Source of the DNA: Burkholderiaceae bacterium
GTDB lineage: Bacteria; Pseudomonadota; Gammaproteobacteria; Burkholderiales; Burkholderiaceae_D
Direction: 5' to 3'
Assembly (NCBI GenBank): GCA_023653025.1
Contig: JAMNXS010000019.1
Span: 1 to 42,191 of the forward strand
DNA: 42,191 bases
Part shown: positions 1 to 42,191 of the stretch, piece by piece
How the letters are laid out: each line of letters opens with the position of its first letter
Position numbering within the stretch: the stretch's first letter is position 1
Position numbers and translations under genes: made by a program
Notes under the pieces: model-generated
Told to the model about the DNA's origin: nothing
The model's database searches: none
Seen by the model: the letters and a program-made list of their open reading frames with translations, nothing else

Positions 1-2348
1 GCGATCACCGAGAAGTCGCGCAGGCCCTCGAGCGCCATCCCGAGCGTGCGCGGGATCGGCGTCGCGGTCAGCGTCAGCACGTCGACTTCGGCGCGCAGGG
101 CCTTCAGTGCCTCTTTCTGGCGCACGCCGAAGCGGTGCTCTTCGTCGATTATGACCAGGCCAAGGCGCTCGAACTTCACGTCCGACGACAGCAGCTTGTG
201 GGTACCGATGACGATGTCGATCTTGCCGTCCGCCATTCCCTTGAGCGCCTGCGCGACCTCCTTGCCGGTGCGGAAGCGCGACAGTTCGGCGATCCTGACC
301 GGCCAGTCGGCGAAGCGGTCGGCAAAGGTTTGCGCATGCTGCTCGGCCAGCAGCGTGGTGGGCGCGAGGATGGCGACCTGCTTGCCGCCCATGACCGCCA
401 CAAAGGCGGCACGCAGCGCGACCTCGGTCTTGCCGAAGCCGACGTCGCCGCAGATCAGGCGGTCCATCGGGCGGCCGGACACCATGTCGAGAATGACCGC
501 ATTGATCGCGGCCGACTGGTCCGGCGTTTCCTCGAAGCCGAAGCTGTCGGCAAAGGCTTCGTAGTCATGTGCGGAGTACTGGAATGAATGGCCCTGGCGC
601 GCGGCGCGGCGCGCATACAGGTTCAGCAGTTCGGCGGCGGTATCACGGATCTGCTCGGCGGCCCTGCGCTTGGCTTTCTCCCACTGTCCGGAGCCCAGCG
701 CGTGCAGCGGCGCGTCGTCCGGCGAGGCGCCCGAATAGCGCGAAATCACGTGCAGCTGCGAGACCGGCACATAGAGTTTGGTCTCTTTCGCGTACTCGAG
801 ATGCAGGAACTCGGTTTCGCCTTCGCCGAGGTCCATGCTGACGAGGCCCTGGTAGCGGCCGATGCCGTGGTTGACGTGCACCACCGGGTCGCCGATCTTC
901 AGTTCCGACAGGTCGCGCACCATCGCATCGACCTGCGTTGTCGCTTCCTGCCGCTTGCGCCCGGCGCGGCGGCCGCTGCCGGCATAGAGCTCGGTCTCGG
1001 TGATGAAGGCCAGTTCGCCCAGTTCGCCGGACAACTGCGCGCCCGCGTGCAGGGGCGCCACGCACAGCAGCAGCTTGTCGCTGCCACCGAGGAAGTCGTC
1101 GAGGCTGTCGCAGGCAGCCAGCGGCAGCGCGTATTCGTTGAAGTACTCGCGCAGGGTTTCGCGCCGTCCGCTCGATTCGGCGCAGATCATTACGCGCTTG
1201 CCGGTCTGCAGCAAGTAGGAGCGCAGGTTGGCCAGCGGATCGTCGAGCCGGCGATTCACGGCCACGTCAGGCAGCGGCGCCGACAGCTCCGAAGCGGCGA
1301 GCGCTTCCTGCAGCACCCAGCGTCCATGCGGCTTGACGAGCGCGAAGAAGTCCTCGTCGGTCAGGAAAATGTCCTCCGGCGGCAGCAGCGGACGCTCGCG
1401 GTCGGATTTCAGGAACTGGTAGCGGGAGCGAGTATCGCTCCAGAAGCGACGGATCGCAGCGTCGATGTCGCCGACGAGCGCAAAGCCGCTGTGGTCGGGC
1501 AGGTAGTCGAACAGGGTCGCGGTCTGCTCGAAGAACAGCGGCAGATAATATTCGATGCCGGCTGACGCGATCCCGTTGCCGATGTCGCGGTAGATGTTGG
1601 ATTTCGACGGGTCGCCTTCGAACACCTCGCGCCAGCGGCTGCGAAAGGCCGCGCGCGCGGTCTCGTCCATCGGAAACTCGCGTCCCGGCAGCAGCCGCAC
1701 CTCCTTGACCGGATACAGCGAGCGCTGGGTATCGACGTCGAAGGTACGGATGCTCTCGATGCTGTCGCCGAACAGGTCGATGCGATAGGGCAGCACCGAG
1801 CCCATTGGGAACAGGTCGATCAGGCCGCCGCGCACCGAATACTCGCCGGGCGACATGACCTGGCCGACATGCGAGTAGCCGGCCAGCGTCAGCTGCGACT
1901 TCAGCTTCGCTTCGTCGAGCGTCTCGCCCTGCTTGAAGAAGAAAGTGTAGGCGGCGAGGAAGGACGGCGGCCCCATCCGAAGCAGCGCGGTGGTAGCCGG
2001 CACCAGCAGCAGGTCGCATTCGCCGTTATGCAATCCGTGCAGCGTTGCCAGCCGCTCCGATACCAGGTCCTGGTGCGGCGAGAAGGCGTCGTAGGGCAGG
2101 GTTTCCCAGTCGGGCAGCAAGTGGCAGCGCAGGGCGTCACCGCCTTGCTTGCCGAACCATGCGGTCTCGGACAGCAGCCGCTGCGCGGCCGGCGCATCGG
2201 CGACGATCGCGACCAGCATGCGCCGCTCGGCCTTCAGCACGCGCGCAGCGCGCGCCAATACCAGTGCCTCGGCTGCGCCATGCAGCGCGGGCAGGACGAA
2301 TCGATGGCCGGGTTTGGGAGGGTTCAGGTAAGACGGGTCGGAGGACAT
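1..2348 (-). CDS. mfd: Transcription-repair coupling factor Mfd, C-terminal part cut off by the window edge
   Basis: Mfd is a cytoplasmic ATP-driven translocase that removes RNA polymerase stalled at DNA lesions and recruits UvrA. The frame is open from ATG at 2348 to base 1 (782 codons plus two bases), so the 3' part is missing. It has no stop in the window. The reading begins MSSDPSYLNPPKPG. The UvrB-like N-terminal domains come first, then the RNA-polymerase-interacting (CarD-like) domain with KIGDPVVHVNHGIGRYQGL, then the helicase core with Walker A GDVGFGKTEVALR and the DEEH box IDEEHRFG followed by LTATPIPRTLGMAL. The family is usually about 1150 residues, so roughly a third is lost. 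It is divergent from ispD across an 88 bp gap. The identification is certain; only the missing end limits it. Confidence 0.96.
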   Translation of the reverse strand, partial: MSSDPSYLNPPKPGHRFVLPALHGAAEALVLARAARVLKAERRMLVAIVADAPAAQRLLSETAWFGKQGGDALRCHLLPDWETLPYDAFSPHQDLVSERLATLHGLHNGECDLLLVPATTALLRMGPPSFLAAYTFFFKQGETLDEAKLKSQLTLAGYSHVGQVMSPGEYSVRGGLIDLFPMGSVLPYRIDLFGDSIESIRTFDVDTQRSLYPVKEVRLLPGREFPMDETARAAFRSRWREVFEGDPSKSNIYRDIGNGIASAGIEYYLPLFFEQTATLFDYLPDHSGFALVGDIDAAIRRFWSDTRSRYQFLKSDRERPLLPPEDIFLTDEDFFALVKPHGRWVLQEALAASELSAPLPDVAVNRRLDDPLANLRSYLLQTGKRVMICAESSGRRETLREYFNEYALPLAACDSLDDFLGGSDKLLLCVAPLHAGAQLSGELGELAFITETELYAGSGRRAGRKRQEATTQVDAMVRDLSELKIGDPVVHVNHGIGRYQGLVSMDLGEGETEFLHLEYAKETKLYVPVSQLHVISRYSGASPDDAPLHALGSGQWEKAKRRAAEQIRDTAAELLNLYARRAARQGHSFQYSAHDYEAFADSFGFEETPDQSAAINAVILDMVSGRPMDRLICGDVGFGKTEVALRAAFVAVMGGKQVAILAPTTLLAEQHAQTFADRFADWPVRIAELSRFRTGKEVAQALKGMADGKIDIVIGTHKLLSSDVKFERLGLVIIDEEHRFGVRQKEALKALRAEVDVLTLTATPIPRTLGMALEGLRDFSVI

Positions 2349-2436
2349 GGCTGGCCGCGGCAGGCTTCGCGGGGAGCCCGCGGGGCGGGCGTGAGGCTAC
2401 AATGGCATTGTCGGAAAAACCAAAATTATAGATGAG

Positions 2437-3141
2437 ATGAGCTTCCCGAGCTTCCCGAGCTTCCTGGCCCTGATACCGGCCGCCGGCATCGGCGCGCGCA
2501 TGGGAAGCCAGACTCCCAAGCAATACGCATCGCTGGCCGGCAAGCCGATGCTCCGGCACGTGATGGATGCCTTTGCATCGTCGCCGGAGATCGAACACAC
2601 CTACATCGTCGTCAGCGCCGGCGATGCTTACATCGACGCCCTTGAGCTGCCGCAGCGTTGCACCGTCCTGCGCTGCGGCGGCGACACGCGTGCCGCGTCG
2701 GTGACCAACGGGCTCGAGGCGATCGGACCCCGGGTCGCGGCCGACGACTGGGTGCTGGTGCACGACGCCGCGCGTCCGGGGCTGACCGTCGAACTGATTG
2801 CCAAGCTGATCGCCTTCGTGAAGGACGATCCGGTGGGCGGTCTGCTCGCCTTGCCGGTGGTCGACACCATCAAGCGCAGCGATGGCCACAGCCATGTGGC
2901 CGGCACGGTCTCGCGCGACCACCTGTGGGCGGCGCAGACGCCGCAGATGTTCCGCCACGCCACGCTGCTGTCGGCGCTGCGCGAGGCGGTGCGCAGCGGT
3001 ATTGCCATCACCGACGAGGCCAGCGCGATCGAGGCAGCCGGCCTGCAACCGAAACTGGTCGAGGGCAGCCCGCGCAATTTCAAGGTAACCCTGCCGGACG
3101 ACCTGCCGGTCGCCGAACTTCATCTGAAAGGACGGGTATGA
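2437..3141 (+). CDS. ispD: 2-C-methyl-D-erythritol 4-phosphate cytidylyltransferase IspD
   Basis: IspD couples CTP to 2-C-methyl-D-erythritol 4-phosphate in the non-mevalonate isoprenoid pathway (cytoplasm). The 234-residue length is normal. The nucleotide-binding signature [19 protein letters not shown] lies near residues 12-30, followed by VVHDAARP-type [18 protein letters not shown] and the [13 protein letters not shown] motif that lines the active site. It overlaps ispF by ATGA, so the two are translationally coupled. The start region is odd: three 9-bp copies of GAGCTTCCC give an N-terminus reading SFPSFPSF before the family core. The ribosome binding site is weak (GATGAG immediately upstream), so the exact start is less sure than the identity. 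Confidence 0.96.
2439..2465 (+). repeat. Three tandem 9-bp GAGCTTCCC copies at the ispD start
   Basis: GAGCTTCCC occurs twice exactly (2439-2456) and once with a final T (2457-2465), beginning at the third base of the ispD start codon. It encodes the SFPSFPSF stretch. The unit is a multiple of three, so copy-number change would lengthen or shorten the N-terminus without shifting frame. Confidence 0.85.
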
Positions 3142-3626
3142 CCCAGCCGCCATTTCGCATCGGACAAGGCTACGACTGCCACGCGCTGGTGCCGGGCCGC
3201 CCGCTGATCATCGGCGGCGTGATGATTCCGCACCGCGCCGGCCTGCTCGGCCACTCGGACGCCGACGTGCTGCTGCACGCGATTACCGATGCCCTGTTCG
3301 GTGCCGCCGGGCTGGGCGACATCGGCCGCCACTTCCCGGACACCGACCCGGCATTCAGGGGCGCGGACTCGCGCGCGCTGCTGCGGGAGGCGGGCAGGCG
3401 CGTGGCCGCTGCCGGCTATGCGGTCGGCAATATCGACGCCACCCTCATTGCGCAGGCGCCGAAGATGGCGCCGCACCTGCCCGGCATGATTGCGCACATC
3501 GCCGCCGACCTAGGCATCGCGCCGGAACAGGTCAACCTGAAAGCCAAGACCAACGAGCGCCTCGGCTGGGAAGGCCGCGAGGAAGGCATCGCCGCGCAGG
3601 CCGTGGCACTCTTGCTCGCGAAGTGA
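3138..3626 (+). CDS. ispF: 2-C-methyl-D-erythritol 2,4-cyclodiphosphate synthase IspF
   Basis: IspF cyclises CDP-methylerythritol 2-phosphate to MEcPP, releasing CMP; it is a zinc-dependent homotrimer in the cytoplasm. ATG at 3138 overlaps the ispD stop as ATGA. The 162-residue product begins [17 protein letters not shown], carrying the metal-binding Asp and His of the GxDxH-like motif, followed by GRPLIIGG and [19 protein letters not shown] with the third metal-ligand His. [10 protein letters not shown] and the C-terminal [20 protein letters not shown] match the family. Only this in-frame portion is the gene; the open frame extends further upstream inside ispD as a shadow. The gene ends with a double stop, TGATAA. 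Confidence 0.97.
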
Positions 3627-3642
3627 TAATAGTTCTCATCTA
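3624..3642 (+). promoter_or_regulatory. Weak Fur-box-like sequence upstream of rubrerythrin
   Basis: TGATAATAGTTCTCATCTA starts on the ispF stop codon and resembles the GATAATGATAATCATTATC Fur consensus (about 11 of 19 positions by eye). It lies in an AT-rich 200-bp gap before the rubrerythrin gene, whose product binds iron. This is a visual match only. Confidence 0.25.
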
Positions 3643-3834
3643 GCGATATTGCGATCTCCATTGTTTTTATTAATCGATCGCATTGATTAAGCCAATTTGA
3701 GATTTCGACTCTCCGCATCCACAATTCGAATCCGGAAACTTAGACTGGTCAGTCGGTTTTCAGTCGCGGTCGTTTGTCGCTGCAGGCCAGCACTCAGCGG
3801 CGTCGGCCTCATTTGAATTCACAAGGAGATGCAA

Positions 3835-4257
3835 ATGTCGAAACTGAAAGGCTCCAAGACCGAGGCAAACCTGAAGGAAGCGTTTGCCGGCGAGTCGATG
3901 GCTAACCGCCGCTACCTGTACTTCGCGAACAAGGCCGACGTGGAAGGCCAAAACGACGTCGCGGCACTGTTCCGCTCGACCGCTGAGGGCGAAACTGGCC
4001 ACGCACACGGCCATCTCGAGTACCTCGAGCAAGTGGGCGACCCGGCGACCGGCCTGCCGATCGGCTCGTCCCGCCAGAACCTGATGGCCGCCGTGGCCGG
4101 CGAAACGCACGAGTACACCGACATGTACCCGGGCATGGCCAAGACCGCTCGTGACGAAGGCTTCGACGAGATCGCCGACTGGTTCGAGACCCTGGCCAAG
4201 GCCGAGCGTTCGCACGCGAACCGCTACCAGAAGGCCCTCGACGCACTGGTTGACTGA
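3835..4257 (+). CDS. Rubrerythrin-type diiron protein (no rubredoxin domain)
   Basis: Rubrerythrins are ferritin-like diiron proteins that reduce hydrogen peroxide in the cytoplasm. The 140-residue product is a four-helix ferritin-like domain. Glu ligands are visible in [19 protein letters not shown] (helix 1), [17 protein letters not shown] (ExxH), [18 protein letters not shown] and [11 protein letters not shown]. It has no C-terminal CxxC rubredoxin module, so electrons must come from another protein. An ATG at 3829 directly abuts the AAGGAG at 3823-3828, so the ATG at 3835, six bases further on, is the better start. It is followed by a two-cluster Fe-S oxidoreductase and DUF3501 on the same strand, a trio I remember as recurring in betaproteobacteria; the Fe-S protein could be its electron donor (inference). 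Confidence 0.92.
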
Positions 4258-4276
4258 GTCTGGCGCCTGAAGCAGT

Positions 4277-4330
4277 CCTCTCCCTCGCGGAGAGGGTTGC
4301 GCAATGCGCTCCGGTGCGCGGAGCGCTTTG
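4277..4330 (+). terminator. Two consecutive stem-loops between rubrerythrin and the Fe-S gene
   Basis: CCTCTCC (4277-4283) pairs with GGAGAGG (4289-4295). GCGCTCC (4306-4312) pairs with GGAGCGC (4320-4326), followed by only TTTG. The short U tract suggests partial termination or mRNA processing, which would give more rubrerythrin than downstream product. Confidence 0.45.
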
Positions 4331-4370
4331 CACAACACCTCCCCCACAAAACAATACAAGGACCCTCGGT

Positions 4371-5705
4371 ATGTCACGTGAAGGCAACCTGGAAGCGCCG
4401 ACCCGTCATCCGCTCGACTGGCTGAGCGAGGATTTCTATAACGAAGAATCCCTGAACGCGGAACTCGAGCGCGTCTACGACATCTGCCACGGCTGCCGCC
4501 GCTGCGTGTCGTTGTGTGCGTCGTTTCCGACGCTGTTCGACCTGGTCGACGAATCGGAGACGATGGAGGTCGATGGCGTCGACAAGAAGGATTACATGAA
4601 GGTGGTCGACCAGTGCTACCTGTGCGACCTCTGCTACATGACGAAGTGCCCGTACACGCCGCCGCATGAATGGAACCTCGACTTCCCGCACCTGATGCTG
4701 CGCGCGAAGGCGGTCAAGTTCAGGAAGGGCGAGGTGTCGGCGCGCGACAAATTCCTGTCGAATACCGACGGCCTTGGCAAGTTCGCTGGCATTCCGATCG
4801 TCACGCAGGCCGTCAACGCAGTCAACAAGATGCCTGCCACGCGCGCCGTGGTCGAGAACGTGCTCGGTGTCGACAAAAAGGCCTGGCTGCCGGAGTTCGC
4901 GACGACGAAATTCCGCTCGGGCGCCGCGCAGTCGGGCCCGCATCCGGTGAAGGACGGCGCGACCACGCCCGGCAAGGTGGCGATCTACTCGACCTGCTAC
5001 GTCAACTACAACGAACCCGGCATCGGCCATGACCTGCTCGCCATCCTCGAGCACAATCGGATACCGTATGTGATGGTCGAGAAGGAAGCCTGCTGCGGCA
5101 TGCCGAAGCTGGAGCAGGGCGACCTGCAGGGCGTGGCCGAGAAGAAGGCTGTCAACATTCCGCACCTGGCGAAGCTGGCGAGGGACGGCTATGCGATCTT
5201 GACGCCGATTCCATCGTGCACGCTGATGTTCAAGCAGGAACTGCCGCTGATGTTCCCCGATTGCGCCGACACGCAACTGGTGAAAGAGGCAATGTGGGAT
5301 CCGTTCGAGTACCTCGTCGCGCGCAACCGCGACGGCCTGCTGAAGACGGATTTCAAACAGCCGCTGGGCAAGGTGTCGTATCACATCCCCTGCCATTCGC
5401 GCGTGCAGAACGTCGGCCGCAAGACCGCCGACCTTCTGCAACTGGTGCCGGATACCCGGCTCAACGTCGTCGAGCGCTGCTCGGGACATGCCGGCACCTA
5501 CGGCGTGAAGAAGGAGTATCACAACATGTCGATGAAGATCGGCAAACCGGTGTTTAAGGCCATGGCCAACGACGAGCCTGATTACATCTCGTCGGACTGC
5601 CAGCTTGCCGGCCATCACATCGCACAAGGCATCGATGAAAACGGTCTGAACAAGGCGGAGATGGCACACCCGTTGTCGCTGCTCCGCAAAGCCTACGCCA
5701 TTTGA
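4371..5705 (+). CDS. GlpC/HdrD-like Fe-S oxidoreductase with two ferredoxin-type clusters and CCG domains
   Basis: This 444-residue protein probably relays electrons. Two [4Fe-4S] motifs sit at the N-terminal side: CHGCRRCVSLC and CYLCDLCYMTKCP. Two cysteine-rich CCG-type segments follow: STCYVNYNEPG with EACCGMPKLEQGD, and IPCHSRVQNVGRKT with ERCSGHAGTYG. The last motif reads CSG where GlpC-type proteins have CCG, so one cluster or redox ligand may differ. The start is ATG 4371; an upstream in-frame ATG at 4314 would run through the preceding hairpin. It sits between rubrerythrin and DUF3501 with a 14-base gap to the latter, so it is likely cotranscribed with DUF3501. The substrate is not known. 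It is related to the membrane-anchor subunit of anaerobic glycerol-3-phosphate dehydrogenase but no glpA/glpB lies nearby. Confidence 0.88.
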   Translation: MSREGNLEAPTRHPLDWLSEDFYNEESLNAELERVYDICHGCRRCVSLCASFPTLFDLVDESETMEVDGVDKKDYMKVVDQCYLCDLCYMTKCPYTPPHEWNLDFPHLMLRAKAVKFRKGEVSARDKFLSNTDGLGKFAGIPIVTQAVNAVNKMPATRAVVENVLGVDKKAWLPEFATTKFRSGAAQSGPHPVKDGATTPGKVAIYSTCYVNYNEPGIGHDLLAILEHNRIPYVMVEKEACCGMPKLEQGDLQGVAEKKAVNIPHLAKLARDGYAILTPIPSCTLMFKQELPLMFPDCADTQLVKEAMWDPFEYLVARNRDGLLKTDFKQPLGKVSYHIPCHSRVQNVGRKTADLLQLVPDTRLNVVERCSGHAGTYGVKKEYHNMSMKIGKPVFKAMANDEPDYISSDCQLAGHHIAQGIDENGLNKAEMAHPLSLLRKAYAI

Positions 5706-5719
5706 CTGAAGGAGTTCCC

Positions 5720-6301
5720 ATGATCATTTCCCGTGACAGCCTGATGAGCCTCGAGGTGTACTCGAAGAAGCGCGCCGAGTTCCGCAAGCAGGTGATCGAC
5801 CACAAGAAGCATCGCACCGTCCATCTGGGCAACCACGTGACGCTGCTGTTCGAAGACGAAATGACGCTGCGCTACCAGGTGCAGGAGATGCTGCGCATCG
5901 AAAAGATTTTTGAGGAAGAGGGTATCCAGTCCGAGCTCGACGCCTACAACCCGCTGTGTCCCGACGGCAGCAACTTCAAGGCGACAATGCTGATCGAGTA
6001 CGAGCACGTGGCCGACCGCAAGGCGGCACTGGCGAAGCTGATCGGCATCGAGGATCGGTTGTTCGTGCAGGTCGAGGGCCAATCGCGCGTGTATGCGATT
6101 GCCGACGAAGACCTCGACCGCGAAACCGAAGACAAGACCTCGGCCGTACACTTCGTGCGCTTCGAGCTGTCGTCCGACATGAAGGCCGCGCTCAAGGGTG
6201 GTGCGCAGATGATGGTCGGCTGCGACCATCCGAACTATCCGGTACATGTCGAGGAACTGCCGCAGGAGACGCTGGCGGCGTTGTTGAAGGATCTTTCCTG
6301 A
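5720..6301 (+). CDS. DUF3501 family protein
   Basis: A 193-residue cytoplasmic protein of unknown function that I recognise as DUF3501. The start is ATG 5720 with AAGGAG at 5709-5714. The sequence reads MIISRDSLMSLEVYSKKRAEF, then VHLGNHVTLLFEDEMTLRYQVQEMLRIEK and YNPLCPDGSNFKATMLIEY, ending in VGCDHPNYPVHVEEL. It has no signal peptide or membrane segment. It is the last gene of the rubrerythrin/Fe-S trio, and its co-occurrence with them suggests a part in the same redox process (inference). A REP-like cluster follows the stop. Confidence 0.88.
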   Translation: MIISRDSLMSLEVYSKKRAEFRKQVIDHKKHRTVHLGNHVTLLFEDEMTLRYQVQEMLRIEKIFEEEGIQSELDAYNPLCPDGSNFKATMLIEYEHVADRKAALAKLIGIEDRLFVQVEGQSRVYAIADEDLDRETEDKTSAVHFVRFELSSDMKAALKGGAQMMVGCDHPNYPVHVEELPQETLAALLKDLS

Positions 6302-6316
6302 TATCTGAGAGGGCGT

Positions 6317-6537
6317 GGCGGATTTCGCTGCGCTCTATCCGCCCTACAACTGCACTGCTGCCGTCACAATTCGCAGCATTCCGTAGGGCGGATAGAGCGC
6401 AGCGAAATCCGCCAAGAGCTGTTCGATCGGCCAATCGACATTCCAAAGGGCGGATAGAGCGCAGCGAAATCCGCCGAGAGTTGTTCGATCGGCCAATCGA
6501 CATTCCGTAGGGCGGATAGAGCGCAGCGAAATCCGCC
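6317..6537. repeat. REP-like repeat cluster A: one inverted and three direct copies
   Basis: A 31-bp unit built around GGGCGGATAGAGCGCAGCG and ending in AAATCCGCC occurs inverted at 6317-6347 and direct at 6383-6413, 6445-6475 and 6507-6537. Direct copies are exactly 62 bp apart because the intervening 31 bp (containing GTTCGATCGGCCAATCGACA) is itself nearly identical. Each unit is an imperfect palindrome (GGCGGAT/ATCCGCC). The cluster fills the gap between convergent DUF3501 and envZ genes. Confidence 0.9.
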
Positions 6538-6561
6538 GAGATGTCCACCCATCTCCCGCCT

Positions 6562-7920
6562 TCAACCCACCCGCTTCAACCAAACCCTCACCGCGAGCCC
6601 GCCCCCCTCGCGGTTTTTCATTTCCAGCCTGCCGTGGTGCTTCTGCACCACCCGGTCCACAATCGCCAGTCCCAGTCCCGCGCCGTTGGCCTGGCTGCGC
6701 GCCGTGTCCATGCGCGTGAACGGGCGCAGCAGGTGCGGCATCTGCTCGTCAGGCAGTCCGGGGCCGCGGTCGGCGACTTCGATCAGGGTCTCGCCATCGA
6801 CGCCTGAGGCGGCGATATCGAGTTCGACCCGGTCGCTGCCGGCCGTCCTGCCGTAGCGGCGGGCGTTCTCGATCAGGTTGCCGACCAGCCGCTCGATCTC
6901 GGTCGGATTGCCACTCGCATGGAGCCCGTCGGCGATGCGCGCATGCACGTCCAGGTTCGGCGTGCGGTCGGCATCCTCGGCCATGCGCCGCATCAGCGCC
7001 GACAGGTCGAAGCGCGCGTGGCTGCGTGGGTCGGCCGGCCGCGCGTAGTCGAGGAACTGCGCGATGATGGCTTCCATCTGCGCCAGGTCCGATTGCATGC
7101 CGCGTCGCGCGTCGTCCGCCAGTCCGGCCATCTCGACCTCGAGTTGCATGCGGGCGATCGGCGTGCGCAGGTCGTGCGAGATGCCGGCAAGGATCACGGC
7201 GCGATCCGATTCGACTTGCTGCAGGTCATGCACCATCTGGTTGAAGCTCTGGTTGGCCTCGCGGATTTCGGCCGGCCCGCGCTCGGGCAGCGGCGCCGGC
7301 GGCTTACCGCGTGCGATCGCGCGTGCTGCCGCCGACAGCCGCGCCAGCGGCTGGTTGATCAGGCGGCTGATGAACACCGCGCCGACGAGCGACAGCAGCA
7401 GCGTCACGCCGGCCCAGCCGATCCACTGGATGCCGGAGGCCCGCTCGATGCGTTCGCGGTCGAGCATCAGCCAGTAATCGTCATCGTCGATGGTAAAGCT
7501 GACCCAGAAGCCGCGAATCTCGTTCACCGATCCGGCGAATTGGGTATTGTTGCCGAGGCGCTTGCGGACGTTCTCGGCCACCAGCCGGATCAGCGCATTG
7601 TCCGGCAGCGGCGTGATGTCATCCTCGACCTCCTTCGGGTAGACGCGGATGCCTTGCGTGCTCGCCAGATCGAACAGCAGTTCGCGCCGCAGCATCGGCG
7701 CCGAGTGCAGCAGCGCAGCGCGCGTGATGGTGACGACCGATACCACCTGCGCGGCAATCTGCTCGCCGCGCGGCGTGCGCTCGACCACGCGAAAGCTCGC
7801 CACCCATGCGGCCATGCTGGCGGCGATCAGGAAGGCGAGCAGGAAGAAGGTGCGCCAGAACAGGCCGCTCTTCAGCCACGGCAGCCTTTGCGCCGGTGCT
7901 GCGTCAGCCCTTGATGCCAT
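6562..7920 (-). CDS. envZ: EnvZ-type osmosensor histidine kinase
   Basis: An inner-membrane sensor kinase that phosphorylates OmpR. At 452 residues it matches EnvZ length. A first transmembrane segment spans about residues 22-42, a periplasmic region follows, and a second segment spans about 166-186. HAMP is at about 187-238, and the H box is GISHDLRTPIARM with phospho-acceptor His249. The ATPase domain carries LVGNLIENARRYGR (N box), VADRGPGLPDEQ (G1) and ANGAGLGLAIVDRVV (G2). It starts at ATG 7920 inside the last 17 bases of ompR, so the two are translationally coupled. Its 3' end faces the REP-like cluster. Confidence 0.93.
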   Translation of the reverse strand: MASRADAAPAQRLPWLKSGLFWRTFFLLAFLIAASMAAWVASFRVVERTPRGEQIAAQVVSVVTITRAALLHSAPMLRRELLFDLASTQGIRVYPKEVEDDITPLPDNALIRLVAENVRKRLGNNTQFAGSVNEIRGFWVSFTIDDDDYWLMLDRERIERASGIQWIGWAGVTLLLSLVGAVFISRLINQPLARLSAAARAIARGKPPAPLPERGPAEIREANQSFNQMVHDLQQVESDRAVILAGISHDLRTPIARMQLEVEMAGLADDARRGMQSDLAQMEAIIAQFLDYARPADPRSHARFDLSALMRRMAEDADRTPNLDVHARIADGLHASGNPTEIERLVGNLIENARRYGRTAGSDRVELDIAASGVDGETLIEVADRGPGLPDEQMPHLLRPFTRMDTARSQANGAGLGLAIVDRVVQKHHGRLEMKNREGGGLAVRVWLKRVG

Positions 7921-8671
7921 CGGGGATGAATACGTAGCCCAGGCCCCAGACCGTCTGGATGTAGCGCGGTGCCGACGGGTCGGGCTCGATCAGCTTGCGC
8001 AGGCGCGAAATCTGGACGTCGAGGCTGCGGTCGAACACCTCGTACTCGCGACCGCGCGCCAGTTCCATCAGCTTCTCGCGCGACAGCGGCTGGCGCGCAT
8101 GGCGCGCGAGCACCTTCAGCACCGAGAATTCTCCGGTCGTGAGGGTGACCGGCTGGCCGTTTCTGGTCAATGCGCGTTTCTCGAGGTCGAAACTGAACTC
8201 GCCGAAGACATAGGTTTCCGGATGGTCGGAGGGCGCGCCCGGCGGGTCGTCGGGAACGGCGCGCCGCAGCACCGCCGAAATGCGGGCCAGCAGTTCGCGC
8301 GGGTTGAAGGGCTTGGGCAGGTAGTCGTCCGCTCCGGATTCGAGGCCGGCAATGCGGTCGGCATCTTCGCCCTTGGCCGTCAGCATGATGATCGGCGTGC
8401 GGTCGCCGCCGTTGCGCAGCCGTGCGCAGATCGACATTCCGTCTTCGCCCGGCAGCATCAGGTCGAGCACCAGCAGGTCATAGCGCTCGCGTATCCAGAG
8501 GCGGTTCATTTCGACCGCGCTGGCGGCCGCATGCACGGCGAAACCGCTGTCGGTCAGGAAGCGCTTGAGCAGTTCGCGCAGCCGCGCATCGTCATCGACG
8601 ACGAGCAGACGCGTTTGCGTGCCCGGACTGCGGCGCGAGGGGACGGGCTTGGCGGCGTTTGTCGAGTTCAT
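7904..8671 (-). CDS. ompR: OmpR-type response regulator
   Basis: The DNA-binding partner of EnvZ, 255 residues, controlling envelope genes in response to osmolarity in characterised relatives. The receiver domain has acidic pocket VVDDD, phospho-acceptor Asp70 in LVLDLMLPGEDG, Thr/Ala switch and Lys120 in YLPKPFN. The winged-helix effector domain contains RSLDVQISRLRKLIEPDP and the OmpR-typical end QTVWGLGYVFIPDG. The start is ATG 8671. The open frame runs further upstream, but the extra residues do not match the family. A 10-bp direct repeat of TTACAAA at 8724-8743 lies in the divergent promoter region. Confidence 0.94.
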   Translation of the reverse strand: MNSTNAAKPVPSRRSPGTQTRLLVVDDDARLRELLKRFLTDSGFAVHAAASAVEMNRLWIRERYDLLVLDLMLPGEDGMSICARLRNGGDRTPIIMLTAKGEDADRIAGLESGADDYLPKPFNPRELLARISAVLRRAVPDDPPGAPSDHPETYVFGEFSFDLEKRALTRNGQPVTLTTGEFSVLKVLARHARQPLSREKLMELARGREYEVFDRSLDVQISRLRKLIEPDPSAPRYIQTVWGLGYVFIPDGIKG

Positions 8672-8723
8672 GCTCGTATGGTAACTTCGCTGACCGATTT
8701 GCCAAGCGCCGGCCACGGACGGA

Positions 8724-8743
8724 TTACAAAGCTTTACAAACTT
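8724..8743. promoter_or_regulatory. 10-bp direct repeat, candidate OmpR-family binding site
   Basis: TTACAAAGCT (8724-8733) is followed directly by TTACAAACTT (8734-8743). OmpR/PhoB-family regulators bind direct repeats at about one helical turn, and this site lies 53 bp upstream of ompR and about 90 bp upstream of the divergent secreted-protein gene. Autoregulation is an inference from position and spacing. Confidence 0.4.
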
Positions 8744-8833
8744 TGACCTGCCGGTGCCGATGCTGGCGATCTGATGAACGTACACTAGCAGACATTGCAC
8801 GCACCGATGCCGCGTGCCCGGCTGCCCCGACCG

Positions 8834-9106
8834 ATGAAACGCCTGACCCGAAATTTCGCGCTCTGCCTGCTGCTCGCCGCTGCAGGATCGGCCCTCGCCG
8901 ATCCGCCGCCGGGCCACGGTCGCTCGCGCCCGGAAGGCCCGCCGGCGGAGCAGGAGCGCGGCCGGCGCGACGAGCATTGCGACGGACGCCGTCACGACGA
9001 CGGCGAGCGGCGCCCGCCGAAGCTGAGCCCCGAAGAGCGCCGCGCGCTGCGCCAGCAGATCAACGAGGCAGGGCAGGATCTGTACCCGCCGAAGCGCCAG
9101 CCTTGA
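8834..9106 (+). CDS. Small secreted, charged hypothetical protein
   Basis: A 90-residue protein starting MKRLTRNFALCLLLAAAGSA, a clear Sec signal peptide with likely cleavage after ALA (about residue 22). The mature part is rich in Arg, Asp, Pro and His. It ends in a short helical motif, KLSPEERRALRQQINEAG, followed by QDLYPPK; I have the impression this motif recurs in small betaproteobacterial proteins, but I cannot name a family. ATG 8834 is chosen because the signal peptide begins there; upstream in-frame ATGs (8795, 8807) add an Arg/Pro stretch. It is divergent from ompR and may share its regulation. Function unknown. Confidence 0.7.
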   Translation: MKRLTRNFALCLLLAAAGSALADPPPGHGRSRPEGPPAEQERGRRDEHCDGRRHDDGERRPPKLSPEERRALRQQINEAGQDLYPPKRQP

Positions 9107-9170
9107 CGGCCGGCGGCCTCTGGCCTTGCGCTGCCGTTCGCAGGGCGCGAAAAGTTTTCAAAATTACTTG

Positions 9171-9200
9171 TTGCCGGTGCCGAGTTGATTCGGCTATACT
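9171..9200 (+). promoter_or_regulatory. Sigma-70 promoter of tRNA-Arg
   Basis: The -35 element TTGCCG (9171-9176) and -10 element TATACT (9195-9200) are 18 bp apart and end 14 bp before the tRNA 5' end. Confidence 0.65.
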
Positions 9201-9214
9201 CCTGTTTCTTCGTC

Positions 9215-9291
9215 GCGGCCGTAGCTCAGCTGGATAGAGTACTTGGCTACGAACCAAGGGGTCGTGGGTTCGATTCCTGCCGGCCGCGCCA
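9215..9291 (+). tRNA. tRNA-Arg (anticodon ACG), CCA encoded
   Basis: The acceptor stem GCGGCCG (9215-9221) pairs with CGGCCGC (9281-9287). The D arm contains AGCTCAGCTGGATAGAG. The anticodon stem CTTGG/CCAAG encloses CTACGAA, giving anticodon ACG, which becomes ICG and reads CGU/CGC/CGA. The T arm is GTGGG TTCGATT CCTGC. Discriminator G and encoded CCA finish the 77-base gene. It has its own promoter and a strong hairpin follows. Confidence 0.97.
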
Positions 9292-9322
9292 CTATTCAAG
9301 TAGGTAAAACTGCTTTGAAATC

Positions 9323-9359
9323 AACGGGTTAGTGTCAAAAGCACTAACCCGTTTTCCTT
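9323..9359 (+). terminator. Rho-independent terminator after tRNA-Arg
   Basis: AACGGGTTAGTG (9323-9334) pairs perfectly with CACTAACCCGTT (9342-9353) around a 7-base loop, followed by TTCCTTT. The 12-bp stem overlaps the stop of the minus-strand remnant at 9344, so it can serve both directions. Confidence 0.8.
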
Positions 9360-9538
9360 TCCAAATTCTCCAAATTTTTGGACACTTTTTGGGCACTCCT
9401 CTCCCGGGCCTCAAAGATCAGCGTCTGCAGCGACTTGTTCCAGCTGCTTCCCTCATCCTTGATCTTCTCCAGCGCCTCGTGGATCTCCCTCACCATCGCC
9501 ATCGAGCAGTGATCGGTGATGGACTCGTGCTCATTCAA
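9344..9538 (-). pseudogene. Unrecognised small reading frame, probably a gene remnant
   Basis: A 64-codon frame containing ITDHCSMAMVREIHEALEKI and SLQTLIFEARERSAQKV has amphipathic, protein-like composition, unlike a random shadow. It begins only with TTG (9538). It is in the same frame as the preceding higA-like gene, open right after that gene's TGA at 9590, so it could be the severed end of a larger gene. I see no ribosome binding site and recognise no family. Its stop lies inside the tRNA-side hairpin. Confidence 0.35.
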
Positions 9539-9589
9539 GAGAAGGCCGTGGCGAGACTGCAGGCAGCGCGACAGCGTGGAGCCCGAGCT

Positions 9590-9889
9590 TCAGGCGTGAG
9601 CCGGTTCGCTGCGGCGTTGGACGCGGCGCTCGATCTCTGCGCGAGTCGGCAGCGTTTTGAGGTCATAGTCCATCTGCAGGTTCAGCCATGAGGTGGCGTC
9701 GCCCCCGAAATAGTGCGCAAGCCGCTCAGCAGTGTCGGGGGATATGCCGCGTCGCTCCTTGACTATTTCATGGATGCGAGTGGCGGGGACAGCGAGTGCA
9801 ATCGCCAGCGCATTAACGCTCATGCCAAGCGGGATGAGAAATTCTTCCCGCAAGATTTCGCCGGGATGGATCGGGCGCATACGGTTCAC
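9590..9889 (-). CDS. HigA-family XRE antitoxin/regulator without an adjacent HigB
   Basis: A 99-residue helix-turn-helix protein of the HigA type. It reads RMRPIHPGEILREEFLIPLG, then SVNALAIALAVPATRIHEIV (HTH) and RRGISPDTAERLAHYFGGD. HigA proteins neutralise HigB RNases and repress their own operon, but no HigB-like gene sits at the expected position upstream. Instead a GNAT toxin gene ends 15 bp before it on the same strand. The start is GTG 9889 or ATG 9880; neither has a convincing Shine-Dalgarno, consistent with translation coupled to the gene before. It may act as an additional repressor of the toxin operon (inference) or be an orphan. Confidence 0.85.
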   Translation of the reverse strand: MNRMRPIHPGEILREEFLIPLGMSVNALAIALAVPATRIHEIVKERRGISPDTAERLAHYFGGDATSWLNLQMDYDLKTLPTRAEIERRVQRRSEPAHA

Positions 9890-9904
9890 TGGACGGTCGA
9901 TGAT

Positions 9905-10408
9905 TTATACGGTGAAGCCACGAATGCTGGCCATCGGCAGAAACAGCGTCAGTGGCGACGAGGGGAGCGCAATCAGGCCGTGGTGTCGGTAAAAGGCCGC
10001 GGCGCTTTCATCTTTTGCATCCACCAGCATCGCAAACGCGGCGATCTCGGCTTTGCCAATGCGTGCCAGCGCATCCGCGAGCAACGCGCCACCCAGCCCG
10101 ATGCCCTTGTGACGCTCATCGACGGCTAAGCGACCCATGCGCACCGCCGGCACCGTCGGGTAGCGCGGCAGTTTTTTCGCGACCTCCTCAGGCAAATCGC
10201 CCAGCAAAATGCTGGTAGAGGCGAGGGTATAAAAGCCGGCGATGCGCTCATCCGCATCGAGCGCAACGAAGCAGGCAGTGATGCGCCGCCGGATGTCTTG
10301 CGTGACCTGGCGGTGGAAGTAGTGGTCGAGCGGGAGCGACCCGCAGCGAAAATCCGAGCGATCGAATCCGTCTCCAAGCGGGACGACGCGAAACCTCGGG
10401 GCAGTCAC
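9905..10408 (-). CDS. GNAT-family acetyltransferase toxin (TacT-like)
   Basis: A 167-residue GNAT protein. TacT-type toxins acetylate the amino acid on charged tRNAs and block translation. The acetyl-CoA site reads VRMGRLAVDERHKGIGLGGA (beta4 plus the P-loop-like turn) and the catalytic-type Tyr lies in SAAAFYRHHGLI. Earlier segments CGSLPLDHYFHRQVTQD and AGFYTLAS are typical of this toxin clade. It starts at GTG 10408 and overlaps the DUF1778 antitoxin stop by four bases (GTGA), the standard antitoxin-toxin layout. A HigA-like gene follows 15 bp downstream. Confidence 0.88.
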   Translation of the reverse strand: MTAPRFRVVPLGDGFDRSDFRCGSLPLDHYFHRQVTQDIRRRITACFVALDADERIAGFYTLASTSILLGDLPEEVAKKLPRYPTVPAVRMGRLAVDERHKGIGLGGALLADALARIGKAEIAAFAMLVDAKDESAAAFYRHHGLIALPSSPLTLFLPMASIRGFTV

Positions 10409-10680
10409 TTGGCTGCGATCAATTTGGCGCGGCGCTTGAAAGCACGCTTCAGACCAGCGCCAGGCTCCGGCGGGTCAAGCAATGCCTTGGCAAAACACTC
10501 CTGATCAGATACCGACAGTTTGAGCATGTCGGCTTGTCTCACTGCTTTTTGTGCAGCATCCTGTACCGTAGTCACCACAAAGTCGGTCACGGTGCGCCCT
10601 TGCAGTTCGGCTGCCCGCTTGAGCAGGGCATGCAGATCCGGGCTGATTCTGGCTTCGAGTCGGGCAGTAGGGGCGGGCAT
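10405..10680 (-). CDS. DUF1778 ribbon-helix-helix antitoxin (TacA-like)
   Basis: A 91-residue antitoxin. The N-terminal ribbon-helix-helix region reads RLEARISPDLHALLKRAAEL followed by QGRTVTDFVVTTVQDAAQKA; this half binds the operator. The C-terminal tail (about 55-91, ending KRAFKRRAKLIAAK) would wrap the GNAT toxin. ATG 10680 has AGGAGA seven bases upstream, which decides the start although the frame is open for another hundred codons. It is the first gene of the tacA-tacT-higA-like run and likely represses it. Confidence 0.88.
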   Translation of the reverse strand: MPAPTARLEARISPDLHALLKRAAELQGRTVTDFVVTTVQDAAQKAVRQADMLKLSVSDQECFAKALLDPPEPGAGLKRAFKRRAKLIAAK

Positions 10681-10781
10681 GGCGGGTTCTCCTGTGGGGC
10701 CTATTGTACGGCTTACTGCCGTATGAATCAAGGCCGCCACGACCCGGTTCCTGCGGCCGAGACCTCCTGCCGCCCGCCCGT

Positions 10782-12101
10782 TCAGTTTCCCCCTGCCTCC
10801 CGCTCGCGCGACCGCCGCCAGAACCTGCGCAGCATCGGCTTCACCGTCATGCCATGGACGAGGATCGACAGCACGACGGTCACCAGCACCAGCGCGATCA
10901 TGTCGCGCGCCAATGCTTCGGGCAGGCCGTGGTTGATCGCGTACATCAGGTAGTAGAGGCAGCCGATGCCGCGGATGCCGAACCAGCCGCACATCCAGCG
11001 GATGCGCCAGCTGGTGGCCGTGCCCGCGAGCGACGCGAGCACGCTCAGGGGCCGCGCAACGAAAAACAGAAAGCCCGCCAGCGCCAGCGCCGACCAGCTC
11101 CAGTAATGCGTCAGCATCATCCCGCCCAGCAGCAGCACCAGCATCAATTCGGACAGCCGCTCCAGATGCTCCTTGAACACCAGCGCCTCGGCGCTGACGA
11201 TGGCCGGCGACTCGATGCCGGCGGCTTGCGGGTCGGCCGGCTCGGCCACATCGGCGTTCAGCAGCTCAGGCCGTATGCCGGCCTTGCGGGCCAGCGCAAG
11301 CTCGGTCTGGCGCAAGCCCACGCCGGCGAAAAACACGGCAAGGAATCCCCAGGCGAGAACCGTCACCGTCAGGCCGTAGACCACGGCGATCAGTCCGAGT
11401 CCGACGAAGTCGTCGAGCACCTCATGCTTGGTCTGCGGGCCGCGCAAGGCCCAGCCCGCGCGCGCCATCAGCGCCCCCAGCAGCACGCCGATCGCGATCG
11501 CCGCCAGCGTGGCCCACAGCACGTCGACCAGCAGCCAGCGCAGGCCGAAGGGACCGATCTCGTGCTGGCCCAGCAGGCCGAGGCCGAGTACGACGAAAGG
11601 AAAGGCCGTGCCGTCATTCATTCCCGCTTCGCTCGTGAGCGTAAAGCGCAATTCGTCGTTGTCGCCCGGGTGGCGCGACTGCACGTCGGTCGCCAGCACC
11701 GGATCGGTGGGCGCGAGCACCGCACCCAGCAAGATGCCGGCGCCCACGGGCAGGCCCAGCACCAGCACCGAGAACGCCGTCACCAGCAAAACGCTGACCA
11801 GCATGCCGCCCCAGGCGAGCATCAGCGCCGGTCGCCAGCGGGGCAGCCTGACGGGTACCGGCATCTTCACGCCGGCCGAGAACAGGGAGATCAGCACCGC
11901 GACTTCAGTGGCGACTTCCAGCACCGACGCCTGCTCGAGCGGATCGAAATGGAAGACATCCAGCCCGCTTGGTCCCAGCGCGATGCCGGCGAGCAGGTAG
12001 ACAATGGCCGCCGTCAGCGGCAGCGTGCCGATCAGGGAAGCGGTCAGCCCGCGTGCAAGCATCAGCAAGCCGACCAGCAGAAACCAGTGTGTCGTCTCCA
12101 T
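10782..12101 (-). CDS. CPA1-type monovalent cation:proton antiporter
   Basis: A 439-residue inner-membrane antiporter exchanging Na+ (or K+) for protons. About 12 hydrophobic segments run from LVGLLMLARGLTASLIG onward. The CPA1 signature is clear: AGILLGAVLAPTDPVLATDV carries the ion-binding Asp (TDP motif), and SEAGMNDGTAFPFVVLGLG carries the family ND motif. Later GWFGIRGIGCLYYL matches the GxRG segment of NhaP-like proteins. It lacks a long cytoplasmic TrkA-C tail. It is a single gene; upstream of it (12102-12333) I see no other gene. NhaP-like proteins are the nearest described relatives; the ion specificity cannot be read from the sequence. Confidence 0.9.
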   Translation of the reverse strand: METTHWFLLVGLLMLARGLTASLIGTLPLTAAIVYLLAGIALGPSGLDVFHFDPLEQASVLEVATEVAVLISLFSAGVKMPVPVRLPRWRPALMLAWGGMLVSVLLVTAFSVLVLGLPVGAGILLGAVLAPTDPVLATDVQSRHPGDNDELRFTLTSEAGMNDGTAFPFVVLGLGLLGQHEIGPFGLRWLLVDVLWATLAAIAIGVLLGALMARAGWALRGPQTKHEVLDDFVGLGLIAVVYGLTVTVLAWGFLAVFFAGVGLRQTELALARKAGIRPELLNADVAEPADPQAAGIESPAIVSAEALVFKEHLERLSELMLVLLLGGMMLTHYWSWSALALAGFLFFVARPLSVLASLAGTATSWRIRWMCGWFGIRGIGCLYYLMYAINHGLPEALARDMIALVLVTVVLSILVHGMTVKPMLRRFWRRSREREAGGN

Positions 12102-12333
12102 CTTTCCATCCCGCGCCGGCCCGTTCTTTCATCGACACGGCAGCCCGCCATTGATTCCTGCACCGGCGCATGCCGGCGATCAAGCCTGGCTCGTCCAGTG
12201 CGCTGCGCACTTGGCCGCGCGCAAGCCGGCTTTTTCGCGAGCCCGCAGAGTTACGCATCGTCAAGGCCGCTAGCAACGCGATACGGATCATGGTGAGGCG
12301 CTGATCGAGCGCTTTTTTTCACAGGAGGATTGG

Positions 12334-12627
12334 ATGAAATTTTCCGCCACGGTTGTCGCGCTGTCGCTGACGGCGCTCGTTTCGCTGCCATCGCTGGCGG
12401 CCCCGGTGAGAATGACGGATGCCCAGCTTGACCTTGTGGTGGCCGGCACCGACTATCACTACTGTCCGCCGGAAACGACGAAGGGAAATAATGGCTGGGG
12501 CAATGGGGCCGATGGCACCAATGCGGGCAGTCTCAGAGGTGCCACGTCTGCGTCGAAAATCGCTGGCGGCAACCTGACGGTGGCCGACAAGATCAACACC
12601 AACCCCACCACTTCCAGCGGGCGCTGA
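12334..12627 (+). CDS. Small Sec-exported protein with a double-glycine-like motif; putative cargo of the Fap-like locus
   Basis: A 97-residue protein with a strong AGGAGG site eight bases before ATG 12334. A Sec signal peptide covers residues 1 to about 22 (MKFSATVVALSLTALVSLPS, then LA). Residues 27-38, MTDAQLDLVVAG, align position by position with the double-glycine leader consensus (LSxxELxxIxGG), with AG in place of GG. The remaining 59 residues are small, polar and Gly/Asn/Thr-rich (KGNNGWGNGADGTNAGS, NPTTSSGR) with a single Cys. The next gene, 42 bp on, is a C39 peptidase and the third is a FapF-like pore. It is not a homologue of FapB/FapC that I can recognise (no repeats). Cleavage after Gly38 by the neighbour is an inference. 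Confidence 0.75.
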   Translation: MKFSATVVALSLTALVSLPSLAAPVRMTDAQLDLVVAGTDYHYCPPETTKGNNGWGNGADGTNAGSLRGATSASKIAGGNLTVADKINTNPTTSSGR

Positions 12628-12669
12628 TCCATGGTGACGCACCGGCCGCTCTGCGAGGGAGGACGATCG

Positions 12670-13215
12670 ATGCCGATGCGAGGGATCTGCGGCGTGATCC
12701 TGCTGCTCGCCTGCATCGAGGTCGGCGCAGAGCGGCCGGTGCGGTCGCTGCTGGAGTACCGCACCGAAAACCTGATTCTCCAGCAGTGGGACAACAGCTG
12801 CGCCGCCGCGGCGCTGGCGACCCTGCTCACCTACGAATGGCGACGACCAGTGACCGAGCGCCAGGTCGCGCGCGCCCTGTTGGGGCAGACCGACGAACTG
12901 CGCGTGCGCACGCGCGGCGGCTTCTCGCTGCTCGACATGAAGCGCTACCTGGCCGGCATCGGCATTACGGGCGAGGGCTACGGCAGCCTGTCGCTCGACG
13001 ATCTGCGGCCGTTTGCGCCGGCCATCGTGCCGGCCAGCCTGCGCGGCTTCGATCATTTCGTGATCGTCCGAGAGGTGGGCGCCACGCATGTCGCCATCGG
13101 CGATCCGGCTTTCGGCAATTACCGGATGACGCATGCCGCCTTCCTCCGCAGCTGGAGCGGCACCGCTTTCCGCCTGCAACCTCTTGCACCCCTGATGCCC
13201 GGTAAAGAACAATGA
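12670..13215 (+). CDS. Periplasmic C39-family cysteine peptidase (FapD-like)
   Basis: A 181-residue protein with a signal peptide (MPMRGICGVILLLACIEVGA) and one C39 domain filling the rest. The catalytic set is complete: Gln38 in LQQWDNSC, nucleophile Cys44 in NSCAAAALATLL, His129 in GFDHFVIV and Asp145 in IGDPAFG. C39 peptidases normally sit on ABC exporters and cut double-glycine leaders; a stand-alone Sec-exported C39 protein is the arrangement of FapD in Pseudomonas functional-amyloid operons. Start ATG 12670 follows GAGGGAGGA; an upstream ATG at 12631 would give a charged N-terminus without a signal. It overlaps the next gene by ATGA. Confidence 0.85.
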   Translation: MPMRGICGVILLLACIEVGAERPVRSLLEYRTENLILQQWDNSCAAAALATLLTYEWRRPVTERQVARALLGQTDELRVRTRGGFSLLDMKRYLAGIGITGEGYGSLSLDDLRPFAPAIVPASLRGFDHFVIVREVGATHVAIGDPAFGNYRMTHAAFLRSWSGTAFRLQPLAPLMPGKEQ

Positions 13216-14195
13216 ACAGACTTCCCGTAGTGATTGCGTCCCTGCTGGCGGCGTCCGTCCATGCACAGGACCTGAACCAGCTGCGCCGCCAGCTAGCCGA
13301 CAAGGAGGCCGAAGTCCGGCAGCTGCGGCAGCGCATCGACACGCTCGAACGTGAACTGACGCCGCGCCGCGTGCCGGCCCCCACCCGCACTGCTGCGCCC
13401 GAGGACGAGGACGGCGACAGCAACCGCGCGCTGGAGCGCGCACTGGTGCGCGAGCGCGGGCTGCTGCTGTCGGCGCGCACCGTCGAGGTCGAGCCGAACT
13501 TCGTCTACTCGCACCTCGCCATTGATGGCCTGAGGCGCGATGCCTACGGTCCGGGCCTCGCGATCCGCGCCGGCCTGCCGGCGCGCTGGCAGCTCGAGGC
13601 CGGCGTACCGTATGTCTGGGAGCGCCGCGAATCCGGCGGCACGGTCAGCCGGGCCCATGGGGAGGGTGATGCCTATGTTGCCGCCTCGCGGCAATTGCTG
13701 ACGGAGCGGGGATCGCTTCCGTCGCTGATCGGCACGCTGTCGTGGCAGTTCTCGAACGGACGCAACACGCTGTTCGATGCCGGCCAGCCGGTGGCGCTGG
13801 GCAGCGGCTTCGATGGCGTCAGCGCGAGCCTGACTGCGCTCAAGCGCACCGACCCGCTGGTGTTCTTTGGTAGCTATGCCTTTACCCACCTGCGTCCGGC
13901 CCGCAAGGGCGTGGGCGAGGTTGATCTCGGCAATTCGCACGCGCTGCGCTTCGGGGTCGCGCTGGCCACCAGCCCTACCACGTCGCTGCGCACGGCCTTC
14001 AGCTTGCGTACCTTCGAGCGGGCGCGCATCGGCGGCCTGGCCGTTCCGGGAACCGACGAGAGCGTCGGCCTGCTCGAGCTCGGTGCATCGGCCGTACTCA
14101 GTCCATCGACGGCGATCGACGTGCTGGTCGGCGCCGGCGTCACGCGCGCCGCGCCGGATTTCCGGATCGGCGTTGCGCTGCCGATCCGGTTCTGA
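13212..14195 (+). CDS. FapF-like outer-membrane protein: N-terminal coiled coil plus beta-barrel
   Basis: A 327-residue protein: signal peptide (1-18, ending VHA), a heptad coiled coil at about 20-53 (LNQLRRQLADKEAEVRQLRQ, RIDTLERELT), a Pro/acidic linker, then alternating amphipathic strands to a C-terminal Phe (VALPIRF), as expected of an outer-membrane barrel. Segments VEVEPNFVYSH, GSGFDGVSASLTALKRTDPL, FFGSYAFTHL and VGAGVTRAAPDFRIG resemble FapF, the trimeric pore that exports Pseudomonas amyloid subunits and carries a periplasmic coiled coil. It is shorter than FapF as I remember it. Its start overlaps the C39 gene by four bases, so the two are coupled. It could instead be a generic transport barrel, but the partner genes favour the Fap reading. 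Confidence 0.8.
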   Translation: MNRLPVVIASLLAASVHAQDLNQLRRQLADKEAEVRQLRQRIDTLERELTPRRVPAPTRTAAPEDEDGDSNRALERALVRERGLLLSARTVEVEPNFVYSHLAIDGLRRDAYGPGLAIRAGLPARWQLEAGVPYVWERRESGGTVSRAHGEGDAYVAASRQLLTERGSLPSLIGTLSWQFSNGRNTLFDAGQPVALGSGFDGVSASLTALKRTDPLVFFGSYAFTHLRPARKGVGEVDLGNSHALRFGVALATSPTTSLRTAFSLRTFERARIGGLAVPGTDESVGLLELGASAVLSPSTAIDVLVGAGVTRAAPDFRIGVALPIRF

Positions 14196-14204
14196 GCGAC
14201 CTTG

Positions 14205-15087
14205 TCAGAGCCAGCCGGCGCGCCGGAAGCGGCGAAACAGAAGGACCGACACGGTGGCGATGATACCGATGGCCATCGGGTAGCCCCAGCGCCAGCTCAG
14301 CTCCGGCATGAATTCGAAGTTCATACCCCAGATGCCGGCCAGCGCCGTCGAGGCGGCGAAGATCGAGGCCCAGGCCGCCAGCTTTTTCGTGATCTCCGAT
14401 TCCTCGATGCCGACCATCGCCAGATTCACCTGAATGGCGGTGGAGATGGCTTCGCGTATCGTGTCGAGCCGGGTGGCGAGCCGGGCGAGATGGTCGTTCA
14501 CGTCGCGGAAGTATTCCTGCGACGCCTGGCAGACCGGCGGCACGCGCCCGCCGTGCAGCTTGCCGATGAATTCCAGCGTCGGCAGCACCGCATGGCGCAC
14601 GGTCATGGTCTTGCGCTTCAACGCGTACAGGTGCTCGATGTTGCGGCGCGCGCTGTTCTTTTCGAAGATGGTCGATTCGATCTGCTCGAGTTCGGCTTCG
14701 AGCAGTTCGAGCATCGGGAAATAGCCGTCGACCACCTGGTCGAGGATCGCGTAGAACACGAAGCCCGGGCCTTGCCTGAGCATCTCGGGTTCGCGCTCGC
14801 AGCGTTCGCGCACGCCGCGAAAGTCGAGGTTGCTGCGCGTGCGCACCGACAGCACGAAATCCGGATGCACGAAGATGTCGACCTCGCCGACCCGGATCTC
14901 GTCATCGGCCAGTTCGAGCAGATGCACGACGCAGAACAGCGTGTCGCCGTATTCATCGAGCTTCGGCCGCCTCTTTCAGCGCGACCCAGACGAAACCGTT
15001 CGGGCGCCCGAGGTAGTCGCTGATATCCGGCGGCTCCAGCTGCGCCAGCCGCTGGCCGTTTTCGTAGGCGATGCAATTGATCAGCAT
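14205..15087 (-). pseudogene. corA-like magnesium/cobalt transporter, disrupted by an internal deletion and frameshift
   Basis: The frame opens at ATG 15087 (MLINCIAYENGQRLAQLEPP) and runs to WVALKEAAEAR, then hits TGA at 14953-14955. CorA homology resumes in another frame: LDEYGDTLFCVVHLLELADD continues to the GMN-motif end (LAGIWGMNFEFMPEL) with two C-terminal membrane helices, ending at 14205. Between the halves, the residues that intact CorA proteins carry (roughly 25-30 by memory) are missing. The junction is GCGGCCGAAG (14961-14970), which would fit the coding sequence on both sides in different frames, as expected after deletion between short direct repeats. A 240-residue frame starting at 14927 keeps the pore but lacks most of the cytoplasmic domain. 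Confidence 0.8.
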
Positions 15088-15100
15088 GCGTGAATATCGT

Positions 15101-15463
15101 TCAGGCCGGCAGGCGGTACTCGAGCAGCTGCCGGATATCGACGTATTTCAGCGCATTCACATGCGTGCACTCGAGCACGACATACGGCGCCATCCCGGCG
15201 TCGAAGGCTTCCTTCCAGCGCAGGGCGCACAGGCACCAGCGGTTGCCCGGCACCAGTCCCGGGAAGCGGTATTCCGGACGGGGCGTGCCGAGGTCGTTGC
15301 CGCGCTGCTTGGAAAACTCGAGGAACTCCTTCGTGACTTCCGCGCAGATCACATGCGAGCCGCGGTCGCTCTCGTCGGTGTTGCAGCAGCCGTCGCGGAA
15401 GTAGCCCGTCATCGGGTCGGTGGAGCAGGGCTTGAGCGGCGTGCCCAGGACATTGATGGCCAT
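15101..15463 (-). CDS. DUF2237 family protein
   Basis: A 120-residue cytoplasmic protein of unknown function. The family is recognisable from NVLGTPLKPCSTDPMTGYFR, DGCCNTDESDRGSHVICAEV, TKEFLEFSKQRGNDL and PGNRWCLCALRWKEA. Several conserved Cys (CST, GCC, CLC) suggest metal binding or redox chemistry, though this is not shown. ATG 15463 is chosen because the family begins there; the open frame extends 45 codons further up. It lies 13 bp upstream of the broken corA on the same strand and could have been its operon partner. Confidence 0.88.
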   Translation of the reverse strand: MAINVLGTPLKPCSTDPMTGYFRDGCCNTDESDRGSHVICAEVTKEFLEFSKQRGNDLGTPRPEYRFPGLVPGNRWCLCALRWKEAFDAGMAPYVVLECTHVNALKYVDIRQLLEYRLPA

Positions 15464-15565
15464 GATCGTCGTCGGCAATGGAAATGCTCCGATTCTATCG
15501 AAAGCCCCCGCCCGGCGTGGTCCGACGACCTCGCCCCGTGGCAACGAGGGCCGGACAAGGGCGGA

Positions 15566-15595
15566 TTCGCCTGACTGTCCTGCATGAAATACAAT
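15566..15595 (+). promoter_or_regulatory. Candidate promoter of the aminotransferase gene
   Basis: TTCGCC (15566-15571) and TACAAT (15590-15595) with an 18-bp spacer precede the 15-bp tandem repeats. The -10 is good, the -35 weak. Confidence 0.35.
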
Positions 15596-15601
15596 CAACC
15601 C

Positions 15602-15661
15602 GGTTCGATGATCGCTGGTTCAATCAGCGCCGACTCAATCATCGCCGATTCAATCATCGAT
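15602..15661 (+). repeat. Four 15-bp tandem repeats in the leader of the aminotransferase gene
   Basis: GGTTCGATGATCGCT, GGTTCAATCAGCGCC, GACTCAATCATCGCC and GATTCAATCATCGAT follow one another without gaps (15602-15661). They lie between a candidate promoter and the start at 15699. Each unit contains the near-palindrome GATNATC-like core TCAATCATCG. Confidence 0.85.
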
Positions 15662-15698
15662 AAGCTGCAATCAACCCTTCTTGCCGAAAGACGCCACC

Positions 15699-17078
15699 AT
15701 GACCCGCACGCATGCCGCCGACGTTGATGCCCGATTCCACTTCCACCCGTACACCAACCCGCGCCAGGTCGAACGCGACGGCGCCCTGGTCATCGTCGGC
15801 GGCCGCGGCGTGCAGGTTACCGACGAGCGCGGCAGGGACTACATCGAGGGCATGGCCGGGCTGTGGTGCGCGTCGCTCGGCTTCTCCGAGCAGCGGCTGG
15901 TCGAGGCCGCGCACCGGCAGATGCAGGCGCTGCCGTACTACCACACGTTCTCGGGCAAGGTGTCGGGGCCGGTGACGGAGCTGGTCGAGAAGATGATGGC
16001 GTGGGCGCCGGTGCCGATGGGCCGCGTGCTGTTCGCGAACTCGGGCTCGGAGTCCAACGACACCGCGTTCAAGCTGGTGCGCTACTACCACAACGCGATC
16101 GGCAAGCCGGCCAAGAAAAAGATCATTGCGCGCAACAAGGGGTACCACGGCGTGACGCTGGCCGCGGCCGCGCTGTCGGGCATACCGACGATGCACAAGC
16201 ATTTCGATCTGCCGATGGCAGACGTGGTGCGCGTCAGCTGCCCGCATCCGTACCAGTTCGCGCAGCCCGGCGAGACCGCCGATGCCTTCGCCGAGCGGCT
16301 GGCGAAGGAGTTGGAGGACACCATCCTGCGCGAGGGGCCGGACACAATCGGCGCATTCATCGCCGAGCCGGTGCAGGGCGCCGGCGGCGTGATCGTGCCG
16401 CCACCGCGCTACTTCGCGCTGATCCAGCCCATCCTGCAAAAATACGAGATCCTGCTGATTGCCGACGAGGTGGTGTCGGGCTTCGGCCGCCTCGGCGAGC
16501 GCTTCGGCACCGAGGTCTACGGGCTCGAGCCGGACTTCATCACGGTGGCCAAGATGCTGACCGCTGCCTATGTGCCGATGTCGGCGCTGTACGTCAGCGA
16601 CCGCGTCTATCAGGCGGTGGCCGATGCGAGCGCCGAGGTCGGCGTGTTCGGCCACGGCTATACCTACGGCGGCCATCCGGTGGCCTGCGCGGTGGCGCTC
16701 GAGGCGCTGCGCATCTACGAAGAAGACGATGTGGTCGGGCATGTGCGCCGGGTCGCGCCCAGGCTGCAGCAGGGGCTGCGCAAATTTGTCGGCCACCCGT
16801 TCGTCGGCGACGTACGCGGGATGGGGCTGATCGCGGCGGTCGAACTCGCGGCCGATCCCGCAAGGCGCCAGCCGTTCCGGCCCGAGAAGGGCGTCGGCGC
16901 CTATCTGGTGAAGCGGGCGCAGGAGCACGGCCTGATCTTGCGCACGATGGCCGGCGACATCGTCGCTTTCTCGCCGCCGCTGATCATCAGCGAGGCCGAG
17001 ATCGACGAATTGCTTGCCCGCTTCGAGCGTGCGCTGCGGGACACCACCGACTGGATCGCCGGCTGGCACGGCAAGTAA
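15699..17078 (+). CDS. Class III aminotransferase, probably putrescine:pyruvate aminotransferase (SpuC-like)
   Basis: A 459-residue PLP enzyme. In this context it would convert putrescine to 4-aminobutyraldehyde using pyruvate. N-terminal HFHPYTNPRQ, then GMAGLWCASLGF and LPYYHTFSGK are typical of the omega-aminotransferase group with SpuC. PLP contacts: NSGSESNDTAFKLVRYY (phosphate/substrate loop), Asp256 in LIADEVVSGFGR and the Schiff-base Lys285 in VAKMLTAAYVPMSA. ATG 15699 is taken as start; a TTG at 15681 is the only extension. It converges on the lysR gene with a 6-bp gap. The adjacent polyamine ABC transporter and aminobutyraldehyde dehydrogenase support putrescine as substrate; taurine or beta-alanine aminotransferase is the alternative. 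Confidence 0.85.
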   Translation: MTRTHAADVDARFHFHPYTNPRQVERDGALVIVGGRGVQVTDERGRDYIEGMAGLWCASLGFSEQRLVEAAHRQMQALPYYHTFSGKVSGPVTELVEKMMAWAPVPMGRVLFANSGSESNDTAFKLVRYYHNAIGKPAKKKIIARNKGYHGVTLAAAALSGIPTMHKHFDLPMADVVRVSCPHPYQFAQPGETADAFAERLAKELEDTILREGPDTIGAFIAEPVQGAGGVIVPPPRYFALIQPILQKYEILLIADEVVSGFGRLGERFGTEVYGLEPDFITVAKMLTAAYVPMSALYVSDRVYQAVADASAEVGVFGHGYTYGGHPVACAVALEALRIYEEDDVVGHVRRVAPRLQQGLRKFVGHPFVGDVRGMGLIAAVELAADPARRQPFRPEKGVGAYLVKRAQEHGLILRTMAGDIVAFSPPLIISEAEIDELLARFERALRDTTDWIAGWHGK

Positions 17079-17084
17079 GCTGTG

Positions 17085-17996
17085 CTAGCGGCGCGGGCCG
17101 CTCGGCGAGCGCGCCAGCTGCATGAACTGCTCCACCACCTCGCGCCGGCGCACGCCGCGCCGCGTGACGAGGCCGACGTCGGTGGCCGGAATCGCGTCGC
17201 GCAGTTTCCTCACCTCGATGCGCTCGGCATCCAGCGTCCACGGCCGGTAGAGAAAGTCGGGCAAGATGGAAATGCCTGCGCCCACGCCTACCAGCGAGCG
17301 CACAGCCTCCAGCGAGCTGGTGCGCAGCCGCACATCCGGCGTCAATCCGTGCCGCCGCCAGACCGCGCGCTGCATGTCCTCGATGCGGTCGGCCTCCAGC
17401 ACGATCAGCGGCGTCGACGCGCAGTCGGCCAGCGTGAGTTCGCTGCGCTCGGCCAGCGGGTCGCTGGGCGACATCCAGACCCGGTTCGGCGAACTCGACA
17501 GACTCTCGACCTCCAGCGCCTGCGGGTCGCCCAGCGCATTGACGACCATGATCGCGAGATCGACCTCGCCATTGACCAGCAGGTGCTCGAGAAAGGGCGG
17601 CGAGTCTTCGAGGATGCTGACCCGGACCTCGGGATGCGCGCGCTGGAAGCGCGACAGCAGGTCGGACAGGCCGTAGCCCGCCATCAGGCTGGTAACGCCA
17701 ATGGTCAGCGCGCCGGTCAGTTCGGGGCGGTCTTCATGATGAACCGCGCCGGCCTGGGCCACCGCCGCGATCACTTTGCGCGCGCTGGCCTCGAAGCGGT
17801 AGCCCGCCTGGGTCAGCATCATGCCGCGCGCCGAGCGCTCGAACAGCGGGGTGCCGAGCGTGCTTTCGAGTTCCTGGATGCTCTTGGTCAGCGCCGATTG
17901 CGCGATGCTGACCATGCGGGCCGCCGCCGCGACCGACCCGGACTCCGACACCGCCAGAAAATAGCGGAACTGCTTCAGTGTGAAGTGCTTGTGCAT
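17085..17996 (-). CDS. LysR-family transcriptional regulator
   Basis: A 303-residue LysR protein. The winged HTH is at residues 6-65 (LKQFRYFLAVSESGSVAAAA, then QSALTKSIQELESTLGTPLF), followed by an inducer-binding domain (LTIGVTSLMAGYGLSDLL, VGVGAGISILPDFLY). It is divergent from the ydcS-like gene across 182 bp and convergent with the aminotransferase gene, so it most likely controls the putrescine genes, with putrescine or an early product as inducer (inference). The shared promoter region is AT-richer than the surroundings and contains AACTTTCCAGTT (18093-18104), a short inverted repeat, but I cannot fix a binding site. Confidence 0.92.
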   Translation of the reverse strand: MHKHFTLKQFRYFLAVSESGSVAAAARMVSIAQSALTKSIQELESTLGTPLFERSARGMMLTQAGYRFEASARKVIAAVAQAGAVHHEDRPELTGALTIGVTSLMAGYGLSDLLSRFQRAHPEVRVSILEDSPPFLEHLLVNGEVDLAIMVVNALGDPQALEVESLSSSPNRVWMSPSDPLAERSELTLADCASTPLIVLEADRIEDMQRAVWRRHGLTPDVRLRTSSLEAVRSLVGVGAGISILPDFLYRPWTLDAERIEVRKLRDAIPATDVGLVTRRGVRRREVVEQFMQLARSPSGPRR

Positions 17997-18178
17997 GCGC
18001 TCCTTGGCCAGTGGCCGACCATTTGTCGATAGTCAAAAAGGAAACGGGGTGCGGGGATATCTAAAAAAACGAATGCCAGCCCGTTAAATATTGAACTTTC
18101 CAGTTATTGAGGTCAAGGAATATGTTCAGTCGGCGAGCAGGCCACCGTCATCGCTACCCAACATCTGCGGAGAACACC

Positions 18179-19336
18179 ATGAAGAGCATGAAGCTAGCTG
18201 CAGCATTGACCCTCACGGCATTTACCGGCGCGATCTTCGCGCAGACCCCGCTCCAGAAAATCGGCAAGGGCGAAGGACAGGTCGACATCGTCGCCTGGCC
18301 CGGCTACATCGAGCGCGGCGCGACCGACAAGAACTTCGACTGGGTGACCGACTTCGAAAAGAAGACCGGCTGCAAGGTCAACGTCAAGAACGCCGGCACT
18401 TCCGATGAAATGGTGGCGCTGATGAACGAGGGCGGCTTCGATCTCGTGACCGCCAGCGGCGATGCATCGACCCGACTGATCCGCGGCAAGCGCGTGCAGC
18501 CGATCAACGTCAGCCTGATCCCTAGCTACAAGAATATCGACCCGCGCCTGCAGAAGGCGCCGTGGCACTACGAGAACAACACCCACTACGGCGTGCCGTA
18601 CCAGTGGGGCTGGAACGTCCTGATGTACAACACCAAGGTCTTCGGCGACAAGAAGCCGACCAGCTGGAATGTGGTGTTCGAAGAGCAGACCCTCCCGGAC
18701 GGCAAGAGCAACAAGGGACGCATCCAGGCCTTCGACGGTCCGATCTACATCGCCGATGCGGCGCTGTACCTGAAGAAGAAGAACCCGTCGCTCGGCATCA
18801 AGGATCCGTACGAACTGAACGAGACCCAGTACAAGGCGGCGCTCGACCTGCTGCGCGCGCAGCGCAAGCTGGTTGGCAAGTACTGGCACGATGCCTTCGT
18901 GCAGATTGACGACTTCACCAACGAAGGCGTGGTCGCGTCGAGCTCATGGCAGTTCCAGGCCAATATCCTCGGTTCGAAGAAGGCGCCGATCGCCACCGTG
19001 GTGCCGGTCGAGGGCGCATCCGGCTGGGCCGACACGACCATGATGCATTCCGAGGCCAAGCATCCGAACTGCGCCTACATGTGGCTCGAGCACTCGCTCA
19101 ATCAAAAGCTGCAGGGCGATCTCTCCGCCTGGTTCGGTTCGGTTCCCGCCGTGCCGGCCGCCTGCAAGGGCAACAAGCTGCTCGGCGACGACGGCTGCGC
19201 TCGCCAGGGCTATAACGACTTCGACAAGATCTCGTTCTGGCGTACCCCGGTCACGCAGTGCAAGAGCCAGAACAACCAGTGCGTGCCGTATCACAAGTGG
19301 GTTTCCGATTACATCGCTATCCTCGGTGGCCGCTGA
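18179..19336 (+). CDS. Periplasmic solute-binding protein of a putrescine/polyamine-type ABC transporter (YdcS-like)
   Basis: A 385-residue binding protein, signal peptide MKSMKLAAALTLTAFTGAIF with cleavage after about FAQ. Segments QVDIVAWPGYIERGATDKNF, VTASGDASTRLI, VPYQWGWNVLMYN and SGWADTTMMHSEAKHPNCAY match the YdcS/PotD group. Gene order S-T-U-V-W (binding protein, ATPase, two permeases, dehydrogenase) is that of E. coli ydcSTUVW. ATG 18179 begins the signal peptide; the upstream ATG at 18107 is not supported. It is divergent from lysR. A stable hairpin follows the stop, which fits the usual excess of binding protein over transporter. Confidence 0.9.
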   Translation: MKSMKLAAALTLTAFTGAIFAQTPLQKIGKGEGQVDIVAWPGYIERGATDKNFDWVTDFEKKTGCKVNVKNAGTSDEMVALMNEGGFDLVTASGDASTRLIRGKRVQPINVSLIPSYKNIDPRLQKAPWHYENNTHYGVPYQWGWNVLMYNTKVFGDKKPTSWNVVFEEQTLPDGKSNKGRIQAFDGPIYIADAALYLKKKNPSLGIKDPYELNETQYKAALDLLRAQRKLVGKYWHDAFVQIDDFTNEGVVASSSWQFQANILGSKKAPIATVVPVEGASGWADTTMMHSEAKHPNCAYMWLEHSLNQKLQGDLSAWFGSVPAVPAACKGNKLLGDDGCARQGYNDFDKISFWRTPVTQCKSQNNQCVPYHKWVSDYIAILGGR

Positions 19337-19354
19337 TCCTGCCTGACCCTGTTT

Positions 19355-19380
19355 GCCGCGCCGCTTAGTCCCGGCGCGGC
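19355..19380 (+). other. Intercistronic stem-loop after the binding-protein gene
   Basis: GCCGCGCC (19355-19362) pairs with GGCGCGGC (19373-19380) around a 10-base loop. No U tract follows, so it probably protects the upstream mRNA 3' end rather than terminating. Confidence 0.55.
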
Positions 19381-19399
19381 ATTCTCCGGAGCACCTTTG

Positions 19400-20407
<1,008 letters not shown>

Positions 20408-20409
20408 AC

Positions 20410-21372
20410 ATGGTCGTCGCACCCTCGGCGTTGGCGGCGGGCGGACCGCTGCTGCCGGCCGCGACGCTGGCCGACCGCGTGTCTGCCGCGCTGCTCCGGC
20501 GACGCGGCATGGTGCTGGCCTTCCTGCTGATTCCGCCGCTGCTGTGGTTCGGCGTCATCTACCTCGGATCACTGTTCGCGCTGCTGGCGCAAAGCCTGTT
20601 CCGCCTCGACGAGTTTTCCGGCGTGGTCGTGCGCGAGGTCGGACTGCAGAACTTCGTCGCGCTGCTCGAACCCTCGAATGTCGATGTCGTGCTGCGCAGC
20701 GTGACCATGGCCACGCTGGTGACTGCCACGAGCGTCGTGCTGGCCTTCCCGGTGGCCTACTATATGGCTCGCTACGCGCGCGGCACGCAAAAGGCGCTGC
20801 TGTATATCGCCGTCATGCTGCCGCTCTGGTCGAGCTACCTGGTGCGGCTGTATGCATGGAAGCTGCTGCTGGCCAAGGAAGGCGTGGTTTCTTGGCTGGT
20901 GCAGCAGCTGCACTTAGGCTGGCTGCTCGACGGCCTGCTGTCGCTGCCGGTCATCGAGGCCAATTCGCTGAGCTTCTCGCCGCTGGGTACCTTCCTCGTC
21001 TTTGTCTACATGTGGCTGCCGTTCGTGATCCTGCCGATACAGGCGGCCATCGAGCGCATTCCGCCGTCGGTGCTCGAGGCCTCGTCGGATCTCGGCGCGC
21101 ATCCGCGCCAGACCCTGCGCGAGGTGATCCTGCCGCTGGCCATGCCGGGCATCGCCGCCGGCTCGATTTTCTCGTTCTCGCTGACGCTGGGCGACTACAT
21201 CATTCCGCAGGTGATCGGCAACTCGACGCAGTACATCGGGCAGGTGGTGTACCGGCAGCAGGGGCTGGCCGGCAACCTGCCGTTTGCCGCCGCGTTCTCG
21301 CTGGTGCCGATCGTGGTGATTGCCGTCTACCTATGGCTGGCGCGCCGCAAGGGAGCGTTCGATGCGCTCTGA
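20410..21372 (+). CDS. ABC transporter permease, PotB/YdcU type
   Basis: A 320-residue inner-membrane permease with about six membrane helices, beginning with [20 protein letters not shown]. The EAA loop is [20 protein letters not shown], which couples to the ATPase. ATG 20410 follows the ATPase stop by 2 bp. The last 11 bases overlap the next permease, so the transporter genes are tightly coupled. Confidence 0.92.
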
Positions 21373-22171
21373 CGCCGCCGGCACGCCGCGCGCCACCCTC
21401 GGCCTGAAACTTGCCACGCTGGGCGGCGTGCTGTTCCTGCACGTGCCGCTGGCGCTGATCATCCTGTATGCGTTTTCCAGCGAGGACAAGACCTATGTCT
21501 TCCCGCCGCCCGGCCTGACCACCGAGTGGTTTGCCGTGGCGCTTGCACGCGAGGATGTCTGGCAGGCGGTCACGCTGTCGGTGCAGGTGGCGCTGTGGTC
21601 GACCGGCATCGCGCTCGTGCTGGGTACGCTGGCGGCCGGCGCGCTGGCGCGCTTCTCGTTCTTCGGCCGCGACGCGATTTCGCTGCTGCTGATCCTGCCA
21701 ATTGCGCTGCCGGGGGTGGTCACCGGCATTGCGCTGCGCTCGGCCTATCACGCCGCCGAGATACCGTTCAGCTTCTGGACCATCGTGATCGGCCATGCGA
21801 CCTTCTGCGTGGTCGTGGTCTACAACAACGCGGTGGCGCGGCTGCGGCGCATCAGCCCGTCGCTGGTCGAGGCATCGATGGACCTCGGCGCCAATGCCTT
21901 CCAGACCTTTTTCCATGTGCTGCTGCCGCAGCTGGGATCGGCGCTGCTGGCCGGTGCGCTGCTGGCCTTCGCGCTCAGCTTCGACGAAGTCATCGTCACC
22001 ACCTTCACGGCCGGCCAGCAGACGACGCTGCCGATCTGGATGCTGCAGGAACTGATCCGTCCGCGGCAGCGTCCCGTCACCAATGTCGTTGCGGTATTCA
22101 TCATTGCCCTGACCTTCGTTCCCATCGTCGCCGCCTACTGGCTGACGCAGGGCGCGGAGGAGCGCAAGTAG
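21362..22171 (+). CDS. ABC transporter permease, PotC/YdcV type
   Basis: A 269-residue second permease with about six helices ([20 protein letters not shown] first) and EAA loop [20 protein letters not shown]. Later [20 protein letters not shown] is characteristic of PotC-like permeases. ATG 21362 lies within the end of the PotB-type gene (11-base overlap). A 31-bp gap with AGGAGA leads to the dehydrogenase gene. Confidence 0.92.
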
Positions 22172-22202
22172 GGCGCATACAAACCAACCAGGAGAGCCGA
22201 CC

Positions 22203-23654
22203 ATGGAAACACCTGCTCCATACAACGTCTTTACGACCGATTTGCTGATCGATAACCAGGCCGTGCGCGGTGAGGGGCCGGTTGAAGTGGTCATCAACCC
22301 GGCTACCGGCGAGCGCCTGTGCGACGTCCCGGAAGCTTCGCCGGAGCAGGTGTCGCGTGCCGTAATGGCGGCCAGCCGCGCCTTCGACAGCTGGTCGCAG
22401 ACCACGCCGGCCGAGCGCTCGGGCTACCTGCTGAAGCTGGCCGACGCCATCGAGGCCCACGCCGAGACTTTCGCGCGGCTCGAGTCGCTCAATTGCGGCA
22501 AGCCCTATGCGCGCGCGCTGGGCGACGAGATTCCGGCGATTGCCGACTGCTTCCGCTACTTCGCCGGCGCCGCGCGCTGCATGAGCGGCACCGCCGCCGG
22601 TGAGTACCTGCCGGGGCACACCAGCATGATTCGGCGCGACCCGATCGGCGTGATCGGCTCGATCGCTCCATGGAACTATCCGATGATGATGGCCGCGTGG
22701 AAGACCGCGCCGGCGATCGCCGCCGGCAACACGGTGGTGCTCAAGCCCAGCGAGCAGACTCCGCTGACGGCGCTGTTTTTCGCGAAGCTGGCCGCCGGCA
22801 TCCTGCCCAAAGGCGTGTTGAACGTGGTCTGCGGCAAGGGCCCGAGCGTGGGCCAGCCGCTGGTCGAGCATCCGCAGGTGCGCATGGTGTCGCTGACCGG
22901 CGATGTGTCGACCGGCCGCAAGATCCTGCAGGCAGCGTCGGCCGGACTCAAGCGCACCCATCTCGAGCTGGGCGGCAAGGCGCCGGTGATCGTGCTCGAC
23001 GACGCCGACATTGCCTCTGTCGTCGATGGCGTGAAAACCTTCGGCTACTACAACGCCGGTCAGGACTGCACGGCGGCCTGCCGCATCTATGCCGGCGCCA
23101 AGGTCTACGACCGGCTGGTGGCCGACCTGTCGTCGGCGGTGGCCGCAATCAAGGTCGGCACGCAGGACGAGGCCGATGTCGAGATCGGGCCGCTGATCTC
23201 CGACCGCCAGCGCAACCGGGTCGCCAGCTTCGTCGAGCGGGCCCAGATGGCCAGCCATATCGAGGTCACGACCGGCGGCCGCGTGCGCGCCGGCAACGGC
23301 TTCTTCTACGAGCCGACCGTGATCGCCGGTGCGCGGCAGGAGGACGAGATCGTGCAGCGCGAGGTGTTCGGGCCGGTGGTATCGGTCACGCGCTTCACCG
23401 ACGAGGAGCAGGTGGTCCACTGGGCCAACGAGTCCGAGTACGGCCTGGCCTCATCGGTCTGGTCGACCAATGTGTCGAAGGCGATGAACATCGCGCGCCA
23501 GCTGCAGTACGGCTGCACCTGGGTGAATACGCATTTCATGTTGGTCAATGAAATGCCGCACGGTGGCGTGAAGGCCTCCGGTTATGGCAAGGACATGTCG
23601 ATGTACGCGCTCGAGGATTACACGGTGGCGCGGCATGTGATGGTGAAGCTTTGA
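22203..23654 (+). CDS. patD: Gamma-aminobutyraldehyde dehydrogenase (YdcW/PatD-like)
   Basis: A 483-residue NAD-dependent aldehyde dehydrogenase. It would oxidise 4-aminobutyraldehyde from the aminotransferase to GABA in the cytoplasm. Visible: [20 protein letters not shown] (cofactor/active-site Asn), [11 protein letters not shown], catalytic Glu in [17 protein letters not shown] and catalytic Cys in [15 protein letters not shown] (about residue 284); this Cys context is the one I know from YdcW. It ends the ydcSTUVW-like operon. Betaine-aldehyde dehydrogenases are close relatives and remain an alternative, but the operon decides for aminobutyraldehyde. Confidence 0.87.
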
Positions 23655-23712
23655 GTCGGGCGAGGTCCGCCTGCGCGCGGGTGACGGCGGATTTCGCATG
23701 CGCGTGGGTGAC

Positions 23713-23867
23713 GGCGGATTTCGCCTGCGGCTCTATCCGCCCTACGGTACGCTGTTGTTCGACGACATTGCGATGACATGTAGGGCGGGTAGAGCGAAGC
23801 GAAACCCGCCGCGTGCTTGCGACGGTACGACGATACATAGGGCGGGTAGAGCGAAGCGAAACCCGCC
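23713..23867. repeat. REP-like repeat cluster B: one inverted and two direct copies
   Basis: An inverted copy at 23713-23745 (GGCGGATTTCGCCTGCGG, ending CTATCCGCC) faces two direct copies at 23780-23810 and 23838-23867 (GGGCGGGTAGAGCGAAGCG, ending AAACCCGCC). Just before, a partial duplication of GGTGACGGCGGATTTCGC occurs at about 23680-23725. The direct copies are a variant of cluster A with compensatory A/T to G/C changes in both arms. The cluster lies between the convergent patD and iorB-like genes. Confidence 0.88.
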
Positions 23868-23882
23868 ATGCCCATCCCGCGC

Positions 23883-26042
23883 TCAGGCCTTGTACCTGAA
23901 CCCGTGATGCTTGAGCGGCAGCGAGCGTATCCGCTTGCCGGTGGCCGAGAACAGCGCATTGACCATCGCCGGGATCACGCCGCCGATCGGCGGCTCTCCG
24001 ACGCCGCCCCAGAAGTCGCCGGTCGGCACCAGCACCGGGATGATCTCGGGCTTGACGTTGATGCGTGCCAGCGGGTAGTCGTTGAAGTTGCCCTGCCTGA
24101 CCGCGCCTTTCTCGATCGTGATTTCTTCGGCCATGATCGCCGACAGCCCCCACAGCACGCCGCCTTCGACCTGCGCCTTCACCGCGTCCGGATGCACGAC
24201 ATGCCCGGAGTCGAGCGCGACCGCCACGCGCCTGACCTCGATATCGGTGCCGTTGCCGACCGACAGTTCGACGGCCGCCGCCGTGTAGCTGCCGTAGGAA
24301 TCGACCACCGCGATGCCGCGATGCACGCCTTTCGCCGGCGGCTTGTCCCAGCCGATCGCCTTGGCGGCGGCATCGAGGACGGCGAGATCCTTTTTGCCTT
24401 GCAGCAGCGGGCGGCGGAACTGAACCGGATCCTTGCCCGCCGCATGCGCGAGTTCGTCGATGAAGCATTCGCGATAGAACGGGTTATTGGTGTGCGCGAC
24501 CGCGCGCCAGAAGCCCGGCGGCACGTGCACGTCGCGCATCACGTATTCGTTGGTGAAGTTTGGCACCGCATACGGGTTGTCGCGGAAGACGCGGGTATTA
24601 ATCTGGTCGACGCCGTCCTTGATGAACTGCGGATAGACGGTGACGGCGATCGACTGATCGGACTGTCGGACATGCCAGCCGATCCAGTGGCCGTCCTTGT
24701 CCAGCGCGCCGCGCAGCTTCACCAGGGACACCGGCCGGTAGCGGCCTTGCCGCATGTCTTCCTCGCGCGACCACTGCAGCCGCACCGGCGTGCCGGGCAT
24801 CGCCATGGCGATCTTCACTGCCTGCTTCGTGAAATCCTGGTGCGGGCCGCGCCGCCCGAAGCCGCCGCCGGCATGCATCTTGTGGATGTAGACCTTCTCC
24901 AGCGGCAGGCCGGACACCTCGGACGCCGCGGCGATCGAGGTCTCGCCATTTTGCGTGCCGACCCAGACGTCAAGCTGGTCGGGCGTGTAGAGTGCGGTCG
25001 CGTTCTGCGGCTCCATCGTCGCGTGATTCATGAAGCCGGTCGTGTACTCGGCTTCCAGCACCTGGTGCGCGCCGGCGAACGCACGCTCGGCGTCGCCGTC
25101 CTTGCGCGCGATTGGCGCTTCCCTCACCGCGAGCCCCTCGCGCAGGTAGGCCATGATGCTGTCGCTGGACACTTGTCCCTTACTGCCGTTTTCCCAGTCG
25201 GCCCGGATCGCCTTCAGCGCCTGGTTGGCCTGCCACCAGTTGGTAGCGCAGACGGCGATCCAGTCCTCGGTGGCGACGACCTGCTTCACGCCCGGCATGG
25301 CCCTCGCCTTGCTGTCGTCGTAGGACTTCAGGAAGTCGCCGAACACGGGGCTCTGCAGGATCGAGGCGTGCAGCATGCCGGGCAGACGCACGTCGGACGC
25401 GTAGACCTGCGAGCCGTTGACCTTGGCCGGAATGTCGAAGCGGGCAGGGGAGGTGCCGGCGATGGTCCAGTCCTTCGGGTCCTTGAGGCGCGGGTTCTCC
25501 GGCACCGGCAGGGTCGCGGCCAGCGCAGCCAGCTCGCCGAAGCGCGCGCGCTGGCCGGACGGGTGCGACACCACGCCCTGGGCTGCGCTGCATTCGGAGG
25601 CCGGTACCTTCCACTGCTGTGCAGCGGCGGCGATCAGCATCTCGCGCGCGGCGGCGCCGCCCTTGCGCACGTAGTCGTGCGAGTCGCGGATGCCGCGGCT
25701 GCCGCCGGTCGACATGTCCTTCCAGACCTTCTTGCGACGCATGTGCTCATTCACGTCCGCATACTCGGGGCGCACCTTGCTCCAGTCGCAGGCCAGTTCC
25801 TCGGCCACCAGTTGCGCCAGGCCCGTGAAGCTGCCTTGGCCGAGCTCGGAGCGGGCGATGCGGATGATGACTGTGTCGTCCGGCTCGATCACGACCCAGT
25901 GCGTGACTTCCGGGCCGGCATTGCCGGCCGCCGCCGCCGGGCCGCCGCGGATGCCGAGGACGAAGGCGCCGCCGAGGACAGCGGATTGCTTGAGGAAAGT
26001 GCGGCGGGAGGTGCGCGTAAGGCGCGAGGGGGCTAGGGGCAT
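23883..26042 (-). CDS. Molybdopterin-binding subunit of an isoquinoline 1-oxidoreductase (IorB)-type hydroxylase
   Basis: A 719-residue large subunit of the xanthine-oxidase superfamily. Such enzymes hydroxylate N-heterocycles or oxidise aldehydes in the periplasm. A Tat signal is clear (SRRTFLKQSAVLGGAFVLG). Cofactor segments include GGGFGRRGPHQDF and GFWRAVAHTNN, and the catalytic Glu lies in GGVGEPPIGGVIPAMVNALF. IorB enzymes need a small [2Fe-2S] partner (IorA) and often a cytochrome; neither is next to it, as the upstream gene is unrelated and the downstream side is a repeat cluster. It is therefore an orphan subunit, or its partner is elsewhere. Substrate unknown. Confidence 0.9.
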   Translation of the reverse strand: MPLAPSRLTRTSRRTFLKQSAVLGGAFVLGIRGGPAAAAGNAGPEVTHWVVIEPDDTVIIRIARSELGQGSFTGLAQLVAEELACDWSKVRPEYADVNEHMRRKKVWKDMSTGGSRGIRDSHDYVRKGGAAAREMLIAAAAQQWKVPASECSAAQGVVSHPSGQRARFGELAALAATLPVPENPRLKDPKDWTIAGTSPARFDIPAKVNGSQVYASDVRLPGMLHASILQSPVFGDFLKSYDDSKARAMPGVKQVVATEDWIAVCATNWWQANQALKAIRADWENGSKGQVSSDSIMAYLREGLAVREAPIARKDGDAERAFAGAHQVLEAEYTTGFMNHATMEPQNATALYTPDQLDVWVGTQNGETSIAAASEVSGLPLEKVYIHKMHAGGGFGRRGPHQDFTKQAVKIAMAMPGTPVRLQWSREEDMRQGRYRPVSLVKLRGALDKDGHWIGWHVRQSDQSIAVTVYPQFIKDGVDQINTRVFRDNPYAVPNFTNEYVMRDVHVPPGFWRAVAHTNNPFYRECFIDELAHAAGKDPVQFRRPLLQGKKDLAVLDAAAKAIGWDKPPAKGVHRGIAVVDSYGSYTAAAVELSVGNGTDIEVRRVAVALDSGHVVHPDAVKAQVEGGVLWGLSAIMAEEITIEKGAVRQGNFNDYPLARINVKPEIIPVLVPTGDFWGGVGEPPIGGVIPAMVNALFSATGKRIRSLPLKHHGFRYKA

Positions 26043-26083
26043 GCAAGGCTCCGTGCGGGTTATCGTTATGTGCCGAATTCTAA

Positions 26084-26116
26084 AGGAAAGAAAAACGCCC
26101 CGCGCTGGCGGGGCGT
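26084..26116 (-). terminator. Rho-independent terminator of the 26.2-27.4 kb gene
   Basis: On the minus strand a 9-bp stem, ACGCCCCGC/GCGGGGCGT (26095-26103 with 26108-26116), is followed by TTTTTCTTTCC. It separates the P/Q-rich gene from the iorB-like gene, which must therefore have its own promoter. Confidence 0.8.
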
Positions 26117-26162
26117 CATGTCGTTTCGTTTGCCTTGGTTTCTCGGCAAACTTAGGTCGAGG

Positions 26163-27377
26163 CTAGCGGGGAATGGCCGCTTGAAGCCATGACGCTATCT
26201 GGCTTCGGTCCATGCCCTGCCGTAGCTGGTTCTCCAGAGGTTCAGCCAGCTCGAGCCCATACACCGAACCCACCAGATAAACCGCGACATGGTCGGTCCA
26301 CAGTCGATGCTGCGCCAAGTCCACGGTAGCGCGTTGCGCGGACATCCACTGGACAAGGTGATGGAATTGCTCATTGAATTCATGGTGAGATTCCGTGTGG
26401 TTTTGGCTGGGAAGCCAGCCTGCCACCAGATGCTGCAGCAGCGCGACGTAACCCTCGCGATTGAAGCCGCGCTTCTCGAGCTCCGCGACCGCGCCAAGCA
26501 TGATGAATGTCGCCCGGACAGGCAATGCACCGTTGGTCACCGAAGGCTGGCCAATGTGGGGGTGACCGCCGACTGCGGTGGCTGGGTCTGGAAACTGCCG
26601 GCCATGAAGCTGCGGCGGTGTCGCTGCCATATTGGGGCAGGGAACCGAGTTGGCTGTTATGTGGGCGCTGGGTTGCGAAGGTTGAGGCTGTATCGGAGGT
26701 TGCGGCTGAGGTTGTAGTTGCTGCTGCAGCGGCATCGGTGTCTGAGGATAGGGAGCGGCATACTGTTTTGAACGGGCCGAGGACGGAATGAACGGGGCAT
26801 GTGACGTGTTGTCAGGAGCTTGCCAGTCAACTTGGCTGACGACGATTGACGTTCCGTCAGGCAGACCAAACGGGTTCGGAGTGGCCGCCTCCGAAGATGG
26901 GGTCGCAGGTGAAGTCGAGACAGGCAAAACTGGCTGGGAGACCGACCTCGCATGCATGACGGGACGACTGATTTCTTGTAGCTTCTCGTGGATCCAGGCC
27001 GCCATCACTGATTTATCCGTTCCGGCGTCCATCTTTTGAACATACTCGTTATAAGACTCTGCAAGACCGTCTTCCGCCAGTCTGTACTTGACGAGATTTT
27101 TGAACTCCCTTTGATTCTCCGGCTTGCCGGACTCAAGTATTACCGCATTTATCTTGTCTACGAACTTGTTGTACGTGCGTACTGAATCCATGTCTGGTTT
27201 GTGTGCTCCGTAAGTTACGTCAGTCAAGAAAATCAATGCATGCAGCTTCAACTTCTGGGTGTCCAAAATCTGGTTGGCGGATGTCATTATTTTGTCCACG
27301 CGCTTTAGAATCTTTTTGTCATGGGCTGACAGTTTGGGTTTTTCGGCTGGTTGGTTCCCAGCGGAAAGTGGTCTCAT
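26163..27377 (-). CDS. Unrecognised protein with P/Q-rich linker and two related terminal domains
   Basis: A 404-residue protein I cannot assign. It has no signal peptide or membrane helix. An N-terminal helical domain (about 20-137) ends in GTDKSVMAAWIHEKL; a C-terminal domain (about 290-404) ends in GMDRSQIASWLQAAI. Both fit G-x-D-[KR]-S-x-[MI]-A-[AS]-W-[IL] and are preceded by LAE, pointing to an ancient duplication. Between them lies a disordered Pro/Gln/Ser/Thr stretch (PMPLQQQLQPQPQPPIQPQ). Base composition is markedly AT-richer than neighbours (about 45 percent GC at 27001-27060), suggesting transfer. ATG 27377 has no good Shine-Dalgarno. It follows the NERD gene by 136 bp and ends at a terminator. 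An effector or defence accessory role is possible but unsupported. Confidence 0.75.
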   Translation of the reverse strand: MRPLSAGNQPAEKPKLSAHDKKILKRVDKIMTSANQILDTQKLKLHALIFLTDVTYGAHKPDMDSVRTYNKFVDKINAVILESGKPENQREFKNLVKYRLAEDGLAESYNEYVQKMDAGTDKSVMAAWIHEKLQEISRPVMHARSVSQPVLPVSTSPATPSSEAATPNPFGLPDGTSIVVSQVDWQAPDNTSHAPFIPSSARSKQYAAPYPQTPMPLQQQLQPQPQPPIQPQPSQPSAHITANSVPCPNMAATPPQLHGRQFPDPATAVGGHPHIGQPSVTNGALPVRATFIMLGAVAELEKRGFNREGYVALLQHLVAGWLPSQNHTESHHEFNEQFHHLVQWMSAQRATVDLAQHRLWTDHVAVYLVGSVYGLELAEPLENQLRQGMDRSQIASWLQAAIPR

Positions 27378-27380
27378 GGT

Positions 27381-27445
27381 CGTCTCGCATTCGATTGGAA
27401 AAAATGGTCAGGCGCGTGGCCCGGCAATTTCGTTCATGCGAGACG
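27381..27445. promoter_or_regulatory. Perfect 10-bp inverted repeat upstream of the P/Q-rich gene
   Basis: CGTCTCGCAT (27381-27390) and ATGCGAGACG (27436-27445) are exact reverse complements 45 bp apart. They lie in the leader or promoter region of the minus-strand gene. A regulator site or leader hairpin are both possible; nothing else is visible in this gap. Confidence 0.4.
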
Positions 27446-27513
27446 AAGTTGGTTCCATCATCAAGTATCAGGAAAGAATTTTTCCGAAAAGCGCTACCTC
27501 CCTGAGCGAGTCA

Positions 27514-29169
27514 CTACGGGGTGCCCGGAGCATTGCTCTTGTCGAGCAGCAGCCGCGCGGCGCGTTCCGACATCACCAGCACCAGTTTCAGCCGCGCACG
27601 GGTCATCCCGACGAATAGCTTGCGGAACGATTTGTCGTCGAGGGATTCGATATCGACCTCGGTCAGGATCACCGCCGGCGCCGATTGCCCCTTGAAGCGG
27701 TAGACCGACTCGGTCAGCAATTCGCCGTCGCGGAAGACTGGGTTGCCGAACAGGTCGTAGCTGCCGGTGAAGGACTTGAGCGTGTGTGGGCCGAGCGCGT
27801 CGAGATTCAGCAAGCCCGAATGCTCGCGCCCGCGAAAGCTGACGAGCGCGAGGTCGGCGCGCGTGAAGCCGGCGCCGAGGCAGCGCGTGATCGCCTGCCG
27901 GGTCTGCGCGTGCATCTGGCTGGTATCGCCCTCCGGGTAGGTGAGCACGTCGATCTCGGCGCCGGCGAAGGGGCCGGCCGCCACCACGCCGGCGGCCGCC
28001 GGCGACAGCGAGGCCAGCAGCTCGACCACCTGCCGCGGGCTGCGGAAATTGCCTTGTGCATGCAGCGTCACCCAGCCGGGCAGCGGCACCGGCTCGCGCA
28101 TGTAGAGGTTCTGCATCGGGTCTTCCAGCCAGAGCGCGCGGCCGTCGGGCTTGAGCAGGCGCAGCAGCGCATCGCGCCAGGCTTCCGAAAAATCCTGTCC
28201 CTCGTCGACGATCAGCACGTCGAACTGCCAGTCTTTGCCGGGCGCGGTCATGGCCAGGTGCTGCTCGAGCCCTGCCCATACCTGCGGATCGCGATAGTCG
28301 GGCAGGAGGCCGTGCTCGCGCGCGAACTGGTCGCATAGCTGGTGAAAGTTGGCGACCCGGCCGCCGGCCGGCAGCAGACGTTGCACATGGTCCGCCAGCG
28401 GCCGGTTGTACGACACGTACAGCGGCCGCAGCCCGCGCTCGAGCGCGGCTTCGAACTCCGCCAGCGCCAGCTGGGTCTTGCCGCTGCCGGCGGTGCCTGC
28501 CACGCGCAGCCGGAATGGCGAGAAGTCCAGCTGCCGAGCCCATGACGCGAGCCCGCCCGAAAGCCGCGTGACGAGCGCCGTGGCCTGCCCGATCATGGCG
28601 CTCGGATCCGGCACCAGCTGCAGCACGTTGTTGAGGAAACGCAGCACGCGCTCGCGCTGCGGCCGGCTGTCGCTTGCGGGCAGGATCTCGCGGATGATCG
28701 CAGGTAGCTGTTCGCGACGGCGGGCATCGACGATGCGATTGGCGGTCATGCCTGCGCTTTCGATCTTGCGTATCTGGTAGTCGGGGCAGTAGAGCAGGTA
28801 GTCGATCGCCAGCGGCTCGCCGCCAGCGCCGAAGCGCTGCTTCAGCGCCGACACCGCACGCAGGATCTGGTTACGCACCAGCTTGGGCTTGTCCATCCCG
28901 GCGTACTTCTTGGCCAGCCCCTCGTCGGTTTCGGTCAGGAAGCCGGATTTCTGCTCGATCAGCAATACCCGGCCGTCGGGCGCGAGCACGATGAAATCGA
29001 TCTCGCCGTAGGCGGAAAAGCCGTTCTCGAGATTGGTCCAGTGCACGCCATGGAAGACGGCGTAGTCATCCGGCAGCGCCTCGGCCAGCAGCGACAGTGT
29101 CTCGATCTCGCGCTGGGCAGCGCCGGTGACGGCCAGTTCGCGCCAGCCGGGGGGGTGGATGTGGGCCAT
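27514..29169 (-). CDS. NERD nuclease-domain protein fused to a UvrD/REP-type helicase ATPase
   Basis: A 551-residue fusion. The N-terminal NERD domain (about 15-125) has the PD-(D/E)xK-like pattern: Glu56 and Asp58 in YGEIDFIVL, then Glu72 and Lys74 in LIEQKSG. A superfamily-1 helicase ATPase follows: Walker A GTAGSGKTQLAL (about 225-236), Walker B VLIVDEGQDFSEAW (about 318-331), motif III-like LWLEDPMQNLY, and C-terminal SVYRFKGQSAPAVILTEVD and LFVGMTRARLKLVLVMS. NERD-helicase fusions act on DNA and some are found in phage-defence islands; this one's role is not known. ATG 29169 lies 3 bp after the mqsA stop with no Shine-Dalgarno, so it is likely coupled to mqsRA. Confidence 0.88.
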   Translation of the reverse strand: MAHIHPPGWRELAVTGAAQREIETLSLLAEALPDDYAVFHGVHWTNLENGFSAYGEIDFIVLAPDGRVLLIEQKSGFLTETDEGLAKKYAGMDKPKLVRNQILRAVSALKQRFGAGGEPLAIDYLLYCPDYQIRKIESAGMTANRIVDARRREQLPAIIREILPASDSRPQRERVLRFLNNVLQLVPDPSAMIGQATALVTRLSGGLASWARQLDFSPFRLRVAGTAGSGKTQLALAEFEAALERGLRPLYVSYNRPLADHVQRLLPAGGRVANFHQLCDQFAREHGLLPDYRDPQVWAGLEQHLAMTAPGKDWQFDVLIVDEGQDFSEAWRDALLRLLKPDGRALWLEDPMQNLYMREPVPLPGWVTLHAQGNFRSPRQVVELLASLSPAAAGVVAAGPFAGAEIDVLTYPEGDTSQMHAQTRQAITRCLGAGFTRADLALVSFRGREHSGLLNLDALGPHTLKSFTGSYDLFGNPVFRDGELLTESVYRFKGQSAPAVILTEVDIESLDDKSFRKLFVGMTRARLKLVLVMSERAARLLLDKSNAPGTP

Positions 29170-29172
29170 GCG

Positions 29173-29574
29173 TCAAGGCGCGCGCACTTCATTGATCAGC
29201 TCCGGATGACGGTCAAGGAGCTTGAACAGCTTGACCAGTGCCAGCGGCGGTTTGGTCTTGCCGTTCTCGTAACGGGAAAATGCGTTGACGCCACCCCCAA
29301 AGATTTCGCCGGCCTCTTGCTGATTCAGCGCCAGTTTCTTGCGGACGCTGACGATGAAACGCGGATCGACGATAGCGGCATTCACCTGGCGCTGGAACGC
29401 GCCTGCCAGATCCGAGAAGCGATCTCCCTGAGTCTGGTCCAGAATCACCTCGTCGCAGGCTGGGCAAAATTCACCCGTCACTTCCGGGATGGTGGTGGTT
29501 TCGCCCTTGTATGCATAAGGTAGATCGCGCGTGTCGCGAACCAGTTCAGCCGCGCCGCATATCGGACATTTCAT
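29173..29574 (-). CDS. mqsA: MqsA antitoxin
   Basis: A 133-residue antitoxin and repressor. The N-terminal zinc domain has Cys3, Cys6, Cys37 and Cys40 (MKCPICG and EFCPAC), the same positions as E. coli MqsA as I recall it. The C-terminal HTH reads LALNQQEAGEIFGGGVNAFS and RYENGKTKPP, containing the DNA-reading Asn and Arg. AAGGAG lies eight bases before ATG 29574 but only two before ATG 29580, so 29574 is the better start, giving the family N-terminus. The earlier ATG overlaps the mqsR stop as ATGA. A matching operator lies upstream of mqsR. Confidence 0.94.
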   Translation of the reverse strand: MKCPICGAAELVRDTRDLPYAYKGETTTIPEVTGEFCPACDEVILDQTQGDRFSDLAGAFQRQVNAAIVDPRFIVSVRKKLALNQQEAGEIFGGGVNAFSRYENGKTKPPLALVKLFKLLDRHPELINEVRAP

Positions 29575-29576
29575 CG

Positions 29577-29879
29577 TCATAGCTCCTTGAACGAAACAAT
29601 CAGCACGTCGTCGACGACAGTCAGTTTCAGGTACACATCATCACCGTGTTCGGTCGTTGCGTGATAAACGTCCTGCCAGATCCGATGGTCCGCGTGCGTC
29701 GTCATGCTTTTGTAAAAGTCGGCGGGGGTCAGCGCCATGATCACGGCACACATCCCCTCCATCGTGGTTATCCCCAGTTCGCGGGCACCGATGAATGCGC
29801 TGCCGGTTGCCCTCACCATGCCGGCCTCGACGAACGACTTGATGACCGTGAGCTTGCAATGGGGAACACGTTTTTCCAT
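29577..29879 (-). CDS. mqsR: MqsR mRNA interferase toxin
   Basis: A 100-residue ribosome-independent RNase; E. coli MqsR cuts mRNA at GCU. Family features: HCKLTVIKSFVEAGMVRATG, then LTPADFYKSMT (Lys57), WQDVYHA (Gln69) and DVYLKLTV (Tyr83), matching the catalytic Lys/Gln/Tyr set. ATG 29879 follows the promoter/operator directly; the frame extends 17 codons further but those would run over the operator. Toxin precedes antitoxin, the usual mqsRA order. Confidence 0.93.
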   Translation of the reverse strand: MEKRVPHCKLTVIKSFVEAGMVRATGSAFIGARELGITTMEGMCAVIMALTPADFYKSMTTHADHRIWQDVYHATTEHGDDVYLKLTVVDDVLIVSFKEL

Positions 29880-29885
29880 GGACGG

Positions 29886-29913
29886 ATTGTAACCTAATAG
29901 GTTAATTTCGCAA
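29886..29913 (-). promoter_or_regulatory. mqsRA promoter with MqsA operator in the spacer
   Basis: On the minus strand, -35 TTGCGA (29913-29908) and -10 TACAAT (29891-29886) are 16 bp apart. The palindrome AACCTAATAGGTT (29891-29903) lies between them and fits the described MqsA operator AACCT-N3-AGGTT exactly, so MqsA bound here would block RNA polymerase. Confidence 0.85.
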
Positions 29914-30020
29914 GAGTACCCGCTACCCATTCACATGGCCCGGCCAATGGCGGAAGCTGCGGGTATCGAGCGGTTCCGGGCTGCTGGTACACTCCCGCGA
30001 TCATTCATCGGAGACGTGTC

Positions 30021-31394
30021 ATGGACCTGTTCGCAGCCCTCATTGCCCTTGTCGCCGGCCTCGTGATCGGCGCGCTGGCGATGGCCCTGAAGGCCCGCGG
30101 CCGGCATGCCGAGCACGCTGCCCTGCAGGAGCGGCAGCGCCTGACCGAGATCCAGCATGCCGAGGCCGCGCGGCTGAATGCGGGGCTGCGCGACGAGTTG
30201 TCCGGATTGCAGCGCCAGCTGGCCGAAGTCAGCACCCGGCTCGAAGAGGAGCGTAAGCAGTCCGCAGAAAAAATCCGCCTGCTGCAGGAGATGAGCGAGT
30301 CGGCGCGCAAGGCGCTGACCGAGGAATTCCAGAACCTCGCCAACGGCATCCTCGAGGACAAGACGCGCCGCTTCAGCCAGCAGAACATCGAAAACCTCGG
30401 CAACCTGCTCAATCCGTTCAAGGAGCGGCTGACCGAGTTCAAGCAGCGCGTCGAGGAGATTCACTATCAGGATGCGCAGCAGCAGGCGATGCTGAAAGCC
30501 GAACTGGCGCAACTCAAGGATCTGAACCGGCAAATGACCGAGGAGGCGCACGAACTGGCGACCGCACTCAAAGGGCAGGCGAAGAAGCAGGGCAACTGGG
30601 GCGAACTGGTACTGGAGAACGTACTGGCGCGTTCCGGCCTTCAGCTGGGCAAGGACTACCGGCGCGAAGTCAGCTTCAGCACCGAAGAGGGCAAGCAGCG
30701 TCCCGATGTCATCATCTACCTGCCGGAAGACAAGCACCTGATCGTCGATGCCAAGGTCTCGCTGAACGCCTATACCCGCTACGTAAACGCGGAAGAAGAA
30801 GTCGAGCGCAAGCAGGCGCTGCGCGACCATGTCAAGGCCGTGGCTGACCGCATTGCCGAGCTGGCCGACCGCCGCTATTTCGACCTCGGCGACCTGAACT
30901 CGCCGGAGATGGTCTTCATGTTCGTGCCGATCGAATCGGCCTTCGTCGAGGCATTGCGCGCCGACGAAAACCTGTTCCAGCAGGCGCTGGAGCGCAATGT
31001 GCTGGTCGCCACGCCGACCACGCTGCTGACCAGCCTGAACATCGTCCGCCAGCTGTGGCGGCTGGAAAACCAGAACGCCCATAGCGCGGCGCTGGCCGAC
31101 AGCGCATCGCGGCTCTACCACAAGTTCACTGTCTTCCTCGGCACGATGGAAGAACTCGGGCGCAAGCTCGACGCCGCGCGCGGCAGCTACGCGAAGGCCT
31201 TCGGGCAGTTGTACGAGGGGCCGGGCAACCTGATCAAGCGCGCGAAGGAATTCGAGCAGCTCGGCGTGGCGGTCAAGGGTGCGTTGCCGCAGTATCTGGT
31301 CGACAAGGCCGAGCTTGAGATCGAGCTGCTACCGCCAACCGTTGAGCCCGAAGCCGCCGCCGACGACCCGCCGCAGGAAGACCGCGCCGCCTGA
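30021..31394 (+). CDS. rmuC: DNA recombination protein RmuC
   Basis: A 457-residue membrane-anchored protein that limits inversions at short inverted repeats. The N-terminal helix (LFAALIALVAGLVIGALAMA) is followed by a long coiled coil (about 35-160) and the RmuC nuclease-like domain (about 185-400). Visible there: GNWGELVLENVLARSGL, RPDVIIYLPEDKHLIVDAKV (PD-(D/E)xK-like Asp...DAK) and ETPTTLL-type VATPTTLLTSLNIVRQLW. GGAGA lies before ATG 30021. It is divergent from mqsRA. The tail ends in an acidic, low-complexity stretch. Confidence 0.94.
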   Translation: MDLFAALIALVAGLVIGALAMALKARGRHAEHAALQERQRLTEIQHAEAARLNAGLRDELSGLQRQLAEVSTRLEEERKQSAEKIRLLQEMSESARKALTEEFQNLANGILEDKTRRFSQQNIENLGNLLNPFKERLTEFKQRVEEIHYQDAQQQAMLKAELAQLKDLNRQMTEEAHELATALKGQAKKQGNWGELVLENVLARSGLQLGKDYRREVSFSTEEGKQRPDVIIYLPEDKHLIVDAKVSLNAYTRYVNAEEEVERKQALRDHVKAVADRIAELADRRYFDLGDLNSPEMVFMFVPIESAFVEALRADENLFQQALERNVLVATPTTLLTSLNIVRQLWRLENQNAHSAALADSASRLYHKFTVFLGTMEELGRKLDAARGSYAKAFGQLYEGPGNLIKRAKEFEQLGVAVKGALPQYLVDKAELEIELLPPTVEPEAAADDPPQEDRAA

Positions 31395-31505
31395 TGGCCG
31401 CTTGCAGCGTCACGCCGTTCTTTCCGCCGCTGGTGCAGTGCGGCGTGCATTGCAATTGTAAGGCTGACTAGAATCGAATCGTCATTTCGAGACGAGGAGG
31501 TTCCG

Positions 31506-31901
31506 ATGGACCGCATCCGGCTGACCGATGGCCTTGCCACCTTGCCTCTGGCCATGGCCCTGTCTGTGGCGCTGCTTTCCGCAGCAGCCGCTCACGAGCT
31601 CAGCATCAACGAGTGCAGAGAGGGCTCCGACTACATCCGCAATGCCGCCCTGTCGCGCGATAACGGCGTCTCCGAGCGGAAGTTCATGGAGGTCTTCGAG
31701 ACCGACATGGCAATGATCCAGTCCGTCCCCAAGTCGCTGCGCTGGTTCGTGCAGGACGCAGAAGACGAAGCCTTCCTGCGCGCGCAACTCGGCAAGGTGT
31801 TCCAGCATCCGCAGCCGCCGCAGCAGCATGCGAGGGATTTCGCGGAGGCCTGCATGCGGCGCACCGGCGCGTGGGACGCGGACGACCTGAAGAGCATCTG
31901 A
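31506..31901 (+). CDS. Small secreted hypothetical protein
   Basis: A 131-residue protein with AGGAGG six bases before ATG 31506. A Sec signal peptide ends around AAAAHA (residue 29 or so). The mature part is helical, with two Cys (INECREG and AEACMRR) that could form a disulfide. Internal KFMEVFETDMAMIQSVPKSL and FVQDAEDEAFL show no family I know. It ends just before a terminator that serves the opposite strand. Function unknown. Confidence 0.75.
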   Translation: MDRIRLTDGLATLPLAMALSVALLSAAAAHELSINECREGSDYIRNAALSRDNGVSERKFMEVFETDMAMIQSVPKSLRWFVQDAEDEAFLRAQLGKVFQHPQPPQQHARDFAEACMRRTGAWDADDLKSI

Positions 31902-31924
31902 CCGCCGCGCGATATCGCAAGGCG

Positions 31925-31951
31925 AAAAAAAGCCCGCACCGAGGTGCGGGC
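31925..31951 (-). terminator. Terminator of the TonB-receptor gene
   Basis: GCCCGCACC (31932-31940) and GGTGCGGGC (31943-31951) form a 9-bp stem. On the minus strand it is followed by seven T residues, directly after the receptor stop at 31972. Confidence 0.85.
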
Positions 31952-31971
31952 CTTGATGGCGCTCGTGCCGG

Positions 31972-34038
31972 TCAGAACGCGTAGTTCGCCTTGATGCCGA
32001 CGATGTAGTTGCGGCCGGGGGCGGGTTCGAAGAAGCGGTTGTTGCTGTCGTTGACGCGTACCGAACCGATGTAGGCCTCATCGGTCAGGTTGTCGATCCG
32101 CACGTACTCAGTCAATCGCCACTGATTCCACTGCTGTTGCAAGCTGGCGCGAGCGCTCAGGACGGTGTACTGGGGTGCGGACTCGGTATTATCGTCTTTC
32201 GTGAACGTCTTGCTGCCGTGACGTACCTCAAGTGCCGTGACGAAATTCATCGGCTGATGGCGCCATGCAATCTCACCGAAGAGTTGCGTCCTGTAGGTTC
32301 CGGGAATCACCTTGTTGGCGTTGAACGCGGAGTTTTCGTCAAACTTTGCATCGAGCAGGGTGTAGGCAAGGTAGACAGAAAAATCCATTGGCAGCCGTGC
32401 CTCGAAGTTCAGTTCGGCACCTTGGCGTTTCGTTTTTCCGGAGTTGTTGTAAACGGTATAGGTGTTCGTGCTTTGAACAACGATTTCGTTTTCCGTCGAA
32501 ACATCGAACAGTGCGGCATTGAACCGGGTATCGTCATTGACCAGCCACTTCGTGCCCACTTCGATATTCGTGCTGGTGCTGGGCTTGAGGCCGAGGTTCG
32601 GACCCGTACCAGTAGTGTCGTTGTTGTAAGAGATCTCGATCATCGTCGGTGTCTCGAATCCCTTGCCGACATTCGCGTACACGTTCAGGGTCGGCGTCGC
32701 CTTGAAGATAAGGCCGGCAACAGGAATGGTTCGCTCATACCGAACGCTGCCCGTACCGTCGCCATTGCTGGTGATGCGGTCGAGTACGCTCTGACGCAGG
32801 TTGGTATGACGAATGCCGGCGTGCAAATCCCACCGGTCTGCGAATGACCACGAACTCTGCACGAATTGATCGAAGTTCAGAGCTTTTTGTGTTTCATCCC
32901 GGCTAGGGGCGGCGTTGGTGATTGTTCCGCCAGAGGCCGTCTGGTTCAGGCGGGCATCTTCCATGAACCCGGCGTTCAGGCCTGCGCTGATGTTGTACGT
33001 CCGGCCAAGGAAATCGCCGCGATTGTTGAGGCGCATCTCCGCCCCGTAAAAATCACGCGCGATACTGCTTGCGCTGTTGGGCAGATACTGCAGATTTTCG
33101 CGTTGACCCGCATAGGCCACCATATTCAGCGTGTTGCTGGAGTCGATCTTGTGCTCGAGATTGAAACCGACTTGCGTGTTGCTGCGAATGACACGGTTTC
33201 TGTTGGTGACCGCGATTGATGCCACGCCAGCAGGGTTGTAAAAAGCATTGCGGGTGATCGCGCCCGGGGCGGTGGCGCTGGTACCTGTCCGGATCAGGCC
33301 ACCCGGATCGAGCGCAGTCTGGTCGAACCAGTTTAGCAGCGTGGTCAGTTTCGTGTCTTCGGAAAGTCTGACACCCAACTTTGCTGTCGCCTGACGCTTT
33401 TCGTTGGCGCTGTGCTGCCTGAATCCATCCGATGTGTAATCGCTGAAGTTCACCAGATACTCTACGCCTTGGCGCGTGCCGGCAGCCTGAACCGACTCCC
33501 GACGCGTACCGAAACTGCCATAGAGGACATCTGCACTGACCTCGGGTCTTGCGGGCGCCGCGTCGGTGAGCAGTTGGATCACGCCTCCGGAGGAGTTGCC
33601 ATACATGGCGGAGAAGGGGCCGCGCATGACTTCAATGCCGCTAATGACCCCCAGATCGATACTGCCCGGGTTGCCGATACCATCCGGCATCGACAGCGGA
33701 ATGCCATCGACATAGAGACGAATACCTCGCACGCCGAATGACGAACGCGCGCCAAACCCGCGAGACGAAATCTGCGGATCCTGCGCCATCTGATTCCGGT
33801 TTTGTGCGGTGATGCCCGGAATGCGCGACAGGCTCTCCGACAGAGTCATCCGCAGCTGTGCGTCCTGGATGTCCTTCTTCTCGACCTTGTCGATCGACAT
33901 CGGCAGGTCAAAGCTGTCCTGCTCGACGCGCGTCGCCGTCACGACAACGGGCGACAGGACCTTGGTTTCCTCGGCGGCGGCGGTAGCGCCAAAGCAGCCG
34001 GCGATCAGCACGGCCAGCGTTGTCTTGTTGATTTTCAT
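31972..34038 (-). CDS. pqqU: TonB-dependent outer-membrane receptor of the PqqU/YncD type
   Basis: A 688-residue receptor: signal peptide MKINKTTLAVLIAGCFGATA, TonB box around SPVVVTATR, plug domain (about 25-150) and 22-strand-type barrel ending in Phe. Plug motifs TLSESLSRIPGI, AQDPQISSRGFG, GVRGIRLYVDGIP and MRGPFSAMYGNSSGGVIQLL, and the end (RIDNLTDEAYIGSV, NNRFFEPAPGRNY), closely match E. coli YncD as I remember it, which has been shown to import PQQ and renamed PqqU. ATG 34038 starts the signal peptide; the open frame goes 37 codons further. The gene next upstream on the same strand is an orphan pqqA. Composition is somewhat AT-richer than the neighbours. Substrate assignment is by similarity and context; another redox cofactor or metal chelate is possible. 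Confidence 0.82.
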   Translation of the reverse strand: MKINKTTLAVLIAGCFGATAAAEETKVLSPVVVTATRVEQDSFDLPMSIDKVEKKDIQDAQLRMTLSESLSRIPGITAQNRNQMAQDPQISSRGFGARSSFGVRGIRLYVDGIPLSMPDGIGNPGSIDLGVISGIEVMRGPFSAMYGNSSGGVIQLLTDAAPARPEVSADVLYGSFGTRRESVQAAGTRQGVEYLVNFSDYTSDGFRQHSANEKRQATAKLGVRLSEDTKLTTLLNWFDQTALDPGGLIRTGTSATAPGAITRNAFYNPAGVASIAVTNRNRVIRSNTQVGFNLEHKIDSSNTLNMVAYAGQRENLQYLPNSASSIARDFYGAEMRLNNRGDFLGRTYNISAGLNAGFMEDARLNQTASGGTITNAAPSRDETQKALNFDQFVQSSWSFADRWDLHAGIRHTNLRQSVLDRITSNGDGTGSVRYERTIPVAGLIFKATPTLNVYANVGKGFETPTMIEISYNNDTTGTGPNLGLKPSTSTNIEVGTKWLVNDDTRFNAALFDVSTENEIVVQSTNTYTVYNNSGKTKRQGAELNFEARLPMDFSVYLAYTLLDAKFDENSAFNANKVIPGTYRTQLFGEIAWRHQPMNFVTALEVRHGSKTFTKDDNTESAPQYTVLSARASLQQQWNQWRLTEYVRIDNLTDEAYIGSVRVNDSNNRFFEPAPGRNYIVGIKANYAF

Positions 34039-34185
34039 GAGAGGCAAGGTCTGGGAGGAAAAAAGGCGCAAGGCTAGCGGAATCGCAAAGGCGTTGCGGT
34101 AATGAAATTCATGATTTTTTTGACCTGATGAAACTTTTCCTTGGGTCAAAAGTATAAATGATTAAATTGACAACATTGCCGCCAT

Positions 34186-34216
34186 AAAAAAAGACGACCG
34201 CAGGGGCCGTCTTTTT
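34186..34216 (-). terminator. Terminator of pqqA
   Basis: AAAAAGACG (34188-34196) pairs with CGTCTTTTT (34208-34216). With T runs on both sides it can work in either direction. It sits between pqqA and the receptor gene, so the receptor needs its own promoter in 34039-34185. Confidence 0.75.
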
Positions 34217-34265
34217 CAAAACACGTGTCGCAGCCGGCCAGAAGGCCGGCCCGCGCACCGCCGAA

Positions 34266-34340
34266 TTAGCGGTTAGCGATGTACATCGTGATTTCGAAGC
34301 CGAAACGCAGGTCGGTTGCTGCCGGGGTGGTCCATGCCAT
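34266..34340 (-). CDS. pqqA: PQQ precursor peptide PqqA (24 residues), without pqqBCDE nearby
   Basis: The coding sequence is 25 codons. The peptide begins MAWTTPAATDLR and ends FGFEITMYIANR, matching PqqA. Glu16 and Tyr20, the residues that PqqE crosslinks to become the PQQ skeleton, are at the canonical spacing. AGGAG (34347-34351) lies six bases before ATG 34340 and decides the start, although the frame is open for 58 codons further up. A terminator follows directly, so it is a monocistronic unit. No pqqB, C, D or E is in the window. It lies between a PqqU-like receptor and a divergent two-component system. Confidence 0.9.
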   Translation of the reverse strand: MAWTTPAATDLRFGFEITMYIANR

Positions 34341-34595
34341 GATGATCTCCTGTTGACTTGAAAAAGTTTTTATCAATCGCCGACCGAAACCCGATCGACG
34401 CGACAGATGATGCTGGAGCCGCGCGGCCATGCGCATCTGCGAACTGATGAAAGGGGGCTCATGAAATTCATGAACCTCGGCATGCCCGGCGCAAGGGACC
34501 AGCGTCGCTGCCATGCAGCAGATGCAACGCTGCTATGATGCGGCCCAAAGACAAGACGGTGCACGATACGCCAAACCGCCCGACAATTCCATCCG

Positions 34596-36032
34596 ATGAC
34601 TGCCCAAGCCGCCGAATCCCGGCCACTGCCCGCTACTGCCGCCGACCGTCCGGCCGGCCGGATGAGTCTGCGCCTGAAGATCAACCTGATTTTCTCCGCG
34701 CTCACCGTGATCGTGTTCGGCGTGCTGATCGCCGTCGAGATCGGCGCCACGCGCGCCAGCGTGCGTGAGGAGATGGAGGCTTCCGGCCGCATCGCCGCGC
34801 AACTGCTCGGTCGCATCGGCAGCCACTACACCCGCGAAGGCTTGCCTGATCTGCTGCGTTTCCTGCGCAGCACCGGCCGCGTGCGCGCCAACGACATTAC
34901 CGTCTACGACCCGGGCGGCGAGCTGCTGTACCAGTCGCCGCCGTCGCCGTACAAGGCCGGGCGTTTCGCGCCCGAGTGGTATACCCGCCTGGTCGCGCCG
35001 CCGCGCGCCGAGCGCGTGATCCATTTTCCCGACGCCACGCTCGTCATCGAGACCAACTCCACGCGCGCCATTCTCGACGGCTGGGACAATCTGCGCGACA
35101 TCCTGCTGGCGCAACTGGTGCTGTTCGTACTGGCCGATCTGCTGATCTTCTGGATGGTCGGGCGCTGGCTCGCGCCGCTGGAGCGGATCGAGCGCGGCCT
35201 GCGCGAGATCGAGCAGGGCGACCATCATGTGCGGCTGCCGCCGCTGCCCGGCAAGGAAGCCGGCCAGATGGGCAAGGCCTTCAACCGGATGGCGCAGGCG
35301 GTCGAAGACAATATCCAGGTGCGGCAGGCCAGCGCCGAGGCGCAGGCCCGGCTCGCCGTCCAGCGCGAGTTCACGCAGCGGCTGCATGCGCGCATCGAAG
35401 AGGAGCGGGCGGCGCTGGCGCGTGAACTGCATGACGAACTGGGCCAGTCGCTCACCGCCATTCGCAGCATTGCAAAATCGATGATGCAGCACCCGGACGT
35501 GGCCGGCGGCCCGCTGCAGCGCCATGCGCAGATGCTGTTCGATACCGCCGGCAATACCTCGGACGCGATGCGCCGCATGATCCCGCGCCTGCGGCCGATA
35601 CAGCTCGAGGGCATGGGCCTGGTCGATGCGGTGCGCGACCTGCTAACCGAAACCCAGCAGAACCATCCGCAAGTTCGCTTCGAGCTGTCGGTCGACGGAG
35701 TGGTGCCGGCGCTGGAAGACACGCTCGAGCTGTCGGCCTACCGCATCGTGCAGGAGGCGGTGACGAATGTGGTGCGGCATGCGCAGGCCACCCGCGTTCG
35801 CATCGCCATTGCCGCGCGCGCTGGCGCGCTGGCGCTGTCGATTGCCGATAATGGCAAGGGGGCGTCCACGCTGGCGCGCGACGGACACCATGGCGTGCGC
35901 GGCATGCAGGAGCGCGCCGCCGCGCACGGCGGCAGCGTTGGCTTCCATTCCGCCGCAGGCGGCGGGCTGGAGGTCAGGGTGTCACTTCCGCTGGCCGAAG
36001 GCAGCAAGGAACAAGATGAAAAAAACAATTAA
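34596..36032 (+). CDS. NarL/UhpB-class sensor histidine kinase (HisKA_3)
   Basis: A 478-residue membrane sensor. Transmembrane segments at about 30-50 and 170-190 enclose a periplasmic sensor domain of about 120 residues; HAMP follows (GRWLAPLERIERGLREIEQG). The dimerisation/phospho-acceptor region is RAALARELHDELGQSLTAIR with His279, and the ATPase has AYRIVQEAVTNVVRHAQA, SIADNGKG and HGVRGMQERAAAHGG. The start is ATG 34596, or ATG 34662 just before the first helix; neither has a clear ribosome binding site. It overlaps its response regulator by 17 bases. It is divergent from pqqA. Kinases of this class control PQQ-dependent alcohol oxidation in other proteobacteria, so a PQQ link is plausible but unproven. 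Confidence 0.9.
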   Translation: MTAQAAESRPLPATAADRPAGRMSLRLKINLIFSALTVIVFGVLIAVEIGATRASVREEMEASGRIAAQLLGRIGSHYTREGLPDLLRFLRSTGRVRANDITVYDPGGELLYQSPPSPYKAGRFAPEWYTRLVAPPRAERVIHFPDATLVIETNSTRAILDGWDNLRDILLAQLVLFVLADLLIFWMVGRWLAPLERIERGLREIEQGDHHVRLPPLPGKEAGQMGKAFNRMAQAVEDNIQVRQASAEAQARLAVQREFTQRLHARIEEERAALARELHDELGQSLTAIRSIAKSMMQHPDVAGGPLQRHAQMLFDTAGNTSDAMRRMIPRLRPIQLEGMGLVDAVRDLLTETQQNHPQVRFELSVDGVVPALEDTLELSAYRIVQEAVTNVVRHAQATRVRIAIAARAGALALSIADNGKGASTLARDGHHGVRGMQERAAAHGGSVGFHSAAGGGLEVRVSLPLAEGSKEQDEKNN

Positions 36033-36657
36033 CGTGATGCTGGTCGACGACCATGCGGTGGTCCGCTTCGGTTTCCGGATGCTGCTCGAGGCGACCGACG
36101 ACATCAAGGTCGTGGCCGAGGCCGAATCGGCCGAGGCCGCCTACCAGCAGATTCCCGCCGCCAAACCGGATGTGATCGTGATGGACATTTCGCTCGGCGG
36201 CACGATGGGCGTCGAGGCCACGCGCCGCATTGTCGCGCGCGACAAGTCGGCCCGGGTGCTCGGCCTGTCGTCGCACGAAGACCCGAGCTATGTGCGCTAC
36301 ATGCTCAAGGCCGGCGCACTGGGCTACTTGTCCAAGCGCAGCGCGCCGGATGAACTGATCCACGCCATCCGGCAGGTCAGCGAGGGGCGCATGTACATCG
36401 ACACCAGCCTGTCGCAGCGGATGGCGCTGGAAGAATTCAACGGCGAAAAAAGCCCGATCGAGGTGCTGTCCGAGCGCGAGTTCGGCGTCTTCATCCAGTT
36501 GGCCAAGGGCGCTTCGGTGAACCAGATCGCCGAGATGCTCAACATCTCGCCACGCACGGTCGGCACGCATCTGTACAACGTCAAGCAGAAACTGGGCGCG
36601 GCGAACCAGGCCGAACTGACGCTGATTGCGGTGCGGCACGGGTTGATCGAGACATGA
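36016..36657 (+). CDS. NarL/LuxR-type response regulator
   Basis: A 213-residue regulator paired with the kinase before it. Receiver: VDDHAVVRFGF, phospho-acceptor Asp57 in VIVMDISLGGTMG, Lys in YLSKRSAPDEL. LuxR-type HTH: LSEREFGVFIQLAKGASVNQ followed by IAEMLNISPRTVGTHLYNVK. AAGGAA precedes ATG 36016, inside the end of the kinase gene. Targets unknown; the divergent pqqA and the receptor gene are the nearest candidates. Confidence 0.93.
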   Translation: MKKTINVMLVDDHAVVRFGFRMLLEATDDIKVVAEAESAEAAYQQIPAAKPDVIVMDISLGGTMGVEATRRIVARDKSARVLGLSSHEDPSYVRYMLKAGALGYLSKRSAPDELIHAIRQVSEGRMYIDTSLSQRMALEEFNGEKSPIEVLSEREFGVFIQLAKGASVNQIAEMLNISPRTVGTHLYNVKQKLGAANQAELTLIAVRHGLIET

Positions 36658-36797
36658 GCGCACATCGGCATCGGCCATTGAATGTCAATTGACCGAAATC
36701 AACCCTGTTTTGATTTGTAAACTTTCGATCGATCATCGCCCCTCGCGTTTACGTTATCGTCTCTGTACGCAGAGCAACTACCGACTCGAGGGACATC

Positions 36798-37160
36798 ATG
36801 CGAAACTTTCTGGCCGCGGCCGTCATGGCGTTCGGCGCATTGACCGCCGCACACGCCGATCCGAACATCAGCTGGGGCGTCACCATTTCTTCCGGCATGC
36901 CGCCGCCGCCCGTCGTACGCTACGAGCCCATGCCTGCACCGCGCCCGTCGCATGTCTGGGTCCAGGGATACTGGAACTGGAATGGCGGCGCGCATGTCTG
37001 GGTGCCGGGCCACTGGATCGGGCAGCGTCCCGGCTATGTGTATGCGCAGCCGCAATGGATCGAGGGGCCGCAGGGCTGGCAGTTGCATCGCGGCGGCTGG
37101 AAGCAGGGCGGCGGCTCCGGGCATTGCCCGCCGGGGCAGCGGAAAAAGGGGAATTGCTGA
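36798..37160 (+). CDS. Secreted WXXGXW-repeat protein
   Basis: A 120-residue exported protein, signal peptide MRNFLAAAVMAFGALTAAHA. The mature part has two WXXGXW/YXWGXW-type units, HVWVQGYWNWNGGAHVWVPG and HWIGQRPGYVYAQPQW, in a Pro/Trp/Tyr-rich context and ends HCPPGQRKKGNC with two Cys. Members of this family are small envelope proteins of unknown function. ATG 36798 starts the signal; CTCGAGGGAC upstream gives a GAGG site. A REP-like cluster follows. Confidence 0.85.
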   Translation: MRNFLAAAVMAFGALTAAHADPNISWGVTISSGMPPPPVVRYEPMPAPRPSHVWVQGYWNWNGGAHVWVPGHWIGQRPGYVYAQPQWIEGPQGWQLHRGGWKQGGGSGHCPPGQRKKGNC

Positions 37161-37184
37161 GCCGTTAGTCTGCACCGCAGATCC

Positions 37185-37287
37185 GGCGGGTTTCGCCTGC
37201 GGCTCTACCCGCCCTACGGATATCACCGCAGACTTTGAACGCCGAACCCCCGAACAATAGGGCGGATAGAGCGCAGCGAAATCCGCC
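37185..37287. repeat. REP-like repeat cluster C: one inverted and one direct copy
   Basis: An inverted copy at 37185-37217 (GGCGGGTTTCGCCTGCGG, ending CTACCCGCC) and a direct copy at 37258-37287 (GGGCGGATAGAGCGCAGCG, ending AAATCCGCC) face each other between the convergent WXXGXW and EAL genes. The inverted copy is the cluster B variant type, the direct copy the cluster A type. Confidence 0.88.
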
Positions 37288-37305
37288 AGCAGTCCACCTC
37301 AGCAC

Positions 37306-38613
37306 TCACCCCGCCGGCCCGAGCGCCACGGCCCCGCCCCGCACATGTCCGCCGTGCTGCATCATCTGCAGCGTCATCGGCCGCCCGAGAAAGTAGCCTT
37401 GCGCACGTTCGACGCCCAGTTCGATCAGCGTGGCCGCCTCGGCGGCGGTCTCCACGCCTTCGGCCACCAGCTTGCTGCCGGTATCGGCGGCGAAGTGGAT
37501 CAGTGCCGCCGCCAGTGCGCGTCGCGCCGGGTCGATGTCGATGTCGCGCGTGAGGCTCATGTCGAGCTTGATGCGGTCCGGCTCGAGGTTGATGATGTGG
37601 CGGAAGCTCGCATAGCCCGCCCCCGCATCGTCCACAGCGATCTGCAGCCCGCGGTCGCGGTAGGGCTTCAGCCGTGCGGCAATCTCGCCGTAGCGCTCGA
37701 CGGCGGCATGTTCGGTAATCTCCAGTACCAGTCGGCCGACGTCCTCGAGCGCGGACAGCAATCGGTCCAGTCGCGGATCGAGAATGGTTTCCGGCGAGGC
37801 GTTGATGCCGATATCCAGCCCCTCGGTGAGTTGCGGCAGGATCTGCAGCGCGCGCTCGATGGCCAGCAGCTCCAGCTCTACCCCCAGTCCCACGGCATGC
37901 GCATCACTGAACCAGCGGTCGGGCGGCCGCGCCGGCGTGGACGGAAAGCGTGCCAGCGACTCGAAGCCGGCCACGGCCGCCTTGTCGAGATCGAAAATCG
38001 GCTGGTAGACGATGTTCAGCTCGCCCTCGTGCAGCGTGCGCTCGATGCGCTCGCGTATCTGATGCTGGCTCTGGTTCAGCGTGCGCTCGCGGTCGATCAT
38101 CTTGCCGGCAAGGTCGGCGAATACCCGCATCAGGCTCAGGTCGCGCATGTTCAGGCTGGCGTCCGCGTTGCGGCTGAAGCAGCAGAATGTGCCGTAGACC
38201 GAGCCGTCCGACAGCCGGATCGGCACGCTCATGTGCGCGCCGACCGGGATGGCGAAGGTCGCCGGCAATTCGGCGGCGACCGGGTTGGTCTGCGCATCCG
38301 TCAGCAGTTCGGGCAGGCGGCCATCGACCACGCGCTGGCAGTAGGATTCCTCCAGCGGATCGCCTCCGCCGACCCGTACCGGGTTCTTGGGCCACGAGGC
38401 ATCGACATGCCGGAACACGCGGCGGCCATTCGTGAACTCCGAGACGAAGGCGACTTCCATCTTCAGGTGCTGGCGCACCGCATGCAGGATGTCCGGCACC
38501 GAATTGTCGTCGGCTTGTCCAATGGGCATGCCGCGCTTCTCGATGACCCGGCGCAGTTCCGCGCCCGATCCGGCGGAAAGGCCCTGCTCATCGATGCGCT
38601 GCTGATCCGACAT
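37306..38613 (-). CDS. GAF-EAL cyclic-di-GMP phosphodiesterase
   Basis: A 435-residue cytoplasmic protein: GAF sensor domain (about 40-175; KMEVAFVSEF, GAHMSVPIRLSDGSVYGTFC) and EAL domain (about 190-430). EAL catalytic positions are kept: GFESLARF (E of EAL), INASPETI (Asn), LEITEHAA (Glu), VDDAGAGYASF (Asp-Asp), DRIKLDMSL (Lys), AEGVET (Glu) and AQGYFLGRP (Gln). It should therefore hydrolyse c-di-GMP. ATG 38613 is preferred; a further in-frame ATG at 38673 adds a His/Gln-rich stretch without a ribosome site. No GGDEF partner is near. Confidence 0.9.
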   Translation of the reverse strand: MSDQQRIDEQGLSAGSGAELRRVIEKRGMPIGQADDNSVPDILHAVRQHLKMEVAFVSEFTNGRRVFRHVDASWPKNPVRVGGGDPLEESYCQRVVDGRLPELLTDAQTNPVAAELPATFAIPVGAHMSVPIRLSDGSVYGTFCCFSRNADASLNMRDLSLMRVFADLAGKMIDRERTLNQSQHQIRERIERTLHEGELNIVYQPIFDLDKAAVAGFESLARFPSTPARPPDRWFSDAHAVGLGVELELLAIERALQILPQLTEGLDIGINASPETILDPRLDRLLSALEDVGRLVLEITEHAAVERYGEIAARLKPYRDRGLQIAVDDAGAGYASFRHIINLEPDRIKLDMSLTRDIDIDPARRALAAALIHFAADTGSKLVAEGVETAAEAATLIELGVERAQGYFLGRPMTLQMMQHGGHVRGGAVALGPAG

Positions 38614-38703
38614 GGCTGAAACCGTTTCCGTGTGGCCGTGCTGTTGGAACATGTGTTGGCACACTGTGTGCAACTTGCACCGTCAGGGGTTTGCGAGAAC
38701 TCA

Positions 38704-38952
38704 ATGAATACGATGGACAAGACCCGCCGCCGGAATGTTCAAACTTCGGCCTCGAAGCCTGCCGTGCCCGCGCCGCCGCATCCGCTCGACGGCAGCCAGT
38801 ACCACAACGTGATCGAGGAACAGGCCTACGCCGAGCTGCCGCCGACCCCGGAGGAGCAGATGCCGCGCCGCGCCCGGCAGCTGGCCGATCCCGATCCGGT
38901 GCAGCCCCATCCCGACGACCCGGCGATCTCGGTCGGCCCGCAGTCGCCCTGA
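38704..38952 (+). CDS. Small Pro-rich hypothetical protein
   Basis: An 82-residue soluble, acidic, Pro-rich product (MNTMDKTRRRNVQTSASKPA, then NVIEEQAYAELPPTPEEQMP). I recognise no family. It starts 90 bp from the divergent EAL gene with at best a weak ribosome site (GCGAGA); ATG 38713 is an alternative. Codon use is ordinary for the window. The following 229 bp (38953-39181) hold nothing I can identify. Confidence 0.55.
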   Translation: MNTMDKTRRRNVQTSASKPAVPAPPHPLDGSQYHNVIEEQAYAELPPTPEEQMPRRARQLADPDPVQPHPDDPAISVGPQSP

Positions 38953-39181
38953 GCGCACAGCCGCAGGGCGGCCGACTGTGCGCATGCGGTTGCAGGTCGT
39001 CGCGTGTATTCGATGCTTGCTCCTGTCCGGCTTCGCACTTCGACCGCGCCGAGTACCGGGTGTTCGTGCCGGCGTCCGGCTGATGACGGACTTCGCGAAA
39101 GCCAAAGTGCTCGGGCCGCGCGTAGCCTCCGGCATTGGCTAAGATGCGTCACAGAAATCATCCTTGCGACGGGAGGTCTGC

Positions 39182-40694
<1,513 letters not shown>

Positions 40695-40706
40695 GCCCGA
40701 GGGTCG

Positions 40707-40813
40707 AAGAGCCTGTCGCGTCAGGTCGGCAGCAAGGCGGCGGTCCCGCAGACAGACCTGACGGTTGGCAAGGGACCGCCAACGCCGCTGGCGGCCTGAC
40801 CTGGCAGGCTCTT
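40707..40813. terminator. Long nested stem-loop between convergent genes
   Basis: A 19-base left arm (40707-40725, AAGAGCCTGTCGCGTCAGG) pairs at 16 positions with the right arm at 40795-40813. Inside, GGCGGTCCC (40739-40747) pairs perfectly with GGGACCGCC (40772-40780). The right arm reaches the stop codon of the MFS gene. It may terminate both genes. It is unrelated in sequence to the REP-like units. Confidence 0.6.
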
Positions 40814-42011
40814 ATTTCATGAGCGCGCTGCGGCTGGTTACCAGCGCGATCATCAGTGCCAGCAGCCCGACGAAACCCATGGCCGCTTCCAGACCCACCG
40901 TGTGGGCGATCGCGCCGAGCAGCGGCGGGCCCATCAGGCTGCCGCTGTAGGTCATCGTTGCCACGCCGGCCAGCGCCACCGTGCCCTCGCGCCCGGCGGC
41001 GCTGAAGACGAAGGGGAAGACCAATGCCAGGCCCATGCCTGCGATCGCGAAGCCGCCGAGGGCGAAGTACTGGTTCGGCGCGAACACCGCAAAGAACAGG
41101 CCGCCGGCGGCCAGCAGCGCGCCGCCGATGACGAGCTGCTTCGCGCCATGGCGTGCCTTCAGGCGGTCGCCCGCCAGCCGCGACAGCAGCATCATCGTCG
41201 AGAAGGCCGCCAAAGACAGCGGGGCGAAGCCGTCCGAGGCGCCGAAATGGTCTTTCATGAAAATCCCGGCCCAGTCGGCGATGCTGCCCTCGGCGATCGC
41301 GCCGAGGAAGCCGAGCGCGCCGAGCAGCGCGAGGCCGCCGCGCGGAATGACGAACGCTTTCTTGTCGATCTTCTCGCCGGCGTCGTCGGCCGGCAGGCGG
41401 TTCACGCCCCACGCCAGCAAGCCGACAAAGGGCAGGGCGAGGCCCGCGAAGTGCAGCAGCGGCGATACCTGCAGCGCGGCCATCGCGCTGCCGAGCGTGA
41501 CACCGGCCAGGCCGCCGGCGCAGGCACAGGCGTGCAGCATCGACATGCTTGAGCGGCCCTGCGCCCGTTCCTGGCGGGCAGCCACCGCGTTCATACCCAC
41601 GTCATAGGTGCTGGCCGTGATGCCCAGCATCAGCACCGCCGCCATCGCTAGCGGCATGCTCGGCGCCGCGCCGATGCCGACCAGCACAGCCAGCAGCGCC
41701 AGCCCGGAGATCAGCATCGTCTGGCGGCCGCCGAAGTGCGCCATCAGGCGCGACGACACCGGAAACGACAGCACCGCGCCGAGGCCGCCCATCAGCAGGA
41801 CCAGCGACAGCTGCGAGTGCGATACCTGCAGCCCGTCGCGCAGGGCCGGGATGCGGCCGACCCACGAACCCATGATCACGCCGAACCACGCGAACAGCGC
41901 TGGCAGGGCCAGCCGCCGCAGCAGCGGAGAAGCGGATGCAGCAGAGTGAGCGGCAGCGTGGGCAGAAGCGTGGGCAGGCGCGGAAGCAGGAGCGGCGAGG
42001 GAAGCGGTCAT
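40812..42011 (-). CDS. MFS transporter (YbjJ-like)
   Basis: A 399-residue inner-membrane transporter with about 12 helices after an Ala/His/Ser-rich N-terminal tail (about 30 residues). GSWVGRIPALRDGLQVSHSQ, STYDVGMNAVAARQER and AEGSIADWAGIFMKDHFGAS match the YbjJ-type MFS group. The substrate is unknown. ATG 42011 is preferred over GTG 42017; neither has a strong ribosome site. The remaining 180 bp to the window end hold no gene I can support. Confidence 0.87.
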   Translation of the reverse strand: MTASLAAPASAPAHASAHAAAHSAASASPLLRRLALPALFAWFGVIMGSWVGRIPALRDGLQVSHSQLSLVLLMGGLGAVLSFPVSSRLMAHFGGRQTMLISGLALLAVLVGIGAAPSMPLAMAAVLMLGITASTYDVGMNAVAARQERAQGRSSMSMLHACACAGGLAGVTLGSAMAALQVSPLLHFAGLALPFVGLLAWGVNRLPADDAGEKIDKKAFVIPRGGLALLGALGFLGAIAEGSIADWAGIFMKDHFGASDGFAPLSLAAFSTMMLLSRLAGDRLKARHGAKQLVIGGALLAAGGLFFAVFAPNQYFALGGFAIAGMGLALVFPFVFSAAGREGTVALAGVATMTYSGSLMGPPLLGAIAHTVGLEAAMGFVGLLALMIALVTSRSALMK

Positions 42012-42191
42012 GGTCACCAGACGGGCAATTGCTGTACGGAATACCCCCTTTGTTCATGACGCTCAGAAATAGTTTCTGTCCGGAAGAAAAAAAAGTGCCC
42101 GTGAGCAGGGTTTCATTGCCGGCGATTCAGATCGACCGTGGTTTCGTCAATCTTGCAGCGGGAACCTGTTTGCATGCCTGCACGTTGCCGA

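Follow-up and report, generated by a model that had tools for sequence, protein, structure and literature searches.

The closest described counterparts of the locus reported here are the Fap operons of Pseudomonas (FapABCDEF), in which a Sec-exported C39 peptidase (FapD) is paired with a barrel carrying a coiled coil (FapF). FapD is required for amyloid secretion; what it cuts was described as unclear in a 2017 paper (PMC5557850) and as undetermined in a 2018 review (PMC6173800). According to the earlier paper, the Fap proteins are without canonical C39 sequences, FapE is the suspected substrate, and no peptides came from its first ~70 residues (PMC5557850). A review of December 2025 states that FapD is thought to process the N-terminus of FapE and part of FapF (PMC12822426). 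Pairing of fapD and fapF is already published, and their co-localisation in five further phyla is mentioned in the 2018 review (PMC6173800). The double leader described below is the part that we did not find in print: within the open-licence PMC literature, we found no description of a cargo bearing both Sec and double-glycine signals together with a periplasmic C39 peptidase.

The putative pilus system Fil (FilA-F, NCBIfam names) also combines a C39 peptidase (FilB) with a barrel (FilC). PCAT-type (PCAT/AMS) ABC exporters carry the peptidase as one of their own domains, on the cytosolic side (PMC5557850), and the COG4313 barrels are uptake channels for which the corresponding section of the 2018 review reports no C39 partner (PMC6173800).

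The locus lies in a stretch of 42,191 nucleotides (the whole of which we call ‘the window’) from a Burkholderiaceae genome assembly of 2.89 Mb (126 contigs, 95.8% complete). According to the list of open reading frames, three genes follow each other on the + strand, encoding a cargo protein (12334-12627), a C39 peptidase (12631-13215) and a barrel (13212-14195), the last two overlapping by ATGA at 13212-13215, just as a preliminary description of this DNA had claimed. Their features are as follows.

12323-12328, + strand: strong Shine-Dalgarno sequence AGGAGG of the cargo gene, read from the sequence
12334-12627, + strand: cargo gene, small exported protein of 97 residues with a dual leader, homologues in four further genomes
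12334-12399, + strand: Sec signal peptide of the cargo, approximately residues 1-22 (hydropathy, A-x-A-like site by eye; aligned in leader model A5)
12412-12447, + strand: double-glycine-type leader MTDAQLDLVVAG, residues 27-38, predicted cut after G38 (sequence, association with the peptidase clade)
12448-12624, + strand: predicted mature cargo, 59 residues, rich in Gly, Thr and Asn with few hydrophobics (sequence)
12631-13215, + strand: C39 cysteine peptidase resembling FapD and FilB, exported by Sec, probably starting at 12670 (profiles, model; start by eye)
12781-12783, + strand: Gln51 of the peptidase, which we take to be the oxyanion-hole Gln
12799-12801, + strand: catalytic Cys57
13054-13056, + strand: catalytic His142
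13102-13104, + strand: catalytic Asp158
13212-14195, + strand: FapF-like outer-membrane pore of 327 residues (profiles, PDB sequence, AF2, Foldseek)
13272-13358, + strand: predicted periplasmic coiled-coil helix, residues 21-49 (AF2 model)
13425-13451, + strand: short helix ahead of the barrel, residues 72-80, positioned like the plug of FapF (AF2 model)
13482-14177, + strand: beta-barrel strands, residues 91-322 (AF2 model, Foldseek)

The peptidase gene begins 3 nt after the cargo gene, or 42 nt after it if translation starts at 12670. This ATG is probably the true start, because a purine-rich Shine-Dalgarno sequence is seen there by eye and none is seen at 12631. A promoter scan of the locus returned no promoter, with 0.3 expected by chance.

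That the second gene encodes a C39 peptidase with intact Gln, Cys, His and Asp, as had been proposed, is borne out by a match to Pfam Peptidase_C39 (E 2e-12) and by retention of each of the four residues listed above in 106 of 106 aligned C39 proteins. Its nearest NCBIfam families are FapD (E 4.5e-32, score 111, below the cut-off of 330) and FilB (E 2.4e-25, 89 bits, below the cut-off of 475). A structure model (pLDDT 80.4, dropping below 50 at residues 47-54 around Gln51) has as its top Foldseek match 6mpz, a double-glycine protease solved together with a leader peptide. The protein is a stand-alone reading frame with a signal peptide, not fused to an ABC transporter, and its genome holds no other C39 match at E<=0.001; judging from the signal peptide, it would reside in the periplasm. 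The signals of some related C39 proteins contain a lipobox (VAAC in L032 8065-8820, LSGC in L025 5917-6582, VGGC in L031 5878-6582), and these proteins may be lipoproteins; the LLAC of the window protein is borderline by eye.

A Pfam scan of the barrel returned no family over its cut-off. The barrel does match NCBIfam FapF (E 9.5e-12, score 44, far below the equivalog cut-off of 700) and the sequence of the solved FapF in the PDB (E 3.6e-8), and it scores 20.5 with NCBIfam FilC, for which the cut-off is 630. The AF2 model (mean pLDDT 86.5, built from an alignment of 20 rows, one of them the Fap-type barrel of L070) agrees with the coiled-coil and beta-barrel architecture deduced earlier, as it places a helix at residues 21-49, a linker of low confidence at residues 51-69, and then the strands. 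A generic porin or phenol-degradation channel, which the preliminary description had named as the competing identity, is rejected on sequence and fold alike: the first 18 Foldseek matches are all FapF chains, and the related barrel fold of the COG4313 channel (4rl8) appears at ranks 19-20. By analogy with FapF, the short helix at residues 72-80 may act as a plug.

Classical double-glycine leaders recognized by C39 peptidases carry hydrophobic residues at positions -12, -7 and -4, Gly or Ala at -2, and Gly at -1. A second leader of this kind, overlooked in the preliminary description, comes right after the Sec signal of the window cargo. Behind the signal peptide (LPSLA/AP) the sequence reads RMTDAQLDLVVAG; positions -12, -7 and -4 are hydrophobic, position -2 is A and position -1 is G, as in the classical leaders. 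Throughout, signal peptides were assigned by inspection and from hydropathy. Residues G, N, S and T make up 53% of the mature cargo and I, L, V, F, M, W and Y make up 14%, a composition suited to transit in an unfolded state. The cargo has no Pfam or NCBIfam match at E<=1. A likeness to large reading frames of L027 and L030 (E 0.002) was dismissed as low-complexity, and the L027 frame failed the coding filter.

The trio recurs with the same cargo family in four further genomes (L019, L020, L138 and L139), so that the conservation whose absence would have counted against the earlier proposal was in fact found; judged by the sequences, this recurrence is beyond chance. The closest named relative is L019, from an Oxalobacteraceae MAG, with 80% identity across the C39 protein. 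These four cargos also have the leader, and their mature parts share GxNGWGNG...NTNPTxSxGR. The same type of leader precedes unrelated cargos in L021 and L032, and in all seven of these loci, the window included, cargo, C39 and barrel genes stand in this order on a single strand. The locus is patchily distributed, since only 3 of 21 genomes of its own genus have a C39 match.

Both flanking genes are on the - strand, with a Na+/H+ antiporter gene upstream and a CorA-family gene downstream. The 5' end of the latter (14205-15140) looks broken or misassembled, because its profile match begins only at position 61 and in-frame stops lie upstream. A comparison with empty sites was uninformative for the antiporter, as none of the six congeners matched it at E<=1e-60; one of the six matched the corA-like protein. 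A tRNA-Arg(acg) gene is present ~3 kb upstream of the trio (9215-9291, + strand). A mobile island was considered and we make no claim for one: no repeat of the tRNA end occurs in the repeat families listed (20 of 21), and the GC content is unremarkable. Nearby on the - strand are a HigA-family antitoxin (9590-9889; NCBIfam 7e-30), adjoined by a short reading frame without a match (9344-9538), and a GNAT acetyltransferase with a 4-nt overlap with a frame weakly matching YlcI/YnfO (9905-10992), which by analogy looks like a GNAT-type toxin-antitoxin pair.

The distribution of relatives was surveyed with a query built from eight C39 proteins of trio type (A4). At E<=1e-15 this query matches 102 of the 294 genomes of the family. 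Its scores are bimodal, with 17 genomes at 225-295 bits (hereafter ‘compact’) and no other match above 166. From this survey all 17 compact places and a few lower-scoring ones were fetched; the 52 stretches from an order-wide survey and the 20 from a class-wide survey are part of the places listed. Of 108 C39 loci, 99 have a barrel within the stretch fetched. In a FastTree phylogeny of 106 C39 proteins (midpoint root; fragments L108 and L118 dropped; one locus included twice, L039 = L072), a clade with support of 0.98 holds exactly 25 loci, namely the 22 compact ones plus L188, L190 and L197. Thirteen compact loci had been picked by C39 score alone in the 294-genome survey; L021, L032, L033, L112 and L113 entered the compact set with their cargos already noticed, and L188, L190 and L197, from the class-wide FapD search, were recognized by their cargos before they were placed in the tree.

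One or more exported double-leader proteins are encoded within ~7 kb of the C39 gene in 23 of the 25 clade loci (18 loci with 47 cargos, together with L032, L107, L188, L190 and L197), which lends sequence support to the earlier suggestion that the peptidase processes the peptide. These loci, their paralogues and sister species are not fully independent, because there are close relatives among them (L112/L113, L144/L147, L151/L153), and the Sec signal found in all 47 cargos is so by construction, because the filter requires a hydrophobic N-terminus. The leader is retained while the mature part varies between loci and among many paralogues. Most clade cargos are small, with one L190 cargo reaching 601 residues; L107 has three at ~6-7 kb from its C39 gene, and L143 has six, five of which pass a stricter filter. 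No double-leader cargo occurs in the fetched stretch of L153 or L151, and the genome of L151 has one on another contig. Both are compact C39-barrel pairs without a nearby cargo, and a 756-aa TPR-like reading frame is seen by eye immediately upstream in L151. The pairing of peptidase and pore is looser in 6 of the 24 clade loci having a barrel, because there the barrel gene lies 2-3 kb off on the opposite strand. Several loci (L143 3192-5936, L146, L148 and L149) hold tandem cargos, up to six, whose ends resemble SPVxxxQI...GNxxxxxSGNFxxIRQ. Those scanned gave no Pfam match over cut-off; from its sequence, this end is perhaps a one-repeat amyloid-like unit.

The association of leader and clade was evaluated with a generic leader pattern in the 22 compact loci, without L188, L190 and L197. 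Within 5 kb and on the C39 strand, 34 of 68 signal-bearing reading frames match it, versus 1 of 80 others, and shuffles predict 0.66; without the window the counts are 33 of 64 versus 1 of 65. These frames were called mechanically and filtered, crudely, by codon-position GC and hydropathy, and the matches fall in 16 of 22 loci. A leader model (A5) was also built from 28 leaders of 17 loci, with the -1 Gly at model position 40. At E<=1e-6 it matches 15 of 17 compact-C39 genomes versus 1 of 277 others (G610) among the 294 family genomes, a contrast that is partly circular because 17 of the loci found had served to train the model. Of the two remaining compact genomes, G013 matches at 4e-4 and G509 has no match. 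At E<=0.001, matches extend to 36 genomes, 20 of them without a compact C39, and in 18 of these 20 the match stops at model position 34 or earlier and so does not reach the Gly.

Matches outside the training set come from G113 (three cargos), G471, L188 and L197. Among 399 genomes of the order, the five matches at E<=1e-4 are the compact G000, G064, G109 and G113 plus G094, which is matched weakly over positions 3-32; the compact G013 has no match at this threshold. When A5 was run on the 8837 mechanically called reading frames of the fetched loci, 11 frames outside the training loci matched at E<=1e-4, 10 of them in compact loci (three in L113, which is sister to a training locus, three in L188 and four in L197) and one in L194. 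One L188 match (3364-3939), in a frame that overlaps a second called one, is possibly a miscall. Scores outside training are weak for L032 (1.2e-4) and L190 (0.02). The L194 frame (1525-1839) encodes a leader-like protein (MSSQQMASITGEG) and adjoins a C39 gene of a different clade. Finally, a model of three trio cargos only (A2) matches a cargo over nearly its full length in four of the 294 genomes; all four are compact, and two of them, G631 and G490, come from outside its training. Weaker A2 matches (E 0.001-0.01) are leader-bearing neighbours of compact C39 genes in G572, G437 and G531; other weak ones lie beside a less close C39 gene in G656 and beside no recognized C39 gene in G533, G613 and G670.

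Against this background the relation to Fap can be stated more closely. The window shares with Fap the exported C39 peptidase and a pore of the same fold, but its C39 falls in the compact clade of 25 (0.98), outside the FapD clade formed by 17 Fap-type loci (0.99; 18 tips, one locus twice), and it is accompanied in this clade by one or several short cargos with AG or GG leaders. The preliminary description had reported FapA, FapB, FapC and FapE as absent. For FapC this agrees with the lack of any match at E<=1 in the window's own genome, with a profile that matched in 3 of 14 controls, none over cut-off; the FapE profile likewise has no match in this genome, and no control matched it either. 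Since the C39 is not a member of the FapD clade and the genome yielded no FapC, the sequences place the locus in a sister class of Fap rather than in Fap itself. The ‘reduced, separate class’ proposed earlier thus survives as a separate one, whereas ‘reduced’ is unsupported because the C39 tree places the locus as a sister lineage.

The Fil system shares with the window its C39 and barrel and, like loci related to it, has sites of the form LSxx[TS]G[QR] behind the signal of FilA-like and neighbouring proteins. Fil differs in having a FadL-type transporter (FilD), longer cargos and a separate tree group, as judged from L100, the only locus scanned with NCBIfam. The combination of FilB and FilC with FilD was not encountered here, as a corA-like gene follows the barrel and the tree group differs. 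The peptidase fold and the leader rule are shared with PCAT/AMS, which also supplies the top structural match (6mpz). There, the peptidase is part of an ABC exporter in the cytosol, whereas the window peptidase stands alone with a signal and its presumed substrate has a Sec signal of its own.

The leader also offers a view of Fap. The gene that follows fapD in 17 Fap-type loci, identified as fapE by its position, encodes, behind the signal, a site with spacing equal to that of the cargo leader, ending in RG[KR] rather than AG or GG. In these loci (L070-L076, L121, L178-L186) the site takes the form LSDxxLxxxRG[KR][YF], with RG[KR][YF] in 16 of 17 and TGKY in L076 by eye. The protein at this position in L181 matches NCBIfam FapE at 1.2e-24, below cut-off. 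When 14 Fap-type FapE proteins were aligned with five FapE-like proteins of a middle group, the latter chosen because they read RGGF at the site, the Gly of the site alone was invariant, apart from Met1, and the Arg before it nearly so. We regard RG[KR][YF] as a candidate FapD cleavage site. Leader-like sites are also seen in proteins at the FapA position, in L073 829-1158 (SDASLKQISG), L076 9557-10051 (LDDQVLSRQRGG) and L070 3057-3677 (LSDEDAGAVASG); the L073 protein has no NCBIfam match. In middle-group loci (L079, L080, L081, L085, L088, L090, L101, L102 and L030), a small gene before the C39 gene has an LxxxRGG-type site and a protein end resembling TGxNxIxxxxFxxxxGxPxxIQNxGxN, and the gene after the C39 gene often reads LDxxRGGF.

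The reading that we favor, with a probability of roughly three in four, is a minimal export route with two signals. The 97-residue cargo, the peptidase and the barrel would each pass the inner membrane via Sec. The periplasmic C39 peptidase would then recognize the second leader of the cargo by its hydrophobic residues at -12, -7 and -4, its A or G at -2 and its G at -1, and would cleave after Gly38. The freed, unfolded peptide of 59 residues would leave through the FapF-like pore with its periplasmic coiled coil and plug-like helix. The sequences establish the identities of the genes, the leader and the link between leader and C39 clade, whereas cleavage, the order of the steps, exit and external use are inferred. 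Our tentative best guess is that the cargo serves outside as a small surface or matrix protein, a role favored because many sister cargos form tandem families with repeat-like ends and because the trio includes no candidate immunity gene.

Cutting by the peptidase might instead be directed at the periplasmic part of the barrel, thereby opening or shutting the pore and leaving the cargo intact. Such cutting has been proposed for FapD and FapF (PMC5557850, PMC12822426), and 9 of 21 clade barrels do have GG or GA within the 55 residues before the barrel anchor (four with GG, five with GA only). The other 12 have neither, three further barrels lack the anchor, and the window barrel itself is without GG or GA in these 55 residues, which disfavors a cut in its linker at this locus; with a complete leader in the cargo as well, we judge this explanation improbable. 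A bacteriocin-like route, in which a cytosolic C39-ABC transporter uses the double-glycine leader and the Sec-like N-terminus is incidental, would account for a leader of bacteriocin type, and some relatives do have weak C39 matches in frames of 715-1169 aa that are probably C39-ABC transporters. However, the trio has neither an ABC transporter gene nor a further reading frame that could serve as an immunity gene, the sole C39 of this genome (E<=0.001) is the stand-alone one, and a signal-like N-terminus precedes the leader in clade cargos (as the filter required), so this route seems very improbable indeed.

The cargo, which is single here, small and without a known domain, could also be a periplasmic or lipoprotein-like partner of the C39-barrel pair, such as a chaperone or a pore plug, that is never released. 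The presence of up to six cargos in other clade loci, with widely divergent mature parts, is unlike a conserved part of a machine and makes such a partner unlikely. A true amyloid system, with the mature cargo as fibre subunit, would be compatible with two-signal export, and is suggested by the FapF-type pore, by the repeat-like SPVxxxQI...GNxxxxxSGNF ends of many sister-locus cargos and by the G, N, S and T content of the window cargo. The latter nevertheless has no SPVxxxQI stretch and no family match, and for this locus we consider an amyloid possible but rather doubtful.

Export by Sec, processing by a periplasmic double-glycine protease and exit through a FapF-type pore, with interchangeable short cargos that a second leader marks, may represent a general class in Gram-negative bacteria. 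We hold it slightly better than an even bet that this is so, in which case Fap and Fil would be specialized branches, and the cut made by FapD would fall in FapE, and perhaps in FapA, at the corresponding site, LSDxxLxxxRG[KR][YF]. The clade described here plainly displays a site of this kind beside the protease and the pore, which turns the question of the FapD target into a test of one residue. If the proposed route is right, the leader might also be of use as a transferable label by which short unfolded peptides are exported from Gram-negative cells.
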